DNA of 64,000 bases from Ancylobacter sp. TS-1. GTDB lineage: Bacteria; Pseudomonadota; Alphaproteobacteria; Rhizobiales; Xanthobacteraceae. A program made the translations under genes and the position numbers. Location: assembly GCF_009223885.1 (NCBI RefSeq), contig NZ_CP045144.1, positions 2,902,001 through 2,966,000 on the forward strand. Reading direction: 5' to 3'. This document shows, one piece after another, positions 1-64,000 of this stretch; position 1 is the stretch's first letter, and every line of letters starts with the position of its first letter. The notes beneath the pieces were generated by a model. That model worked only from the letters and a program-made list of their open reading frames with translations, searched no databases and was not told the DNA's origin.

Positions 1-817
1 AGGCGCCGCCGCCATGCGGGGCCGCGCCGCCATAGGTGTCGACGATGATCTTGCGGCCGGTGAGGCCGCAGTCGCCGTCCGGCCCGCCGATGACGAACTT
101 GCCGGTCGGGTTCACGTGCCAGACGGTCGCCGGCGTGATCCAGCCTTCCGGCAGCGCCTGCCGGATATAGGGCTCGACGATGGCGCGCACGTCGGAGGAG
201 GAGAGGTCGGGGTCGAGATGCTGGGTCGAGAGCACGACCTGCGTCACCTCGACCGGCTTGCCGCCCTCATAGCGCACCGTGACCTGGCTCTTGGCGTCCG
301 GGCCGAGCACCTTGGCCTCGCCGGAGTGGCGGGCATCGGCGAGGATCTTGAGGATCTTGTGCGCGTAGTAGATCGGAGCCGGCATCAGCTCCGGGGTCTC
401 GCGGCAGGCATAGCCGAACATGATGCCCTGGTCGCCGGCACCCTCGTCCTTGTTGCCGGCGGAATCGACGCCCTGGGCGATGTCGGCCGACTGCGCGTGC
501 AGCAGCACGTCGACCTGCGCCTTCTCCCAGTGGAAGCCGTCCTGCTCGTAGCCGATCTCCTTGATGGCGCCCCGGGCCAGCTCGGTGATCAGTTCCTTGG
601 TAATCTGCGCCGGGCCGCGCGTCTCGCCGGCGATCACCACGCGGTTGGTGGTGGCCAGCGTCTCCGCCGCGACGCGCAGGTTGGACGGATCCCAGCCATG
701 CTGCGGGCCCAGGCGGAAGAAGGCATCCACGATCTCGTCCGAGATACGGTCGCAGACCTTGTCCGGGTGGCCTTCGGAAACGGATTCGCTGGTGAACAGA
801 TAGGCTTGGCGGGACAC
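1..817 (-). CDS. metK: S-adenosylmethionine synthetase, C-terminus cut by window edge
   Basis: Makes S-adenosylmethionine from ATP and methionine in the cytosol. About 272 N-terminal codons are present; the remaining third (roughly 120-125 residues by family length) lies off the left edge. The N-terminus reads [20 protein letters not shown], the MetK opening motif with the ATP-binding His-Pro-Asp, and [12 protein letters not shown] follows near residue 140. The start is GTG at 817 (VSRQAYLF); a GAGGAG ribosome site sits 7-8 bases upstream and no ATG competes. It follows the XRE regulator in the same direction after a 133-base gap that carries its own promoter-like sequence. Function is not in doubt. 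Confidence 0.97.
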
Positions 818-868
818 GCGTCGGCTCCTCGATTCTGGACCGGTACGTGACGGGATGACCGGCCGCGC

Positions 869-898
869 ATCTTTTGCAACTGCGCCCGGAGCGGTCAA
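869..898 (-). promoter_or_regulatory. Putative sigma-70 promoter of metK
   Basis: On the minus strand TTGACC (893-898) is followed after 17 bases by AAAAGA(T), about 50 bases before the GTG start of metK. The -35 hexamer is good and the -10 is weak, as is common in this group. No SAM riboswitch fold was recognised in the leader. Confidence 0.4.
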
Positions 899-950
899 GG
901 TTTTAGCGGCGGAATCGTTCGGAAAAAAGAACGATCCGCCGGTCGCCCGC

Positions 951-1361
951 CTAGGCGGCGGGGGTCTCCTCGGCCAGCGCCTCGACGAGATCGACGATGC
1001 GGCGGCGCACCTTGCTGTCGGCGATCTTGAGGAAGGCGCGGGTAAGGGCGAGGCCCTCGGAGGAGGCGAGAAAGTCGGAGACATAGGCGGGGGAGGCATC
1101 CTCCGCGAAGCCGCCGGTGACGCCGCTCAGATTGGGGGCGCCCTCGAAGAAGAACGACACCGGCACGGCGAGCACCTGCGAGATGTGCTGCAGGCGGCTG
1201 GCGCCTATCCGGTTGGTGCCCTTCTCGTATTTCTGGATTTGCTGGAAGGTGATTCCCAGGTTCTCGCCGAGCTTTTCCTGGCTCATGCCAATCATCATGC
1301 GGCGCATCCGCACCCGACTGCCCACATGCTTGTCGATCGGATTGGGCGACTTCGTCGTCAT
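951..1361 (-). CDS. XRE-family helix-turn-helix transcriptional regulator (PhrR-like by context)
   Basis: Small cytosolic DNA-binding protein of 136 aa. Residues about 15-70 form a Cro/C1-type HTH ([22 protein letters not shown]), followed by a C-terminal helical segment ([28 protein letters not shown]). I chose the ATG at 1361 because the longer upstream reading frame has no family similarity. The gene lies between lnt and metK. In Sinorhizobium a low-pH-inducible HTH gene, phrR, neighbours the lnt homologue actA, so an acid-stress role is possible but is inferred only from position. Target genes are unknown. Confidence 0.85.
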
Positions 1362-1459
1362 CGGCTTCCCCAGACTGCAAACAAAAAAATACCTCCCTCC
1401 CCCGATCAGGAGGAGAGAAGCAGCGCCCGAGCCCATGTGCAGTCTAGGCAAAGCCGGTC

Positions 1460-3061
1460 TTATCGTCGATCAATTACAGCGTGCATATCTCGCCGACGCA
1501 GCACGATTGCGGCGATTGCGAGGACCAGCATCAGAAACCAAGGTATCTTATTGCCGTAAGTGGCATAAAGGGTCGCAGGCAGCGGCTCGGGAAGCGCGCC
1601 GTCGAGTACCCCTTTTACACCCAGGGGTAGCATTCCGACGATTCGTCCGACCGGGTCCACGATGGCGGAAATGCCATTGTTGGTGACGCGAATCAGGGGC
1701 AGTCCTTGCTCGACCGCCCGCAGCCGGGCCTGCTCGAAATGCTGGTAGGGGCCCGGCGTCTGGCCGAACCAGGCGTCGTTGGAGACGTTGAGCAGGAAGC
1801 CCGGACGCGGCGCGCCGGGGGCCGCGGCCGGCATCATTTCGTCGGGCAAGATCGCCTCGTAGCAGATCAGCGGCACCGCCGGCGGCAGGCCGGGAATGGC
1901 CAGCAGCGCGCGGGTAGGCGCCGCCGCGAAGCCGCCGCGCTGGCGGGTGAGCGATTCCAGCCCGAGCGATTCGAGCGTTTCCTGAAACGGCAGATATTCG
2001 CCGAAAGGAACGAGGTGCACCTTGTCGGCATTCCCCCGCAGCGTCGCGGTCGAATCGAACACGCGCAGGCTGTTGAAGACATCGGGGCGGGCGCGTCCGG
2101 GCACCGGCTCGCCGCGCGCCGCGCCGGTGACGAGGATGGTTCCCGGCGGCAGCATGGCGGCGAGGCGGCTGAGCGCCTCCGGCTCGTGATCGATGAGGAA
2201 GGGGAAGGCCGATTCGGGCCAGAACAGGTGGGTCACGCCGGCAAGGCCGCCCTGGCTTTCGCTGGTCGCGACATACAGGTCCATGACCGAGCGGCGCGCG
2301 TCGTAGCGGAACTTCTGGTCCTGCGGCAGGTCGGGCTGCATCAGCCGCAGCCGCGCGCCGGCGACGGTGCCGACCTCGGTCGTCGCCAGCCGGTACTGGC
2401 CCCAGCCCCACATCCCCGCCAGCACCGCGACGGCAAGCATCAGCGGACCGTGCCGGCGCCCCGCCGGGGCGGCGTCGAACAGCGCCGCCGGGCTCGCCAG
2501 CGCCGCCAGCGTGACGACGCACAGGCCGGGCAGGCCAATCACCGCCGCCGCCTGCGCGAAGCGCAGATCGGTGGCGAGCGCATAGCCGAAATCGTTCCAG
2601 GGAAAGCCGGTCAGCAGCGTCCCGCGCAGCCACTCGGCCACCGTGAGGGCGAGGGCGAGGAAGAGCAGGCGCGCCGGCCCGGGCGACCACGCCAGCCGCG
2701 CCAGCGCGCAGCCGAGCCCGGTATAGAGCGCCAGATAGGCCGGCAGGCCGATCACCGCGAAGGGCATCAGCCACAGGAAGGCGTCGGCCTGCACGAGGAA
2801 CGCCATGCCGATCCACCACAGGCCGGCGACGAAATAGCCCATGCCGAACAGCCAGCCGGCGGCGAAGGCCGCCGCCAGCGCCCGGCGCGGCGGCAGCTCC
2901 CGCGTGGCGTCGATCAGGAACACCAGCACCGGCAAGGTGAGGGCCAGCACCGGCCACAGCCCGAAGGGCGGCAGGGCGAAGGCCGAGAGCGCGCCGGCGA
3001 CCAGCGCGGCGAGCGCGCGCCAGAGAGCGGGCGTGCCGTGCAGGGACGCGGGGGTCAGCAT
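1460..3061 (-). CDS. lnt: Apolipoprotein N-acyltransferase
   Basis: Inner-membrane enzyme that adds the third acyl chain to the N-terminal cysteine of lipoproteins. 533 aa, normal for the family. The N-terminal half is a run of hydrophobic helices (about residues 10-225). The C-terminal half is a nitrilase-fold domain with the expected catalytic residues: Glu in FWPESAFPF, Lys in NADKVHLVPFGEYLPF and Cys in PLICYEAILP. A final helix (WFLMLVLAIAAIVL) anchors the C-terminus. It is the last gene of the miaB-phoH-ybeY-corC-lnt set, 45 bases after corC. In rhizobia the homologue was named actA for its acid-sensitive mutant. Confidence 0.96.
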   Translation of the reverse strand: MLTPASLHGTPALWRALAALVAGALSAFALPPFGLWPVLALTLPVLVFLIDATRELPPRRALAAAFAAGWLFGMGYFVAGLWWIGMAFLVQADAFLWLMPFAVIGLPAYLALYTGLGCALARLAWSPGPARLLFLALALTVAEWLRGTLLTGFPWNDFGYALATDLRFAQAAAVIGLPGLCVVTLAALASPAALFDAAPAGRRHGPLMLAVAVLAGMWGWGQYRLATTEVGTVAGARLRLMQPDLPQDQKFRYDARRSVMDLYVATSESQGGLAGVTHLFWPESAFPFLIDHEPEALSRLAAMLPPGTILVTGAARGEPVPGRARPDVFNSLRVFDSTATLRGNADKVHLVPFGEYLPFQETLESLGLESLTRQRGGFAAAPTRALLAIPGLPPAVPLICYEAILPDEMMPAAAPGAPRPGFLLNVSNDAWFGQTPGPYQHFEQARLRAVEQGLPLIRVTNNGISAIVDPVGRIVGMLPLGVKGVLDGALPEPLPATLYATYGNKIPWFLMLVLAIAAIVLRRRDMHAVIDRR

Positions 3062-3106
3062 GCGGGGGCGAACCCGGCCCGCCGGCCCCGCGCCGCGCGC
3101 GCCGGC

Positions 3107-4357
3107 TCAGGCGGCATCGGAACCATGCGCCCGGCCGGAACGGTTCTTGTCGCGGCCCTGCTCGGCGGGCGGGGGCAGGCTGCTGCTGGCCGGCCGCGCC
3201 TGCGGCGCGCGATCGCTCGCCGTCACACCCTTGCCGGCCTCCCCCTCGCCGCGTCCGGGCGTGAGGCGCAGCCGCTTGACCCGGCGCGGGTCGGCGTCGA
3301 GCACCTCGATCTCGAAATTGCCGGGGCCGAGCACGATCTCGCCGCGCACCGGCACGCGGCCGGCGAGGGTGACGAGCAGGCCGCCCAGCGTGTCGACCTC
3401 CTCGGCCTCCTCGCCCAGCGCGAAGGCGGGATCGACCAGCTCGGCCACGTCCTCGAGGCTGGCGCGCGCATCGGCGATGAAGCTGCCGTCGGCCTGCCGG
3501 GCGATGGCCGGGGTCTCGTCCTCGTCGTGCTCGTCCTCGATGTCGCCGACGATCTCCTCGACGAGGTCCTCCATCGAGACGATGCCGTCGGTGCCGCCAT
3601 ATTCGTCGATGACCAGCGCCAGATGGATGCGGCTCGCCTGCATGCTGGCCAGGAGCTCGATGGACGGCATGGAGGGCGGCACGAAGAGCAGCCGGCGGAT
3701 CAGCTTGGCCGTGCTCAGCGGCGTGCCGAGGTCGATGGCCTTGAGGTTGAAGGCCAGCGCGGGCTTGGCGCTGCGAGTCTCGCTCGTCTTGCCGCCGGCG
3801 GAGGCTTCGGCCTCGGTGGTCTGCGCCTCGCCGCCGGTCGCGCGGGCGGCGCCGGCGCGCGGCGTCATGGCGCGCTGGGTGAGATGGGTGACGAGATCGC
3901 GGATGTGGACCATGCCGACCGGGTCGTCGAGCGTGTCGTCATAGACCACGAGGCGGGAATGGCCGGCATCGGCGAAGACCGTGAGAAGCTCGCCGAGCGG
4001 GATGTCCTTCTGCACCGCGATGATGTCGGCGCGCGGCACCATCAGGTCGCCGATGCGCAGCTCGCGCAGCTCGAGGATGCCCTTGAGCATCGAGCGCTCG
4101 GTCGCGGTCAGGTCAGCGCCAGCTTCGCTGCTGGTGGAGGAGAGGACCTCGGCGAGATCGGTGCGCAGCGAGCCTGTGGAACGCCAGCCGCCGATCAAGT
4201 GGCGCAGGCGGTCGAGAATGCCGGCGCGGGGCTCCGTGGAGCGGGCGTCGGCCGTGCTTCGCTGCCCGGCGCTGGACGAGCTGCTACTCGCCGAACTGCC
4301 GGAGGGGTCCTCGCCACCGCTGGAGGGGGAGGACGAAGGGGAAACGGGGTCGGACAT
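3107..4357 (-). CDS. CBS-domain hemolysin/CorC-type protein
   Basis: 416 aa. After a Ser/Pro-rich leader (residues 1-50) come two CBS domains (MVPRADIIAVQKD and, after an Ala/Thr-rich low-complexity linker, a second around residues 190-270) and then a CorC/HlyC C-terminal domain ending in GNFEIEVLDADPRRVKRLRL. There is no DUF21 membrane domain, so this is the soluble CorC form rather than the TlyC/YfjD form. The ATG at 4357 is 7 bases after the ybeY stop; the reading frame extends further upstream but only inside ybeY. The family is linked to cobalt/magnesium export and membrane stress, but its biochemistry remains loosely defined. Confidence 0.9.
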   Translation of the reverse strand: MSDPVSPSSSPSSGGEDPSGSSASSSSSSAGQRSTADARSTEPRAGILDRLRHLIGGWRSTGSLRTDLAEVLSSTSSEAGADLTATERSMLKGILELRELRIGDLMVPRADIIAVQKDIPLGELLTVFADAGHSRLVVYDDTLDDPVGMVHIRDLVTHLTQRAMTPRAGAARATGGEAQTTEAEASAGGKTSETRSAKPALAFNLKAIDLGTPLSTAKLIRRLLFVPPSMPSIELLASMQASRIHLALVIDEYGGTDGIVSMEDLVEEIVGDIEDEHDEDETPAIARQADGSFIADARASLEDVAELVDPAFALGEEAEEVDTLGGLLVTLAGRVPVRGEIVLGPGNFEIEVLDADPRRVKRLRLTPGRGEGEAGKGVTASDRAPQARPASSSLPPPAEQGRDKNRSGRAHGSDAA

Positions 4358-4364
4358 CACTTCT

Positions 4365-4886
4365 TCAGTCAGGTTGCGGAACGGGTTCGGTTTCGGAATA
4401 GGGGTCGGGCACGCCCAGACCGGCGAGGACGCGTCGTTCCATCGCCTCCATCTCCTCGGCCTCTTCCGCGACCTCGTGGTCGTAGCCGAGCAGATGCAGA
4501 GTACCATGGACGGCGAGATGCGCGAGATGGTCGGCGAAGGGCTTGCCTTCCTCGCGCGCCTCCCTCTCCAGCGTCTCATAGGCGATGGCGATGTCGCCGA
4601 GATGGGGATCGCCGCCGGCGCGCGCCACTTCGGGGGTCGGGAAGGACAGCACGTTGGTGGCGTAGTCCTTGCCGCGCCAGTCGCGGTTCAGCGCGCGGAT
4701 GGCGTCGTCGTCGGCGAGCTTCACCGCGATCTCGGCGCCCTCGATATCGATCTCGTACTCGCTCAGCGCACCCGCGCAGGCGGCGAGCACCGCCCGCCGC
4801 ACGAGGCCGTCCGCGTCTGGAATGCCTGCCCAGGGGCCGGCCTCGACGAGGACGTCGACCTCGACCGTACTGCCACCGTCGCTCAT
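4365..4886 (-). CDS. ybeY: Endoribonuclease YbeY, rRNA maturation factor
   Basis: Zinc-dependent single-strand RNase needed for 16S rRNA 3'-end maturation and ribosome quality control. 173 aa; the UPF0054 signature HGTLHLLGYDHE supplies the zinc ligands His127, His131 and His137, and the conserved N-x-x-W-R-x-K-D-x-x-T-N-V-L-S-F block precedes it (residues 67-82). The ATG overlaps the phoH stop by four bases (ATGA), so translation is probably coupled. Confidence 0.97.
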   Translation of the reverse strand: MSDGGSTVEVDVLVEAGPWAGIPDADGLVRRAVLAACAGALSEYEIDIEGAEIAVKLADDDAIRALNRDWRGKDYATNVLSFPTPEVARAGGDPHLGDIAIAYETLEREAREEGKPFADHLAHLAVHGTLHLLGYDHEVAEEAEEMEAMERRVLAGLGVPDPYSETEPVPQPD

Positions 4887-6052
4887 CGCGGCGGCGCCTC
4901 GGCGGCGGCCTCGCGCGCCCGGGCAGCGGCGGCCGCCTTGCCGTCATAGGCGGCGACGATGCGCCCGACCAGTTCGTGGCGCACGACGTCGGCGGCGTGG
5001 AAATGGCACACGTCGACGCCTTCGACGTTCTTGAGCAGCCCGACCGCCTCGGCCAGCCCCGAGGTCTGGCCCGGCGGCAGGTCGATCTGGCTCGGGTCGC
5101 CGGTGATGATCATGTGCGAGTTCTCGCCCAGGCGGGTGAGGAACATCTTCATCTGCATCGAAGTGGTGTTCTGCGCCTCGTCGAGGATGACGCAGGCATT
5201 GGCCAGCGTGCGCCCGCGCATGAAGGCGAGCGGGGCGATCTCGATCTCGCCGGAGGTGAGTGCGCGCTCGACGAAGGCGCGGTCCATCAGGTCGTGCAGC
5301 GCGTCGTAGATCGGGCGCAGATAGGGGTCGACCTTCTCCTTCATGTCGCCGGGCAGGAAGCCGAGCCGCTCGCCCGCCTCCACCGCCGGGCGGGAGAGGA
5401 TGATCCGGTCGACGACGCGCCGCTCCAGCAGGTGCACGGCATAGGCGACGGCCAGCCAGGTCTTGCCAGTGCCGGCCGGGCCGACGCCGAACACCAGGGT
5501 CTGGCGCTTGAGCGCGCGGATATAGGCGTCCTGCGCGGCGGTGCGCGCGCGCACCGGGCGCCGGCGGAGCTGGATCTCGTCGAAGCTCTGCTTCTTGGTC
5601 GCCGGGTCGAACTCGAACAGGATTCCCTGCGTGGCGGCCTCGCGCAGCACGCCCTCGACATCGCCGGCCACCAGCTCGCCGCCCTTCTTCAGGCGGGCAT
5701 AGAGCGTTTCGAGCACGTGGCGGGCCTGCTCGCAGGCCTCGCGCGGGCCTTCCAGCGTGACATGGTTGCCGCGCTGCTCGGCGACGATCTCGAGCCGCCG
5801 CTCGATCAGGGCGAGGTTCTGCCCGTAATGGCCGAAGAGCTGGCTGGCCAGACGGTTGTCGTCGAAGGCGAGCACGATCTGGCTGACCTCGTCATCCGTC
5901 TCGATCCAGCGCGCGGCGGGAGGGCGGGTGGCGGGCGGCGCGGCCGGCGCCGTGGCCGGCGCGGCCGGGGGGCGGGGTGATCCGGCGGGCGTGCCCGCGC
6001 GGGCGGCAACCAAGGCACGTTCCGTATCAGATCCACCTCGACGCACGCTCAC
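4883..6052 (-). CDS. ybeZ: PhoH-like ATPase (YbeZ)
   Basis: Cytosolic P-loop NTPase that works with YbeY in RNA metabolism. 389 aa. Walker A is GPAGTGKT at residues 191-198 and Walker B is [11 protein letters not shown]. The first 45 or so residues are Ala/Pro-rich and not part of the family core. A KH-like segment (about 60-125) precedes the ATPase. Start and stop overlap both neighbours by four bases, showing an operon. Confidence 0.95.
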
Positions 6053-7533
6053 GCCTCCAGCTTCTCGCCAAAACTTTCGCCAAAACTTTCGCCAAAACTT
6101 TCGCCAAGTCTCTCGCCGAGCATTTCGCTCTGCCCGATCAAACGCGATTCTCCCGCCGGGCGCGCGGAGAAAAACTCTCCCCCGAGTATGTCGCCCGCAA
6201 GACTCTTGGTGCTCACATCCCGGATCTCAACCCGCGCCAGCGTGCCGATGGCCTCGCGCGGGGCCTCGACGACCACCGACTGGAGGTAGGGGGAGCGGCC
6301 GATGAGCTGGCCGGGGAAGCGCCCGGGCTTCTCCAGCAATATGTCGAAACGCTTGCCACGGCAGGCTTCGTCGAAGGCCGCCTTCTGCCGGTCGAGCAGG
6401 GCCTGCAGCGCGTGGATGCGGGACGATTTCACATCCTCGGGAAGCTGCGCCTCCATGCCCGCCGCCGGGGTGCCGGGGCGCGAGGAATATTTGAACGAGA
6501 AGGCGGAGGCGAAGCCGACCTTTTCCACAAGGTCCATCGTGTCGGCGAAATCCTCGTCCGTTTCGCCGGGGAAGCCGACGATGAAGTCCGAGGAAAAGGC
6601 GATGTCGGGCCGCGCCGCGCGCACCCGCTCGACGATCTCGAAGAACAGCTCGCGGTCGTGCTTGCGGTTCATCGCGGCGAGGATGCGGTTGGAGCCGGAC
6701 TGAACGGGCAGGTGCAGATAGGGCATCAGCGCCGGCATGTCGCGATGGGCGGCGATCAGCTCGTCATCCATGTCGCGCGGATGGCTGGTGGTGTAGCGCA
6801 CGCGGGCAATGCCCGGGACGTCGGCGACGCGGCGCACCAACTCGGCGAGATTGGCGGTGCCCCCGGCCGCGTCGGCGCCGTGATAGGCGTTGACGTTCTG
6901 GCCGATCAGCGTCACCTCGCGCACCCCGCCCTCGGCGAGGCGGACCACTTCGTCGAGGATTTTCGCCAGCGCGCGCGAGACCTCGGCGCCGCGGGTATAG
7001 GGCACGACGCAGAAGGTGCAGAACTTGTCGCAGCCTTCCTGCACGGTGACGAAGGCGGTGGGGCCGCGCTTGGCGATGGCCGCGCGCGTCGGCGGGGGCA
7101 GGAAGTCGAACTTGTCCTCGACCGGGAACTCGGTCTCGACGATGCCGGCGCGCCGGTTGCCGCCGCGCCGCTCGGCGTCGGCGATCAGCTCGGGCAGCTT
7201 GTGGTAGCTCTGCGGGCCGACCACGAGGTCGACGGCGCGAGCGCGCTTGATGATCTCGGCGCCCTCGGCCTGCGCCACGCAGCCGGCGACCGCCACCATC
7301 TGCCGGCGGCCGGCCTCCTCCTGCGCCTTGCGCAGCCTTCCCAGCTCCGAATAGACCTTCTCGGCGGCCTTTTCGCGGATGTGGCAGGTGTTGAGGATGA
7401 CGAGATCGGCGTCGTCCGGCGTGTCGGTCTCGACATAGCCTTCTTTGGCCAGCGTGTCCGTCATGCGCTGGGCGTCATAGACGTTCATCTGGCAGCCGAA
7501 GGAGCGGACGTAAAGCTTGCGCGGTTCACTCAT
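6049..7533 (-). CDS. miaB: tRNA-2-methylthio-N6-dimethylallyladenosine synthase MiaB
   Basis: Radical-SAM methylthiotransferase acting on A37 of tRNAs that read UNN codons. 494 aa. The N-terminal UPF0004 domain carries three cluster cysteines (SFGCQMN, LNTCHI, VAGCVAQ). The radical-SAM motif is [15 protein letters not shown], and a TRAM domain follows near residues 375-440. The last 25 or so residues are unusual: a 12-base tandem repeat (6065-6124) encodes [12 protein letters not shown] units beyond the normal end of the family. First gene of the miaB-phoH-ybeY-corC-lnt operon; the 285 bases before it hold no gene. Confidence 0.97.
6065..6124. repeat. 12-bp tandem repeat inside the miaB 3' end
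   Basis: Three perfect units of tcgccaaaactt (6065-6100) followed by two decayed units (to 6124). Read on the coding strand each unit is four codons (G-E-S-F), so copy-number change keeps the frame. It lies after the TRAM domain. Confidence 0.9.
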
Positions 7534-7818
7534 TGCGTATCGATCGACCCGGCCATGGCTTCATGCCTGAAGGTCCGGCCCATTCCCTTCGAATTCCGAG
7601 CGCGAGCCATCTGCGCCCCGTCACAGGCGCCCTCGCATATCGCTGCTCGTTCGCAGGTCGAGATCGTCTACGTCTCCGCGGATGACACCTATTGGTCCTG
7701 TTTAGCCGGATTCCCCGAAAAAGGGAATGCGGCGCGCGGCGATGAACCCCCGTCCGCGCACGTTCCGCCGGTGTTTTCCCGTGCGACGGTGCCGGGCGAG
7801 GGCGGGCGCGGCGGTCGT
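7534..7818. other. Intergenic gap between plsC and miaB
   Basis: 285 bases with no supported gene. A short hairpin (7710-7728, arms ATTCCC/GGGAAT, loop rich in A) lies here but has no T-run on either exit. The miaB promoter is presumably in the part nearest 7550-7650, but I see no convincing -35/-10 pair. Confidence 0.6.
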
Positions 7819-8592
7819 TCAGCCCGGCCGGCCGGTGAGCGCGGCGGCCAGCATGGCGCGCACGGCGCGCTCGGCCTCCAGCGTCGCCGCCTTGCGCCCG
7901 CCGGGCGGCAGCGGCGCGCCGAAATGCAGCTCGACATCGACGCCCCCGCGCCGCAGCACCGCCATGAGATGCGGGGCGAGGTCCATATCGCCATACCAGG
8001 CCAGCAGGGGCCGGCGCGCCCGCCCGGCCGGCAGGCCGCCGAGGCCGACATAGGCGATGGCGAGCGGCTGGATCGTGGCGCCGTCCGTCCCCTCCGCGCC
8101 CATGCTCTGGCGCGCGGCGCCGATCAGCGCCGAGCGGAAGGGCAGCACCCGGTTGCCGTCGCTCGACGTGCCCTCGGCGAACAGCACCACCGGGTCGCCG
8201 TCGTTCATCCGCGCCGCCATCTCGCCGGCGACCTTGCCGGTGGCGCTGCGCGAGGTGCGGTCGACGAAGATGGTGCGCTGGAGCCTCGCCAGCAGCCCGA
8301 TTCCGGGCCAGCCGGCGACCTCGCTCTTGGCGACGAAGCACAGCGGCAGGCGCGAGCCGAGCACGGGAATGTCGAGCCACGACACATGGTTGGAGACGAT
8401 CAGCAGCGGGCGCGCCGGCGAGGGCGTCCCGACCATCCGCACCCGCACCCCGACCAGCGCCAGCACGATGCGGTGATAGAGCCGGGGAATGGTGCGCCGG
8501 GCCGGCAGGCCCAGCGTGACGCAGAGCCATTGCAGCGGAATGCCGATGAGCGTCACCAGCACGACCGGCACCATCACCAGCCATGCCCGCAC
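7819..8592 (-). CDS. plsC: 1-acyl-sn-glycerol-3-phosphate acyltransferase
   Basis: Converts lysophosphatidic acid to phosphatidic acid at the inner membrane. 257 aa. The N-terminal helix (LVMVPVVLVTLIGIPLQWL) anchors it. The acyltransferase motifs are SNHVSWLD (His-x4-Asp) near residue 70 and FAEGTSSDGNRVLPF near 140. The stop of fur/mur is 4 bases upstream, so the two are probably cotranscribed. Confidence 0.95.
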   Translation of the reverse strand: MRAWLVMVPVVLVTLIGIPLQWLCVTLGLPARRTIPRLYHRIVLALVGVRVRMVGTPSPARPLLIVSNHVSWLDIPVLGSRLPLCFVAKSEVAGWPGIGLLARLQRTIFVDRTSRSATGKVAGEMAARMNDGDPVVLFAEGTSSDGNRVLPFRSALIGAARQSMGAEGTDGATIQPLAIAYVGLGGLPAGRARRPLLAWYGDMDLAPHLMAVLRRGGVDVELHFGAPLPPGGRKAATLEAERAVRAMLAAALTGRPG

Positions 8593-8596
8593 GGTC

Positions 8597-9061
8597 TCAG
8601 TCCTTCTCGGACGCGGGGACGGCCGCGGGATCTGCCGGCTTCGCCTTGTCGAGCGGCACGCCGTACAGTTCCAGCCGGTGGCCGACGAGGCGATAGCCGA
8701 GCTTGCGGGCGATCTCTTCCTGAAGGTGTTCGATCTCCTCGGAGCGGAACTCGACCACGGTGCCGTTGCGCAGGTCGATCAGGTGGTCGTGGTGCTCGTC
8801 CGGCACCGGCTCGTAGCGCGAGCGCCCGTCACGGAAATCGTGGCGCTCGATGATGCCGGCATCCTCGAACAGCTTCACCGTGCGGTAGACGGTGGAGATG
8901 GAGATGCGGTCGTCCACCGTGACCGCGCGCCGGTGCAGTTCCTCGACGTCGGGATGGTCCTGCGCGTCGGCGATGATGCGCGCGATCACGCGCCGCTGGT
9001 CGGTCATGCGCAGACCCAGCGTCACGCAGGCTTCCTCGATCGCGGTCAGCTTCTCGCTCAT
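8597..9061 (-). CDS. Fur-family metalloregulator (Fur/Mur type)
   Basis: 154 aa DNA-binding repressor responding to iron or manganese. Winged-helix N-terminus (LRMTDQRRVIARIIADAQDHPDVEEL, then STVYRTVKLFEDAGII) and the dimer/metal segment PDEHHDHLIDLRNGTVVEF. Compared with E. coli Fur the CxxC structural zinc pair after HHDHLI is missing (the protein has a single Cys), which is typical of alphaproteobacterial Mur/Fur. It lacks a haem-regulatory motif, so Irr is unlikely. The ATG at 9061 gives the family length; the frame upstream is not protein-like. Whether it senses Mn or Fe cannot be told from sequence. Confidence 0.9.
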   Translation of the reverse strand: MSEKLTAIEEACVTLGLRMTDQRRVIARIIADAQDHPDVEELHRRAVTVDDRISISTVYRTVKLFEDAGIIERHDFRDGRSRYEPVPDEHHDHLIDLRNGTVVEFRSEEIEHLQEEIARKLGYRLVGHRLELYGVPLDKAKPADPAAVPASEKD

Positions 9062-9155
9062 GCTCGGGTCCGCATCCTTCGGCCATCCAACCCTTTCCCG
9101 CCTTATGGCGCAGGGTACCGGGCGAGGGCAATGGTCTCGCGCGCAATCGCCCCTG

Positions 9156-9665
9156 TCAGGCGATGTCGCGCCGCATGGCGATCGCCGCCACCGGCTCGCC
9201 GGCCGGTCCGCGATAATAGCCGGGGCGGCGGCCGATCTCGTGGAAGCCGGCCCGCGCATAGAGGCGCAGCGCCGGCATGTTGCCGGCCTCGACCTCCAGG
9301 AACACGGTGCGGAAACCTTCCGCCGCCAACGTCCCGAAGGCGGCCTCCAGCAGCCGCCGGGCGATGCCTTCGCCGCGCCGGGCGATGCTCACCGCGATGG
9401 ACAGGATCTCGGTCTCCGGCGACACGCCGCTGAGCAGGATGAAGCCGAGCGCCGCGCCGCCCGGTCCGTCGGTCGCCACCAGGCAGCGGGTCAGGCGGTT
9501 AGCCAGCAGGCGGTCGAACTCCGCCCCGTCCCAGCCGAGCCGGAAGGCGCCCGCATGCAGCGCCGCCAGCGCGCCGGCATCGCCCGTGCGGGCGGGGCGC
9601 AGCGCGACCGGCCGGCGGCGCAGCCCGAGCCGGGCGAGCAGCCGGCCGAGATAACCGGCCGTCAT
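9156..9665 (-). CDS. rimI: Ribosomal protein S18 alanine N-acetyltransferase-like GNAT enzyme
   Basis: 169 aa GNAT acetyltransferase. It contains the acetyl-CoA loop RRGEGIARRLLEAA (R/Q-x-x-G-x-G/A) and the following VFLEVEAGNMPALRLYARAGF block typical of RimI. The ATG overlaps the tsaB stop (ATGA at 9662-9665), and the tsaB-rimI pairing is widespread in bacteria. The substrate assignment to S18 is by family and context. Confidence 0.9.
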   Translation of the reverse strand: MTAGYLGRLLARLGLRRRPVALRPARTGDAGALAALHAGAFRLGWDGAEFDRLLANRLTRCLVATDGPGGAALGFILLSGVSPETEILSIAVSIARRGEGIARRLLEAAFGTLAAEGFRTVFLEVEAGNMPALRLYARAGFHEIGRRPGYYRGPAGEPVAAIAMRRDIA

Positions 9666-10345
9666 CGCCGGGCGATCCGCCCGCCGGTCTGCGGCTTGGC
9701 GTCGGCCTCGCGCAGATAGAGCGGGCGGGCCTCCGAGCGCGCCGGGTCGGCGACGCCGGCCAGCCGCGCCAGCCACACCGGGTCCGGCGTCAGGTCGCCC
9801 AGCAGGACGATGGGCGCGCGCTCGCCCGAGGGCCAGGCGTCGGCGATCAGCGGCGCCCCCGAGCCGACGAGCCGCACCGGCCCGTTGGCGACCGAGCGGG
9901 CGGCATCGCGCACCGGCATGGCGCGCGGGCTCACCAGCACGCGGCCGGCGGCGCCGATCACCTGGAGGTAGACATTGCCGTGCCGGGCATCGATGGCGGC
10001 GGCGACAGGCACGCTGTCGTCGCGCGCCAGCAGCGGCGCGGCCAGCACGGCGAGGGTGGAGAGGCCGATGACCGGCTTGCCGGTGGCGAGGCCGAAGGCG
10101 CGCGCGGCGGAGATGCCGACCCGCAGCCCGGTGAAGCTGCCGGGGCCGACGGTGACGGCGAAGGCGTCGATGTCGGAGATGCTCAGCCCCGCCTCGTCGA
10201 GCAGGCGCGCCACCATCGGGATCAGCGCCTCGGCATGGCCGCGCACCATCGGCTCGCGCAGCACCGCCAGCGTCGTGTCGGCGCCGGTGTCGTGCAGCGC
10301 CGCCGAACAGGCCTCAAGTGCGGTGTCGATGGCGAGAATCAGCAT
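9662..10345 (-). CDS. tsaB: tRNA threonylcarbamoyladenosine biosynthesis protein TsaB
   Basis: Partner of TsaD and TsaE in making t6A37 of tRNAs. 227 aa with the ASKHA-type start MLILAIDTALEACSAAL, and VTVGPGSFTGLRVGISAARAF, the TsaB signature. I took the ATG at 10345; an upstream ATG (10369) would add eight residues ahead of the first beta strand. Translationally coupled to rimI. Confidence 0.95.
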   Translation of the reverse strand: MLILAIDTALEACSAALHDTGADTTLAVLREPMVRGHAEALIPMVARLLDEAGLSISDIDAFAVTVGPGSFTGLRVGISAARAFGLATGKPVIGLSTLAVLAAPLLARDDSVPVAAAIDARHGNVYLQVIGAAGRVLVSPRAMPVRDAARSVANGPVRLVGSGAPLIADAWPSGERAPIVLLGDLTPDPVWLARLAGVADPARSEARPLYLREADAKPQTGGRIARR

Positions 10346-10430
10346 GAACAGTTCCGCGCGGGCGCCCACCCTGCGCCCGTGCGCCGAGAAGGATAAGGGG
10401 GCCGGGGCGTCGTCCCCGGCCGGGTCGGCG

Positions 10431-10985
10431 TCAGACCGGGCGCACTTCCACCACGTCGGGCACGAAATGGCGCAGCAGGTTCTCGATGCCGTTCTTCAGC
10501 GTCGCGGTGGAGGAGGGGCAGCCCGAGCACGAGCCCTTCATGGCGAGGAACACCACGCCGTCCTTGTAGCCACGGAAGGTGATGTCGCCACCGTCATTGG
10601 CGACCGCCGGGCGCACGCGGGTGTCGATAAGCTCGCGGATGGTGTCGACCACGTCGGCATCCTTGGCCTCGAAGAAGGCGTCGTCGGCGACATGCTCGTG
10701 GTCCTCGGGCAGCAGCGGCAGGCCGGAGACGAAATGCTCCATGATGGCGCCGAGGATGGCAGGCTTGAGATGCGCCCACTCGCCCTTCTCCTTCGTCACG
10801 GTGACGAAATCGGAGCCGAAGAACACGCCGGAGACGCCGGGCACCTCGAACAGGCGGGCGGCGAGCGGCGAGCGGCCGGCCTCGTCCGCGTCGCGGGCCT
10901 CGAAGGTGCCGTGGCCGAGCACGGAGCGGCCGGGCAGGAACTTCAGCGTGGCGGGGTTGGGGGTGGGCTCGGTCTGGATGAACAT
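10431..10985 (-). CDS. NifU-family Fe-S scaffold/carrier (Nfu1 type)
   Basis: 184 aa. The N-terminal Nfu domain (FIQTEPTPNPATLKFLPG) joins a C-terminal NifU-like domain with the cluster-binding CSGC motif (MKGSCSGCPSSTATLKNGIE). This two-domain form is the alphaproteobacterial/mitochondrial Nfu1 type, which delivers 4Fe-4S clusters to targets such as lipoyl synthase. The ATG at 10985 has AAGGAG upstream. Monocistronic as far as spacing shows. Confidence 0.95.
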   Translation of the reverse strand: MFIQTEPTPNPATLKFLPGRSVLGHGTFEARDADEAGRSPLAARLFEVPGVSGVFFGSDFVTVTKEKGEWAHLKPAILGAIMEHFVSGLPLLPEDHEHVADDAFFEAKDADVVDTIRELIDTRVRPAVANDGGDITFRGYKDGVVFLAMKGSCSGCPSSTATLKNGIENLLRHFVPDVVEVRPV

Positions 10986-11127
10986 CGTAGGTCTCCTTGC
11001 CAACCGGGGTTCAAGGCCACGGCGACGGGGGAATTTGCAATTTAGATAAGCTCTCCGGGGGCGATGGGGAAGAGGCCGGAGCGTCGCGCCGCCGGCTTTG
11101 TCGGTATTGCTCCCGCCCGGCCGCTCC

Positions 11128-11634
11128 TCAGGCGAGCGCGTCGATCTCGGCGTCGGTCAGGCCGCCGGGAACGATGGTGACGGGGATGTGCAGGCCGGCC
11201 CAGACGCCCTTGGCCAGCGAGGCGATGAGGGGGCCGGGCCCCTCGCCGCCGGTGCCGGCGGCCAGCACGAGGATGGCGATGTCCTCGTCGGCCTCGATCA
11301 CCCTGAGGATCGCGGCGGCCAGATCGCCCTCGCGCAGCACGCATTCGGGCTCGCGGGCGCCGGTGCCGGAGATGGCGCGTGCCCGGGCGGCAAGCTGGTC
11401 GAGCCGCGCTTCGGCCGCATCGGTGGCTTCCGCCCGCATCAGTTCGGCGACACCCAGCCACTGGCTCGACGCGTCGGCAAGCTCCAGCACGCCGAGCAGC
11501 ACCACGCCGCCATGGGTGCGCGCGGCGCGGCGGGCGGCGTAATAGAGCGCGCGGTCGCCTTCCGGCGTGCCGTCGGCGACGACGAGGAACTTGCGGTAAT
11601 GGCCGGGTTCGTGGCTCTGGCGCCTGCGCGACAT
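11128..11634 (-). CDS. Universal stress protein (UspA family)
   Basis: 168 aa single Usp domain. It opens with RKFLVVADGTPEGDRALYYA and ends with the ATP-loop-like segment ASLAKGVWAGLHIPVTIVPGG. The canonical G-x2-G-x9-G-(S/T) ATP motif is only partly kept (GTGGEGPGPLIASLAKGVWAG). The ATG at 11634 matches the domain start; upstream in-frame codons are low-complexity. Divergent from the GAF-EAL gene. Confidence 0.88.
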   Translation of the reverse strand: MSRRRQSHEPGHYRKFLVVADGTPEGDRALYYAARRAARTHGGVVLLGVLELADASSQWLGVAELMRAEATDAAEARLDQLAARARAISGTGAREPECVLREGDLAAAILRVIEADEDIAILVLAAGTGGEGPGPLIASLAKGVWAGLHIPVTIVPGGLTDAEIDALA

Positions 11635-11881
11635 CGGTCTGCCTGGGTCGTTCTCGGCCGCCGGCGAACCATCGCTCCCGCGGCGCCCTCCTTCTAGCAC
11701 AGCCGTCCTGCCCGGTGCAGGGCCGCGCGCGGCGCCCGCCCGTTCCGGCGCCGCGTGCCGCCCGGAAGTTGTTGCGGCCGCCGGCAATATGCTAAAGTTG
11801 CAACCACGGGTCCGGTCGGCGAAGGCGGCATGGTGTGCCGTCGGCGGGACGACAGGGAAACCATCCTCGCGAGGGGACGCC

Positions 11882-13112
11882 ATGGGATTTGCGACCTGTC
11901 TGCCCCGGCGGGCGGATCCTGTCTCGGATGCGCTCGCGCATGAAGTGGTCCGCGCGGGCGTCGATCGCGTGCTGCACATGGTGCGGCACCATCTCGGCAT
12001 GGATGTCGCCTTCATCGCCCGCTTCCGCCGCCGCTTCCGCGTGTTCGAGCATGTCGACGCCGAGGGCGAGGCGCCGATTTCCCGCGGGCAGGCGCTGTCG
12101 CTGGAGGAAGGCTACTGCCTCAAGGTGGTGCGCGGCGAATTGCCGAACTGCATCCCCGACACCTCCGTTCTGCCGGCGGCGCTGGCCATCCCTGCCACGC
12201 ATGACGTTCCGATCGGCGCCCATCTCAGCGTGCCGATCCGCCTTCCCGGCGGGCTCGTCTACGGCACGCTGTGCTGCTTCAGCCACCGGAGCGACCCTTC
12301 GCTGGGCGAGCGCGAGATGCGGGTCATGAACGCCTTCGCCGACGTGATCGCCGCCCGCGTCGAGGAGGCGCGGCTCGCCGGCCGGGAGCGGCGGCAGGAG
12401 GTGCGCGAACTGCGCCTCGCCCTGTCCTCGGGCGCGCCGCGCATGGTGTTCCAGCCGATCCACGCGGTCGGCTGCGGGCGCATGGAGGGCGTGGAATCGC
12501 TCGCGCGCTTCGACCGGACGCCCGGGCGCGGGCCGGACGTCTGGTTCGACATGGCGCGGCGGGTGGGGCTCGACCACGCGCTCGAAATGCAGGCGGTGGT
12601 CAATGCGCTGCCGGCACTGGACCGGCTGCCGCCGCCGACCTTCCTCGGCATCAACGTTTCGCCGGGCCTCATCCTGTCCGGCCGGCTGCTGCCGCTGCTG
12701 GAGACGGTCGACCCCTCGCGCATCATGCTTGAGGTCACGGAACACGCGACCGTGGGCGATTACACGGCGCTGCTGGCCGCCCTCGCGCCGCTGCGCCGGC
12801 ACGGGCTGCGCCTCGCCGTGGACGATGCCGGCGCCGGCTTCGCTTCCATGCGGCACATCCTCGATCTCGGCCCGAACATGATCAAGCTCGACATGAGCCT
12901 CACGCGCGACATCGATTCCGATCCGCGCCGCCGGGCGCTGGCGAAGGGGCTGATCGCCTTCGCGCACGAGGTCGGCTCGTCGATCACCGCCGAGGGCGTG
13001 GAGACCCGCGACGAATACGAGATGCTGCGCGATCTCGGCGTCGATCTGGTGCAGGGCTATTACCTGCACCAGATCGACGCTGCTCGAGGAGGTCGCCGGC
13101 CGGCTCGGCTGA
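11882..13112 (+). CDS. GAF-EAL cyclic-di-GMP phosphodiesterase, probable frameshift near the 3' end
   Basis: About 410 aa. N-terminal GAF-like sensor (residues about 20-170) and a C-terminal EAL domain. The residues needed for c-di-GMP hydrolysis are present: ESLAR (the EAL Glu), INVSP, LEVTEHA, the double Asp in VDDAGAGFAS, KLDMS and AEGVET. Activity is therefore likely. Start ATG 11882 has GAGGGGA upstream. As read, the frame goes past the EAL domain and runs to 13369, about 250 bases antisense to trpS. A shift of one base near 13058-13080 gives the plausible end STLLEEVAGRLG and a stop at 13110-13112, just before trpS ends. I give that end. Confidence 0.8.
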
Positions 13113-13116
13113 TGCC

Positions 13117-14148
13117 TCAGCGCACGAAGCCGACAATGTCCTTCACATGCGCCATGGTCTGGTCGGCGAGGATGCGGGCGCGGGCGGCGCCGTCGCGCAG
13201 GATGGCGTCGATATGCTCCGGGTCGGCCACCAGGCGTTTCATCTCGGCGCCGATCGGCCCGAGCTTCGTCACCGACAGGTCGACCAGCGCCGCCTTGAAG
13301 GTGGAGAACTGGCCACCGCCGAATTCGGCGAGCACGGTTTCCTTCGGCACTTCCGCCAGCGCGGCATAGATGCCGACGAGGTTCTCCGCCTCCGGCCGGC
13401 CCTTCAGCCCCTCCGCCTCGGAGGGCAGCGGCTCGGGATCGGTCTTGGCCTTGCGGATCTTCGAGGCGACGGTGTCGGCATCGTCGGTGAGGTTGATGCG
13501 CGAGAGGTCGGAGGGGTCCGATTTCGACATCTTCTTGGCGCCGTCGCGCAGGCTCATCACCCGGGCCGCCGGGCCGCCGATCAGCGGCTCGGGCTGGGGG
13601 AAGAACGCCTCGCCCAGCCCATGGGCGGCGATGGACGGGCCGAAGTCGTTGTTGAACTTCTGCGCGATGTCGCGGGCCAGTTCCAGATGCTGCTTCTGGT
13701 CCTCGCCGACCGGCACATGGGTGGCGCGGTAGAGCAGGATGTCGGCGGCCATCAGGCTGGGATAGGCGTAGAGGCCGACCGAGGCGTTCTCGCGGTCCTT
13801 GCCGGCCTTCTCCTTGAACTGGGTCATGCGGTTGAGCCAGCCGAGCCGCGCCACGCAGTTGAACACCCAGGCAAGCTCGGCATGGCCGGAGACCTGGCTC
13901 TGGTTGAACACGATGTGGCGCGTGGGATCGATGCCCGAGGCGATGAAGGCGGCCGTGACCTCGCGGATGCAGCGCTTCAGCTCCACCGGGTCCTGCCAGA
14001 CCGTGATGGCGTGCAGGTCGACGACGCAATAGAGGCAGTCGTGGCTCTCCTGCAGCGCCACGAAGCGCTGGATGGCGCCGAGATAATTGCCGAGATGCAG
14101 GTTTCCGGTCGGCTGGACACCGGAAAACACGAGCTGCCGAAATGCCAT
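13117..14148 (-). CDS. trpS: Tryptophanyl-tRNA synthetase
   Basis: Charges tRNA-Trp. 343 aa class Ib synthetase with the HIGH-type motif ([18 protein letters not shown]) at residues 9-26 and KMSKS (KKMSKSDPS) near residue 200. Lies downstream of murJ in the same direction with about 100 bases between. Confidence 0.97.
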
Positions 14149-14247
14149 GTCGGAATGTCCTGTGGTCTGCGTCCTGCGGTGCGCGTGCCCCTTGCGCGCG
14201 GGGCGCTATGGCACGCCTCGCCCGGCGCCGCAACTGCGGCTGCCCCG

Positions 14248-15765
14248 TTACCGCCGCAGGCCCGCGCGCAGCGCGGCGGGGGCGATGCCGCCGAAGGCGC
14301 GGGCGGCCCCGGCATAGACGCCGATGCCGAGCACGACGAGGCCGGCGAGCGTGCCCGCGCCGGCCAGTCCGCCGGCCGCCAGCAGCCCCTGCGCCGCGCT
14401 CTGGCCGAGCCCGACCGCGAGCGCCATGGCGAGCGCGGCGAGGCCGAGCCCGGCAAGGCGCCGCCGGCTGGCCGCCGGCACCGCCAGCAGCCCGCGCCGG
14501 GACAGCCCGACAAGGAGCCCGGCGACCGTGATGAGGCTGGAGACCAGCACGCCGAGCGCCGCCCCCGCCATGCCGAGCGGCGCCACCGCGAGGAAGCCTG
14601 CCGCCGCGCCGGCCGGCAGCGCCGCGAGCCCGGCAAGGCCGACCAGCCGGCCGAGGCCGTTGGCGAAGGCGATGGCGATCAGGATCTTCTCCAGCGCCTG
14701 CACCGGCAGGGTCAGCGCCAGCAGGGCGAGGGCGGCGGCGGTGAGTTCGCTGGCCGCCGGGTCGAAGGCGCCGCGCTGGAACAGCACCACCACGATGGGA
14801 TGGGCGAGCACGGCGAGGCCGAGCGCCGCCGGCAGGGAGAGCGCCAGCGCCGCCTCGATGCCACCGGCCCCCAGCTTCTCGCCTCCTTTTGCCGCCAGCG
14901 CCGGCAGCAGCACCGCGCCCGCGCTCGCCCCTATAAGGCCGAGCGGCAGCTCCACCAGCCGGGTGGCATAGAATAGCGCCGCGACACCGCCAGCCATGCC
15001 GGAGGCGGCGGCGGCGGCGATCAGGAAGCGCAACTGCGGCAGGGCGGCGGCGAACAGGGTCGGCGCGGCGGCGGCGAGCATCGGCAGCGCCGCCTTGAGG
15101 TCCGCCCCGCCGACGCGCAGGCGGAAGAAGCCGCGCGGCACGGCGAGGAGGTTCAGCGTGAACTGGGTGAGCGCGCCCGCCACCGCGCCGGCCGCCAGCC
15201 AGGCGAGCGCCGCCTCGACGTTCATCGCATGCGCGCCGGCGAGCCAGAGCATCAGCAGCAGCGCCAGCACCGCAACATTGGCGGCGGCCGGCGCCATGGC
15301 GGGGCGGGCGAAGCGGCCGGCGGCATTGGCGAAGGCGGCCAGCACACCGGCGAGCAGCGCCAGCGGGATCGCCACCACCGAGAGCCGCCCGGCCAGCACC
15401 GCGCCGGCCGCGCGCGGGCCCTCGTCCGGGAAGCCGGGGGCGAGCAGCGCCACCATCTGCGGCATCAGCACGAACAGCGCCGCCGACAGCGCCAGCGCCG
15501 CCAGCGCGAACAGGATCAGCGCCGCGCCGGCGCGGGCCGGGCGCTCGTCGCCGGCCGGCGCCAGTCCCGGCAGGACGGCGGCGTTGAGCGCGCCCTCGCC
15601 GAGCAACCGGCGGGCGATCTGCGGCAGAGCGAGGCCGGCGACCGAGGCGTCCGCCACCACCCCGGTGCCGAACAGCGCCGCCACCCCGGCGTCCCGCGCG
15701 AAGCCGAGCACGCGCGAGGCGAGGGTGAGCAGGGCGACGGTGGAAGCGTGGCGGAGAAGGGCCAT
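14248..15765 (-). CDS. murJ: Lipid II flippase MurJ
   Basis: Moves lipid II across the inner membrane for peptidoglycan synthesis. 505 aa, about 14 hydrophobic segments throughout, with the MviN/MurJ N-terminal signature LTLASRVLGFARDAGVAALFG. The ATG at 15765 gives the usual N-terminus; the upstream in-frame stretch lies in repeat-rich DNA. The murJ-trpS order is conserved in this group. Confidence 0.95.
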   Translation of the reverse strand: MALLRHASTVALLTLASRVLGFARDAGVAALFGTGVVADASVAGLALPQIARRLLGEGALNAAVLPGLAPAGDERPARAGAALILFALAALALSAALFVLMPQMVALLAPGFPDEGPRAAGAVLAGRLSVVAIPLALLAGVLAAFANAAGRFARPAMAPAAANVAVLALLLMLWLAGAHAMNVEAALAWLAAGAVAGALTQFTLNLLAVPRGFFRLRVGGADLKAALPMLAAAAPTLFAAALPQLRFLIAAAAASGMAGGVAALFYATRLVELPLGLIGASAGAVLLPALAAKGGEKLGAGGIEAALALSLPAALGLAVLAHPIVVVLFQRGAFDPAASELTAAALALLALTLPVQALEKILIAIAFANGLGRLVGLAGLAALPAGAAAGFLAVAPLGMAGAALGVLVSSLITVAGLLVGLSRRGLLAVPAASRRRLAGLGLAALAMALAVGLGQSAAQGLLAAGGLAGAGTLAGLVVLGIGVYAGAARAFGGIAPAALRAGLRR

Positions 15766-15821
15766 GCGCCAGCAATAAGCGGCCGGCGCGGGAAGGGAAA
15801 GGCGGATCGGTCTTTGCCCCC

Positions 15822-15846
15822 TCATGGCCGGGCTTGACCCGGCCAC
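15822..15846. repeat. Type-B palindromic intergenic repeat
   Basis: tcatggccgggcttgaccc followed by ggccac: arms GGCCGGG/CCCGGCC around a TTGA-like centre. Related copies are at 42863-42894 and 46845-46876. Confidence 0.7.
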
Positions 15847-15971
15847 CCGGACTTGGACCGAGTGCCAGCGGCAAGGCTGGGCCCCCGGATTACGCCCGGG
15901 GATGAGGGCGGCGGAATGTGCGGCCGCAGGCCCCCGTGCCCCCCGCCTGCACCTTCGCCTGCGCCCCGTCT

Positions 15972-16103
15972 TCCTGAGGTGCCGCCGCAGGCGGCCTCGA
16001 AGGATGGGATCGCGGATGCGCCCGCTGCTTCTGCTCCGACGCTCCCTGGGCCCCCTCGCGTCCCTCCTTCGAGGCCCGGCCGCTGGCCGGGCACCTCAGG
16101 ATG
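15972..16103. repeat. Inverted pair of type-C repeats
   Basis: tcctgaggtgc...gcctcgaaggat (15972-16005) recurs in inverted orientation as tccttcgaggc...gcacctcagga (16064-16103). Each unit has its own small internal palindrome (gccgcaggcggc; ggccgctggcc). Together they can form a long hairpin with a 58-base loop. Units of this kind are common between genes of Rhizobiales. Confidence 0.75.
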
Positions 16104-16216
16104 ACGTTCCGGACGTGAGCCGCGTCGCACCCCGCGGCGGCGTTGCGGTATGGGCGCCCGTCTGCTACCGGCAGAGCCGCCTTCCTTCCCGCCCGAAACG
16201 ACAGGGACAAGCGCCC

Positions 16217-17215
16217 ATGACCGCCCAGCAGCTCGATGTGATCGGCTTCGGCAACGCCATCGTCGACGTGATCTCCCGCGCCGAGGAGGCGTTCCTCGAC
16301 CGCCACGACATGCGCAAGGGCGGCATGACGCTGATCGACGAGGCGCGCGCCGAGGCGGTCTATGCCGCCATGGGGCCGGGCGTGGAGATTTCCGGCGGCT
16401 CGGCCGCCAACACCATGGTCGGCGTCGCCGCGCTCGGCGGGCGCTCGGGCTTCGCCGGCAAGGTGCGCGACGACGAGCTTGGCGGCATCTTCGCCCATGA
16501 CATCCGCGCCGCCGGCGTCGCCTACGCCACCCCGCCCGCCGCGTCGGGCCCGGCTACGGCGCGCTGCCTGATCCTCGTCACCCCGGATGGCGAGCGCACG
16601 ATGAACACCTTCCTCGGCGCGGCGCAGGACCTGTCCCCGGCCGATGTCGACGAGGCGATGGTAACGAGCGCCGCCGTGACCTATCTGGAAGGCTATCTCT
16701 GGGACCCGCCGGCGGCCAAGGAAGCCTTCCTCAAGGCGGCCGGCATCGCCCACAAGGCCGGGCGCACCGTCGCGCTCACCTTGTCGGACGCCTTCTGCGT
16801 CGGGCGCTACCGGGCCGAGTTCCTCGACCTGATCCGCAACGGCACGGTCGATCTGGTCTTCGCCAATGAGGCCGAGCTGTCCTCACTCTACGAGACCGGC
16901 TTCGACGAGGCGCTGGCACGGCTGCGCACCGATGCGCGCCGGGCGGTCGTCACCCGCAGCGAGAAGGGCGCATTGTGCGTGGCGGGCGAGGAGATCGTGA
17001 CGGTGTCCGCCTTCCCGGTCGTCCGGGTGGTCGACACGACGGGCGCGGGCGACCTGTTTGCCGCCGGCTTCCTGCACGGCTTCGCGCGCGGCTTCACGGC
17101 GGAGGAGAGTTTGAAGCTCGGCGCGCTGGCAGCGTCCGAGATCATCGGCCATATCGGCGCCCGGCCGGAGCGCAAGCTGAAGGAATTCGCGCTGGAGCAC
17201 GGCCTCAGGGTCTGA
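16217..17215 (+). CDS. PfkB-family kinase, adenosine kinase type
   Basis: 332 aa ribokinase-fold enzyme, probably phosphorylating adenosine to AMP. The PfkB signatures are GGSAANTMVGVAALGG (about residue 56) and the catalytic DTTGAGDLFAAGFLHG (about residue 275). The N-terminus FGNAIVDVISR is typical of the adenosine-kinase branch in Alphaproteobacteria. The ATG at 16217 is the start; a long upstream extension of the frame is repeat-derived. Substrate is assigned by family only. Confidence 0.92.
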   Translation: MTAQQLDVIGFGNAIVDVISRAEEAFLDRHDMRKGGMTLIDEARAEAVYAAMGPGVEISGGSAANTMVGVAALGGRSGFAGKVRDDELGGIFAHDIRAAGVAYATPPAASGPATARCLILVTPDGERTMNTFLGAAQDLSPADVDEAMVTSAAVTYLEGYLWDPPAAKEAFLKAAGIAHKAGRTVALTLSDAFCVGRYRAEFLDLIRNGTVDLVFANEAELSSLYETGFDEALARLRTDARRAVVTRSEKGALCVAGEEIVTVSAFPVVRVVDTTGAGDLFAAGFLHGFARGFTAEESLKLGALAASEIIGHIGARPERKLKEFALEHGLRV

Positions 17216-17220
17216 GCCGG

Positions 17221-17253
17221 CACAAAAAAGAACAGGCCGGCATAACCGGCCTG
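17221..17253 (-). terminator. Intrinsic terminator of the DUF2076 transcript
   Basis: Minus strand: CAGGCCGG-ttatg-CCGGCCTG (17253-17233) followed by TTCTTTTTTG. An eight-base GC stem with a T-run, 80 bases past the stop of the DUF2076 gene. On the plus strand there is no T-run. Confidence 0.85.
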
Positions 17254-17333
17254 CCGAGGTGAGGGCCATTCTGCGCCGTCGAGGGGAGAAGCCTTCGCGA
17301 CCTCTTCCGCCTCGGGACGCAATCGCGTGTCGG

Positions 17334-18110
17334 TCAGATCTCGTCGCCGCTGTCGAACCAGCCGCCGCCGAAGAAGCCGCCATCGTCCGCCGCGCCGATG
17401 TCCTGCGCACCGAGATCCTGATCGGCCGCGCCCGAGTCCTGAGCGCTGGCATCCTGGGCGCTGGCATCGGCGGCGGGTTCGGCCGGCGCCTCGGCGGCCT
17501 TGGCCTCGCTGCCACCGAACATGCCGGCAATGGCGCTTCCGAGCAGCACGCCGCCGGCGACACCCATCGCGGTCTGCGCCGCGCCGGCCAGAAAGCCGCC
17601 GCCACCACCGCCGAAGCCCGGGCGGCCGAAGCCGCCGGGCTGGCCCGGCTGCATCCCCGGCTGGTTCCCGAACGGACCCGCCTGCGGCGCCCCGGCGACG
17701 GGCGCGCCCGTGCGCCAGGCCGGCGAGGCATCGGCCGGGATCGCGTTCGCCGGAGCCCCGCCCGCCGCGCGCGGCATGGAGGGCACCGGGCTGCGCCGGG
17801 CCGGGGGCTGTCCGGAGCCGAACAGGCCGCCGAACAGCCCGCCGCCGCCTGCGGGACGGGCCTCCTGCTCCTGCGCCTGCCGGGCTTCCTCGGCCTGCCG
17901 CTCCAGCTCCTCGATGCGGGCCTGCGCCTGCTGCAGCGCGTAGTCCTGCATCACGATGGTCTGCGCCATCAGATAGGGCGCCGCCGGCTGGCCGGCGATC
18001 CGCTCGGCGATGAAGCCTTCCGCCTGCGGGTCGCGCGGACCCGACAGGCGCTCGGCCTCGGCGAGCTTGGCGAACAGGCCGTCAATGGCCTGGCGATCCT
18101 GGTCGTTCAT
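17334..18110 (-). CDS. DUF2076 domain-containing protein
   Basis: 258 aa, function unknown. The N-terminal helical domain (MNDQDRQAIDGLFAKLAEAE, residues 1-85, with a coiled-coil-like QQAQARIEELERQAEEARQ) is the conserved DUF2076 part. A Pro/Gly-rich linker follows, then a short hydrophobic glycine-rich region (FLAGAAQTAMGVAGGVLLGSA) that may insert in a membrane. The C-terminal tail is very acidic (repeated AQDxxAxD) and ends in Gly-Phe-rich FFGGGWFDSGDEI. It follows the BAX-inhibitor gene by 28 bases, so they are likely cotranscribed. Confidence 0.85.
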   Translation of the reverse strand: MNDQDRQAIDGLFAKLAEAERLSGPRDPQAEGFIAERIAGQPAAPYLMAQTIVMQDYALQQAQARIEELERQAEEARQAQEQEARPAGGGGLFGGLFGSGQPPARRSPVPSMPRAAGGAPANAIPADASPAWRTGAPVAGAPQAGPFGNQPGMQPGQPGGFGRPGFGGGGGGFLAGAAQTAMGVAGGVLLGSAIAGMFGGSEAKAAEAPAEPAADASAQDASAQDSGAADQDLGAQDIGAADDGGFFGGGWFDSGDEI

Positions 18111-18138
18111 GGCTGGGTTTCCCTGGCGATTATTCGCC

Positions 18139-18861
18139 TCACTCCCGCTCGCCGGTGAAATTCAGCAGAAGCTGGAAGATGTTGATGAAGTTCAGGTAGA
18201 GCGAGAAGGCGCCGAACACGGCGAGCTTCTGCTGGGATTCGGCGTCGAAATTGTCGGCGTACTGCTCCTTGATCGACTGCGTGTCCCAGGCGGTCAGGCC
18301 GACGAAGACGAGGATGCCGGCCACCGAGACGATGAACTGGAGCATCGTCGAGCCGAGGAAGATGTTCACCACGCTGGCGATCACCACGCCGATCAGGCCC
18401 ATGATCAGGAACGAGCCGAACTGCGAGAGGTCGCGCTTGGTCGTGTAGCCGTATAGGCTGGTGGCGCCGAACATGGTCGCGGCGATGAAGAAGGTGCGCG
18501 CGATCGAGGTGCCGGTGAAGACGAGGAAGATGGAGGCCATGGACAGGCCCATCACCGCGCAGAACGCCCAGAACATCGTCTGCGCCGCACTGCCCGACAT
18601 CGACTGCATGCGGAACGAGAAGAACAGCACGAAGGCGAGCGGGGCCAGCATCACCACCCATTTCAGCGGGGTGGAGAAGATCGGCACGTAGAGCGCCGGC
18701 GTGGTGCCGACGACAAAGGCGACGACGCCGGTCAGCACGAGGCCGAGCGCCATGTAGTTGTAGACGCGCAGCATGTGGCGGCGCAGGCCCTCGTCATAGA
18801 CGGCCCGGTCGATGCCGCGGGCGCCGGTCTGCCACTGGAAGCCGGAATTCGGCGTGTTCAT
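18139..18861 (-). CDS. BAX inhibitor-1/YccA family membrane protein
   Basis: 240 aa with seven predicted hydrophobic helices from residue 35 to the end and the family landmarks TMFWAFCAVMGLSMASIF and LTAWDTQSIKEQY. Family members are Ca2+/H+ leak channels or modulators of FtsH-type proteases; the role here is unknown. First gene of a pair with DUF2076. Confidence 0.93.
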   Translation of the reverse strand: MNTPNSGFQWQTGARGIDRAVYDEGLRRHMLRVYNYMALGLVLTGVVAFVVGTTPALYVPIFSTPLKWVVMLAPLAFVLFFSFRMQSMSGSAAQTMFWAFCAVMGLSMASIFLVFTGTSIARTFFIAATMFGATSLYGYTTKRDLSQFGSFLIMGLIGVVIASVVNIFLGSTMLQFIVSVAGILVFVGLTAWDTQSIKEQYADNFDAESQQKLAVFGAFSLYLNFINIFQLLLNFTGERE

Positions 18862-18888
18862 GTCAGTCTCCCTGGGGATGATGTGGGT

Positions 18889-19701
18889 TCAGTACAGCGA
18901 GCGGGCAAGCTGCGCGGCCGTGCGATCGATGTCGCGCGCTCCGGCGGCCGCTCCCGCCGCGCGATCGGTGGGGGCGACGATGGCATAGGCGACCTCGCCG
19001 ACCTGCCAGTAGGCGGCGGTCAGGTCGTCCTTCGGCACGGTGGTGGCCGGCACCACGTCGAAGCTGCCGGGGCGCACCGCGAAGAGCGAGACGGCGCCGA
19101 GCTCGCGCGTGCGCACGGCAAGTTCGAGGCTCGGGCCGAAGGCGGAGGGGAAGACCTGCACGTCCTCCACCTTCCAGTCTTCCGGCAGCACCGGCATGAC
19201 AATGGCGGTGGCGGCACGGATCTCCGCCGGATCGTAGCGGTCGGCGCCGGGCTGCGAGCGCATGCCGGCGCGCACCTGCGCCGTGCGGTGGGCGCGCACC
19301 GCGTCCTCGACATAGGCCGGCGGCAGGGCGGAGGCGACGACGCGGCTGACCCCGAAATGGCCGAACTGGGCATGGGCGAACCAGCCGGCGCCGATGAGCA
19401 GCGCCACCGTCGCGGCGACCCGCAGCCGGCGCAGCCAGCGCTCGCGCGACAGCGCGCCTTCCAGCCGCCGGGCCGCCTCGGCGGTCGCCAGCCGCGCGGT
19501 GGCGGCCGAGGCCGGGCGCGGCGTCTCGGCCAGCGCGAGGCGCAGCTCGTCGCGGGTGCGCAGATCGGCCATCACCCGCGAGGCGGCGGCCGGATGCGCG
19601 CTGAGATAGGCCTCGACGTCGATGCGCCGCGCCACCGCGAGCTGGTCGTCGACATAGGCCTGCAAATCGTCGTCGGAGACGGGATCAACGGGACGGGTCA
19701 T
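18889..19701 (-). CDS. Membrane-anchored anti-sigma factor
   Basis: 270 aa. The cytosolic N-terminus VSDDDLQAYVDDQLAVARRIDVEAYLSAHP is the anti-sigma opening seen in RsiW/ChrR-like regulators, but without a zinc-binding H-x3-C-x2-C motif. One transmembrane helix lies at about residues 94-112 (RVAATVALLIGAGWFAHAQF). A periplasmic domain of about 155 residues may sense the signal. It overlaps the sigma gene by 17 bases, the usual sigma/anti-sigma arrangement, so it should hold that sigma factor inactive. Confidence 0.9.
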   Translation of the reverse strand: MTRPVDPVSDDDLQAYVDDQLAVARRIDVEAYLSAHPAAASRVMADLRTRDELRLALAETPRPASAATARLATAEAARRLEGALSRERWLRRLRVAATVALLIGAGWFAHAQFGHFGVSRVVASALPPAYVEDAVRAHRTAQVRAGMRSQPGADRYDPAEIRAATAIVMPVLPEDWKVEDVQVFPSAFGPSLELAVRTRELGAVSLFAVRPGSFDVVPATTVPKDDLTAAYWQVGEVAYAIVAPTDRAAGAAAGARDIDRTAAQLARSLY

Positions 19702-20266
19702 CCGCACCTCCCACAATGCGCAAACGGGTGGAAGGCCCGGCCGCGGCGCCGTCCTCGACGGCGCGCAGCGCGGCGCGGGCGCGCGACAGGCGCGACATCA
19801 GTGTCCCCTGCGGGATGCCGAGCGCGCTCGCGGCCTCGGCGTAGCCGAGCCCCTCTATGGCCACGAGATGCAGCGCCGCGCGCTGCTCCTCGGGAAGATC
19901 GAGAAAGGCGTCACGCACCTGGGCGAGGCGCAGGCTGTGCTCCTGCGCCGGGGCGACAACGGTATCGGCAAGGTCGCGGGCCTGCGCCTCGCGCCGGATC
20001 TGCGCGGTGCGCAGCCGGCGCCGGTCGATGAACACATTGTGCAGCACCGAGAGCAGCCAGCCACGCAGCCCGCCCGCCGCATCGCCGCGCTCGGCGTCGA
20101 AGCTGCCGCGCCGCTCATAGGCGCGCACCAGCGCGTCGTGCACGAGATCCTCGGCGTCGGTGTCGTCGCGGGTCAGCGAGCGCGCATAGCGGCGCAGGAC
20201 GGGGAGCTGCCCCATCACGTCGAACCGTATGCCGCCCTGCCGGCCGCTGGTCTTCTCGCGCCTCAT
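19685..20266 (-). CDS. ECF-type RNA polymerase sigma factor
   Basis: 193 aa with region 2 (LPVLRRYARSLTRDDTDAEDLVHDALVRAYE ... WLLSVLHNVFIDRRR) and region 4 (LPEEQRAALHLVAIEGLGYAEAASALGIPQGTLMSRLSRARAAL). It does not resemble EcfG, and no NepR/PhyR is nearby. The partner anti-sigma gene overlaps its end. ATG 20266 sits against a 12-base perfect palindrome; ATG 20215 (MGQLPVL) is an alternative start that fits the domain edge. Confidence 0.92.
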   Translation of the reverse strand: MRREKTSGRQGGIRFDVMGQLPVLRRYARSLTRDDTDAEDLVHDALVRAYERRGSFDAERGDAAGGLRGWLLSVLHNVFIDRRRLRTAQIRREAQARDLADTVVAPAQEHSLRLAQVRDAFLDLPEEQRAALHLVAIEGLGYAEAASALGIPQGTLMSRLSRARAALRAVEDGAAAGPSTRLRIVGGADDPSR

Positions 20267-20268
20267 AT

Positions 20269-20280
20269 TCCGTATACGGA
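20269..20280. promoter_or_regulatory. 12-bp perfect palindrome at the sigma-factor start
   Basis: TCCGTATACGGA, three bases upstream of the ATG at 20266 in the transcribed leader of the sigma gene. It could be an operator or a translation-control site. No second copy was noticed. Confidence 0.35.
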
Positions 20281-20336
20281 GCCGCCCGCCTCCCTATTCC
20301 ACCCGCCGTGACGATTTCTTGCGAGACACGCGGCGG

Positions 20337-20362
20337 GGAACGCGGCGGCGCCTTCGCCCGTT
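20337..20362 (+). promoter_or_regulatory. EcfG-type general stress promoter
   Basis: GGAAC (20337-20341), 17 bases, CGTT (20359-20362): an exact match to the alphaproteobacterial EcfG consensus GGAAC-N16/17-CGTT. Transcription would start near 20370, about 50 bases before the permuted kinase gene. Confidence 0.75.
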
Positions 20363-20420
20363 TATCTCCGCTGATGCCGACGCCCGTCGAGGCACTGTGA
20401 GGGAGGTTTCCGGCCGCGCC

Positions 20421-21596
20421 ATGACAACGGATGAAAAGACCACGCGCGAGAAGAAGACCGAGACACGGGCGAAGGAGAACCCGCCCGCCCTCGGCGTGCA
20501 CGGGGCGGCGACGCTCGCCGCCGTGACCGTCGACGCCTGCAACAGCCAGCTGCGCGAGGAGGACGGCTTCCTCGGCGACCGCGCCCGGCGCGCCTCCTTC
20601 TTCGAGGGACTGGAGCGCTGGCGCTCCGTCGCCGGCGGCACGCTGCCGCGCTTCGGCGACACGCCGACCGGCGAGCTGTCGAAGGCCTGCATCGACGAGG
20701 CGCTGGCCGAGGGCGAGCCGCATGAGCAGGCGCTGGTGCATGCCGCGATGGAAGATTACGCGCGCGACCTCGCGGCCGTGCTGCGGCGCCTGCTGCGCAC
20801 CAAGGACTGGCGCGGTACCGAGCGCATCGCGGTCGGCGGCGGGCTCACCGCCGGCCGCTTCGCCGCCATCGCGGTCGCCCGCGCCGAGCTGCTGCTGCGC
20901 GCCGACGACATCGCGGTCGAGCTGCGCCCGATCCGCAACGACCCGGACGAAGCCGGGCTGATCGGCGCCGCGCACCTCGCGCCGAGCTGGATGTTCGGCA
21001 GCTTCGACGACATCCTCGCGGTCGATATCGGCGGCACCAATATCCGCGCCGGCATCGTGAAGCTGAATCTCGGCAAGGCGGACGACCTGTCGAAGGCGCG
21101 GGTGCGCAGCTTCGATCTCTGGCGCCACGGCGACGACGACACCGGCCGCGACGACGCGGTGGAGCGGCTCGTCGACATGCTCAAGGACCTGATCGGCCAG
21201 GCGGAGAAGGAGGGGCTGAAGCTCGCCCCCTTCATCGGCGTCGCCTGCCCCGGCGCCATCGCCGCCGACGGCTCCATCGAGGCCGGCGGACAGAACCTTC
21301 CGGGCAATTGGGAGAGCGCGCGCTTCAACCTGCCCGCCGCGCTGTGGGACGCCATTCCCGAGATCGACGGCCACGAGACGGCGGTGGTGATGCACAACGA
21401 CGCCGTGGTGCAGGGGCTGAGCGAGGCGCCGTTCATGCAGGACGTCGAACGCTGGGGCGTGCTGACCATCGGCACCGGGCTCGGCAATGCCCGCTTCACC
21501 AACCGGGAGCGGCCGGGTCGGACCGGCAAGGCGGAAGGCGGGGAAAAGGACGGCAAGAGCGGCAGCAGGAAGAAGGGCGACGAAAAGAAGGGCTGA
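20421..21596 (+). CDS. ROK/sugar-kinase-like protein with circularly permuted motif order
   Basis: 391 aa, ASKHA fold expected. The usual order (phosphate-1, phosphate-2, adenosine, connect-2) is rearranged. The adenosine-type motif ERIAVGGGLTAGRF (about residues 136-149) and the C-terminal ROK-like PIRNDPDEAGLIGAAHLAP (about 172-190) come first. Then comes the phosphate-1 motif ILAVDIGGTNIRAGIV (about 199-214), the sugar-site region VACPGAIAADGSIEAGG and HNDAVVQG, and last the phosphate-2 motif LTIGTGLGNARF (about 350-361). The ROK zinc motif is absent and the tail is Lys/Gly-rich and probably disordered. ATG 20421 follows an EcfG-type promoter. Glucose or another sugar as substrate is only a guess. 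Confidence 0.8.
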   Translation: MTTDEKTTREKKTETRAKENPPALGVHGAATLAAVTVDACNSQLREEDGFLGDRARRASFFEGLERWRSVAGGTLPRFGDTPTGELSKACIDEALAEGEPHEQALVHAAMEDYARDLAAVLRRLLRTKDWRGTERIAVGGGLTAGRFAAIAVARAELLLRADDIAVELRPIRNDPDEAGLIGAAHLAPSWMFGSFDDILAVDIGGTNIRAGIVKLNLGKADDLSKARVRSFDLWRHGDDDTGRDDAVERLVDMLKDLIGQAEKEGLKLAPFIGVACPGAIAADGSIEAGGQNLPGNWESARFNLPAALWDAIPEIDGHETAVVMHNDAVVQGLSEAPFMQDVERWGVLTIGTGLGNARFTNRERPGRTGKAEGGEKDGKSGSRKKGDEKKG

Positions 21597-21662
21597 TGAG
21601 GTGCGTCGACCCGCCGCCGGTGCTGCGTCTCCGGTGTCAGGTCCCGGGCGCTTTCAGCCGGC

Positions 21663-22130
21663 CTAGGGGGCCGGCTTGCGCGGCGCGCGGCGACGGGGCG
21701 CCTTCGGCTCGGGGGCGTCCTCTTCGTCGTCCGCGCCTTCCCGCTCGCGGCGGGCCAGTTCCTCATATTCGGCGCGGATCGTCTCCAGCGCGGTGTCGTC
21801 CAGTTCCTCGAGGTCCAGCAGCACGCGGCGGGTGCCCTCGGTGCGGGCGATCAGTTCGTCGATCTTGATGTGCAGGGCGGCGGTGTCGCGGTTCTGGCTG
21901 TTCTGGATCACGAACACCATCAGGAAGGTGATGATGGTCGTCGAGGTGTTGATGATGAGCTGCCAGGTGTCGCCGAAGCCGGCAAAGGGGCCGGTGAGCC
22001 CCCAGACAAGGATGAGCGCGGCGGCGCCGACGAAGGTCGCCGGCTTGCCGGCGGCGACGGACACCCATTGGGCGAAGCGGGTGAAAGGCGACTGGTTCGG
22101 CCTGCCGGCCCGCGTGCTGCCCGACGCCAT
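21663..22130 (-). CDS. Low-affinity iron permease family protein
   Basis: 155 aa inner-membrane protein. Two hydrophobic helices (ATFVGAAALILVWGLTG, about residues 31-47, and WQLIINTSTTIITFLMVFVIQ, about 55-75) are followed by QNSQNRDTAALHIKIDELI, the family signature, and a charged Glu/Arg/Pro-rich tail. Named for similarity to fungal Fet4, but transport by the short bacterial form is unproven. An EcfG-type promoter lies 29 bases upstream. Convergent with the permuted kinase. Confidence 0.88.
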   Translation of the reverse strand: MASGSTRAGRPNQSPFTRFAQWVSVAAGKPATFVGAAALILVWGLTGPFAGFGDTWQLIINTSTTIITFLMVFVIQNSQNRDTAALHIKIDELIARTEGTRRVLLDLEELDDTALETIRAEYEELARREREGADDEEDAPEPKAPRRRAPRKPAP

Positions 22131-22158
22131 GGAAGATCCCTCACTGTTGCGGGGCGGG

Positions 22159-22184
22159 AACGCGGCGGCGCCCGTCATCGTTCC
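22159..22184 (-). promoter_or_regulatory. EcfG-type general stress promoter
   Basis: Minus strand GGAAC (22184-22180), 17 bases, CGTT (22162-22159): exact consensus. It points at the iron-permease-family gene starting at 22130. Confidence 0.72.
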
Positions 22185-22218
22185 CGCTCCGCGCACGGGG
22201 TGCTGCGCGCCGGCGCGG

Positions 22219-22407
22219 TCAGCGGTCCTTGACGTGCTCGGGCTTGCCCTTGCGCGGCGTCGCGGCGAAGTCCTCGAGCTGTTTCTCGGTCATGGACTCG
22301 ACCATCTGCTTCGAGGCGCCGCGCAGCGCGCTCTTGCTCGTCTCGCCGCGCTTGGCGGCCAGCGCCGCGCCGGCCGCCTTCTGCTGGGCCTTTGATTTCG
22401 CAGGCAT
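22219..22407 (-). CDS. DUF3008 small basic protein
   Basis: 62 aa, very Lys/Ala-rich (MPAKSKAQQKAAGAALAAKRG ... KSALRGASKQMVESMTEKQLEDFA). The family is common in Proteobacteria, usually near stress genes; function unknown. It follows the DUF892 gene by 78 bases in the same direction and may share its EcfG-type promoter. Confidence 0.85.
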   Translation of the reverse strand: MPAKSKAQQKAAGAALAAKRGETSKSALRGASKQMVESMTEKQLEDFAATPRKGKPEHVKDR

Positions 22408-22485
22408 GGAAGCCTCCCGGATGAGAGACGGCCGGCCCCGGCCCGGACAGGGGAGGATCCGGGGCGGGACCGGCCGGCGCGCGCC

Positions 22486-22992
22486 TTATTCGGCGGCGTG
22501 CAGGTTGACGCGGGATTCCGCCAGCTTGGTCAGCTTGGTGTCGGCGTTCTTCTCTTCCGTGAGGTTCTTCGCCAGCACCCCGGCGCAGTCCGGTCGGCCG
22601 AGCAGCTTGGCCCAGGCGATCAGCGTGCCGTAGCGGGTCATCTCGTAATGCTCCACCGCCTGCGCGGCGGCGATCAGCGCGGCGTCCAGCACCTGCTTGT
22701 CGGCCACCTCGCCGGCGACCTCCTCCGCCTCGTCGATGATGCCGTCGATGGCCGGGCAGTTGACCGCCTTCGGCTTGACGCCGTGCATGTGGAACACTTC
22801 CTCGACGCGCAGAATGTGGTTCTCGGTCTCGCCGAGATGATGCTTGAAGTCCGCCTTGAGCTGCGGATCATTCGCCTTCTCGATCATGGTCGGAAGCGCT
22901 TTCGCGATCTTCTTCTCCGCGTAATAGATGTCCTGAAGCGTGTGGACGAAGAGATCGTCCATCGTCTTGATGTCTTTCGAGAACAGACCCAT
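22486..22992 (-). CDS. YciE/YciF-type ferritin-like protein (DUF892)
   Basis: 168 aa four-helix-bundle protein with the DUF892 features DLFVHTLQDIYYAEKKIAKALPTM, DFKHHLGETENHILRVEEVF and AVEHYEMTRYGTLIAWAKLLG. The Glu/His pairs are the likely di-iron ligands. Members are stress-induced, often through the general stress sigma factor. It has an EcfG-like promoter about 95 bases upstream. ATG 22992 with AAGGAGG-like sequence before it. Confidence 0.93.
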   Translation of the reverse strand: MGLFSKDIKTMDDLFVHTLQDIYYAEKKIAKALPTMIEKANDPQLKADFKHHLGETENHILRVEEVFHMHGVKPKAVNCPAIDGIIDEAEEVAGEVADKQVLDAALIAAAQAVEHYEMTRYGTLIAWAKLLGRPDCAGVLAKNLTEEKNADTKLTKLAESRVNLHAAE

Positions 22993-23083
22993 GGTGAAGT
23001 CCTCCTTCCAGAGCGGTAATCATTTATGGTTGGCGGTAGTCGGCGGCGCCTCTACGCAAGGGCGATGCGGCCGACACCAGGAA

Positions 23084-23108
23084 AACCGGCTCGAACGAGG
23101 AACGTTCC
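23084..23108 (-). promoter_or_regulatory. EcfG-like promoter, one mismatch
   Basis: Minus strand GGAAC (23108-23104), 16 bases, GGTT (23087-23084) against the consensus CGTT. Upstream of the DUF892 gene. GGAACGTTCC here is also a perfect 10-base palindrome. Confidence 0.55.
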
Positions 23109-23117
23109 GCATTTTCA

Positions 23118-23561
23118 TCAGGCGTGAAGGCAGGGAGAACAGGCTACCGGCACGCCGAACGGCATCTGGTCTGGCGCGCGCGGGGGCAGTTCGATCGGCG
23201 CCGGGCGCGGCTCGTCGGCCGGCTCGTCGACATCCGGCACGATGTCCGGGTCGGGGTCCGGCGGCGTCACCGGGTCGTCGATAGCCGGCGGGGGACGGTC
23301 GGGCGGATCGCGCGGCGGCGGGGCGGCCTGAGCGTCCGCGCGACGGGGCGGCGGCGCCGGCGGCGGGTCGCTGATGATCGGCTCCTCCGGGTCGCGGACC
23401 GGCGGGCGCACCGGATCGCGGACGGGCGCGGGAGCGGGCGGCGGTTCCGGCATCGGCGGCACGCCGGGCGCGGGCGTGTCCGGCCGCCCCGGGGGCGGCG
23501 GACTGCCGGGCGTCGGCGCGTTCGGTATCTGGGGAATAGGGCTCGGCGGGTTGGGGGTCAT
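23118..23561 (-). CDS. Proline-rich hypothetical protein
   Basis: 147 aa dominated by Pro with Asp, Glu and Arg (PTPGSPPPPGRP, PVRDPVRPPVRDPEEP, DPVTPPDPDPDIVPDVDEP). It has no signal peptide, no membrane helix and no known domain, and is probably unfolded. It is supported as a gene by GGGAGGAG before the ATG, by an EcfG-type promoter 36 bases upstream, and by a clear start. An overlapping frame on the same strand (23020-23598) is low-complexity and rejected. Function unknown. Confidence 0.7.
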   Translation of the reverse strand: MTPNPPSPIPQIPNAPTPGSPPPPGRPDTPAPGVPPMPEPPPAPAPVRDPVRPPVRDPEEPIISDPPPAPPPRRADAQAAPPPRDPPDRPPPAIDDPVTPPDPDPDIVPDVDEPADEPRPAPIELPPRAPDQMPFGVPVACSPCLHA

Positions 23562-23596
23562 CGGCTGTCTCCTCCCGTGCGGACCGTGCGAGGACC

Positions 23597-23621
23597 AACG
23601 TCTCCCCGTCCGGGCGGTTCC
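23597..23621 (-). promoter_or_regulatory. EcfG-type general stress promoter
   Basis: Minus strand GGAAC (23621-23617), 16 bases, CGTT (23600-23597): exact consensus with the shorter spacer. It drives the proline-rich gene with a leader of about 30 bases. Confidence 0.7.
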
Positions 23622-23743
23622 TCGCGGAGCCCTGCGGCGGCCGCAGGGCGGGGCCGTGACGCCCGCTCCTGTGGCCCTTGCCGGGCGCGCCGGCCCGCTA
23701 TAATCCCCGGCGGACGGGCATCGCCAGCGAAGGTGGACGCGAC

Positions 23744-24988
23744 GTGCGGCAGGACAGCGGACAGCGGGACGTTTCGGACGGCGACGCGGCGGGCCCTGCC
23801 GGGGGCGTGATCCCTGAAATCGCCGCGCAGGCGGAAGAGCTTGCCGGCTGGCGCCGCACCCTGCACGCCATGCCGGAGACCGCCTTCGAGGAGCGCCGCA
23901 CCAGCGCCTTCGTCGCTGAAAAGCTCGAGAGCTTCGGCCTTCCCGTGCATCGCGGCCTTGCCGGAACCGGGATCGTGGCGACGCTGAAGGGCAAGGGGGA
24001 CGAGGGCCCCGCAATCGGCCTGCGCGCCGACATGGACGCGCTCGACATCCATGAGGCGACCAACCTGCCCTGGCGTTCCGACACGCCCGGCAAGATGCAC
24101 GCCTGCGGCCATGACGGCCACATGACCATGCTGCTCGCCGCCGCGCGCCATCTCAGCCGGAATCCGGATTTCAAAGGCACGGTGCATTTCATCTTCCAGC
24201 CCGCCGAGGAGAACGAGGGCGGGGGCAAGGTGATGGTCGATCAAGGCCTGTTCGACCTGTTCCCGATGCAGGCGGTGTATGGCCTGCACAACTGGCCCAA
24301 CGCGCCCTTCGGCACCTTTCTCGGCCGGCCCGGCGCCATGTTCGCCGCCTTCGACATCTTCGAGGTGAAGGTGATCGGGCGCGGCGCCCACGCCGCCATG
24401 CCCCAGCGCGGCATCGACCCGGTGCTGGCGGCCTCCCATCTCGTCGCCCAGCTCCAGTCCATCGTTTCGCGCTCGGTGAGCCCGCAGGAGGCGGCGGTGG
24501 TCACCGTCACCCAGATCCATGGCGGCGACACCTGGAACGTCATTCCCGACGAGGTGGTGCTGCGCGGCACGGTGCGCAGCTTCTCGCGCGAGGTGCGCGA
24601 CCTCGCCGAGACGCGTTTCCGCGCCATCGTCGAGGGCGTGTGCGCGGCGCAGGGCGCGCGGGCGGAAATGCGCTACGACCGGCGCTATCCCTCGCTGGTC
24701 AACCACGCCCGCGAGTTCGGCCAGTCGCTGGCCGCCGCGCGGGCGACGGCGGGCGACCGGGTCGTGCCGGATTTCGAGCCGATCATGGCGGCGGAGGATT
24801 TCGCCTACATGCTGGAGGCGGTGCCGGGCGCCTATCTGTGCCTCGCCAGCGGCCCCGGCCCGAACCTGCACAACGCGCAGTACGACTTCAACGACGCGCT
24901 GATCCCGGTCGGCGCCAGCTACTGGGTCAATCTGGTGGGCGACGTGCTGGCCCCTTCCGCGCAGAGCGACCCGGGCGGGCCGGGCTGA
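23744..24988 (+). CDS. M20 family amidohydrolase/aminoacylase (hippurate hydrolase type)
   Basis: 414 aa zinc peptidase-fold enzyme that deacylates N-acyl amino acids. The metal-site blocks are IGLRADMDALDIHE, HACGHDGHMTMLL and FQPAEENEGGGKVMV; the dimerisation insert contains VIGRGAHAAMPQRGIDP; the final His is in GPNLHNAQYDFND. The best start is GTG at 23744 with AAGGTGG eight bases upstream; the longer frame begins inside the gap. The MFS gene starts two bases after the stop, so they form an operon. Substrate unknown. Confidence 0.92.
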   Translation: MRQDSGQRDVSDGDAAGPAGGVIPEIAAQAEELAGWRRTLHAMPETAFEERRTSAFVAEKLESFGLPVHRGLAGTGIVATLKGKGDEGPAIGLRADMDALDIHEATNLPWRSDTPGKMHACGHDGHMTMLLAAARHLSRNPDFKGTVHFIFQPAEENEGGGKVMVDQGLFDLFPMQAVYGLHNWPNAPFGTFLGRPGAMFAAFDIFEVKVIGRGAHAAMPQRGIDPVLAASHLVAQLQSIVSRSVSPQEAAVVTVTQIHGGDTWNVIPDEVVLRGTVRSFSREVRDLAETRFRAIVEGVCAAQGARAEMRYDRRYPSLVNHAREFGQSLAAARATAGDRVVPDFEPIMAAEDFAYMLEAVPGAYLCLASGPGPNLHNAQYDFNDALIPVGASYWVNLVGDVLAPSAQSDPGGPG

Positions 24989-24989
24989 C

Positions 24990-26234
24990 ATGCCCGTGTC
25001 GCCGGCCACATCGCCCGCCTCGCCTCATCACCGCCCGCCCGACGGGAGAACCCCCTTCATCGTCGGGCTCGGCGTGGCGCAACTCTGCTCCTGGGGCACG
25101 CTCTATTACAGCTTCCCGCAGATCGCGCAGGCGATGGGCGCCGAACTCGGCTGGTCGAAGGCCGAGCTTTACGGCGCGGCGACGCTGGGGCTCGCCTTCG
25201 CGGGCCTTGCCGCCTATCCGGTCGGCGCCGGCATCGACCGCGGCCATGGCCGCGCGATCATGGCCGGCGGCTCGGTGCTGGCGGGGCTGCTCTTCGTGCT
25301 GTGGTCGCAGGCCGGCAGCATGATGGTGTTCTATGCCGCCGTCGCCGGCCTCGGCGCCATGCAGGCGGCGACGCTCTACGAGCCGGCCTTCGCCGTCGTC
25401 GCCCGCCGCGCCGGCGCGCTCCAGGCGCGTCCCGGCATCACCGCGCTCACTCTGTGGGGCGGCTTCTCCTCCACCGTCTTCGTGCCGCTGATCCAGTTCC
25501 TGATCGACACTGTCGGCTGGCGGGATACGCTGCTGGTGCTGGGCGCGGTGAACGTCCTTGTCTGCGCCACGGCGAATTTCCTGTCGGTCGATTCCTCGCG
25601 CGACACGCCTGCGCCGCGCGTGGCGGACGATACCGTCCCGCGCCGCTCGCCGGTGGGCGAGGCGCTGCGCCAGCCGGCCTTCTGGGCGCTCGCCCTGGCG
25701 TTCACCGCCTATTCCGCGATGTTCTCGGGCTTCACCTTCCACGTCTACCCGCTGCTGGTGGAGCGCGGCTTCGATCTCGCCAGCGTCGTCGGCGCCATCG
25801 CCATCATCGGCCCGGCGCAAGTCGCCGGCCGCGTGGCGGTGTCGGTGTTCGCCCCGCGCGCGCCGGTGCGGGCGGTCGGCTCGGTGATCGTGGCGGTGTT
25901 TCCGCTCGCCTTCCTGGCGCTGGAATTCATGCCGCCGGACTTTCGCTGGGTGGCGCTGTTCGCCATCGGCTTCGGTGCCGTCAACGGCATCATCACCATC
26001 GTGCGTGGGCTGATCGTGCCCGAGCTGATCACCCGGCGGGCCTATGGTGCGGTGAACGGCGCGCTGTCGGTCCCGGCGACCCTCTCGCGCGCGCTCGCCC
26101 CCGCCGGCCTCGCCGCGCTGTGGACCGCGACCGGCTCCTACGACGCGGTGCTCTTCGCCGTGATCGCGCTGGCGCTGGTGCTCGCCCTCGGCTTCTGGAC
26201 CGCCGCGCTGGTCGCGCGCCCGGTCGAGGACTGA
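24990..26234 (+). CDS. MFS transporter
   Basis: 414 aa with about 12 hydrophobic helices and the MFS loop between helices 2 and 3 (YPVGAGIDRGHGRAIM). Resembles the oxalate/formate-antiporter-like or OFA-like MFS branch with an LCSWGTLYYSFPQIAQAMG first helix. Coupled to the M20 hydrolase, so it may import its acyl-amino-acid substrate or export the product. Confidence 0.9.
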   Translation: MPVSPATSPASPHHRPPDGRTPFIVGLGVAQLCSWGTLYYSFPQIAQAMGAELGWSKAELYGAATLGLAFAGLAAYPVGAGIDRGHGRAIMAGGSVLAGLLFVLWSQAGSMMVFYAAVAGLGAMQAATLYEPAFAVVARRAGALQARPGITALTLWGGFSSTVFVPLIQFLIDTVGWRDTLLVLGAVNVLVCATANFLSVDSSRDTPAPRVADDTVPRRSPVGEALRQPAFWALALAFTAYSAMFSGFTFHVYPLLVERGFDLASVVGAIAIIGPAQVAGRVAVSVFAPRAPVRAVGSVIVAVFPLAFLALEFMPPDFRWVALFAIGFGAVNGIITIVRGLIVPELITRRAYGAVNGALSVPATLSRALAPAGLAALWTATGSYDAVLFAVIALALVLALGFWTAALVARPVED

Positions 26235-26238
26235 GGCG

Positions 26239-26997
26239 TCAGAACCCGGTCATCAGGCGCGCGCCGTCCCAGGTGAGCTTGAGCGAGATGAGGAACAGCG
26301 CGCCCATCACCAGCCGGTAGAACAGCGCCTCGGGCAGGAGGCGCGTCAACTTCACCCCGACGAAGGTGGCGGCGACCGCCACCGGCATGAGCAGCGCGGT
26401 CACGGTGAGATTGGCCGGGTTGAGCTGGCCGAGCGACCAGTAGGGAATGAGCTTGATGGCGTTGATGGCGGCGAAGGTCAGCGTGGTGGTGCCGGCATAG
26501 ACCATCTTGGGCAGCTTCTGCGGCACGACATACATCTGGTAGGGCGGCGCCCCGCCATGGCTGACGAAGCTGGTGAAGCCCGATACCGCGCCCCAGAAGA
26601 CACCGCGCGGCACGTCCGCCGGGCGCGCCGCCTGCCCCGCCCCGCCGAGCCAGCGGATGAGGCAGAAGGCGAGGCCGATCAGCCCGACGATCAGCATCAC
26701 CTCGGCATCGGTGACGATGGAGGCGGTGGCCCAGCCGATGCCGATGCCGACCGTCGCCGCCGGGACGAGGATGATGAGGTTGCGCGCCGAGAATTCGCGC
26801 CGGTAGGCCCAGACGCCGAACATGTCGCTGACGACATAGACCGGCAGCAGAAGGCCGGCCGCCGTCACCGGCGACATGAACAGCGCCATGGTGGGCACGG
26901 CGAGGGAGCCGATCATCGGCACCCCGCCCTTGCTCATGCCGACGAAGAAGGCGGCAAGGCCCGCGGCCAGCGCGAAGCCCAGTTCCGGAGAGATCAT
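26239..26997 (-). CDS. TauE/SafE family sulfite/anion exporter-like permease
   Basis: 252 aa, about 8 hydrophobic segments, with the family opening GFALAAGLAAFFVGMSKGGVPMIGSLAVP and the second repeat FWGAVSGFTSFVSHGGAPPYQMY. The ATG at 26997 gives the proper N-terminus. Members export sulfite or sulfoacetate or take up organic acids; the substrate cannot be told. The transaldolase terminator lies just upstream, so transcription is probably separate. Confidence 0.9.
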   Translation of the reverse strand: MISPELGFALAAGLAAFFVGMSKGGVPMIGSLAVPTMALFMSPVTAAGLLLPVYVVSDMFGVWAYRREFSARNLIILVPAATVGIGIGWATASIVTDAEVMLIVGLIGLAFCLIRWLGGAGQAARPADVPRGVFWGAVSGFTSFVSHGGAPPYQMYVVPQKLPKMVYAGTTTLTFAAINAIKLIPYWSLGQLNPANLTVTALLMPVAVAATFVGVKLTRLLPEALFYRLVMGALFLISLKLTWDGARLMTGF

Positions 26998-27010
26998 ACG
27001 TACGCCATCG

Positions 27011-27031
27011 AAAAGGAGGCCGGGGCCTCCT
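27011..27031 (-). terminator. Intrinsic terminator after transaldolase
   Basis: Minus strand AGGAGGCC-cc-GGCCTCCT followed by TTTC, starting 4 bases after the tal stop and ending 14 bases before the TauE/SafE start codon. Confidence 0.75.
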
Positions 27032-27034
27032 CTA

Positions 27035-28006
27035 TCAGGCGGCCTTGGCGCCTTCCAGCCGCTTGGCGACCAGCCCGCGCAGCGTGCGCAGGTCCTTGAC
27101 GAACTGGCGGATGCCCTCGGAAAGCTTCTCCGTGGCCATCGGGTCCTCATTCAGCGCGAAGCGGAAGGCCTTCTCGTCGAGATGCAGCCGCTCGGGCGCG
27201 CCCTCGGTGTTGGCCGGGTCGAGCTTGCGCACCAGCACGCCCTCGTCTGCGGCGAGCTGGTCGAGCAGCGCCGGCCCGATGGTCAGGCGGTCGCAGCCGG
27301 CCAGCGCCTCGATCTCGCCGGTGTTGCGGAAGGAGGCGCCCATCACCACGGTCGAGATGCCGTATTTCTTGTAATAGGCATAGATCTGCCGGACCGAGAC
27401 GACGCCCGGATCGGTCTCGGGGGTGAACGGGCCCTCGCCCGCCTTCACGTGCCAGTCGAGGATACGGCCGACGAAGGGCGAGATGAGGAAGGCCCCGGCA
27501 TCGGCGCCGGCCGCCGCCTGCGCGAGCGAGAACAGCAGGGTCAGGTTGCAGTCGATGCCTTCCTTCTGGAGCACTTCCGCCGCGCGGATGCCCTCCCAGG
27601 TGGAGGCGACCTTGATGAGGATGCGCTCGCGCCCGACGCCGCGCGCCTCATAGGCCTTGATGAAGGCGCGCGCCTTGGCCAGCGTCGCCTGCGTGTCGAA
27701 GGACAGGTCGGCATCGACCTCGGTCGAGACGCGGCCGGGCACGATCTTGGAGAGTTCCTCGCCGAAATTCAGCGCCAGCCGGTCGCAGGTCGCGGACACC
27801 ACCGCCTCGTGCACGCCGCCCTGGCCGGCGCCCCAGGCGATCGCCTCGTCGACCAGCGGCGCATAGGCCGGCATCTCGGCGGCCTTGAGCAGCAGGGTCG
27901 GGTTGGTGGTGCAGTCCTGCGGCTTCAGCCGCCGCACCGTCTCGATGTCGCCGGTGTCGGAGACGACGACGGTGATGGCACGCAGTTGGTCGAGCTTTGA
28001 GGGCAT
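27035..28006 (-). CDS. tal: Transaldolase (TalA/TalB type)
   Basis: Exchanges dihydroxyacetone units between sedoheptulose-7-P and glyceraldehyde-3-P in the pentose phosphate pathway. 323 aa. Signature 1 is [17 protein letters not shown]. The Schiff-base lysine lies in [20 protein letters not shown]. It also has [11 protein letters not shown] and [14 protein letters not shown]. The ATG at 28006 fits the usual N-terminus ([20 protein letters not shown]). Confidence 0.96.
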
Positions 28007-28151
28007 GATGCTGTCTCTTTCTCGCCGGACCGGCCGGCGCGGCCGTCCGCAGGCGCTGTTCGTTGGTCGGCTTCGTTGGACCACATTTGGCCCGCCTCGT
28101 TCAAGATGCCCGGCTCCGTGACGCGCGTGTGACGAGACTTGATCGATCCGC

Positions 28152-28180
28152 TTGTCGGGCCGCCGCGCCGGGCGTAACTA
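28152..28180 (+). promoter_or_regulatory. Possible promoter of the CYTH-like gene
   Basis: TTGTCG (28152-28157), 17 bases, TAACTA (28175-28180), 46 bases before the ATG at 28226. Locally AT-rich around the -10. No other pair in this gap is better. Confidence 0.35.
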
Positions 28181-28225
28181 TTTTACTTCACTGTGTGCGG
28201 CGAGCGGCATGGCCGCGGGGCTTCC

Positions 28226-29068
28226 ATGGACGACATCCACTACCGCGAATACAAGATCCTGTTGCGCCCGGAGCGGTTCTTCGACCCGCATCAGTTCGAG
28301 GTGTACTGGCACAAGCTGTGCCTGATCGCGCCCGAGTTCAAGGTAGGCGTGGCCACCAACAAGGACGGCTTCAAACGGCAGGTCCGCGAGGTGCTGTTCT
28401 ACGACACGCCCGATTACGCCCTCTACCGGAACGCCTTCATCCTGCGCAAGCGGACCTTCTATAACGACGGCTGGCCCGATCCCGAGCACGAGCTGACGCT
28501 GAAGTTCCGCCACCCGGACCTGGCGGCCGCCGCCGCGATCGACGTCACGCCGCATCTGAGCGGGCGCGCCGACATCAAGTTCAAGGAGGAACTGCTGCCG
28601 CTCAAGGAGGAGCTTGGCGGCATGCGCTCGCTCTACTCGCACAATTGCGTGCTGCTGACCCCCGGGCTGGTGCTCGACGAAGGGCTGGAGCGCATCACCT
28701 CGGTCTTCCCCGAGCTTGCCGAGCACTGCCCGGCCGACAAGGCGGCGACGGTCTCGCTGGTGAACAATCTGCCGGTCGAGGAGGTGCAGGTGAATGTCGG
28801 CTCCTTCGACTTCGGCCACGGGCTCATCGCCAAGGCGACCCTTGCGGTGTGGCGCGACCGCGCCACCGAGACCTCGATCATCGGCGAGTTCGCCTTCCAG
28901 GCGAAGTTCGACCGCTACGACGCGCTGCACGCCAAGGCCCGGATACGCTCCGAGGAATTCTTCAAGGCGGCGCAGACCCGCGCGCCGGAATGGGTGAAGC
29001 TCGGCGCCACCAAGACCGCCCTGGTCTACAATTTCGGCAAGCAGCTCGTGGCGAGCCACGAAGGCTGA
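28226..29068 (+). CDS. Divergent CYTH/triphosphate-tunnel-like protein
   Basis: 280 aa. No exact family was recognised, but the strand motifs of triphosphate tunnel metalloenzymes appear in order: REYKILL near the N-terminus (cf. E-x-E-x-K), LFYDTPDYALYRNAFILRKR (about 54-73; cf. Y-F-D-T-x-D ... L-R-x-R), HELTLKFRHPD (about 86-96; cf. L-T-x-K), and a late EFAFQAKFDRYD (cf. E-x-E). A C-terminal stretch LGATKTALVYNFGKQL is extra. Such proteins hydrolyse or make phosphoanhydrides, but activity is not shown. The chromate transporter follows 28 bases later. Confidence 0.6.
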   Translation: MDDIHYREYKILLRPERFFDPHQFEVYWHKLCLIAPEFKVGVATNKDGFKRQVREVLFYDTPDYALYRNAFILRKRTFYNDGWPDPEHELTLKFRHPDLAAAAAIDVTPHLSGRADIKFKEELLPLKEELGGMRSLYSHNCVLLTPGLVLDEGLERITSVFPELAEHCPADKAATVSLVNNLPVEEVQVNVGSFDFGHGLIAKATLAVWRDRATETSIIGEFAFQAKFDRYDALHAKARIRSEEFFKAAQTRAPEWVKLGATKTALVYNFGKQLVASHEG

Positions 29069-29096
29069 GCGCGTACCCTCTCGGACTGGCCCTTCC

Positions 29097-29732
29097 ATGA
29101 CGCATTCCGTGCCGCCCGCTCCGGGCACCGAGGCTTCCGACGGCGAGGCGACGCAGGGCTATGCGGTGCCGCGCGGCGTGAAGCTGAGGGAGATCTTCCT
29201 CTCCTTCCTGTTCATCGGCGCGGTCAGCTTCGGCGGTGGCGTGGTGGCCTATCTGCGGGCCGAGCTGGTGCTCAAGAGGCGCTGGCTCGACGAGGACCAT
29301 TTCCTCTCCGCGCTCGGCATCGCCCAGGCGCTGCCGGGGCTCAACGCGACCAATATGAGCATCATCGTCGGCGACCGCCTGCGCGGCGTCGCCGGCGCCA
29401 TCATCGCCTTTCTCGGCATGACGCTGCCGGGCGGCACAATGGTGCTGGCGCTCGGCGTGCTCTACTCCTCCAACGCGCACAACCCCTATGTGAACGCCGC
29501 GCTGATCGGCGTCGGCGCGGCGGCGGTCGGCATGCTCTCGGCGGTGACGCTGCAGATCGGGCGCCGGCAGCTCGGCAGTCTCATCGACATCTCCATCATC
29601 GTTGTGACGGTGGTGATGGTGAGCTTCCTGCACATCTCGCTGATCTGGGTTCTGCTCACCGTCGGCCCGGCCGCCGTGCTGATCTATCGCCCGCGCAAGC
29701 GTGACGGCGCCGGGACGGAGACCTCGGCATGA
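29097..29732 (+). CDS. Chromate transporter, N-terminal-type half protein
   Basis: 211 aa, about six hydrophobic helices. The CHR signature is FLFIGAVSFGGGVVAYLRAELV, then LGIAQALPGLNATNMSII. Corresponds to one half of a full ChrA; the stop overlaps the start of the second half by four bases. Such short-chain pairs work together as a chromate/sulfate-type anion transporter. Confidence 0.9.
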   Translation: MTHSVPPAPGTEASDGEATQGYAVPRGVKLREIFLSFLFIGAVSFGGGVVAYLRAELVLKRRWLDEDHFLSALGIAQALPGLNATNMSIIVGDRLRGVAGAIIAFLGMTLPGGTMVLALGVLYSSNAHNPYVNAALIGVGAAAVGMLSAVTLQIGRRQLGSLIDISIIVVTVVMVSFLHISLIWVLLTVGPAAVLIYRPRKRDGAGTETSA

Positions 29733-30268
29733 ACGAGAACCTGTCCGTCTTCGGCGTCTTCGCGCTGCTGTCGCTGCTGGCGGTCGGCGGCGGCGCCGCC
29801 GTGCTGCCGGAGACCAAGGCGCTCGTCGTCGGCGGCCACCACTGGCTCACCAACGACCAGTTCCGCGACATTTACGGCCTCGGGCAGGTGGTGCCGGGAC
29901 CGAACATGCTGATGGTGATCGTCATCGGCTACCACGTCTCCGGCTATGTCGGCGCGCTGCTCGCCTTTCTCGGCTTCTTCGTGCCGGCCGGCCTTTTGTC
30001 CTGGGGCGCCTCGCGGGTGTGGGACCATTTCGAGGGCTCGCCGTGGCGGCGCTCGCTGCAGCAGGGCATGGCGCCGCTGGTGGTGGGGCTGATGGCGGCG
30101 GGCACCATCGCCATCGCCCGCACCGCCATCGACGGGGCGCTGACCATCGCCATCGCCATCGCGGTGTTCGGCGGCGTCTATTTCGTCAAGAAGGTGAACC
30201 CGGCCCTGCTCGTGCTGGGCGGCGGCCTCGTCGGCCTCGCCCTGCTGCACGGAGCGGCGCCGAACTGA
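29729..30268 (+). CDS. Chromate transporter, C-terminal-type half protein
   Basis: 179 aa, about five helices, with FALLSLLAVGGGAAVLPETKALVV and GLGQVVPGPNMLMVIVIGYHVSG, the CHR-domain motifs. Overlaps the first half (ATGA at 29729-29732), so synthesis is coupled. Confidence 0.9.
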   Translation: MNENLSVFGVFALLSLLAVGGGAAVLPETKALVVGGHHWLTNDQFRDIYGLGQVVPGPNMLMVIVIGYHVSGYVGALLAFLGFFVPAGLLSWGASRVWDHFEGSPWRRSLQQGMAPLVVGLMAAGTIAIARTAIDGALTIAIAIAVFGGVYFVKKVNPALLVLGGGLVGLALLHGAAPN

Positions 30269-30273
30269 GCGCC

Positions 30274-30969
30274 TCAGCCCGGCTTGCCGGGCAGGTAGGG
30301 GGAAAGGGCGTGGGCGAGGCCCGGCGCGGTCAGCGACTGCAGCCACACCTTGCCGGGACCGGACAGGCGCACGAGGAACAGCCCGTCGCCGCCGAACAGC
30401 GCGTTGCGTATGCCGCGCATCGTCGTCAGCTCGAAGCCGACGCTCTCCTCGAACATGCCGACATGGCCGGGATGCACCAGCAGGAACTGGCCGGGCTGGA
30501 GATCGTAGGTCACGAGTTCGCCGCCAAGCTCGACGAAGGCGCTGGCCTGCCCGGCGAGCTTCTGCAGCACGAAGCCCTCGCCGCCGAAGATGGCGCCGCC
30601 GAGCGTCTGCTGGAAGGCGGTCGTCACCTCGATGCCGGGGGAGCCGCAGACGAAGCCGTGCCGGTGCACGATGTAGCCACGCCCCGGCGCGACGTCGACG
30701 GCGACGAAGCTCCCCGGCAGCCGGGCGGCGAAGGCGACATTGCCCGGCCCGTGCTCGGCGTGGAACTCGGTCATGAACAGCCCGCCGCCGGACACCGCCC
30801 GGCTGACCAGCCCGAACAGCCCGCCCGCCCCGCCGCCGGCGGTCGACGTCGTCAGGGTGACGTCGCCCGACATCCAGGAAAGCTGGTCGGGCACGCCGAC
30901 GATGCGGTCGCCGGTGTCGAGCTGGATTTCGAGAACGGGAAGCGTCGTGCCGATGATCTTGGAGCGCAT
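30274..30969 (-). CDS. AIM24/TIGR00266 family protein
   Basis: 231 aa beta-rich, Gly-rich protein. Family marks: LDTGDRIVGVPDQLSWMSGDV at the start, GGGLFMTEFHAEHGPGNVAFA, GGEGFVLQKLAGQASAFVELGG and RNALFGGDGLFLVRLSGPGKVWLQS. The fold is a trimeric beta-prism related to the mitochondrial Aim24; the function is unknown. Convergent with the chromate transporter, 5 bases apart. Confidence 0.9.
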   Translation of the reverse strand: MRSKIIGTTLPVLEIQLDTGDRIVGVPDQLSWMSGDVTLTTSTAGGGAGGLFGLVSRAVSGGGLFMTEFHAEHGPGNVAFAARLPGSFVAVDVAPGRGYIVHRHGFVCGSPGIEVTTAFQQTLGGAIFGGEGFVLQKLAGQASAFVELGGELVTYDLQPGQFLLVHPGHVGMFEESVGFELTTMRGIRNALFGGDGLFLVRLSGPGKVWLQSLTAPGLAHALSPYLPGKPG

Positions 30970-31141
30970 GGAAGGTCTCCGGGTGTTCCCTGGGGGGCGA
31001 GGTGCGCCAGCATAGCAAGGGCGCCTTGAAAGTCGCCGGCTGCACCTGAGAATTTTTCGCTACCGCATGGGGTTACGGCTCCCGCGAGGCGGGAGGCGTG
31101 CTATCGTCCCGCTATCGACAACAACATTCGGGAGTGCCTCG

Positions 31142-31486
31142 ATGACCGGCCGTTCCGTGATGTGCTTCCCCCTCGCCAGACGCCTTCGCCGGACCGCGCT
31201 CGCCGCTATGCTGGCGCTCGGCACGCTGGCCGCCGCCGGGCTCTCCGCCGGCACCGCCGAGGCGGGCGTCGCCTCGCCGATGCTCGCCGCCTCGGTCCCG
31301 GCCGATGCGGCCTCCGCCCTGCCGGTGGAGAATGTGCGCTGGGTCTGCGGCCCGTGGCGCTGCGCCTGGCGCCCGAACTGGAATTACTGGTACGTGCCGC
31401 CTTATGCGCGCGGCTGGGGCCCGCCGCTCCGCCCGAACTGCTTCTGGCGGCGCGGCTGGGGCGGCTGGGTGCATGTCTGCCCCTGA
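31142..31486 (+). CDS. Small secreted Trp/Pro/Arg-rich protein
   Basis: 114 aa. A signal peptide is clear: RRLRRTALAAMLALGTLAAAGLSA ending near TAEA|G. The mature part is dominated by Trp, Pro, Arg and Tyr (VCGPWRCAWRPNWNYWYVPPYARGWGPP) with four Cys that could pair. It resembles the loosely defined periplasmic GCG_CRPN-like proteins of Rhizobiales. No function is known. A strong terminator follows. Confidence 0.75.
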   Translation: MTGRSVMCFPLARRLRRTALAAMLALGTLAAAGLSAGTAEAGVASPMLAASVPADAASALPVENVRWVCGPWRCAWRPNWNYWYVPPYARGWGPPLRPNCFWRRGWGGWVHVCP

Positions 31487-31542
31487 GGCTCTGCCCCTGA
31501 GCCTGTCGGGGCTTGAGAGCCGCGACGATCGACGAGAATGCG

Positions 31543-31568
31543 AAAGGGCGCCCCTGGGCGCCCTTTTT
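31543..31568 (+). terminator. Strong intrinsic terminator
   Basis: AAGGGCGCCC-ct-GGGCGCCCTT followed by TTT, 57 bases after the secreted Trp-rich gene. A-residues on the other side make it partly bidirectional, so it may also stop the convergent gene ending at 31588. Confidence 0.85.
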
Positions 31569-31587
31569 CATGGCCGGTCCGGTCCGC

Positions 31588-31998
31588 TCACTTGAGGCCG
31601 AGGGTGGAGCGCGCCTTGGCCAGATAGTCCAGGCAGCGGGCCTCGTCGCCGGTTGCCAGCGCGGCGCGGGCCTTGTCGAGCGCCTCCTGCACCACCAGCG
31701 GCCGGGTGCCGTCGCCGATCGCGGCTTCGGTCTGGGCGAGGCCCTCCGGCGTCGGATCGTGGCTGAGCAGGGCGCCGGAGGATTCCGGTGCGGTGGGGCC
31801 TTTTGCCGCCAGGGCGTTGATATACGAGTCGAGCGCGGCCTGGGTCGGCACCAGCTGCTCGCCGCAGGAAGCGGCGAAGGCGGCCGGCGTCGCCGCCAGC
31901 ATGAGCGCGGCGGCGAGCGGCAGGAACACGGGCTTCGTGAACATGGGCTTCACGAACATGGGCTTCATGAACACGGGCTTCACGATAAAGGGCTTCAT
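31588..31998 (-). CDS. Secreted hypothetical protein with a repeat-expanded leader
   Basis: 136 aa. The mature part (ASCGEQLVPTQAALDSYINALAAKG ... ARCLDYLAKARSTLGLK, one Cys pair, helical) follows a signal peptide LPLAAALMLAATPAAFA|AS. Before the signal peptide the N-terminus is MKPFIVKPVFMKPMFVKPMF, a pentapeptide x-F-x-K-P repeated five times, from a 15-base DNA repeat. Each of several units offers an ATG, so the true start is uncertain: the ATG at 31998, 31968 or 31953 could serve. Function unknown. Confidence 0.7.
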   Translation of the reverse strand: MKPFIVKPVFMKPMFVKPMFTKPVFLPLAAALMLAATPAAFAASCGEQLVPTQAALDSYINALAAKGPTAPESSGALLSHDPTPEGLAQTEAAIGDGTRPLVVQEALDKARAALATGDEARCLDYLAKARSTLGLK

Positions 31999-32000
31999 GG
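31926..32000. repeat. 15-bp tandem repeat, five units
   Basis: Units acacgggcttcgtga / acatgggcttcacga / acatgggcttcatga / acacgggcttcacga / taaagggcttcatgg. The array covers the start codon and N-terminus of the secreted protein gene and keeps its frame. Confidence 0.9.
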
Positions 32001-32141
32001 CGTGGACCTTCGGGACGGGAAGCGGCGCCGGCCAGAAAACGCGACGCGGGAACAGCGGCCGGCGCGGCGCTCATCGCGGCGGGCGGCCAGTCTAGCAGGC
32101 GCCGGCCGATCCGGGAGGGTGCCGCCGGCGGCAGGTCGGGC

Positions 32142-32732
32142 TCAGTCGCGGGCGAACATCTCGCGCTCGCCGCGATGCACGGCGGGTTCGCCGGTCGGGC
32201 GGCCGGCGGCACGGCGGCAATAGACGCTCGGGCGGCGGTGCTTGAGCGCGCCGCGGCGCGCACGGCGCCCGCGTGCCTCGCCGACGAGAAGCCGGCCGAT
32301 CTGCGGATAGGCCGGCCGGTGGGTGCCATCGGCCTCCGTCACCAGCATGGGAAGGCCGAGCGCCTCGGCCCAGCCGCGCCATTCGGCCACCACGTCGTCG
32401 ATATGCGGCGCGCTGTAGAGCGTCACCGAAAGGGCGCTGTCGGCGTGCACGAGCACGATGGCGACGCCCTCGTCCTCGCCCTCCGGGTCGAGCAGGGCGA
32501 CCGCCAGCCCCCGGTAGTCGCGCAGCGGGCGCGCCGCCTTCATCGGCACCCCGGCGACGCGGCGGCGCAGCACCACCCGGTCGAGCCCCAGTTCCACGAG
32601 GCGCACGCCGTCGTCGGCGCCCTCGTCGAGCGTCTGGAACACCAGCGGCCATCCCTCGCCCGCCGGTCGCTCCAGCGTGACATAGGGGTAGGTCGTCCGC
32701 AGAGGCCGGGCCTCCGCCATCATCTGACGCAT
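32142..32732 (-). CDS. DUF6101 family protein
   Basis: 196 aa of a Rhizobiales-specific family without known function. The conserved part is RTTYPYVTLERPAGEGWPLVFQTLDEG and AVALLDPEGEDEGVAIVLVHADSALSVTLY; the tail is Arg-rich and probably disordered. Start at 32732 (MRQMMAEARPL); ATG 32723 or 32720 are alternatives. Divergent from the CysQ-like gene. Confidence 0.8.
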   Translation of the reverse strand: MRQMMAEARPLRTTYPYVTLERPAGEGWPLVFQTLDEGADDGVRLVELGLDRVVLRRRVAGVPMKAARPLRDYRGLAVALLDPEGEDEGVAIVLVHADSALSVTLYSAPHIDDVVAEWRGWAEALGLPMLVTEADGTHRPAYPQIGRLLVGEARGRRARRGALKHRRPSVYCRRAAGRPTGEPAVHRGEREMFARD

Positions 32733-32921
32733 CTCGCCACTCCCGCCGAATTTCCGGCTGTTCTTTGGCTGTTGCAGGGACCCCTGCGGTCCCGTTCGTG
32801 ACGGCAAACTAGGCGCGGGCCTCCCCGCATCGGCTTAAGGGAAATGGTTGATCGTTTCTTGGCGGGCCTTCGGAGCCCGCGAATGGCTCCTATGCTTGAC
32901 GAAAGCTTGTCGGAATCGCTC

Positions 32922-32943
32922 GCAATGCCGATATCGGCGTTGC
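32922..32943. promoter_or_regulatory. 22-bp near-perfect palindrome, possible operator
   Basis: GCAATGCCGAT/ATCGGCGTTGC, one mismatched pair in 11. It lies 28 bases before the CysQ-like gene, in the divergent region. The position suits a repressor or activator site; the cognate protein is unknown. Confidence 0.4.
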
Positions 32944-32971
32944 GGGCGCTTCGCCTTCGCCCTAATCCCTC

Positions 32972-33811
32972 ATGATGGACATTGCCCCCATTCCGCGCGC
33001 CCCTTCCCCCGATCCCGCCGCCGCTCCCCCCGTCGATCCTCTGGCCGATCCCGCCATCGCCGCGCGCCATCTGGCCGATGCGGTGGTGGCCGCCGGCGCG
33101 GTGGCGGTGGCGATGTTCCGCGAGGGCGTGAAGAGCTGGTCCAAGCACAATGATTCCCCCGTCACCGAGGCCGACCTCGCCGTCGACCTGATGCTGCGCG
33201 AGCGGCTGAGCCTCATCGGCCCCGGCTATGGCTGGCTGTCGGAGGAGACGGTGGACGAGCCCTCCCGCCTGTCGCGCCGCCGCGTGTGGATCGTCGATCC
33301 CATCGACGGCACCCGCGCCTACATGGCCGGCGGCGCCGACTGGTGCGTCGAGGCGGCGCTGGTGGAGGACGGCCGGCCGATCGCCGGCGCCCTGTTCGCC
33401 CCCGTCACCGACGAGCTGTTCGTCGCCGTGCTCGGGGGCGGGGCGACCCGCAACGGCCGGACCATCGAGGTCTCCCGCACCCTCGCGCTCGACGGCGCCG
33501 TGGTGGACGGCCCGGCGCCCTGGCTGAGCCATATCGACCGCGCCGGCCCGCTGCGCCGGGTGCCGCGCATCCGCTCGCTGGCGCTGCGCCTCGCCCGCGT
33601 GGCGACAGGGGAGCTGGATGCGGCACTTGCGTCACCCAATGGCAATGATTGGGACCTTGCCGCCGCGGACCTTTTGGTGCACGAAGCAGGAGGACGCCTG
33701 ACCACCCTCGACGGCCATCCTCTCGCCTATAACGCGCCGGTGCCCCGGCATGGTGCGCTGGTTTCCGCCGGCAGCCTGCTGCACCCGACCCTTGTGGCCG
33801 CCGCGCGCTGA
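32972..33811 (+). CDS. Inositol monophosphatase/3'(2'),5'-bisphosphate nucleotidase family (CysQ-like)
   Basis: 279 aa Mg2+-dependent phosphatase. Metal-binding motifs: SPVTEADLAVDLMLRE, LSEETVDE, WIVDPIDGTRAYMAG and NGNDWDLAAADLLVHEAGG. Probably removes the 3' phosphate of PAP(S), or acts on inositol phosphate. It opens a same-direction run into lipid A genes, as in other Rhizobiales. Two ATGs (32972, 32975) are adjacent. Confidence 0.9.
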   Translation: MMDIAPIPRAPSPDPAAAPPVDPLADPAIAARHLADAVVAAGAVAVAMFREGVKSWSKHNDSPVTEADLAVDLMLRERLSLIGPGYGWLSEETVDEPSRLSRRRVWIVDPIDGTRAYMAGGADWCVEAALVEDGRPIAGALFAPVTDELFVAVLGGGATRNGRTIEVSRTLALDGAVVDGPAPWLSHIDRAGPLRRVPRIRSLALRLARVATGELDAALASPNGNDWDLAAADLLVHEAGGRLTTLDGHPLAYNAPVPRHGALVSAGSLLHPTLVAAAR

Positions 33812-33868
33812 GGGCGTACCGAGAACGGGCCACCGGCACAGGACTCAACCGGCACAGGACGCACCGGA

Positions 33869-34117
33869 ATGACCGAGACCTCATCCTCCGCGCAGCTTCT
33901 GCATCTCGTCTTCGGCGGGGAGCTCGAGAAGATCGACGGCATCACCTTCAAGGACCTCGCCGCGCTCGACATCGTCGGCATCTACCCCAATTACGCGACC
34001 GCGCGCGCCGCCTGGAAGGCCAAGGCGCAGCAGACGGTCGACAACGCGCAGATCCGCTATTTCATCGTCCATCTCCATCGCCTGCTGGAGCCGGACGCCA
34101 GCAACCAGAGCAGCTGA
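33869..34117 (+). CDS. DUF4170 domain-containing protein
   Basis: 82 aa, function unknown. The conserved block is LVFGGELEKIDGITFKDLAALDIVGIYPNYATARAAWKAKAQQTVDNAQIRYFIVHLHRLL. Widespread in Alphaproteobacteria directly before the DUF374 acyltransferase and waaA; 9 bases separate it from the next gene. It probably helps envelope lipid synthesis, from context only. Confidence 0.88.
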   Translation: MTETSSSAQLLHLVFGGELEKIDGITFKDLAALDIVGIYPNYATARAAWKAKAQQTVDNAQIRYFIVHLHRLLEPDASNQSS

Positions 34118-34126
34118 CCTTCCCTC

Positions 34127-34873
34127 ATGTGGCGTCGACTGCGCACCTCACCGACGGTCCGCACCGTTCTCGGGCGCGGCATGGCGTCCTATCTGCGCCT
34201 GGTCTGGCGCACCCAGCGCGTGGTGATGGAGCCGGCCAATCTCTATGAGCTGGCCGACGCCCAGCTGCCGATGATCCTCACCTTCTGGCACGGCCAGCAT
34301 TTCCTCACCCCGTTCCTCGTCCGGCCCTACCACCGCGCGCGGGTGATGATCTCGCGCAGCGCCGACGCCGACGTGAACGCCATCGCCGCCGAGGCGCTCG
34401 GCATCGGCGCGGTGCGCGGCTCGGGCGCGCAGGGGCGCGACTTCCGCACCAAGGGCGGCTTCAACGCCACGCTGGAGATGATCCGCCACCTGGCCGAGGG
34501 CACCAATGTGGCGATGACCGCCGACGTCCCGAAGATCTCGCGCGTCGCCGGGCTCGGCGTCGTCACCATCGCCAAGCATTCCGGCCGGCCGATCTACCCG
34601 GTCGCCATCGCCACCTCCCGCCGCATCGTGGCCCGCAGCTGGGACAAGTCGGCGATCCACCTGCCCTTCGGCCGCGCCGCCGTGGTCGCCGGCGACGGGG
34701 TGGTGGTTTCCGCCGATGCCGGCCCCGAGGAGCTGGAGGCCGCGCGCCGCGAGGTGCAGCGCCAGCTCGATCTCGTCACCGCCCGCGCCGAGGAGCTGGT
34801 CGGCCGCCCGGCCGCCGGCCCGCGCCCCGTGGCGCGCGAGGACGCGCCGCCGGCCGAACCGCTCAACGGCTAG
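34127..34873 (+). CDS. DUF374 lysophospholipid acyltransferase family protein
   Basis: 248 aa. Motifs of the DUF374 acyltransferase: ILTFWHGQHFLTPFL (catalytic His), ISRSADADVNAIAAEALGIGAVRGSG and VAMTADVPKISRVAGLGVVTIAKHSGRPIYPVAIATSR. No N-terminal membrane helix of note; an Ala/Pro tail ends it. It lies just before waaA. Probably a lipid A or phospholipid acyltransferase; the acceptor is unknown. Confidence 0.88.
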   Translation: MWRRLRTSPTVRTVLGRGMASYLRLVWRTQRVVMEPANLYELADAQLPMILTFWHGQHFLTPFLVRPYHRARVMISRSADADVNAIAAEALGIGAVRGSGAQGRDFRTKGGFNATLEMIRHLAEGTNVAMTADVPKISRVAGLGVVTIAKHSGRPIYPVAIATSRRIVARSWDKSAIHLPFGRAAVVAGDGVVVSADAGPEELEAARREVQRQLDLVTARAEELVGRPAAGPRPVAREDAPPAEPLNG

Positions 34874-34881
34874 GGCGCGCG

Positions 34882-36177
34882 ATGGAGAAGGCGCGCACCT
34901 CCCTCCTCGTCCGCCTCTACCGGGCGGCGACCTGGCTCGCGACCCCCTTCATCGGGCTGCTGCTGGCGCGCCGCCTGAAGCGCGGCAAGGAGGATGCGAC
35001 GCGCCTGCGCGAACGCTACGGCCATGCCGGCACGGCGCGCCCGCGCGGGCCGCTGGTCTGGCTGCACGGCGCTAGCGTCGGCGAGATGATCGCGGTGCTG
35101 CCGCTGATCGACCGGCTGCGCGCGCGCGGCTTCCAGGTGCTGTTCACCTCGGGCACGCTGACCTCGGCGCGGCTGGCCCAGGCGCGCCTGCCGCCCGACG
35201 TGCCGCACCAGTTCGTGCCGCTCGATTCGCCGCTGTTCCTGCGCCGCTTCCTGCGGCACTGGCGGCCCGACCTCGTGCTGCTGGTCGAATCCGAGCTGTG
35301 GCCGAACCTCATCATCGAGGTGAGCGAGCGCGGCACGCCGCTGGTGCTGGTCAATGCGCGCATGTCGCCGCGCTCCTTCGCCAGCTGGCGGCGCATCGGC
35401 GGCGCCGTCGGCTCGCTGCTGGCGCGGGTCGACCTGTGCCTGGCGCAGGGCGCGGAGGATGGCGAGCGCCTGCGCCAGCTCGGCGCGCCGCGCGTCACCG
35501 TCACCGGCAATCTGAAATTCGACGCCCCGCCGCCGCCGGTCGACCTCGGCGCCTTCGACGCGCTGGTCACCGCCGCCGCCGGGCGGGAAGTGCTCGTCGC
35601 CGCCTCCACCCATCCGGGCGAGGAGGAGATCATCGTCGAGGCGCATCAGCGGCTCGCCAAGGAAATGCCGGGCCTGCTCACCATCATCGCCCCGCGCCAT
35701 CCCGAGCGCGGGCCTTCGGTGGTGCAGCTGGCGACCGAAGCGGGCTGTCCGGCGGTGCTGCGCTCCGACGGCTACCTGCCCGACAAGGGCACCGGAATCT
35801 ATGTCGCCGATACCATCGGCGAACTCGGCCTGTTCTACCGCCTCGGCGGGGTGGCGCTGCTCGGCGGCTCGCTGGTGCGCCGGGGCGGGCAGAACCCGAT
35901 CGAGCCGATCAAGCTCGACACCGCCATATTGCACGGGCCGCACGTGACCAATTTCGCCGAGCTTTACGCCCGGCTCGACGAGGCGCGCGGCGCCGCGCCG
36001 GTGACGGACGGGCGCTCGCTGGCCGCCAGCGCCTACATGCTGCTGGCCGACACCGCCTCGCGCCGGCGCATGATCGCCGCCGGCCAGTCGACCATCGAGA
36101 GCTTCGGCGGCGCGCTGGAGCGGACCCTCGCGGCGATCGATCCCTATCTGGTACAGATAAGGCTGGAGAGGCACTGA
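34882..36177 (+). CDS. waaA: 3-deoxy-D-manno-octulosonic acid transferase
   Basis: Adds Kdo from CMP-Kdo to lipid IVA at the inner membrane. 431 aa GT30/GT-B enzyme with an N-terminal hydrophobic anchor (YRAATWLATPFIGLLLA). Conserved blocks: LVWLHGASVGEMIAVLPLI (catalytic Glu), VESELWPNLIIE, NARMS, ASTHPGEEE and GGSLVRRGGQNPIEPI. Five bases before lpxK. Confidence 0.96.
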   Translation: MEKARTSLLVRLYRAATWLATPFIGLLLARRLKRGKEDATRLRERYGHAGTARPRGPLVWLHGASVGEMIAVLPLIDRLRARGFQVLFTSGTLTSARLAQARLPPDVPHQFVPLDSPLFLRRFLRHWRPDLVLLVESELWPNLIIEVSERGTPLVLVNARMSPRSFASWRRIGGAVGSLLARVDLCLAQGAEDGERLRQLGAPRVTVTGNLKFDAPPPPVDLGAFDALVTAAAGREVLVAASTHPGEEEIIVEAHQRLAKEMPGLLTIIAPRHPERGPSVVQLATEAGCPAVLRSDGYLPDKGTGIYVADTIGELGLFYRLGGVALLGGSLVRRGGQNPIEPIKLDTAILHGPHVTNFAELYARLDEARGAAPVTDGRSLAASAYMLLADTASRRRMIAAGQSTIESFGGALERTLAAIDPYLVQIRLERH

Positions 36178-36182
36178 CCGAG

Positions 36183-37202
36183 ATGCAGGCGCCGGGTTTC
36201 TGGTGGCGGAAGGAGCGCGGCGCGATGGCGAAGCTGCTGTCGCCGCTCGGCGCGCTGGTGGGCGGCGCGACGTTGGCGCGCATGCGCCGGCCGGGCACCG
36301 AGGTCGGGCTGCCGGTGGTCTGCATCGGCAATCCCACGGTCGGCGGCGCCGGCAAGACCCCCACCGTCATCGAGGTGGCGCGGCGCCTGAGCCTGCGCGG
36401 GCTCAAGCCGGCGGTGCTGTCGCGCGGCTATGGCGGGCGGCTCAGCGGCCCGGTGCGCGTCGATCCGCTGCTGCACAGTGCCGACGAGGTGGGCGACGAG
36501 CCGCTGCTGCACGCCCGCGCCGTGCCGACCTTCGTCGCCCGCGACCGGCTCGCCGGCGCGCAGGCCGCCGCCCAGGCGGGCGCCGACATCCTCATCATGG
36601 ACGACGGCTTTCAGAGCCCGACGCTCGTCAAGGCGCTGTCGATCCTCGTCGTCGATGCCGGGGTCGGGGTCGGCAACGGGCTGTGCCTGCCGGCCGGGCC
36701 GCTGCGCGCGCCGCTCGCTCCGCAGCTCGAACAGGCGCAGGCGCTGCTGGTGATCGGCGAGGGCGCCGGCGGCGAGCGTGTGGCGCGCGATGGCTATGCC
36801 GCCGGAACGGTGGTCTTGCGCGGGCGCCTCGCCCCGGAGGCGCAGGCGGTGGCTCGCCTGTTCGGCAAGCGCGTGCTGGCCTATGCCGGCATCGGTCGCC
36901 CGGCCAAGTTCTTCGAGACGCTGCGCGGGCTCGGCGTGCTCACCACCGTCACCCGCGCCTTCCCCGACCATCACGTCTACACGGCGGCCGAGGTGGAAGA
37001 GCTGCGCGCGCAGGCGGAGGAACGCGATCTGCTGCTGGTCACGACGGAGAAGGACGCAATGCGCCTCGCCGGCAGCGATATCGGCCAGCATCTGCTCGAC
37101 GTGTCGGACGTGCTGCCGGTGCGCATGGCGCTGGAGCCGCAGAGCGCCCGCGCGCTGGAGCGCATGCTCGCGGGTCTCGGCAACCGGCTGCAGGGCGACT
37201 AG
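36183..37202 (+). CDS. lpxK: Tetraacyldisaccharide 4'-kinase
   Basis: Phosphorylates the 4' position of the lipid A disaccharide. 339 aa with membrane-proximal N-terminus and Walker A CIGNPTVGGAGKTPTVIEV (about residues 45-63), the LpxK signature LKPAVLSRGYGGR, and LIMDDGFQ. The ATG at 36183 is preceded by the waaA stop. Confidence 0.96.
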   Translation: MQAPGFWWRKERGAMAKLLSPLGALVGGATLARMRRPGTEVGLPVVCIGNPTVGGAGKTPTVIEVARRLSLRGLKPAVLSRGYGGRLSGPVRVDPLLHSADEVGDEPLLHARAVPTFVARDRLAGAQAAAQAGADILIMDDGFQSPTLVKALSILVVDAGVGVGNGLCLPAGPLRAPLAPQLEQAQALLVIGEGAGGERVARDGYAAGTVVLRGRLAPEAQAVARLFGKRVLAYAGIGRPAKFFETLRGLGVLTTVTRAFPDHHVYTAAEVEELRAQAEERDLLLVTTEKDAMRLAGSDIGQHLLDVSDVLPVRMALEPQSARALERMLAGLGNRLQGD

Positions 37203-37213
37203 ATCGCCGCGAT

Positions 37214-37438
37214 TCAGCCGGCGCGGGCGCGTTCCGGGAAGAGCCGGGCCAGCACCGCCTGCGGGGTGGCGTAGGCTTCCTGAAGGTCGACGCTCCAGTA
37301 GCGCAGTTCGTCGAGCGGGATCGGCTCGCCGGTTACGGCGCAGCGCACGAAGGTGCCCGGACGCACGACCCGGAAGTCGCCGTCGAGATAGCGCAGCTCG
37401 GCTTCACCCGAGGCAGAGAAACGTTCGAAGCGGTTCAT
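37214..37438 (-). CDS. DUF2093 domain-containing protein
   Basis: 74 aa of a small alphaproteobacterial family, function unknown: MNRFERFSASGEAELRYLDG, then FRVVRPGTFVRCAVTG. A Cys-containing beta-rich domain that looks like a compact wing. The ATG at 37438 matches the family start. Convergent with lpxK, and downstream of xseA on the same strand. Confidence 0.88.
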   Translation of the reverse strand: MNRFERFSASGEAELRYLDGDFRVVRPGTFVRCAVTGEPIPLDELRYWSVDLQEAYATPQAVLARLFPERARAG

Positions 37439-37534
37439 GGTCCCGCTGATCCTGCTGTTCGTTCGGGCCCGACAATAGAGACCCGGCCCGGCTTCCTGCA
37501 AGCCCGCCTCTCGCAAGCCCGCCCTCTCGGCGGC

Positions 37535-39124
37535 CTATCCGCCGAACAAGGTGGGTTGGCTGTCCGCGTCCGGCAAGGCCCCCCGGCCGCGCGCCGGCTT
37601 GCGCACGGCGGGGCGCGCCGGCTGGGCCGGTCCCGAGGGAGGCGGCACGGCGCCCTCGCTGGCGACGACGCCGACGCGCCCGTCGCGGAACTCGATCTCC
37701 AGCGCGGCGCCGGCCGCGATGCCGGCCGCCGCGTGCACCGGCACCCCGTTCGCGTCGCGCACCAGCGCGAAACCCCGCGCGAGCACGCCCTTGTAGGACA
37801 GCGCCTGCATGAGCTGTTCGAGCGCGCGCAGCCGGCGCACCCGTTCCTGCTGGCCGCGCAGAAGCGCCGGCTTCAGCCGGGTCCGCAGCCCCTCCACCCG
37901 CTCGCGGGCGCGCGAAATCCGCTCGCGATGGGCGCCGGCATTGGCCCGCAGCGCCGAGGCGAGCCGGCCGGCGAACAGGTCGAAGCGCTCGCGCCGGCGC
38001 TCCACCAGCGCGGCGAGGCGCTGCGGCCCGAAGCGGCCTTCGATGCGGGTGAGCGCGAGGCGGTGGGAGCCGGCATTGGCCTTGAGCGCGCGCGGCAGGC
38101 GCTGGCCGGCCATGTCGAGCCGCTGGCGGGGAAGGGCGAGCAGCGCGTCGGCGCTCGGCAGCAGCCGGCCGAGCCCGCGCAGATCGGCGCGCCGGCGCTC
38201 GGTGCCGCGCGCCAGCGCCCCGCCGAGCCGGGCGCGCAGGCTCTGCACCTCGGCCATCAGCTCCCCGCGCACCGGCACCGCCATCTCGGCGGCGGCGGTC
38301 GGGGTGGGGGCGCGCACATCCGCCGCGAAGTCGATCAGCGTCACGTCGGTCTCGTGGCCGACGGCGGAGATGAGCGGAATCGCGCTGTCCGCCGCCGCCC
38401 GCACCACGCTCTCTTCCGAGAAGCCGAGCAGGTCCTCCAGCGAGCCGCCGCCGCGTGCCACGATGAGCACGTCCGGGCGCGGGATCAGGTCACCGGAAGG
38501 CAGCGCCAGGCCCCCCGCCGGGATGGAATTGAAACCGCGAATGGCGGCCGCGACCTCCGCCCCCGACGTGTCGCCCTGCACCCGCACCGGCCAGACCAGC
38601 ACGTGGCGGGGGAAGCGGTCGTTGAGGCGGTGGAGGATGTCGCGGATCACCGCGCCGGTCGGCGAGGTGACGACGCCGATCACGCGCGGCAGGAAGGGCG
38701 GGCGGCGCTTGCGCTCGGGCGCGAACAGGCCCTCGGCCGTGAGGCGGCGCTTGCGCTCCTCCAGCATCGCCATGATGGCGCCGGCGCCGGCGAATTCGAG
38801 CTGCTCGATGACGATCTGGTAGGAGGACTTGCCGGGAAAAGTGGTGATGCGCCCGATGGCGACCACTTCCAGCCCTTCCTCCGGCTTGATCCGCAGCCGC
38901 CCGAACACGCCCTTCCACACCACGGCGTCGATGCGCGCGTTCTGGTCCTTCAGGCTGAAATAGGCATGGCCGGAGGAGTGCGGGCCGCGATAGCCGGAAA
39001 TCTCGCCGCGCACGCGCACATGGCCGAAGGCATCCTCCACCGTGCGCTTGAGCGCGCCGGAGAGTTCCGAGACGGTCCAGTCGGGGGCGTTGGAGACGGG
39101 CGATTCGGTGGGCGTGTCGGTCAT
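37535..39124 (-). CDS. xseA: Exodeoxyribonuclease VII large subunit
   Basis: 529 aa. OB-fold N-terminus ([25 protein letters not shown]), then the catalytic domain with [33 protein letters not shown] and [29 protein letters not shown] long coiled-coil region follows, here very Arg/Ala-rich with repeated LxRI-E/RER motifs. Degrades single-stranded DNA with the XseB subunit, which is not in the window. ATG 39124. Confidence 0.96.
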
Positions 39125-39181
39125 GCACGACAGATAGTCGGATTTGCCCGGCGCGGGAACGGGGGGCGGCCGGGGACCGGT

Positions 39182-39273
39182 CGTCATCCCGGCCAGAGGC
39201 GCAGCCGAAGAGCCGGGATTGCCCTCATTCCGCTTGCGATCCCGGCTCGGCCTGCGGCCGTCCGGGATGACGG
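39182..39273. repeat. Type-A palindromic intergenic repeat
   Basis: Ends CGTCATCCCGG ... CCGGGATGACG, with inner arms GAGCCGGGAT and GATCCCGGCTC. A double-hairpin unit of about 90 bases, in the gap between xseA and glyQ. Two further copies at 46712-46800 and 54614-54718. Confidence 0.85.
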
Positions 39274-39357
39274 CGACGGGCCGTACGCCTCCTCCTTGAT
39301 CCGCGCCCTTGCCCGGCCTAGGTTGCGCCGCCTTTCCCGCCCAACCGCCGGCTCATC

Positions 39358-40302
39358 ATGATCGATCCCGCTCTGCCGCCCCATATGCGCCCCGACAAAT
39401 CGTTCCAGGGGCTCATTCTCGCGCTCCATGCCTTCTGGGCGGACAAGGGCTGCGTCGTGCTCCAGCCTTACGACATGGAAGTCGGCGCCGGCACCTTCCA
39501 TCCCGCCACCACGCTGCGCGCGCTCGGGCCGCTGCCGTGGAAGGCCGCCTATGTGCAGCCTTCGCGCCGGCCCAAGGACGGGCGCTATGGCGAGAACCCG
39601 AACCGGCTGCAGCATTATTACCAGTATCAGGTGATCCTGAAGCCCTCGCCGTCCAACTTGCAGGAGCTCTATCTCGCCTCGCTGGAGGCCATCGGCATCG
39701 ATTTGCGCCTGCACGATGTGCGCTTCGTCGAGGACGACTGGGAGAGCCCGACGCTCGGCGCCTGGGGGCTGGGCTGGGAGTGCTGGTGCGACGGCATGGA
39801 GGTGAGCCAGTTCACCTATTTCCAGCAGGTCGCCGGTTTTGAGTGCGCGCCGGTGGCGGGCGAACTGACCTATGGGCTGGAGCGCCTCGCCATGTATGTG
39901 CAGGGGGTCGAGAACGTCTACGACCTCAATTTCAACGGCCGCGAGGGCGACGAGAAGGTCACCTATGGCGACGTGTTCCTGCAGGCCGAGCAGGAATATT
40001 CCCGGCACAATTTCGAGCATGCCGACACGGCCATGCTGTTCGAGCAGTTCCGCATGGCGGAAGCTGCGGCGGCGAAATATCTGGAAGCCGGCTGGGAAGA
40101 TGGCACCAAAGCCCGCCATCTGATGGCCCAGCCGGCCTATGACCAGTGCATCAAGGCCAGCCACGTCTTCAACCTGCTGGACGCGCGCGGGGTGATCTCC
40201 GTCACCGAGCGCCAGAGCTACATTCTGCGGGTGCGCGAACTCGCCAAGGCCTGCGGCGCCGCCTGGCTGGCCACCGCCGCCGGCGGGGCGCCGCCGGCCT
40301 GA
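39358..40302 (+). CDS. glyQ: Glycyl-tRNA synthetase alpha subunit
   Basis: 314 aa class II synthetase subunit carrying the catalytic core: [38 protein letters not shown] at the start, [17 protein letters not shown] active-site block, and [22 protein letters not shown]. Works with GlyS as an alpha2beta2 enzyme. The beta-subunit gene starts 277 bases downstream. Confidence 0.97.
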
Positions 40303-40346
40303 TCTTCCCGCTCTTCCGGCCCTGGCGGAACCTGCGCGTGTCGGTG

Positions 40347-40445
40347 TCCAGCGTCGATGTCGCCGCCTTCGGCTTCTTCGCCGCGTCCTTCCTCATGGGC
40401 CCGATCGGTGGCATCGTCGTCGGCCATGTCGGCGAGCGCTACGCA
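40347..40445 (+). pseudogene. Possible relic of an MFS transporter between glyQ and glyS
   Basis: In the frame running to a stop at 40508 the gap encodes FGFFAASFLMGPIGGIVVGH followed by VGERYA. This matches the helix-2 to loop-2/3 region of metabolite:H+ symporter MFS proteins (cf. F-L-x-R-P-L-G-G-I-V-F-G-H-x-G-D-R). No start, no other helix and no ribosome site, so only a fragment remains. The rest of the 277-base gap holds nothing else recognisable. Confidence 0.4.
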
Positions 40446-40579
40446 AGCCTCTCTCCGGGATGCCGCTTTCGTAACTGCGCACTCCCTTCTCGCGGCGTGA
40501 CGTGCTAGGGCGTCGCGCGACATTCCCGCATGGCGGCTCCCCGCACGGGCCGCCCGCCAGCCGAACTGACCGCACAGCC

Positions 40580-42838
40580 ATGCCCGATCTCCTGCTCGAA
40601 CTGTTCTGCGAAGAAATTCCCGCCCGCATGCAGGCCGGCGCGGCGGAAAGCCTGCGCAAGCTCGTCACCGATGCGCTGGTGGAGCGGGGCCTCGTCTATG
40701 AGGGCGCCAAGGCTTTTGTGACCCCGCGCCGGCTGGCGCTGGCCGTGCACGGCCTGCCGGCGCAGCAGCCGGACACGCATGAGGAGCGCAAGGGCCCGCG
40801 CGTCGGCGCCCCGCAAGGCGCCATCGACGGCTTCCTCAAGGCGGCGGGGCTTTCCTCGCTCGACCAGGCCAGCATCGAGAGCGACCCGAAGAAGGGCGAG
40901 TTCTACGTCGCCCGCATCCACAAGCACGGCCGGCCGACGCCGGAGGTGGTCGCCGAGATCGTGCCCGCCGTCATCCGCGCCTTCCCCTGGCCGAAGTCGA
41001 TGCGCTGGGGCAAGGGCTCGACCAGCCCGAACGCGCTGCGCTGGGTGCGCCCGCTGCAGTCGATCCTGTGCACCTTCGGCCCGGAGACCGAGGAGCCGGA
41101 AATCGTGCGCTTCGAGGTCGACGGGCTCGCCTCCGGCGACACCACGCGCGGCCACCGCTTCCTCTCCGAGGGCACGATCCGCGTGCGCCGGCTCGATGAC
41201 TGGATGGCCAAGCTCGAAGCCGCCTTCGTGGTGGTGGACCGCGAACGGCGCAAGGACATCATCCTCAACGACGCCAAGGACCTTGCGCTGGCGCAGGGAC
41301 TGGAGCTGGTCGAGGATGCCGGCCTGCTCGACGAGATTTCCGGCCTCGTGGAATGGCCCGTCGTGCTGATGGGCGCCTTCGAGCAGAGCTTCCTCGATGT
41401 GCCGGACGAGGTGATCCGCGCCACCATCCGCGCCAACCAGAAATGCTTCGTGCTCAAGGACCCGAAGACCGGGCGCCTCGCCAACCGCTTCATCCTGGTC
41501 TCGAACCTGAAGGCCAGCGACGGCGGCAAGGCCATCGTGGCGGGCAATGAGCGCGTCATCCGCGCCCGCCTGTCGGACGCCAAGTTCTTCTGGGAGACCG
41601 ACAAGCGCACCAATGCCACGGTGCCGTTGAGCGAGCGTCTGGAGAAATTCGCCAACGTCACGTTCCATCAAGAACTTGGCTCGCAGTTCGAGCGCATCAA
41701 TAGGATCGCGCGGCTGGCGAAGGCGCTGGCGCCGATGGTCGGCGCCGACCCGGAGCTGGCCGAGCGCGCGGCGCGTTACGCCAAGTCCGATCTGCGCACG
41801 GAAGTCGTGGGCGAGTTCCCCGAGGTGCAGGGGCTGATGGGCCGCTATTACGCGGAACTGGAAGGCCTGCCGCCCGAGATCGCTGCCGCAGCGGAAGAGC
41901 ACTACAAGCCGCAGGGTCCGACCGATGTGGTGCCGACCGCCCCGGTTTCCGTCGCGGTGGCGCTGGCCGACAAGCTGGACACGCTGGTCGGCTTCTGGGC
42001 CATCAATGAGAAGCCGACCGGCTCGAAGGACCCCTACGCCCTGCGCCGTGCCGCGCTGGGCGTGGTGCGGCTCGTGCTGGAGAACGGGCTGCGGCTCAGC
42101 TTAATTAAGTTGATGGCGCACAGTCTGCGTCTACATTTCAGGACTTGGCATGCAAGTGCTCTGACAACCCGACTTGAGGTCCTTAAAGCGCTATCTGCTG
42201 TGCGCGGTGCCGAGACAATCGCGTTTCCTCTTTCGCTCCAGCTAGGCAGTCTGTGGGAGTCCCAGAAGGATCAAAGATCAGCGGAAGAGTTTGAGCTATT
42301 CAGTTCCATAGGAACGTCGCTCCTCTCCTTCTTCGCCGACCGCCTCAAGGTCCACCTCCGCGAAGCCGGGGCGCGGCACGATCTCGTCGATGCCGTCTTC
42401 GCGCTCGAAGGTCAGGACGACCTCCTGCTCGTGGTGAAGCGCGTCGAGGCGCTCGGGCGCTTCCTCGCCACCGAGGACGGAAAGAACCTCCTCGCCGGCA
42501 CCAAGCGCGCGGCGAATATCCTGCGCATCGAGGAGAAGAAGGACGGCGTCTCCTATGAGGGCGGCGTCGACATGGTGCTGCTGCACGAGCCGGAAGAGCG
42601 CGCGCTGGCCGACGCCATCGCCGCGCTCGGCCCGCAGATCGAGCAGGCGCTGGCGCGTGAGGATTTCGAGGCGGCCATGGGCTTCATCGCCCGGCTGCGC
42701 GCGCCGGTCGACGCCTTCTTCGACAAGGTGACGGTGAACGCCGAGGACCGGGAGCTGCGCGCCAACCGCCTGCGCCTGCTCGCCGACATCCGCCGCACCA
42801 CCCGCGCCATTGCCGATTTCGACCGCATCGAGGGCTGA
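40580..42838 (+). CDS. glyS: Glycyl-tRNA synthetase beta subunit, with an in-frame compositional insert
   Basis: 752 aa; E. coli GlyS is 689. Starts [20 protein letters not shown], with [21 protein letters not shown], [25 protein letters not shown] and [37 protein letters not shown]. Between [12 protein letters not shown] and [23 protein letters not shown] lies a segment of about 70 residues (codons about 508-580) with much lower GC than its flanks. It keeps the frame, so the protein may still work. The C-terminal anticodon-binding domain is complete. Confidence 0.95.
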
Positions 42839-42862
42839 GCGCGCTCCCTGTCCCCCGACCCC

Positions 42863-42894
42863 CGTCATCCCCGGGCTTGACCCGGGGATCCACG
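42863..42894. repeat. Type-B palindromic intergenic repeat
   Basis: cgtcatccccgggcttga then cccggggatccacg: arms CCCCGGG/CCCGGGG. Downstream of glyS; may also act as a transcription barrier. Confidence 0.75.
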
Positions 42895-43042
42895 CCTTCG
42901 TTTTCCGCCCGCTTTCGGGGCAAAAGACGTGGAGGGCCGGGAAAGGCCCGGCGCTGACGCGGCCCTTTCGGCAGCCGGACGGTTTCGCTGGAACTTCGTC
43001 GGTCGCTGGGGCTTATTGAGCTACCGTTCAGGGGAGTTGCAC

Positions 43043-43201
43043 ATGGAAATCAACATCGTCACCATCCAGCCGATCGTCGCGCTGATCGCCGGCCTGCTGA
43101 TCCTCGTGATGCCGCGCCTGCTCAACTATATCGTGGCGCTCTACCTGATCTTCATCGGCGTGGTCGGCCTGCTCGGGCGCAACGGCCACCTGCCGTTCTG
43201 A
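43043..43201 (+). CDS. DUF3096 small membrane protein
   Basis: 52 aa, almost entirely two hydrophobic helices (IVTIQPIVALIAGLLILVMP and LLNYIVALYLIFIGVVGLLG). GGGGAG lies six bases before the ATG at 43043. The family is common in Rhizobiales; function unknown. Confidence 0.88.
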   Translation: MEINIVTIQPIVALIAGLLILVMPRLLNYIVALYLIFIGVVGLLGRNGHLPF

Positions 43202-43250
43202 GGCAGGAGGCGGGCGCGGCCCGGCCGCGTTCATCCCGTCTCGTTCATAT

Positions 43251-43280
43251 CGTCACGGCCGGGCCCGCCCGGCCATGACG
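43251..43280. repeat. Inverted repeat (30 bp) between convergent genes
   Basis: CGTCAcGGCCGGGC and GCCCGGCCaTGACG arms around a short centre; related to the type-B units. It lies between the DUF3096 and DoxX genes, which converge, and may stop transcription from both sides, though there is no T-run. Confidence 0.6.
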
Positions 43281-43324
43281 GCGGGCGGCATCGTCGCCGC
43301 GCCGCCCGGTTCGGCCCCTGCCGC

Positions 43325-43723
43325 TCATGCCTTGCCGGCGCCGCGGAAATTGTCGACCGCCCACGGGCCGGGGCCGGCGAAGAAGAGATAGAAGAACACG
43401 AAGGAATACAGCGCCGCCAGCTCGCCGCCATTGACGATGGGGTAGAAGTCCTGCGGCGCGTGGACGTAGAAATACGCCACCGCCGTCATGCCCGACAGGA
43501 TGAACGCCGTCGGCCGCGAGAACAGCCCGATCAGCAGCAGCACGCCGCCGACCAGCTCGATCACGCCGGCAATGCCCGGCGGTGAGATGAGGCTGACGCC
43601 CGACATCTGCGTCGCGGGAAGGCCGAGAATCTTGGTGGTACCGTGTTGCAGCAGCAGCAGCGACGCGACGACCCGCAGCAGGCTGAGGACGTGCGGCGTC
43701 AGGCGGTTCAGTATCGCGGACAT
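43325..43723 (-). CDS. DoxX family membrane protein
   Basis: 132 aa, four hydrophobic helices: LLRVVASLLLLQHGTTKILG, IAGVIELVGGVLLLIGLFSRPTAFILSG, MTAVAYFYVHAP, and GELAALYSFVFFYLFFAGPGPWAVD. This is the DoxX signature. The ATG at 43723 fits. Role unknown; divergent from ppdK. Confidence 0.9.
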   Translation of the reverse strand: MSAILNRLTPHVLSLLRVVASLLLLQHGTTKILGLPATQMSGVSLISPPGIAGVIELVGGVLLLIGLFSRPTAFILSGMTAVAYFYVHAPQDFYPIVNGGELAALYSFVFFYLFFAGPGPWAVDNFRGAGKA

Positions 43724-43854
43724 GGCAAGGCCCTTCGGAAGTGGCGGGGATTGATGGGTATCAGCCTGCCCCAACGGCCGGGTGTCGGCAATCGCCTACG
43801 TCCGGTTGTCCATGCCGCCGCGCACAAAGTTCATGATGCACTGCGAATGATGGA

Positions 43855-43882
43855 TTGAAGGAAGCACCTCAAGACGCTAGAT
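43855..43882 (+). promoter_or_regulatory. Putative ppdK promoter
   Basis: TTGAAG (43855-43860), 16 bases, CTAGAT (43877-43882), in a locally AT-richer stretch about 135 bases before ppdK. CTAGAT resembles rhizobial sigma-70 -10 boxes. Confidence 0.45.
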
Positions 43883-43947
43883 GATCTTTGGGAAAAGGGC
43901 GCGGCAGAAAGTCGTAATCCGGGCCAACCCTTTGTAGGTGCGTAATT

Positions 43948-43963
43948 TTCAGCCGTGGCTGAA
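43948..43963. promoter_or_regulatory. 16-bp inverted repeat in the ppdK leader
   Basis: TTCAGCC-GT-GGCTGAA, perfect seven-base arms, 53 bases before the ATG at 44017 and downstream of the putative promoter. It could be an operator or a leader hairpin. Confidence 0.4.
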
Positions 43964-44016
43964 TTTCCATCATGGTGGTGGAGCCGCTCCGGCTCTTACC
44001 CAACAGGGCTTCCGAA

Positions 44017-46695
44017 ATGACGAAATGGGTCTACACCTTCGGCGACGGCACTGCGGAAGGTGCGGCGGAAATGCGCAACCTGCTCGGCGGCAAGGGCGCG
44101 AATCTCGCGGAAATGTCGAATCTCGGCCTGCCGGTACCGCCCGGCTTCACCATTTCCACCGAGGTGTGCACCTATTATTACGCCAATGGCAACGTCTACC
44201 CGGACAGCCTGAAGGCCGATGTCGACGCCGCGCTCGCCCATGTCGGCGCGCTCGCCGGCCGCACCTTCGGCGACCCCGCCAACCCGCTTCTGGTCTCCGT
44301 GCGCTCGGGCGCCCGCGCCTCCATGCCCGGCATGATGGACACGGTGCTCAATCTCGGCCTCAACGACGTCACCGTCGAGGCGGTGGCCCGCTCCTCCGGC
44401 GATGCGCGCTTCGCCTATGACAGCTACCGCCGCTTCATCCAGATGTACTCGAACGTGGTGCTGGACTTCCCGCATCATCATTTCGAGGAGGTGCTCGACG
44501 GCTTCAAGGACGATCAGGGCTACACGCTCGACACCGACCTGCATGCCGACGACTGGAAGGAAATCGTCACGCGCTACAAGGCGCTGGTCGAGCACGAGCT
44601 CGGCACTCCCTTCCCGCAGGACCCGCACGACCAGCTCTGGGGCGCCATCGGCGCCGTGTTCGGCTCGTGGATGAACCAGCGCGCCATCGTCTATCGCCGC
44701 CTGCACCAGATCCCCGAGAGCTGGGGCACGGCGGTGAACGTGCAGGCCATGGTGTTCGGCAATATGGGCGAGACCTCCGCCACCGGCGTCGCCTTCACCC
44801 GCAACCCCTCCACCGGCGAGAACGCGCTCTATGGCGAGTTCCTGATCAACGCGCAGGGCGAGGACGTGGTGGCGGGCATCCGCACGCCGCAGAACATCAC
44901 CGAGGTCGCCCGCATCGAGGCCGGCTCCGACAAGCCTTCCATGGAGAAGGCGCTGCCGGAGGTGTTCACCGAGTTCGTCCGCATCGCCGGTGTGCTCGAA
45001 GGGCACTACCGCGACATGCAGGACCTCGAATTCACCGTCGAGCGCGGCAAGCTGTGGATGCTGCAGACCCGCTCGGGCAAGCGCACCGCCAAGGCCTCGC
45101 TGCGCATCGCGGTCGAACTGGCCAATGACGGCGTGATCACCCGCGAGGAAGCCATCGGCCGCGTCGATCCCGCCGCGCTCGACCAGCTTCTGCACCCGAT
45201 GCTCGACCCGAAGGCCGAGAAGAAGGTCATCGGCACCGGCCTGCCGGCCTCCCCGGGCGCTGCCTCGGGCGAGATCGTGTTCTCTGCCGACGAGGCGGAG
45301 CTGCTCAAGACGCAGGGCCGCAAGGTCATTCTGGTGCGCATCGAGACCTCGCCGGAAGACATTCACGGCATGCACGCCGCCCAGGGCATCCTCACCACGC
45401 GCGGCGGCATGACTTCGCACGCGGCGGTGGTGGCGCGCGGCATGGGCAAGCCCTGCGTCTGCGGCGCCGGCACCATCCGCGTCGACTATGTCGCCGGCAC
45501 TCTGACCTCCGGCGGCGTCACGCTGAAGAAGGGCGACATCCTCACCATCGACGGCGCCACCGGGCAGGTGATCGCCGGCGCGGTGCCCACCCTCCAGCCC
45601 GAACTGTCCGGCGAGTTCGCCACGCTGATGGGCTGGGCCGACGGCGTGCGCCGCCTCAAGGTGCGCGCCAATGCGGAGACCCCGCTCGATGCGCGCACGG
45701 CGAAGAATTTCGGCGCCGAGGGCATCGGCCTCTCGCGCACCGAGCACATGTTCTTCGACGGCGACCGCATCCGTTCCGTGCGCGAAATGATCCTCGCGGA
45801 TGACGAGGCGGGCCGCCGCGCCGCGCTCGCCAAGCTGCTCGCCGCGCAGCGCTCGGACTTCCAGGAACTGTTCGAGATAATGGACGGCCTGCCGGTCACG
45901 ATCCGCCTGCTCGACCCGCCGCTGCACGAATTCCTGCCCCACACCGACGCGGAGATCGCGGAAGTGGCGCAAGCGCTCGGGGTTTCCGCCGCCAAGCTCG
46001 CCGCCCGCAAGCGCGAGTTCGACGAGTTCAACCCGATGCTCGGCTTCCGCGGCTGCCGCCTCGCCATCGCCTTCCCGGAGATCGCCGAGATGCAGGCGCG
46101 CGCCATCTTCGAGGCCGCCGTGGCGGCGCAGAAATCGACCGGCAAGTCGGTGGTGCCGGAAATCATGGTGCCGCTGATCACCGGCAAGCGCGAGTTCGAC
46201 CTCGTCAAGCACGACATCGACACGGTGGCGAGGCAGGTCGAGGCCGAGACCGGGGTGACGCTGGAGTACCAGGTCGGCACCATGATCGAGCTGCCGCGCG
46301 CCGCACTGATGGCGGGCGAGATCGCGCAGACGGCGGAGTTCTTCTCCTACGGCACCAACGACCTCACCCAGACCACCTACGGCATCTCGCGCGACGATGC
46401 CGGCACGTTCCTCGGCACCTATATCGCCAAGGGCATCTTCGCGGTGGACCCCTTCGTCTCGATCGACGTCGACGGCGTGGGCGAGCTGGTGAAGATCGCC
46501 ACCGAGCGCGGCCGCGCCGTGCGCCCGAAGCTCAAGCTCGGCATCTGCGGCGAGCATGGCGGCGACCCGGCCTCGGTCGCCTTCTGCGAGGAAGTCGGGC
46601 TCGATTACGTGTCCTGCTCGCCCTTCCGCGTCCCCATCGCCCGCCTCGCCGCCGCCCAGGCCGCGCTGAAGACGCAGGCGGCAAGTCAGGCGTGA
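44017..46695 (+). CDS. ppdK: Pyruvate, phosphate dikinase
   Basis: Interconverts pyruvate + ATP + Pi and PEP + AMP + PPi. 892 aa. N-terminal ATP-grasp region (LLGGKGANLAEMSNLGLPVPPGFTI, SVRSGARASMPGMMDTVLNLG); central swivelling domain with the phospho-His at about 468 (GGMTSHAAVVARGMGKPCVC); C-terminal PEP/pyruvate barrel (GTNDLTQTTYGISRDDAG and GICGEHGGDPASV). ATG 44017 is chosen from the family start MTKWVYTFGDG. The glyQS-ppdK order is conserved in Rhizobiales. Confidence 0.97.
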   Translation: MTKWVYTFGDGTAEGAAEMRNLLGGKGANLAEMSNLGLPVPPGFTISTEVCTYYYANGNVYPDSLKADVDAALAHVGALAGRTFGDPANPLLVSVRSGARASMPGMMDTVLNLGLNDVTVEAVARSSGDARFAYDSYRRFIQMYSNVVLDFPHHHFEEVLDGFKDDQGYTLDTDLHADDWKEIVTRYKALVEHELGTPFPQDPHDQLWGAIGAVFGSWMNQRAIVYRRLHQIPESWGTAVNVQAMVFGNMGETSATGVAFTRNPSTGENALYGEFLINAQGEDVVAGIRTPQNITEVARIEAGSDKPSMEKALPEVFTEFVRIAGVLEGHYRDMQDLEFTVERGKLWMLQTRSGKRTAKASLRIAVELANDGVITREEAIGRVDPAALDQLLHPMLDPKAEKKVIGTGLPASPGAASGEIVFSADEAELLKTQGRKVILVRIETSPEDIHGMHAAQGILTTRGGMTSHAAVVARGMGKPCVCGAGTIRVDYVAGTLTSGGVTLKKGDILTIDGATGQVIAGAVPTLQPELSGEFATLMGWADGVRRLKVRANAETPLDARTAKNFGAEGIGLSRTEHMFFDGDRIRSVREMILADDEAGRRAALAKLLAAQRSDFQELFEIMDGLPVTIRLLDPPLHEFLPHTDAEIAEVAQALGVSAAKLAARKREFDEFNPMLGFRGCRLAIAFPEIAEMQARAIFEAAVAAQKSTGKSVVPEIMVPLITGKREFDLVKHDIDTVARQVEAETGVTLEYQVGTMIELPRAALMAGEIAQTAEFFSYGTNDLTQTTYGISRDDAGTFLGTYIAKGIFAVDPFVSIDVDGVGELVKIATERGRAVRPKLKLGICGEHGGDPASVAFCEEVGLDYVSCSPFRVPIARLAAAQAALKTQAASQA

Positions 46696-46711
46696 GCCCG
46701 CACCAGTAAGG

Positions 46712-46800
46712 CGTCATCCCGGCCAAGCGAAGCGCGAGCCGGGATCGCTCCCCACGTCCCACGCGATCCCGGATCGGCCTTGCGGCCGTCCGGGATGACG
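46712..46800. repeat. Type-A palindromic intergenic repeat
   Basis: CGTCATCCCGG ... CCGGGATGACG with inner GAGCCGGGATCG and CGATCCCGGATCGG. Lies between convergent ppdK and mutS. Confidence 0.85.
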
Positions 46801-46844
46801 GACGAATGAGGGGCAGCCGGGCGTCGAGCCCGGCCGCACCACAC

Positions 46845-46876
46845 CGTCATGCCCGGGCTTGACCCGGGCATCCGCG
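46845..46876. repeat. Type-B palindromic intergenic repeat
   Basis: cgtcatgcccgggcttga then cccgggcatccgcg: arms ATGCCCGGG/CCCGGGCAT. Same gap as the preceding type-A unit. Confidence 0.8.
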
Positions 46877-46900
46877 TCTTCGCGTTAGGCCGCGCCCCCC

Positions 46901-49693
46901 TCACCCGCCCTTCGCCATCCCCTTCAGCCGGTACAGCGCCTCCAGCGCCTCGCGCGGCGTCATCTCGTCGGGGTTGAGCCCGGCGAGTTCGGTCTTCATC
47001 GCCTGCGCCGCCGGGTCGGCCTTGGCCGCCGGTGCGGCGGGGGCGGGCGCGCGGTTGAGGGCGGCGAAGAGGGGCAGGTCGTCCAGAATCCGCTGCGTCG
47101 GCGCGGCGCGGTCGGCGGACTCCAGCTCGGTCAGCACGGCACGGGCGCGCTCGACCACGGCGTGCGGGAGGCCGGCGAGCTTGGCGACCTGGATGCCGTA
47201 GGAGCGGTCCGCCGCGCCGGGCACCACCTCATGCAGGAAGATCACCTCGCCCTCCCACTCCTTCACCTTCACCGTCGCGTTGACGAGGCGGGGCAGGCGC
47301 TGCGACAGCGCGGTCAGCTCGTGGAAATGGGTGGCGAACAGGCCGCGGCAGCGGTTCGCCTCGTGCAGGTGCTCGAGGCTCGCCCAGGCGATGGACAGGC
47401 CGTCGAAGGTCGCCGTGCCGCGCCCGATCTCGTCGAGGATGACGAGCGAGCGCTCGGTCGCCTGATTGAGGATGGCGGCGGTCTCCACCATCTCGACCAT
47501 GAAGGTCGAGCGCCCGCGCGCCAGGTCGTCCGCCGCGCCGACGCGCGAGAACAGCCGGTCGATCACGCCGATGCGGGCGGACCGCGCGGGGACGAAGGCG
47601 CCGGCCTGGGCGAGAATGGCGATCAGCGCGTTCTGGCGCAGGAACGTCGATTTGCCGGCCATGTTCGGGCCGGTGAGCAGCCAGATGCGGCCCGCGCGCG
47701 CCCCCTCGGGCGGCGACAATTCGCAGTCATTGGCCACGAACGGCCCACCCGAGGAGATGCGTTCTTGGCGCAGCGCCTGCTCGACCACCGGATGGCGCCC
47801 GCCCTCGATGGCGAAGTCGAGCCCGCCATCGACCTCGGGGCGCACATGCGCCTCGTCGACGGCGAGCTGCGCCAGCGCGGCGGTGACGTCGATGGCGGCG
47901 AGCGCCTCGGCGCAGGCGCGGATGGCTTCCGCCTGCGCCAGCACCAGCGCGGCCAGCTCGTCGAAGATGCGCTGCTCCAGCCCGAGCGCCCGCTCGCCGG
48001 CGCTGGCGATCTTCGCCTCCAGCTCGGCAAGCTCGGTGGAGGTGAAGCGCATCGCCCCCGCCATGGTCTGGCGGTGCACGAAGACGACATCGAAGGGCGG
48101 CTCGCGCAGGCGGTCGGCGTTCTGCTGGCTGACCTCGACATAATAGCCGAGCACCGCATTGTGCCGGATCTTCAGCGCGCGCACGCCGGTTTCCTCGACA
48201 TAGCGGCGCTCGAGGCTGGCGACGACGCGCCGGCTTTCGTCGCGCAGCGCGCGGGTGGCGTCGAGATCGGGCGAATAGCCGGCCCGGGTGAAGCCGCCGT
48301 CGCGGCGATTGAGCGGCAGCTCGTCGCCGAGCGCGGCCTGGAGCGTCGCCGCCAGCGCCGGGTCGATGCCGCCGAGCAGGCCCGCCGCCCGCGCCAGTTC
48401 CGGCGGCGCCGGGGAGGCGGCGATCAGTTCGGCAATGGCGGCGCCTTCGGAAAGCCCGCGCCCGATGGCGGCAAGGTCGCGCGGGCCGGAGCGGCCGAGC
48501 GCCACCCGCGAGAGCGCGCGGGCAAGGTCGGGCGCGCCGGAAAGGCGCTCGCGCAACCGGGCGCGCAGGCCGCTCTCGTCGACCAGATGCTCCACCGCGT
48601 CGAGCCGTTCCGCGATGCGGGCGGGGTCGGTCAGCGGCTCGGCAAGGCGCCGGGCGAGCAGGCGCGCCCCGGCCGAGGTGACGGTACGGTCCACCGCCGC
48701 GCACAGGCTCCCCGTCCGCTCGCCGGTGGTGGTGCGCAGGATTTCGAGATTCGCCCGCGTCGCCGGGTCGATCACCATGGCCTCGCTGGAGGCCTCGCGC
48801 TGCGGCCGGCTCAGCGGCGGGCGGGCGCCGAGCTGGGTGCGCTCGATATAGGCGACGACGGCGCCGGCAGCCGCCAGTTCGGCACGCGAGAAGCTGCCGA
48901 AGGAATCGAGCGTCGCCACGCCGTAGAAGCCGGCGATGCGCCGCTCGGCGGTGGCGCCGTCGAAGCTGTCGCGCGGCAGCGGGGTGACGGCGGGCTGGGA
49001 GCGCCAGAGCGGGCGCAGCGCCGGCTCGTCATAGATGGCGTCGGCGACCAGCAGTTCCGCCGGCTCGATGCGGGCGAGGTCGGCGGCCAAGCGCCCGGTG
49101 TCGGTCTCGGCGACCCGGAAGGAGCCGGTGGAGATGTCGGCGAAGGCGAGGGCGTAGACATAGCCGTCCTCGCCTTCCCCGCCCTTCACCCGGGCGAGGC
49201 TTGCCAGCACGTTCTCGCGCCGCGCGTCGAGCAGGGCATCCTCGGTCAGCGTGCCGGGGGTGACGAGGCGGATGACGTCCCGCTTCACCACGCTCTTCGG
49301 ACCGCGCTTCTTCGCCTCGGCGGGGTCCTCGATCTGCTCGCAGACGGCGACGCGGTGGCCGGCCGCGATCAGCCGGTTGAGATATTCCTCGGCGCGTTCC
49401 ACCGGAACGCCGCACATCGGGATGTCCTCGCCCTGATGCTTGCCGCGCTTGGTGAGCACGATGCCGAGCGTGCGCGAGGCGATTTCGGCGTCGCCGAAGA
49501 ACAGTTCGTAGAAATCGCCCATCCGGTAGAACAGCAGGCTGCCGGGATTGGCGGTCTTGATCTCGACGTACTGCGCCATCATCGGCGTGACGCGCTCGGC
49601 ATCGGCCGGCTTGGGCGTGACGCGCTCGGCGTCGCCGGACGCGTTCGGCTCGGCGGCCTCGTCGGAACCGGCTGTCTTCGGGGAAGCGTTCAT
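46901..49693 (-). CDS. mutS: DNA mismatch repair protein MutS
   Basis: 930 aa. Mismatch-recognition motif [15 protein letters not shown] near residue 57 (Phe-x-Glu), connector, lever/clamp and an ATPase with Walker [10 protein letters not shown] near residue 675 and [19 protein letters not shown] short Ala-rich tail and the small C-terminal helical part end in [13 protein letters not shown]. The N-terminus has a ten-codon tandem duplication ([20 protein letters not shown]) before the conserved MMAQYVEIK. It could also start at the Met just before AQYVEIK. Confidence 0.97.
49584..49634. repeat. 30-bp-period direct repeat in the mutS 5' end
   Basis: ggcgtgacgcgctcggc(a/g)tcg occurs at 49584-49604 and 49614-49634. 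It encodes DAERVTP twice with a period of ten codons. Confidence 0.85.
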
Positions 49694-49811
49694 GGCGTGG
49701 ACGCTGGCAGAGGCGGGGGCGGCGTTGCAAGCACGCTCGCCCGTTATCCCCTCACTGTTTTGCCGATCGCGCCTTCCGGCGCCCGGATCGGTCCTCCGGG
49801 CGGAAAGGGCT

Positions 49812-50312
49812 TCAAAGCTCGATCCCGCGCAGCGCCTCGGGGTCCATCAGCCCCATCAGCCGGCCGGCGGCGGCGCGGGCGAAGCGCAGCGTCAGCGCCT
49901 TGCGCGTCGCGCCCGGCATCGGGTGGTGCGGCGCCTCGCGCACCAGCCCGCCGCCGAACGGGTCGGCGACCAGTATGCCGGCGTCCTCCGGCAATATGTC
50001 GAGCGGGAAGTCGGGACCGACGGCGAAGAGCAGCCGGTCGCAATGGAGCCGGTAGTCGGTCCATTTGCGGTCGGTGCGGAAGTCGATGACCGAGGATTTG
50101 ATCTCGACCACCCACACCTCGCCGCGCGCGTCGAGCGCCGCGATGTCGGCCCGTCTTCCGGAGGCGAGGCAGAATTCCGGCACGCCGACCATGCCGCGCG
50201 CCGCCAGATAGCGCATCGCCCCGCGCTGGATGCCGCGCGCGGTCTCCGATTGCCGACCGTCTTCCGGCAGGACGAGGCCGGCGAGAGGGTCGTGGAAAGA
50301 GGTGTCGCTCAT
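49812..50312 (-). CDS. mmcB: MmcB family DNA repair protein
   Basis: 166 aa. PD-(D/E)XK-like features [35 protein letters not shown] (catalytic D, E-x-K) after [18 protein letters not shown]. The family was described in Alphaproteobacteria as an SOS-linked mutagenesis factor and a putative endonuclease. It is adjacent to mutS, transcribed toward it; gap of 118 bases. Confidence 0.9.
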
Positions 50313-50368
50313 GGCGTGTACCCTATCCGTTCTCGTCGCGCGGCGGAAGATGACCCGGCGGGGAGCCG

Positions 50369-51853
50369 CTAGCTTCGGCGGGAAACGTCGTCCGCCGGCC
50401 CGATCTCCATCGGCGCCGCCTCGATGGCGGAGGCGTCCTCGCCGCGCGAGAAGGCGGGCAGTTCGGCGCCGGCAAGCGGGGTGGCGGGCGCGGGCGGGCG
50501 CGACCCGGCATGGAGCCGACGCACCACCGCGAAGGCGCAGATCAGCGCCGCCACGCCGAAGGCGACCGAGCCGAGCGCCTGCCCGGCGATGACGCCCTCG
50601 GCACCGAAATAATGGCCGCCGATCCAGACGAAGGGAATGGTGCCCAGACTCGCCCGGCCCCAGTTGAACAGGGTCGAGAGCAGGGGGGCGCCCAGATTGT
50701 TGAAGGCGGCATTGGCGACGAACAGCGCGCCGAAGAACACATAGGCGCCCGCCGCGTAGAGGCAGAAGAAGGCGACCAGATGCACGCCCTCCGGCGACAG
50801 GCCGAACACGCCGGCGAGAAGGTTGCGCGCCAGCGCCAGAACCGCCCAGACCGCCAGCACATAGACGAGGGTGAGCATCAGGCTGTCGCGGATCGACTGG
50901 CGCACGCGGTCATAGCGCCCGGCGCCGACATTCTGGCCGATCACCGGGCCGATGGCGCCGGTGAGGGCGAAGAGCGGGCCGAAGGCGACCGGGATCAGCC
51001 GGCCGATCACCGCCCACGCCGCCACCGCCGCATCACCGTGCGGGGCGAGCGCATAGGTGACATAGGCGTTGCCGACCGGGGTGGCGACATTGGTGAGGAT
51101 GGCCGGAACCGCGATGGCCGAGAGCGGGCCGAGATCGGTGAGCAGGCCGGCGAGGCTCGGTCGTTCGGCCAGCCTGTGCACCCGCACCACGGCGTTGAGC
51201 CCATAGGCCGCCATGACGATGCGCGCCAGCACCGAGGCGATGGCGGCGCCCTCGACGCCGAGCCCGAGGCCGAGGATCAGCAGCGGGTCGAGCACGGCGG
51301 TGGCGAGCCCGCCCGACAGCGTGACCCACATGGAGCGGCGCGCATCGCCGATGCCGCGCAGCGTGCCGGAGGCCGCCATGCCGATGCCGAGCAGCGGCGT
51401 CGAGGGCAGCACGATCAGCAGGAAGTCGCGCGCCAGATCGAGCGTGCGCCCGCTGGCGCCGAGCAGGCTCAGCAGCGGGGTGAGCACCGGCAGCATGAGC
51501 ACGGAGACCAGCCCGGTGGCGACGCTCATATAGAGGAGCGAGGATGTCGAGAGACGTCGCCCCGCCGCGACCTGCCCCCGGCCGACGGCGCGGGAGACCA
51601 GCGCCGAGCCGGAGATCATCACCCCGATGGCGACCGAGGTGATGAAGAACATCACCGTGCCGGCATAGCCGATGGCCGCCGCCAGTTCCTCCTCGCCGAG
51701 CAGCGAGATGTAGAACAGGTTCAGCAGGTCGACGACGAACACCGCCATCAGGCCGATCGAGCCCGCCGCCGTCATGGTGGCGACGTGGCGCAGCGTGGAC
51801 CCGTGGACGAAGCGTGCCGCGATGGGGCGCGCGGGTGCGGAGGAACGGCTCAT
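50369..51853 (-). CDS. MATE family efflux transporter
   Basis: 494 aa, 12 hydrophobic helices in two related halves ([36 protein letters not shown] and [40 protein letters not shown]). Na+ or H+-driven export of drugs or metabolites. The Ser/Pro/Glu C-tail is not conserved. ATG 51853; divergent from argB. Confidence 0.92.
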
Positions 51854-51966
51854 GCACGAGCATATGGCATGCCGGGGCGGCCGCGCACAGGCGCCGGCGC
51901 GCAACCGCGCCCTTGCATCGCTGCCAGCCATTGCGCCCATGCGCGCGACCGGCGCAAGGCGACGAT

Positions 51967-51995
51967 TGAGAAGCGTCATCGAAATCGGCTAGAAG
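51967..51995 (+). promoter_or_regulatory. Putative argB promoter
   Basis: TTGAGA (51967-51972), 17 bases, CTAGAA (51990-51995), 74 bases before the argB ATG. Confidence 0.45.
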
Positions 51996-52069
51996 GGCAC
52001 GCCCCGCACGGGCCTCGCGCCGTGCCGGCTCCCGATTCACCGCCTCCCGCCCGCGCGAACGGATCCGCC

Positions 52070-52963
52070 ATGACCGCTGACATTACCGACGATCACGCCA
52101 AGGCCCGCGTGCTGGTGCAGGCGCTGCCGCACATGCAGCGCTACGACGACGCGATCATCGTGGTGAAATATGGCGGCCACGCCATGGGCGACGAGCAGGT
52201 GGCGCGCGACTTCGCGCAGGACATCGTCCTGCTCGAGCAGTCCGGCGTGAACCCTGTCGTGGTGCATGGCGGCGGGCCGCAGATCGGTGCGATGCTGGCC
52301 AAGCTCGGCATCAAGTCGGAATTCGCCGCCGGCCTGCGCATCACCGACAAGGCCACCGTCGAGATCGTCGAGATGGTGCTGGCCGGCTCGATCAACAAAT
52401 CCCTCGTTGGCTTCATCAACGAGGCCGGCGGCAAGGCGCTGGGCCTGTCCGGCAAGGACGGCAACATGGTCGTCGCCTCCAAGGTGACGCGCTCGGTGCG
52501 CGACCCGGATTCGAACATCGAGCAGGTGATCGACCTCGGCTTCGTCGGCGAGCCCGAGACGGTCGACACCACCGTTCTCGACCAGATCCTCGGCCGCGAG
52601 CTGATTCCGGTCCTCGCCCCCGTCGCCACCGGCAAGGATGGCGGCACCTTCAACGTCAACGCCGACACCTTCGCGGGCGCCATCGCCGGCGCGCTCGGCG
52701 CCAAGCGGCTGCTGCTGCTGACCGACGTGCCCGGCGTGCTCGATGCCGACAAGCAGCTCATCAAGGAGCTGACCATCGCCCAGGCGCGCGCGCTGATCGC
52801 CGACGGCACCATTTCGGGCGGCATGATCCCCAAGGTCGAGACCTGCATCTACGCGCTGGAGCAGGGCGTCGAGGGGGTGGTGATCCTCGACGGCAAGGTG
52901 CCGCATTCCGTGCTGCTGGAGCTGCTCACCGACCATGGTGCCGGCACGCTCATCCGGCCCTGA
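52070..52963 (+). CDS. argB: Acetylglutamate kinase
   Basis: Second step of arginine synthesis: ATP + N-acetylglutamate. 297 aa with [16 protein letters not shown] (catalytic Lys), [48 protein letters not shown] and [14 protein letters not shown]. The N-terminal helix (residues 1-25) is the type seen in arginine-feedback-regulated hexameric enzymes. Ten bases separate it from the nucleotidase. Confidence 0.97.
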
Positions 52964-52972
52964 GGGCGCGCC

Positions 52973-53686
52973 GTGACCTCATTGCCGGCGCCGCGCGCGG
53001 TCGACTTCACCCATGTGGATACGTGGGTGTTCGACCTCGACAACACGCTCTACCCGCCCGGGCTCGACCTGTGGCGGCAGATCGACCTGCGCATGCGCAG
53101 CTACATCGCCGACTATCTCGGCCTGTCGCTGGACGACGCCTTCGCGCTGCAGAAAGGCTATTACCGCAAGTACGGCACCTCGCTGCGCGGGCTGATGATC
53201 GAGCACGGCATGGACCCGGACCCGTTCCTCGCTAATGCCCACGCCATCGACCTCGCCTCGCTCGACCCGGCGCCGGAGCTGGGCGAGGCGCTCGGCGCGC
53301 TGCCGGGGCGCAAGCTCGTCTACACCAACGGCTCGCGCGGCCATGCCGATCAGGTTCTGGCCAAGCTCGGAATCTCCGACCGTTTCGCCGACGTGCACGA
53401 CATCGTCGCCGCCGAGTTCCACCCCAAGCCGCACGAGACCGCCTATCGCGGCTTCCTCGCCCGCTTCGAGGTCGACCCCGCCCGCGCGGCGATGTTCGAG
53501 GACCTCGCCCGCAACCTCGAAGTGCCGGCGCAGCTCGGCATGCGCACCGTGCTCGTGGTCCCGCGCGGCGAGGCGGTCAGCCCGGCCGACCGCGAGGCAT
53601 GGGAGCATGAGGGCCGCGACGGCGCGCATATCGACGTGGTGACGGACGACCTGACGGCGTTCCTGAATTCGCTGCGCGCGCCCTGA
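52973..53686 (+). CDS. Pyrimidine 5'-nucleotidase (HAD superfamily, Sdt1 type)
   Basis: 237 aa. HAD motifs: VFDLDNTLYPP (motif I, about 18-28), KLVYTNGSRGHADQVLAKLGI (II), KPHETAYRGFL (III) and MFEDLARNLEVPAQLGM (IV; the usual ED-(S/L)-x-x-N form). Removes the phosphate from pyrimidine nucleotides. Linked to argB and dapD in this group. Confidence 0.92.
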   Translation: MTSLPAPRAVDFTHVDTWVFDLDNTLYPPGLDLWRQIDLRMRSYIADYLGLSLDDAFALQKGYYRKYGTSLRGLMIEHGMDPDPFLANAHAIDLASLDPAPELGEALGALPGRKLVYTNGSRGHADQVLAKLGISDRFADVHDIVAAEFHPKPHETAYRGFLARFEVDPARAAMFEDLARNLEVPAQLGMRTVLVVPRGEAVSPADREAWEHEGRDGAHIDVVTDDLTAFLNSLRAP

Positions 53687-53752
53687 GCCACATCCCCGTT
53701 GACAGAAGCCGTCCGCGACCGGACAAGACGCCCCGGACAGCGGGAGAATGAC

Positions 53753-54595
53753 ATGTCGAGCCAGCTTCAGAGCATCGTCGAGAACGCCTTCGAGAACCGG
53801 GCCGAGATCAATTTCGAGACCGGCGGCGAAGTGCGCCACGCGGTGAACGAGGCGCTGGCGCTGCTCGATTCCGGCAAGGCACGCGTCGCCGAGCCCGGCA
53901 CGGATGGCAACTGGACGGTCAACCAGTGGCTCAAGAAGGCGGTGCTGCTCTCCTTCCGCCTCAACGACATGACCGCCATTCCCGGCGCGCCGGGCGGCGC
54001 CCACTGGTGGGACAAGGTACCCTCCAAGTTCGAGGGCTGGGGCGAGGGCGAGTTCCGCGCGGCGGGTTTCCGCGCCGTACCCGGCGCCATCGTGCGCCGC
54101 TCGGCCTTCATCGCGCCGAACGTCGTGCTGATGCCCTCCTTCGTCAATCTCGGCGCCCGCGTCGATTCCGGCTCCATGGTCGACACCTGGGCGACGGTCG
54201 GCTCCTGCGCGCAGATCGGCAGGAACGTGCATCTGTCCGGCGGCGTCGGCATTGGCGGCGTGCTGGAACCCCTGCAGGCCGGCCCGGTCATCATCGAGGA
54301 CGACTGCTTCATCGGCGCCCGCTCGGAAGTGGTCGAGGGCGTGATCGTGCGGCGCGGCTCGGTGCTCTCCATGGGCGTGTTCATCTCGGCGACGACCAAG
54401 ATCGTCGACCGCGCCACCGGCGAGGTCTTCGTCGGCGAGGTGCCGGCCTATTCCGTCGTGGTGCCCGGCGCGCTGCCCGGCAAGCCGCTGCCCGACGGCA
54501 CGCCCGGCCCCTCGCTCTACTGCGCGGTGATCGTCAAGCGCGTGGACGAGCAGACCCGCTCCAAGACCTCGATCAACGACCTGCTGCGGGATTGA
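53753..54595 (+). CDS. dapD: 2,3,4,5-tetrahydropyridine-2,6-dicarboxylate N-succinyltransferase
   Basis: Lysine/diaminopimelate pathway. 280 aa, N-terminal helical domain ([21 protein letters not shown]) and left-handed beta-helix hexapeptide repeats ([54 protein letters not shown]). ATG 53753 is preceded by GGGAGAATG; an upstream ATG at 53699 would add 18 non-homologous residues. Confidence 0.97.
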
Positions 54596-54613
54596 TCTGC
54601 GCTTTGTTTAAGA

Positions 54614-54718
54614 CGTCATCCCGGCCGCAGCGTAGCGAAGAGCCGGGATCGCAGGCAAAGTAAGAGCGCGCGTTCCTTCGCGATCCCGGATAATGGCGTT
54701 GCCATTTCCGGGATGACG
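54614..54718. repeat. Type-A palindromic intergenic repeat
   Basis: CGTCATCCCGG ... CCGGGATGACG with inner AGCCGGGATCG and CGATCCCGG. Between dapD and dapE, which are otherwise close in the same direction. Confidence 0.85.
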
Positions 54719-54735
54719 GCAACAGGAAGTTCGAC

Positions 54736-55929
54736 ATGGCCAACACCGCCGCCGATCCCGTCGAGATCCTGCGCAACCTCATACGCTGCCCCTCGGTGAC
54801 GCCCGAGGAGGGCGGGGCGCTCGCCCTTGTCGACGCCCTGCTCTCCAATGCCGGCTTCGCGACCCACCGGGTGACGCTCACCGGGCCGGACACGCCCGAT
54901 GTCGAGAACCTCTATGCCCGCTTCGGCACGCGCGGTCCGAATCTGTGCTTTGCCGGCCATACCGACGTGGTGCCGCCCGGCGATGCCGCGCACTGGCGCT
55001 TTCCCCCCTTCGAGGGCGCCATCCAGGACGGGCTGATCTACGGGCGCGGCGCGGTCGACATGAAGGGCGGCGTCGCCGCCTTCCTCGCCGCCGGGCTCGA
55101 CTTCGCCGCCGCCCATGGCCACGACCCCGCGCGCGCCGACCTGCCGGGCTCGATCTCCTTCCTCATCACCGGCGACGAGGAAGGCCCGGCCATTAACGGC
55201 ACCGAGAAGCTGCTGCGCTGGCTCGCCGACCGCGACGAGCGCATTGACCATTGCGTGCTGGGCGAGCCGTCCTCGCGCGCCGTGCTCGGCGACATGGTGA
55301 AGATCGGCCGGCGCGGCTCGCTCTCGGGCACGCTCACCGTGCACGGCAAGCAGGGCCATGTCGGCTACCCGCATCTCGCCGAAAACCCGATCCCCGGCAT
55401 GGTGAGGCTGCTGGCCGGGCTGAAGGCGGAGCCGCTCGACGGCGGCAACGCGCATTTCCAGGCCTCGAACCTCGAGGTCGTCTCGGTGGATGTCGGCAAT
55501 CCCGCCTTCAACGTCATCCCGGCGCAGGCGCGGGCGCGCTTCAACATCCGCTTCAACGACCTGTGGACGCCAACGACGCTCCGCGCCGAGATCGAGCGCC
55601 GGTTCGTCGCCGCCGCCGGCAACGAGGTGCGCTTTTCCCTCGCCTTCGAGGCGCGCTCCTCCGACAGCTTCCTCACCGAGCCGGGCGCCTTCGTCGATCT
55701 GGTAGTGGAGTCGATCGCGACGACCACCGGCCACCGGCCCGAACTGTCCACGACCGGCGGCACCTCGGATGCGCGCTTCATCAAGGATCATTGCCCGGTG
55801 ATCGAGTTCGGGCTGGTCGGCACAACGATGCACGCCGTCGACGAATCGACGCCGGTCGACGAGGTGCGCGCGCTCACCCGCGTCTATGCCGCCATGATCG
55901 GGCGCTACTTCGCCGCCTTCGGCCGCTGA
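54736..55929 (+). CDS. dapE: Succinyl-diaminopimelate desuccinylase
   Basis: Di-zinc M20 enzyme that removes succinate from N-succinyl-LL-DAP. 397 aa: [47 protein letters not shown] (catalytic Glu pair), [16 protein letters not shown] (dimer domain His) and [20 protein letters not shown] 54736. Confidence 0.97.
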
Positions 55930-55947
55930 CGCCGGGGCGCGGGCGGC

Positions 55948-56229
55948 CTATTTCGGCGCCGGCGTACCGGAACTCGATGTGGAGACGCTGTTCGAATAGA
56001 GGTCGGTCTGCACCCCGCCGCTCACCTTCACGCAGGTCGAGCCGCCCGGCACGCGGGCGAAGCCGGGGCCGAAGGCGGCGCAGAACGGATCGGGCTTCGG
56101 CGGATTGGACGGCGGCGGCGGATTCTGGGCGAGGGCCGGCAGCGCGCCCGCCAGCAGCGAGGCGAGCAGCGCCACGCCGGCAGCCTTCGATGCAGCCTTC
56201 GATATCGTGCGGTGCATTCCGGCCTGCAT
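55948..56229 (-). CDS. Miniature secreted protein with a porin-like signature
   Basis: 93 aa. Signal peptide SKAAGVALLASLLAGALPALA|QN, a Pro-rich spacer (PPPPSNPPKPDP), then CAAFGPGFARVPGGSTCVKVSG, and a Ser/Thr-rich tail. The Cys-x4-G-x-G-F-x3-P-G-x2-T-C block is the N-terminal signature of alphaproteobacterial porins (Omp2b/RopA type), but the barrel that should follow is missing. GGGAG precedes ATG 56229; ATG 56217 is possible. Function unknown. Confidence 0.72.
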   Translation of the reverse strand: MQAGMHRTISKAASKAAGVALLASLLAGALPALAQNPPPPSNPPKPDPFCAAFGPGFARVPGGSTCVKVSGGVQTDLYSNSVSTSSSGTPAPK

Positions 56230-56345
56230 GCGTGTCTCCCGTCCCAAGCGTCGCAATCTCGGTTCCGATTGCGGCTCCAATCGGGCGTCGCCTGTTCTAC
56301 ACTTCCGCTCACCCTTTTGCCGATTCACCCCCGATGGAGCCTGCC

Positions 56346-56786
56346 ATGCCGGCGATCCGCCCCGTCCTCGCCGCCAGCACCGCCGTCTTTCACGAGGGCC
56401 GCCTGCTGCTGGCGCGGCGCGGCAAGGCGCCCTCGCGCGGGCTGTGGACGCTGCCGGGCGGGCGCGTCGAGCCGGGCGAGACGCTGGCGGACGCCGCCGC
56501 GCGCGAGGTGATGGAGGAGGTCGGCATAGACTGCGCCATCCTCGGCGTCGCCGGCGCGCTCGACATCATCCAGCACGACGCGTCCGGCGCGCTGGCCGCT
56601 CATTTCGTCGTTGTCAGCCATGCCGCGCGCTGGGTCGCCGGTGAGCCGGCGGTCGGGCCGGAGGCGGCGGAGGTCGGCTGGTTCGACCCGGCGGAACTGC
56701 CGGACGAGACCACGCCGGGTCTCGCGGGCATCGTCGCGGCGGCGCTCCTGCTGGTGCAGGCGGTGGACGGCCCGGGGGCGATGTGA
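56346..56786 (+). CDS. NUDIX hydrolase
   Basis: 146 aa with a complete Nudix box, G-x5-E-x7-R-E-V-x-E-E-V-G, in GGRVEPGETLADAAAREVMEEVG at about residues 37-59. Hydrolyses nucleoside diphosphate-X compounds; substrate not predictable. Start ATG 56346 has GGAG six bases upstream; ATG 56334 would add four residues. Confidence 0.92.
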   Translation: MPAIRPVLAASTAVFHEGRLLLARRGKAPSRGLWTLPGGRVEPGETLADAAAREVMEEVGIDCAILGVAGALDIIQHDASGALAAHFVVVSHAARWVAGEPAVGPEAAEVGWFDPAELPDETTPGLAGIVAAALLLVQAVDGPGAM

Positions 56787-56874
56787 GTGCCTCCCCGCCG
56801 CCCGGCCTCTTGACGCCCGCGCGGGCCCGGCGCACCACAGCTTCCATGACGCTTGCGGTACGACATTCACGGCC

Positions 56875-57306
56875 ATGATCTTCGCGGCACTCCGGCGGCG
56901 CGGCCCGCGCGCCCTTCTTCTGCTCGCCCTCGCCCTCGCCGCCGGCGCGGTGGCGCCCGGCCTGCCGTCGCCGGCCGCCGCGCAGTCGACGCAGGGCGGG
57001 GCGCCGCCCTATGAGGGCGACCTGCTGCGCCTCTCCGAGATCCTCGGCGCGCTGCATTATCTGCGCCCGCTCTGCGGGGCGGGGGAGGCGACGCGCTGGC
57101 GCGACGAGATGCAGGGACTGGTCGATATCGAGGCGCCGTCCGGCGACCGGCGCGGCCAGCTCATCGGCGCCTTCAACAATGGCTATGACAGCTATAAGCA
57201 GGTCTACCGCAGCTGCACCCCCTCGGCCGAGCTGGCCAGCCAGCGTTATCTCGAGACCGGAGCCAAGCTCTCGCGCGATATCGCGGCCCGCTACGGCAGC
57301 AACTGA
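56875..57306 (+). CDS. TIGR02301 family secreted protein
   Basis: 143 aa. Signal peptide LLLALALAAGAVAPGLPSPAAAQ, then the family core YEGDLLRLSEILGALHYLRPLCGAGEATRWRDEMQGLVD and AFNNGYDSYKQVYRSCTPSAELASQRYLETG with two conserved Cys. A periplasmic protein common in Rhizobiales; function unknown. Start ATG 56875 opens the signal peptide; the long upstream frame overlaps the Nudix gene. Confidence 0.88.
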   Translation: MIFAALRRRGPRALLLLALALAAGAVAPGLPSPAAAQSTQGGAPPYEGDLLRLSEILGALHYLRPLCGAGEATRWRDEMQGLVDIEAPSGDRRGQLIGAFNNGYDSYKQVYRSCTPSAELASQRYLETGAKLSRDIAARYGSN

Positions 57307-57449
57307 GCGGGCGCGGGGCCGGCGATTGCGCGCGGCTGTCACTTTTTTGCCGCGGCATATTAACCGTCCTTCAATTCTTGGGCGGACCGCCCGGCGCGTC
57401 GTGCTAATGTCTTGTCGAGGCGCGTCGCTCGAACGCGGAGGATCTGTTT

Positions 57450-57722
57450 TTGTCCCAGCTTCCCGAAACGCTCGACATCGATGGCAAGGCCGATCAGGCC
57501 CATGAGGACGAGCGTCACGCGGCGCTCGCCTATCTCGATGAGGCGTGGAACGAGGCGGTCTATGACGGTCTCGACGAGGATTGCCTCGCGCAGGCGGCGC
57601 TGTTCACCGCCATCCGCTCCATGGTCGCCACCTATGGCGAGGAGGCCGCCGCCGGCTTTGCCGAGCGTCTGGCCGGGCGCATCCGCGCCGGCGAATACAC
57701 GGTGCCGTTCAACCGCCAGTGA
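57450..57722 (+). CDS. Small acidic hypothetical protein, TTG start
   Basis: 90 aa, helical and acidic: LDIDGKADQAHEDERHAALAYLDEAWNEAVYDGLDEDCLAQAALFTAIRSM, ending IRAGEYTVPFNRQ. No family recognised. The start appears to be TTG at 57450 with GGAGGAT about seven bases before it; there is no ATG near. Probably cytosolic. Confidence 0.75.
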   Translation: MSQLPETLDIDGKADQAHEDERHAALAYLDEAWNEAVYDGLDEDCLAQAALFTAIRSMVATYGEEAAAGFAERLAGRIRAGEYTVPFNRQ

Positions 57723-57897
57723 GCGGGACGCCGCGCGCCCGTCTCCTTTTCGCACCGACAGCCCGCCTCGACTCTCTCCCAGCTTGACCCTCTGCCGGCC
57801 AAACGTCCGACACGCGTGCGCCGCGCCGGGGGCACTCTTGCGTCGCGACCCTTGCGTCGCGGTGCCGTCTCCGGCCGGGAGGCGTGCCCGCAACGGC

Positions 57898-57931
57898 GAA
57901 AGGCGCGGCGACTTTCGTCACCGCGCCTTTC
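57898..57931 (-). terminator. Hairpin downstream of rpsU
   Basis: GAAAGGCGCGG/CCGCGCCTTTC, 11 perfect pairs around a 12-base loop, 46 bases after the rpsU stop on the minus strand. There is no good T-run, so the terminator function is likely but unproven. Confidence 0.55.
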
Positions 57932-57976
57932 GAATTGTCAGGCTGTCATGGACCCCGCGAGCGGAGCCGTCGCTTT

Positions 57977-58213
57977 TCAGCGGGCGCCGATGGTCTTCGG
58001 CTTGGAGGGGATGAGACCCTCACGCTGGGCGCGCTTGCGGGCGAGCTTGCGGGCGCGGCGGACGGCCTCGGCCTCCTCGCGGGCGCGCTTCTCGGACGGC
58101 TTCTCGTAGTGGCCGCGCAGCTTCATCTCGCGGAAAATGCCCTCGCGCTGCATCTTCTTCTTCAGCGCCTTCAGGGCCTGGTCGACATTGTTGTCCCGAA
58201 CGAGAACCTGCAC
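57977..58213 (-). CDS. rpsU: 30S ribosomal protein S21
   Basis: 78 aa: [46 protein letters not shown], the S21 signature, with a basic tail ending KPKTIGAR. Part of the 30S platform near the anti-Shine-Dalgarno region. Confidence 0.97.
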
Positions 58214-58374
58214 GTGTAACCCTCTTCGTGCTTCGCGTATCGCGCGTGCGTTGAATTCTGGAGACCGGCGGACAGCCGATCAAGGTGTGCGCACTTAGCA
58301 GAACGCCGCCGGCTTGTCCATGGCCGCGCCGCCAAATGCCGGATTCCTCCGCATCGGAGCGCGGCCCGGCGGGC

Positions 58375-58995
58375 TCAGACGCCCTGAATCGCGATCACCT
58401 CGGCGACAGCGGCCTTGGTGCGGAAGCCGAGGGCCTCCTGATATTCCGGCGAGCGATAGGCGGCGAGCGCCGTCTCGTAGTCCTTGAAGGCGAGCACGAC
58501 ATTGCGCGAGCGCGCCGCCCCGTGCACCGCCTCGTGGCGGCCGCCGCGCACGAGGAACCAGCCCTGATATTTGCGGATGGCGAGGGCGTCGGCGGCGACA
58601 TAGGACTTGTAGGTTTCGAGGTCGTTCACGTCGATGCGCATGACCCAGTAGGCCGTGCCGGGGCCGTCCGGTGGGCCGGAGATCACGCCGGCGGCCGGCT
58701 GGTCGCCTTCATAGCCCTCGATCACGAGGTGGTCGCCCTCGGAAGCGGCGACGCGGTGGGTGTAGGCGGCCTGGTATTCGGGCGAGTGGAAGCAGGCCAG
58801 CGCGGTCTCGTAATCCCTGAACTCGACGACCACGTTGCGCGCGCGGGAGACACCTTCCAGCGTCTCGAAGGCGCCGCCCTGGGCGAGGAAACGGCCCCCG
58901 AAGGAGGCGATCGCCGGCAGGGCGCCCTGCAGATACGGCTTGTAGCCGTCGACGTCGTTCACATCGAGGCGGCTGATCCAGTAGCCCTTGGCCAT
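58375..58995 (-). CDS. Tandem DUF1330 protein
   Basis: 206 aa made of two DUF1330 domains (residues 1-97 and about 112-206). Parallel motifs: KGYWISRLDVNDVDGYKPYLQG / TAYWVMRIDVNDLETYKSYVAA, RFLAQGG / WFLVRGG, and FRDYETALACFHSPEYQAAY / FKDYETALAAYRSPEYQEAL. A single domain normally forms a dimeric ferredoxin-like barrel, so the fusion would form it within one chain. Function unknown. pyrF ends 20 bases upstream of its start, same direction. Confidence 0.9.
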   Translation of the reverse strand: MAKGYWISRLDVNDVDGYKPYLQGALPAIASFGGRFLAQGGAFETLEGVSRARNVVVEFRDYETALACFHSPEYQAAYTHRVAASEGDHLVIEGYEGDQPAAGVISGPPDGPGTAYWVMRIDVNDLETYKSYVAADALAIRKYQGWFLVRGGRHEAVHGAARSRNVVLAFKDYETALAAYRSPEYQEALGFRTKAAVAEVIAIQGV

Positions 58996-59015
58996 GCGTC
59001 TTCCCTTCGTGTCGT

Positions 59016-59732
59016 TCAGGTGGCGGCGAGCGCCCGCGCGATCTCGGCCTGCACCGCGCGGGCGGCGGCGGCCGGGTCGGGCGAGGCGACGATCGGCCGG
59101 CCGACCACGAGGTGGTCGGCGCCGGCGCGGATGGCGGCGAACGGGGTGGCGACGCGCTTCTGGTCGCCGGTGGCGGCGCCGTCCGGGCGCACGCCGGGGG
59201 TGACGATGGCGCCCTTGCTGCCGAGCGCCGCGCGCACGGAGGCGGCATCTGTCGGCGCGCAGACGATGCCGTCAATGCCGATCTCGCGCGCCAGCGCCAC
59301 GCGGGCGGCCACCGTGGAGGCGACGTCGCCGCGATAGCCGGCCTCATCGAGGTCGGCATCGTCATAGGAGGTGAGCACGGTGACAGCGAGGATGCGCAGC
59401 GGGCTCGCGCCCTTGCCTTCCATCGCCGCGCGCATGGTCTGGGGGTAGGCGTGCACGGTGGCGAAGCTGGCGCCGAGCGCGGCGAGGCTCGCCACCCCGC
59501 GCGCCACCGTGTTGCCGATGTCGTGCAGCTTGAAGTCGATGAAGACCTTCCGGCCGTCGGCGATCAGTTCGCGGGCGAAGCCGAGGCCGCCGGCGAAGCC
59601 GAGTTCATAGCCGATCTTGTAGAAGCTCACCGTGTCGCCGAGGCGGGAGACGAGGCTCTCCGCCGCCCCGACCGAGGAGAGGTCGAGCGCGACGATCAGC
59701 CGGTCGCGCGGATCGGAAAGGGGCGCGCTCAT
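59016..59732 (-). CDS. pyrF: Orotidine 5'-phosphate decarboxylase
   Basis: Last step of UMP synthesis. 238 aa TIM barrel with [17 protein letters not shown] and the catalytic [11 protein letters not shown] (Asp-Lys-Asp array with the partner Asp from the other subunit), ending [18 protein letters not shown] and [10 protein letters not shown]. Adjacent to an FMN reductase in the same direction, 20 bases. Confidence 0.97.
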
Positions 59733-59751
59733 GAAGGACGGTCTCCGCGGC

Positions 59752-60333
59752 TCAGGCGCGCAGACCAGCCCTGAGCGCCGCCTGCTCGATAAGCGCAGAC
59801 AGCACCGCGCGCAACCTTTCCTGCGCGCGCGTGTCCTTGAAGTCGCCGTTCGAATCGAAGGCGCCGGCGGCGCCCGCCACCATCACCTGCTCGGCCAGCA
59901 CGAGGCAGTTGAGGCCGAGCGCCAGCGTCTGGCGCAGCATCATCGAGGCGCGGTAGCCCCCGAGCCCGCCCGGCGAGGTGGAGCCGATGGCGTAGACCGG
60001 CCCCTTGAAGGCGTCGCCCTCGCCCTTGGCGCGGCTCGCCCAGTCGATGGCGTTCTTCAGCAGAGGCGGCAGGCCGGCATTGTATTCCGGCGTGACGAGG
60101 AACACGCCGTCGGCACGGGCAAGCTGGTCGCGCAGCTTGCGTGCCGCCTCGGGCACGCCCTGCTCCGCCTCCAGGTCGCCGTCATAGAGCGGCATCGGAT
60201 AGTCGGCGAGCGAGAGCAGCACCGGCTCGCATTCCATCAGGGCGAGTTCCTTCGCCGCCAGCGCGGCGAGGCTCGCCGAGAAGGAGCCGGTCCGGATCGA
60301 CCCGGCGAAGGTCACGATTCTCGGGGCGCGCAT
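59752..60333 (-). CDS. NADPH-dependent FMN reductase family protein
   Basis: 193 aa flavodoxin-fold protein with the phosphate loop [13 protein letters not shown] (about 9-21), and [24 protein letters not shown] plus [21 protein letters not shown]. Reduces FMN or quinones/azo substrates. ATG 60333 has GGAGG five bases upstream; ATG 60357 would add eight residues with no ribosome site. Confidence 0.9.
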
Positions 60334-60426
60334 CTCATCCTCCGCTGTTGCGGTCATCGGCGCCGGGGCCGGACGTCCGGCCCGCGCGCATTGTCCGCCG
60401 ATCTGGACCGGAACGCCGCGCGGGGC

Positions 60427-61077
60427 CTATTCCGCCGCGACGGCGTTCGGCGTCCCGGCGCTCACGCCGTCGCGCCCGCGATAGACCCAGACCCGGGCCG
60501 GCGGCAGGTTCGCCCAGATGCGCTGGCTGACATGGGCGTCGAAGCGCTCCGGCGCCAGCGGCATGGGCGAGACCACCGCATAGGTGAACTGGATGAAGGG
60601 CGCGCGCGGATGCGACAGCTCGAAGGACTGGTCCAGCAGGCTGTAGCGCTCCTCCACGGGCCGCGTGAACAGCGGCAGGCTGGACACCACGGCGATCGCG
60701 CGATCGGCCAGCGAGCCGTCGAGGGTCGCCTTCATGTTGTAGGCGTCGCCCTGGATGACCGTGGCACCGGGAAAGCGCGTCCTGAGCATGGCGCAGAATT
60801 CCGGGTTGTACTCGATGAGCACCAGCCGTTCCGGGGCGATGCCGCGCGCCACCAGCGCCGAGGTGACGGGGCCGGTGCCGGGGCCCAGCTCGATCACCGG
60901 GCCGTCCTGCGCCGGATCGACGAAATTCGCCATGGTGCGGGCGAGCGCCCGGCCCGAGGGCGAGAGCGCGCCGGTGCGCAGGGGATCCTGCAGCCAGGAG
61001 CGCAGGAAGTGCACCTCGTCGGGACGGGACTTGGGGGCGCAGCGCTGTGAGGCGCGGGAGGCGGGACGTTGCAGCAT
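60427..61077 (-). CDS. pmtA: Phospholipid N-methyltransferase-like (PmtA type)
   Basis: 216 aa SAM-dependent enzyme with the motif VIELGPGTGPVTSALVARG (about residues 61-79) and the PmtA-like regions ALSPSGRALARTMANFVDP, VVSSLPLFT and FIQFTYAVVSP. Methylates phosphatidylethanolamine toward phosphatidylcholine. This is the Sinorhizobium/Rhodobacter-like branch by feel; which of several PmtA paralogues cannot be told. The gap to dnaJ (61078-61321) holds no gene. Confidence 0.8.
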   Translation of the reverse strand: MLQRPASRASQRCAPKSRPDEVHFLRSWLQDPLRTGALSPSGRALARTMANFVDPAQDGPVIELGPGTGPVTSALVARGIAPERLVLIEYNPEFCAMLRTRFPGATVIQGDAYNMKATLDGSLADRAIAVVSSLPLFTRPVEERYSLLDQSFELSHPRAPFIQFTYAVVSPMPLAPERFDAHVSQRIWANLPPARVWVYRGRDGVSAGTPNAVAAE

Positions 61078-61321
61078 GCCAGCGAAATTCCGATGAGCCC
61101 TGACCGGACGGTTGCAAAAGGCGGAAGCGAGAGGCGGCCGGGCAGGTGCCCGACCGGAAATCGCGCCGGATTCAAAATGTCGAGCCTGTTCAGGTCGGGT
61201 CGGGCCGTCGCGATCCGGGCGGAATGGGCTCTTGGCTGACGAGTCGATGCCCGCGACTCTAGAGTGCTTGGCGGAGCATGTTAAGTCCCCGCGATGACAG
61301 CGCGATTACGTGCTGGCGCCC

Positions 61322-62455
61322 TTACTCCGCGTCACCGGCGAAGAAATCCTTCACCTTGGCGAAGAAGCCGCTCGATTCCGGGTGCGTGTCCTTCGAACAT
61401 TCGGCGTCGAATTCGGCCAGAAGTTCACGCTGACGTCGGGTCAGGTTCTGCGGCGTCTCGACGACGACCTGCACATACATGTCGCCGCGGGTGCGGCTGC
61501 GGAGCACCGGCATACCCTTGCCGCCGAGCCGGAAACGCTTGCCGGACTGGGTGCCCTCGGGGACCTTCACCTTGGTCGTCTCGCCGTCGATGGTCGGCAC
61601 CTCGAAGGAGCCGCCCAGCGCCGCCGTGACCATGGAGATCGGCGCGCGGCAGAACAGGTCCGCCCCGTCGCGCTGGAAGAAGTCGTGCGGGGCGAGCGAC
61701 AGGAAGATGTAGAGGTCGCCGGGCGGTCCGCCGCGCACCCCCGCCTCGCCCTCATTGCCGAGGCGGATGCGGGTGCCGTCCTCCACGCCCGCCGGGATCG
61801 CCACCTGCAGCGTGCGCTCCTTGGTGGTGCGGCCGGCGCCGGCGCAGGCCGGGCAAGGATCCTCGATCACCTGGCCGCGGCCCTGGCAACTCGGGCACGT
61901 GCGCTCCAGCGTGAAGAAGCCCTGCGCCTGGCGGATGCGCCCGCTGCCGGAGCAGGTGCGGCAGGTGGTCGGCTGGGTGCCGGCCTTGGCGCCGGAGCCC
62001 GAGCACGCCTCGCAGGTGATGGAGGTCGGCAGGCGGACGGTGGCGTCCTTGCCGGAGAACGCCTCCTCCAGCGTGATTTCCATGTTGTAGCGCAGGTCCG
62101 CCCCGCGCTCGCGCCCGCCGCGTCCACCCCCGCCGCCGCGCCGCCCGCCGGCCATGCCGAACAGGTCGTCGAAAATGTCGGAGAAGGTCGAGGCGAAATC
62201 GGCGCCGAAGCCCGGGCCGCCGCCCCCGCCCTCAAAGGCGGCATGGCCGAAGCGGTCATAGGCCGCGCGCTTCTGCGGGTCCTTCAGAACCTCATAGGCC
62301 TCGCTGATCTCCTTGAAGCGGATCTCGGCGTCGTCATTGCCGGGGTTCTTGTCCGGGTGCCACTTCATGGCGAGCTTGCGGTACGAGCTTTTCAGCTCGC
62401 CGTCATTGCAGGTCCTGGTGACCTCGAGGATCTCGTAATAGTCGCGTTTGGACAT
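61322..62455 (-). CDS. dnaJ: Chaperone protein DnaJ
   Basis: 377 aa. J-domain with the HPD tripeptide ([11 protein letters not shown]), Gly/Phe region, four zinc-binding repeats ([32 protein letters not shown]), then the peptide-binding C-terminal domain. Co-chaperone of DnaK; it follows dnaK after 213 bases with a dnaK terminator between, so partly independent transcription is likely. Confidence 0.97.
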
Positions 62456-62620
62456 GGGCCGATGTGCCGTCGCATCCTCTGGCGCCGCCGGCCGCGTGGC
62501 GCGGTTGCCTCTCGCGGCGGCGGGCGATCCGGTCCGGCATGCAGGAAACCTGCCGGAAGGCGTCCGGGCGAAGCCTTCCCCGCGCCCTATCGCAGCGCGG
62601 CGCGTACCGGGGTGCCGTAC

Positions 62621-62654
62621 AGAAATCCGCCCCCGGAACGAATCCCGGGGGCGG
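62621..62654 (-). terminator. Intrinsic terminator between dnaK and dnaJ
   Basis: Minus strand CCGCCCCCGG-gattcgtt-CCGGGGGCGG then ATTTCT, 15 bases after the dnaK stop. Ten perfect GC pairs; the short T-run suggests partial read-through into dnaJ. Confidence 0.7.
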
Positions 62655-62668
62655 CGTTGGGTCTGAGA

Positions 62669-64000
<1,332 letters not shown>

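Follow-up and report, generated by a model that had tools for sequence, protein, structure and literature searches.

Families within one kinase fold group may be related to each other by circular permutation, as stated in the available part of a 2005 classification of kinases (PMC1079889). The ROK kinases can be considered in this light through PsNagK, for which the accessible portion of the published description assigns functional roles to D6, T10, N104-D105 (the base), T132 and G255, with the sugar being bound via E154, H157 and D187 (PMC10031466). According to the same portion, the small domain of PsNagK is formed by the N-terminal part together with the C-terminal helix, and therefore joining the old chain ends is feasible. 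Literature searches on permutation (PMC CC papers) revealed no naturally permuted ROK kinase among the matches listed.

Here we describe the gene of a circularly permuted ROK-type kinase of 391 aa, located on the plus strand at 20421..21596 of the window, that is, the whole stretch of 64,000 nucleotides analysed. Our preferred reading, to which we give a probability of roughly 0.72, is that the product is a natural permutant of a ROK-type (ASKHA) sugar kinase, which would be stress-induced, have one active site, act on a hexose and be linked to osmoprotectants.

Gene Structure and Order of the Motifs

The reading frame is open from the ATG at 20421 to the stop codon at 21594-21596. An in-frame GTG is found at 20397, 24 nt 5′ of this ATG, and it may be the start codon in some annotations, since the protein of cluster P0002, 100% identical to the window protein, is 399 aa long. 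From the N- to the C-terminus, the window protein presents the adenosine motif, the closing helix, phosphate-1, the catalytic Asp and phosphate-2. The sequence-only reading had proposed this rotated order, with VGGG and GLIGAAHLAP in the first half, DIGGT in the middle and GTGLGN at the end, and the residue positions confirmed it. The adenosine motif VGGG (residues 138-141) is encoded at 20832..20843, and the closing-helix motif GLIGAA (residues 179-184), which represents the old C-terminus and belongs to the longer string GLIGAAHLAP (residues 179-188), at 20955..20972. A linker of near-fixed spacing in homologues (residues 190-198, 20988..21014) joins the old C-terminus to the old N-terminus, and is followed by the phosphate-1 motif DIGGT (residues 202-206, 21024..21038), by QNLPGNW (residues 291-297) and by HND (residues 325-327, 21393..21401), whose Asp327 is the presumed catalytic base, corresponding by motif to N104-D105 as given for PsNagK in the accessible text (PMC10031466). 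The phosphate-2 motif GTGLG (residues 351-355, 21471..21485) lies near the new C-terminus, as part of GTGLGN (residues 351-356).

The C-terminal tail that comes after it (21507-21593) is Lys/Gly-rich and of low complexity. It is long in the Ancylobacter and Bradyrhizobium members and short or missing in members outside these two genera; as a mere guess, it might bind polyphosphate or nucleic acid.

Profile Evidence for Circular Permutation

The curated models scanned annotate merely half of each such protein, and databases usually label the permuted family simply "ROK family protein". In the window protein, residues 199-362 (21015..21506), homologous to the N-terminal half of ROK kinases, match positions 2-142 of the 294 of Pfam ROK (PF00480) with an E value of 3e-8, and the 34.0 bits obtained exceed the curated cut-off of 22.9 bits with the first half of the profile only. 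PF00480 was matched by 69 of 75 family members at E<=0.01. The first ~195 residues gave no Pfam or NCBIfam match at E up to 10.

A family profile was made from 75 members, picked from 241 listed, and compared by hhalign with 34 canonical zinc-ROK proteins, obtained from 39 fetched loci after five were dropped because no frame passed the motif and length filter, and with a second set of 120 PPGK-like proteins. In native order, two non-collinear alignments to zinc-ROK were obtained, one of family positions 202-361 to zinc-ROK 4-139 (score 87.9) and the other of the N-half, positions 91-196, to zinc-ROK 205-303 (score 62.2, E 1.4e-8), so that the swapped halves can indeed be aligned by profile, the N-half matching the C-terminal part of zinc-ROK. 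With residue 190 or 195 as the first position of the rotated family profile, a single alignment to zinc-ROK 4-301 or 4-303 was observed, with scores of 125.7 or 125.6, which raises the score from 87.9 to 125.7 and extends the homology to the whole ROK domain; the scores dropped on either side of these start points. In window residues, the rotated alignment begins at 197, reaches the phosphate-2 hairpin and then passes through the N-half to end at 189. Additionally, with a doubled profile the alignment runs across the junction (score 125.8).

The controls behaved differently. The column-shuffled N-half alone scored 10.9-24.1 (n=10) and the reversed N-half 19.2, joined profiles with a shuffled N-half remained at 87.4-90.1 in 10/10 cases, and 18 decoy families did not exceed 21.0 against the N-half or 28.4 against the C-half. 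In the canonical control, zinc-ROK aligned best to the PPGK-like set unrotated (161.1 vs 84.5-149.0 rotated). A chance motif order was thus rejected, the shuffles, reversal and decoys lying far below the N-half score of 62.2.

Other comparisons were less informative. Rotation brought no gain against the PPGK-like set (97.8 to 97.3), to which the N-half does not align; an hmmsearch of PDB sequences with the N-half (11 sequences) retrieved no ROK chain; and when Pfam was applied to rotated single sequences, the ROK match reached the full profile in just one of three proteins, with no bits gained. Since these tests gave little, the permutation signal comes from the profile-profile comparison together with motif conservation. 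The sequence-only reading had spoken of a clean circular permutation, and the rotation scan, the doubled profile, the shuffle and decoy controls and the motif order of homologues all agree with it; a natural circular permutation of a ROK-type kinase, real and conserved, is what these comparisons indicate with very high confidence. The same reading had likened the first 135 residues to the helices between phosphate-2 and the adenosine motif, which holds in part: residues ~85-189 (20673..20987) share homology with the C-terminal portion of canonical ROK kinases, which starts behind the zinc motif and extends to the chain end, but the match does not cover the first 135 residues, as residues ~25-84 showed no significant match.

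It could be argued that a truncated ROK N-half was fused behind an unrelated N-terminal domain, with no permutation at all, since single-sequence and profile-to-sequence methods see ROK in the C-terminal half only, with one exception. This explanation is hardly credible given that the N-half profile matches the C-terminal part of ROK at E 1.4e-8 with the controls far below, that rotation yields one end-to-end alignment, and that, in 75 aligned sequences, Gly139-141 and G182 are invariant and G179 and L180 nearly so. A fusion of two partial kinases, which the sequence-only reading had named as the outcome that would contradict it, was likewise rejected, the two halves being complementary.

Distribution and Conservation of the Permuted Family

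A first phmmer search returned at least 8000 matches at E<=1e-3 and a search with a Pseudoxanthomonas member 4892 of 7998, totals that may include canonical ROKs; the top 120 from each search were read, giving, with the window protein, a set of 241 homologues. Collecting homologues for their motif order, as had been suggested, showed that the canonical N-to-C order of ROK domains is replaced by the permuted one in 238 of the 241 read, where F-x-GD, GGG, DIGG, ND and GTGLGN follow each other in this order. The three exceptions each lack one motif by regex (two ND(A/G), one D(I/L/V)GG(T/S)). By a similar regex, 109 of the 120 PPGK-like proteins present the canonical order. The loss of the ROK zinc motif noted from the sequence extends to the whole set, CxCGxxGC being present in 0/241 homologues read, and the ExxGH expected after phosphate-2 is missing too, 162 of the 241 chains stopping less than 19 residues past GTGLG.

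Of the 236 homologues in which the spacing between the last residue of (G)LIG and DIGG could be measured, 229 have 18 or 19 residues; the other seven values, 103 or 122, look like regex mis-hits of the closing-helix motif. This spacing bears on the proposal that the permuted halves work solely in a domain-swapped dimer or together with a partner, the site of a single chain being incomplete. In its favour, PsNagK, a canonical ROK kinase, dimerizes via its large domain, as the accessible text reports (PMC10031466), and the new termini would lie near the presumed edge of the active site. However, every motif is found in one chain, the linker is of near-fixed length, as expected for in-chain closure, and no partner gene recurred across groups in the loci compared, which makes such an arrangement improbable.

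Among 289 genomes of the class, 12 strong matches (E<1e-100) and one weak match were found, and among 299 genomes of the phylum, 16 strong and 17 weak ones; nine of these weak phylum matches were inspected and proved to be canonical zinc-ROKs. In the same family, 85 of 149 genomes, from 31 of 47 genera, carry matches, a few of them being fragments only. The carriers, which we take to be Alpha- and Gammaproteobacteria, include Ancylobacter, Bradyrhizobium, Rhodoplanes and Hyphomicrobium, as well as Pseudoxanthomonas, Lysobacter, Luteimonas and Stenotrophomonas. Additionally, 206 plasmid records carry the family, mainly from Rhizobium (111) and Sinorhizobium (79). Two possible gene remnants were observed, a C-terminal piece alone in a genome of the same genus (G691, contig 8:375331-375438) and an additional N-terminal fragment close to a full copy in a genome of the same family (G468, contig 151:167192-167335).

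Predicted Active Site and Putative Sugar Pocket

The motif-based counterparts of the PsNagK residues are D202, T206, N326-D327, T352 and G139-141. All of these are invariant in the 75 aligned sequences, except for T206, which is nearly so, and thus the metal Asp, the catalytic Asp and the phosphate Thr of ROK sugar kinases are present. One ASKHA active site is highly probable, and the protein is predicted, with good confidence, to be an active kinase. A glucose-like substrate is also predicted, at even odds.

The sugar contacts of canonical ROKs seem to have changed. Equivalents of E154 and H157 would fall 22 and 25 residues past T352, yet 162 of the 241 chains end earlier and the window protein spans this position with its low-complexity tail alone. 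The canonical Glu and His contacts found no confidently aligned counterpart; hhalign places the new N-terminal HGA segment near E-x-G-H, one residue out of register and with low confidence. H27 (codon 20499..20501) and D53 of the F-x-G-D motif (codon 20577..20579) are candidates for a rebuilt sugar pocket because both are invariant in the 75 aligned sequences, the former as a putative substitute for the sugar-binding histidine of ExxGH and the latter as a possible sugar-contact acid.

It is conceivable that the permuted ROK fold has lost kinase activity and serves as a stress-linked sugar sensor or regulator. The ExxGH/zinc segment is missing (the zinc motif being found in 0/241), the genome already holds a Glk and a canonical PPGK-like ROK, and some ROK proteins are repressors, as mentioned in the accessible part of PMC12696579. 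On the other hand, Pfam detected no DNA-binding domain, and the metal Asp, catalytic Asp, phosphate-2 Thr and adenosine glycines, needless for a pure sensor, are invariant in the 75 aligned sequences. We consider this role rather unlikely.

In the preferred reading of a working permuted kinase, a linker of near-fixed length would now connect the old C-terminal helix with the phosphate-1 strand of the old N-terminus, and new termini would have arisen between the phosphate-2 hairpin and what was the position of the ExxGH/zinc segment, with loss of that segment. The chain would then take up the customary two-lobed fold with a single active site, in which Asp202 and Thr206 would serve metal and phosphate, Thr352 phosphate, Gly139-141 the adenosine, and Asn326-Asp327 sugar contact and catalytic base. 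The sugar pocket is probably reconstituted by the new N-terminal stretch that carries His27 and Asp53, and a hexose such as glucose would most likely be phosphorylated. The sugar phosphate, produced upon EcfG-type induction, would be supplied to osmoprotectant (trehalose-related) metabolism.

Promoter and Gene Neighbourhood

The motif of R. etli EcfG1 is GGAAC-N16-CGTT, according to the available part of PMC3892343. An EcfG/RpoE2-type general-stress promoter, GGAAC-N17-CGTT, which fits the GGAAC-N16/17-CGTT pattern of the EcfG regulon, is found on the plus strand at 20337..20362, ending 58 nt before the ATG. Thus, the stress promoter announced from the sequence is present, and its comparative support comes from part of the family only. 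In the 3.96-Mb genome the pattern occurs 78 times vs 38 for the pattern read backwards, and in the window five times vs 0.93 expected, three of the five lying between 22157 and 23621. The strict motif was sought within the 400 nt that precede the conserved HG in 99 of 101 loci that could be placed (L001 and L078 being left out), and was detected in 15 of the 99, vs 17 of 2970 random 400-nt windows. The positive loci were the one of the window genome, nine of 12 Ancylobacter-group loci and five of 20 loci from a further set of genomes, the motif being missing in 15 of these 20, in all 56 Bradyrhizobium loci and in all 10 other loci. L001, outside the 99-locus count, also shows it. In plasmids, the motif lies within 200 nt in 11 of 14 loci, two of these being S. 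meliloti loci with an identical site; the 14 come from 15 fetched loci, L179 (a 30% partial match) being excluded. These promoter data suggest that the kinase is most likely stress-induced via an EcfG-type response here and in several other lineages.

An ECF sigma factor gene (19685-20266, minus strand), oriented divergently with respect to the kinase gene, shows region 2/4 and PhyR-sigma2-like matches, and an ECF relative occurs in five of 13 Ancylobacter-group loci. An ORF without a Pfam match lies downstream and overlaps it, both within 18889-20266 on the minus strand, and may encode its anti-sigma factor. On the other side, a low-affinity iron permease gene (21663-22196, minus strand) and a DUF892 gene (22486-22992, minus strand) are found, DUF892 being nearby in eight of the 13 Ancylobacter-group loci. 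The permease and DUF892 genes, with a proline-rich ORF at ~23118-23561 (minus strand), belong to an apparent small stress island (20337-23621), whose EcfG-type sites are at 20337, at 22157/22159 (near-palindromic, on both strands) and at 23597 (minus strand).

Neighbours vary by genus. In Rhizobium/Shinella plasmids, otsB, coding for a trehalose-phosphatase, is the divergent neighbour in 8/8 fetched loci; in one case the annotation reads haloacid dehalogenase, yet the product is 95% identical to R. etli OtsB. According to the accessible part of PMC3188799, (p)ppGpp induces otsB in R. etli. A NAGGN-system peptidase, annotated as such in one case, is the neighbour in 3/3 fetched Sinorhizobium loci. 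Overall, OtsB is encoded in just 10 of 116 loci, and no operon partner is common across groups, the widest clusters beyond the kinase spanning five of 25 groups. In the window genome, otsB sits elsewhere, with an EcfG motif that begins 118 nt upstream of the first Met in the otsB frame. In a genome from another family of the same order (L166:7811), otsB (96% to R. etli OtsB) adjoins the permuted kinase, and this adjacency suggests that the two genes travel or are inherited as a unit. An osmoprotectant role of the permuted kinase is tentatively proposed.

A second ROK gene of the window genome (L082:1477-2181) encodes a canonical-order, PPGK-like protein of 234 aa, some relatives of which are labelled polyphosphate glucokinase. 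The permuted kinase is unlikely to be a housekeeping glucokinase, since the genome has a full Glk (PF02685, E 6e-80) elsewhere and this canonical PPGK-like ROK. More speculatively still than the osmoprotectant role, the family might represent a large, previously unrecognised clade of natural permuted ASKHA kinases, in which a sugar pocket rebuilt by the N-terminus replaces ExxGH and zinc and which was recruited by the stress response as a dedicated osmoprotectant kinase, perhaps with a substrate or phosphoryl donor beyond glucose/ATP.

Comparison with Known Kinases

A natural rotation of a fold that spans the active site, kept across a large family, tests how far ASKHA proteins tolerate new termini, and the family is also a test case for how a sugar pocket is rebuilt. 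Additionally, it points to an uncharacterised stress-linked kinase of rhizobia and relatives, encoded beside trehalose and NAGGN osmoprotectant genes.

The Glk-type kinases (PF02685) and hexokinases (PF00349) resemble the window protein through weak matches around phosphate-1 or phosphate-2, but it stays below their curated cut-offs and the Glk of this genome is encoded elsewhere. PPGK (NF045942) is the top NCBIfam match, weak and confined to residues 199-361, and was matched at E<=0.001 by 48 of the 75 family members. However, the 24.1 bits of the window protein fall far under the equivalog cut-off of 250, the N-half is unaligned, the family is permuted, and a separate canonical PPGK-like protein exists in the genome. 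As for the fold groups with permuted families, the available part of the 2005 classification names no ROK case (PMC1079889). The zinc-ROK kinases (PF00480; NagK, ROK glucokinase) share with the window family DIGGT, N-D-A, GTGxG, VGGG and the closing G-L-x-G-A-A, as well as a profile match over 4-303 once the family is rotated. Unlike them, the window family presents these motifs in rotated order, without the zinc motif and ExxGH segment, and with a new N-terminal segment that carries the invariant H27 and F-x-G-D.
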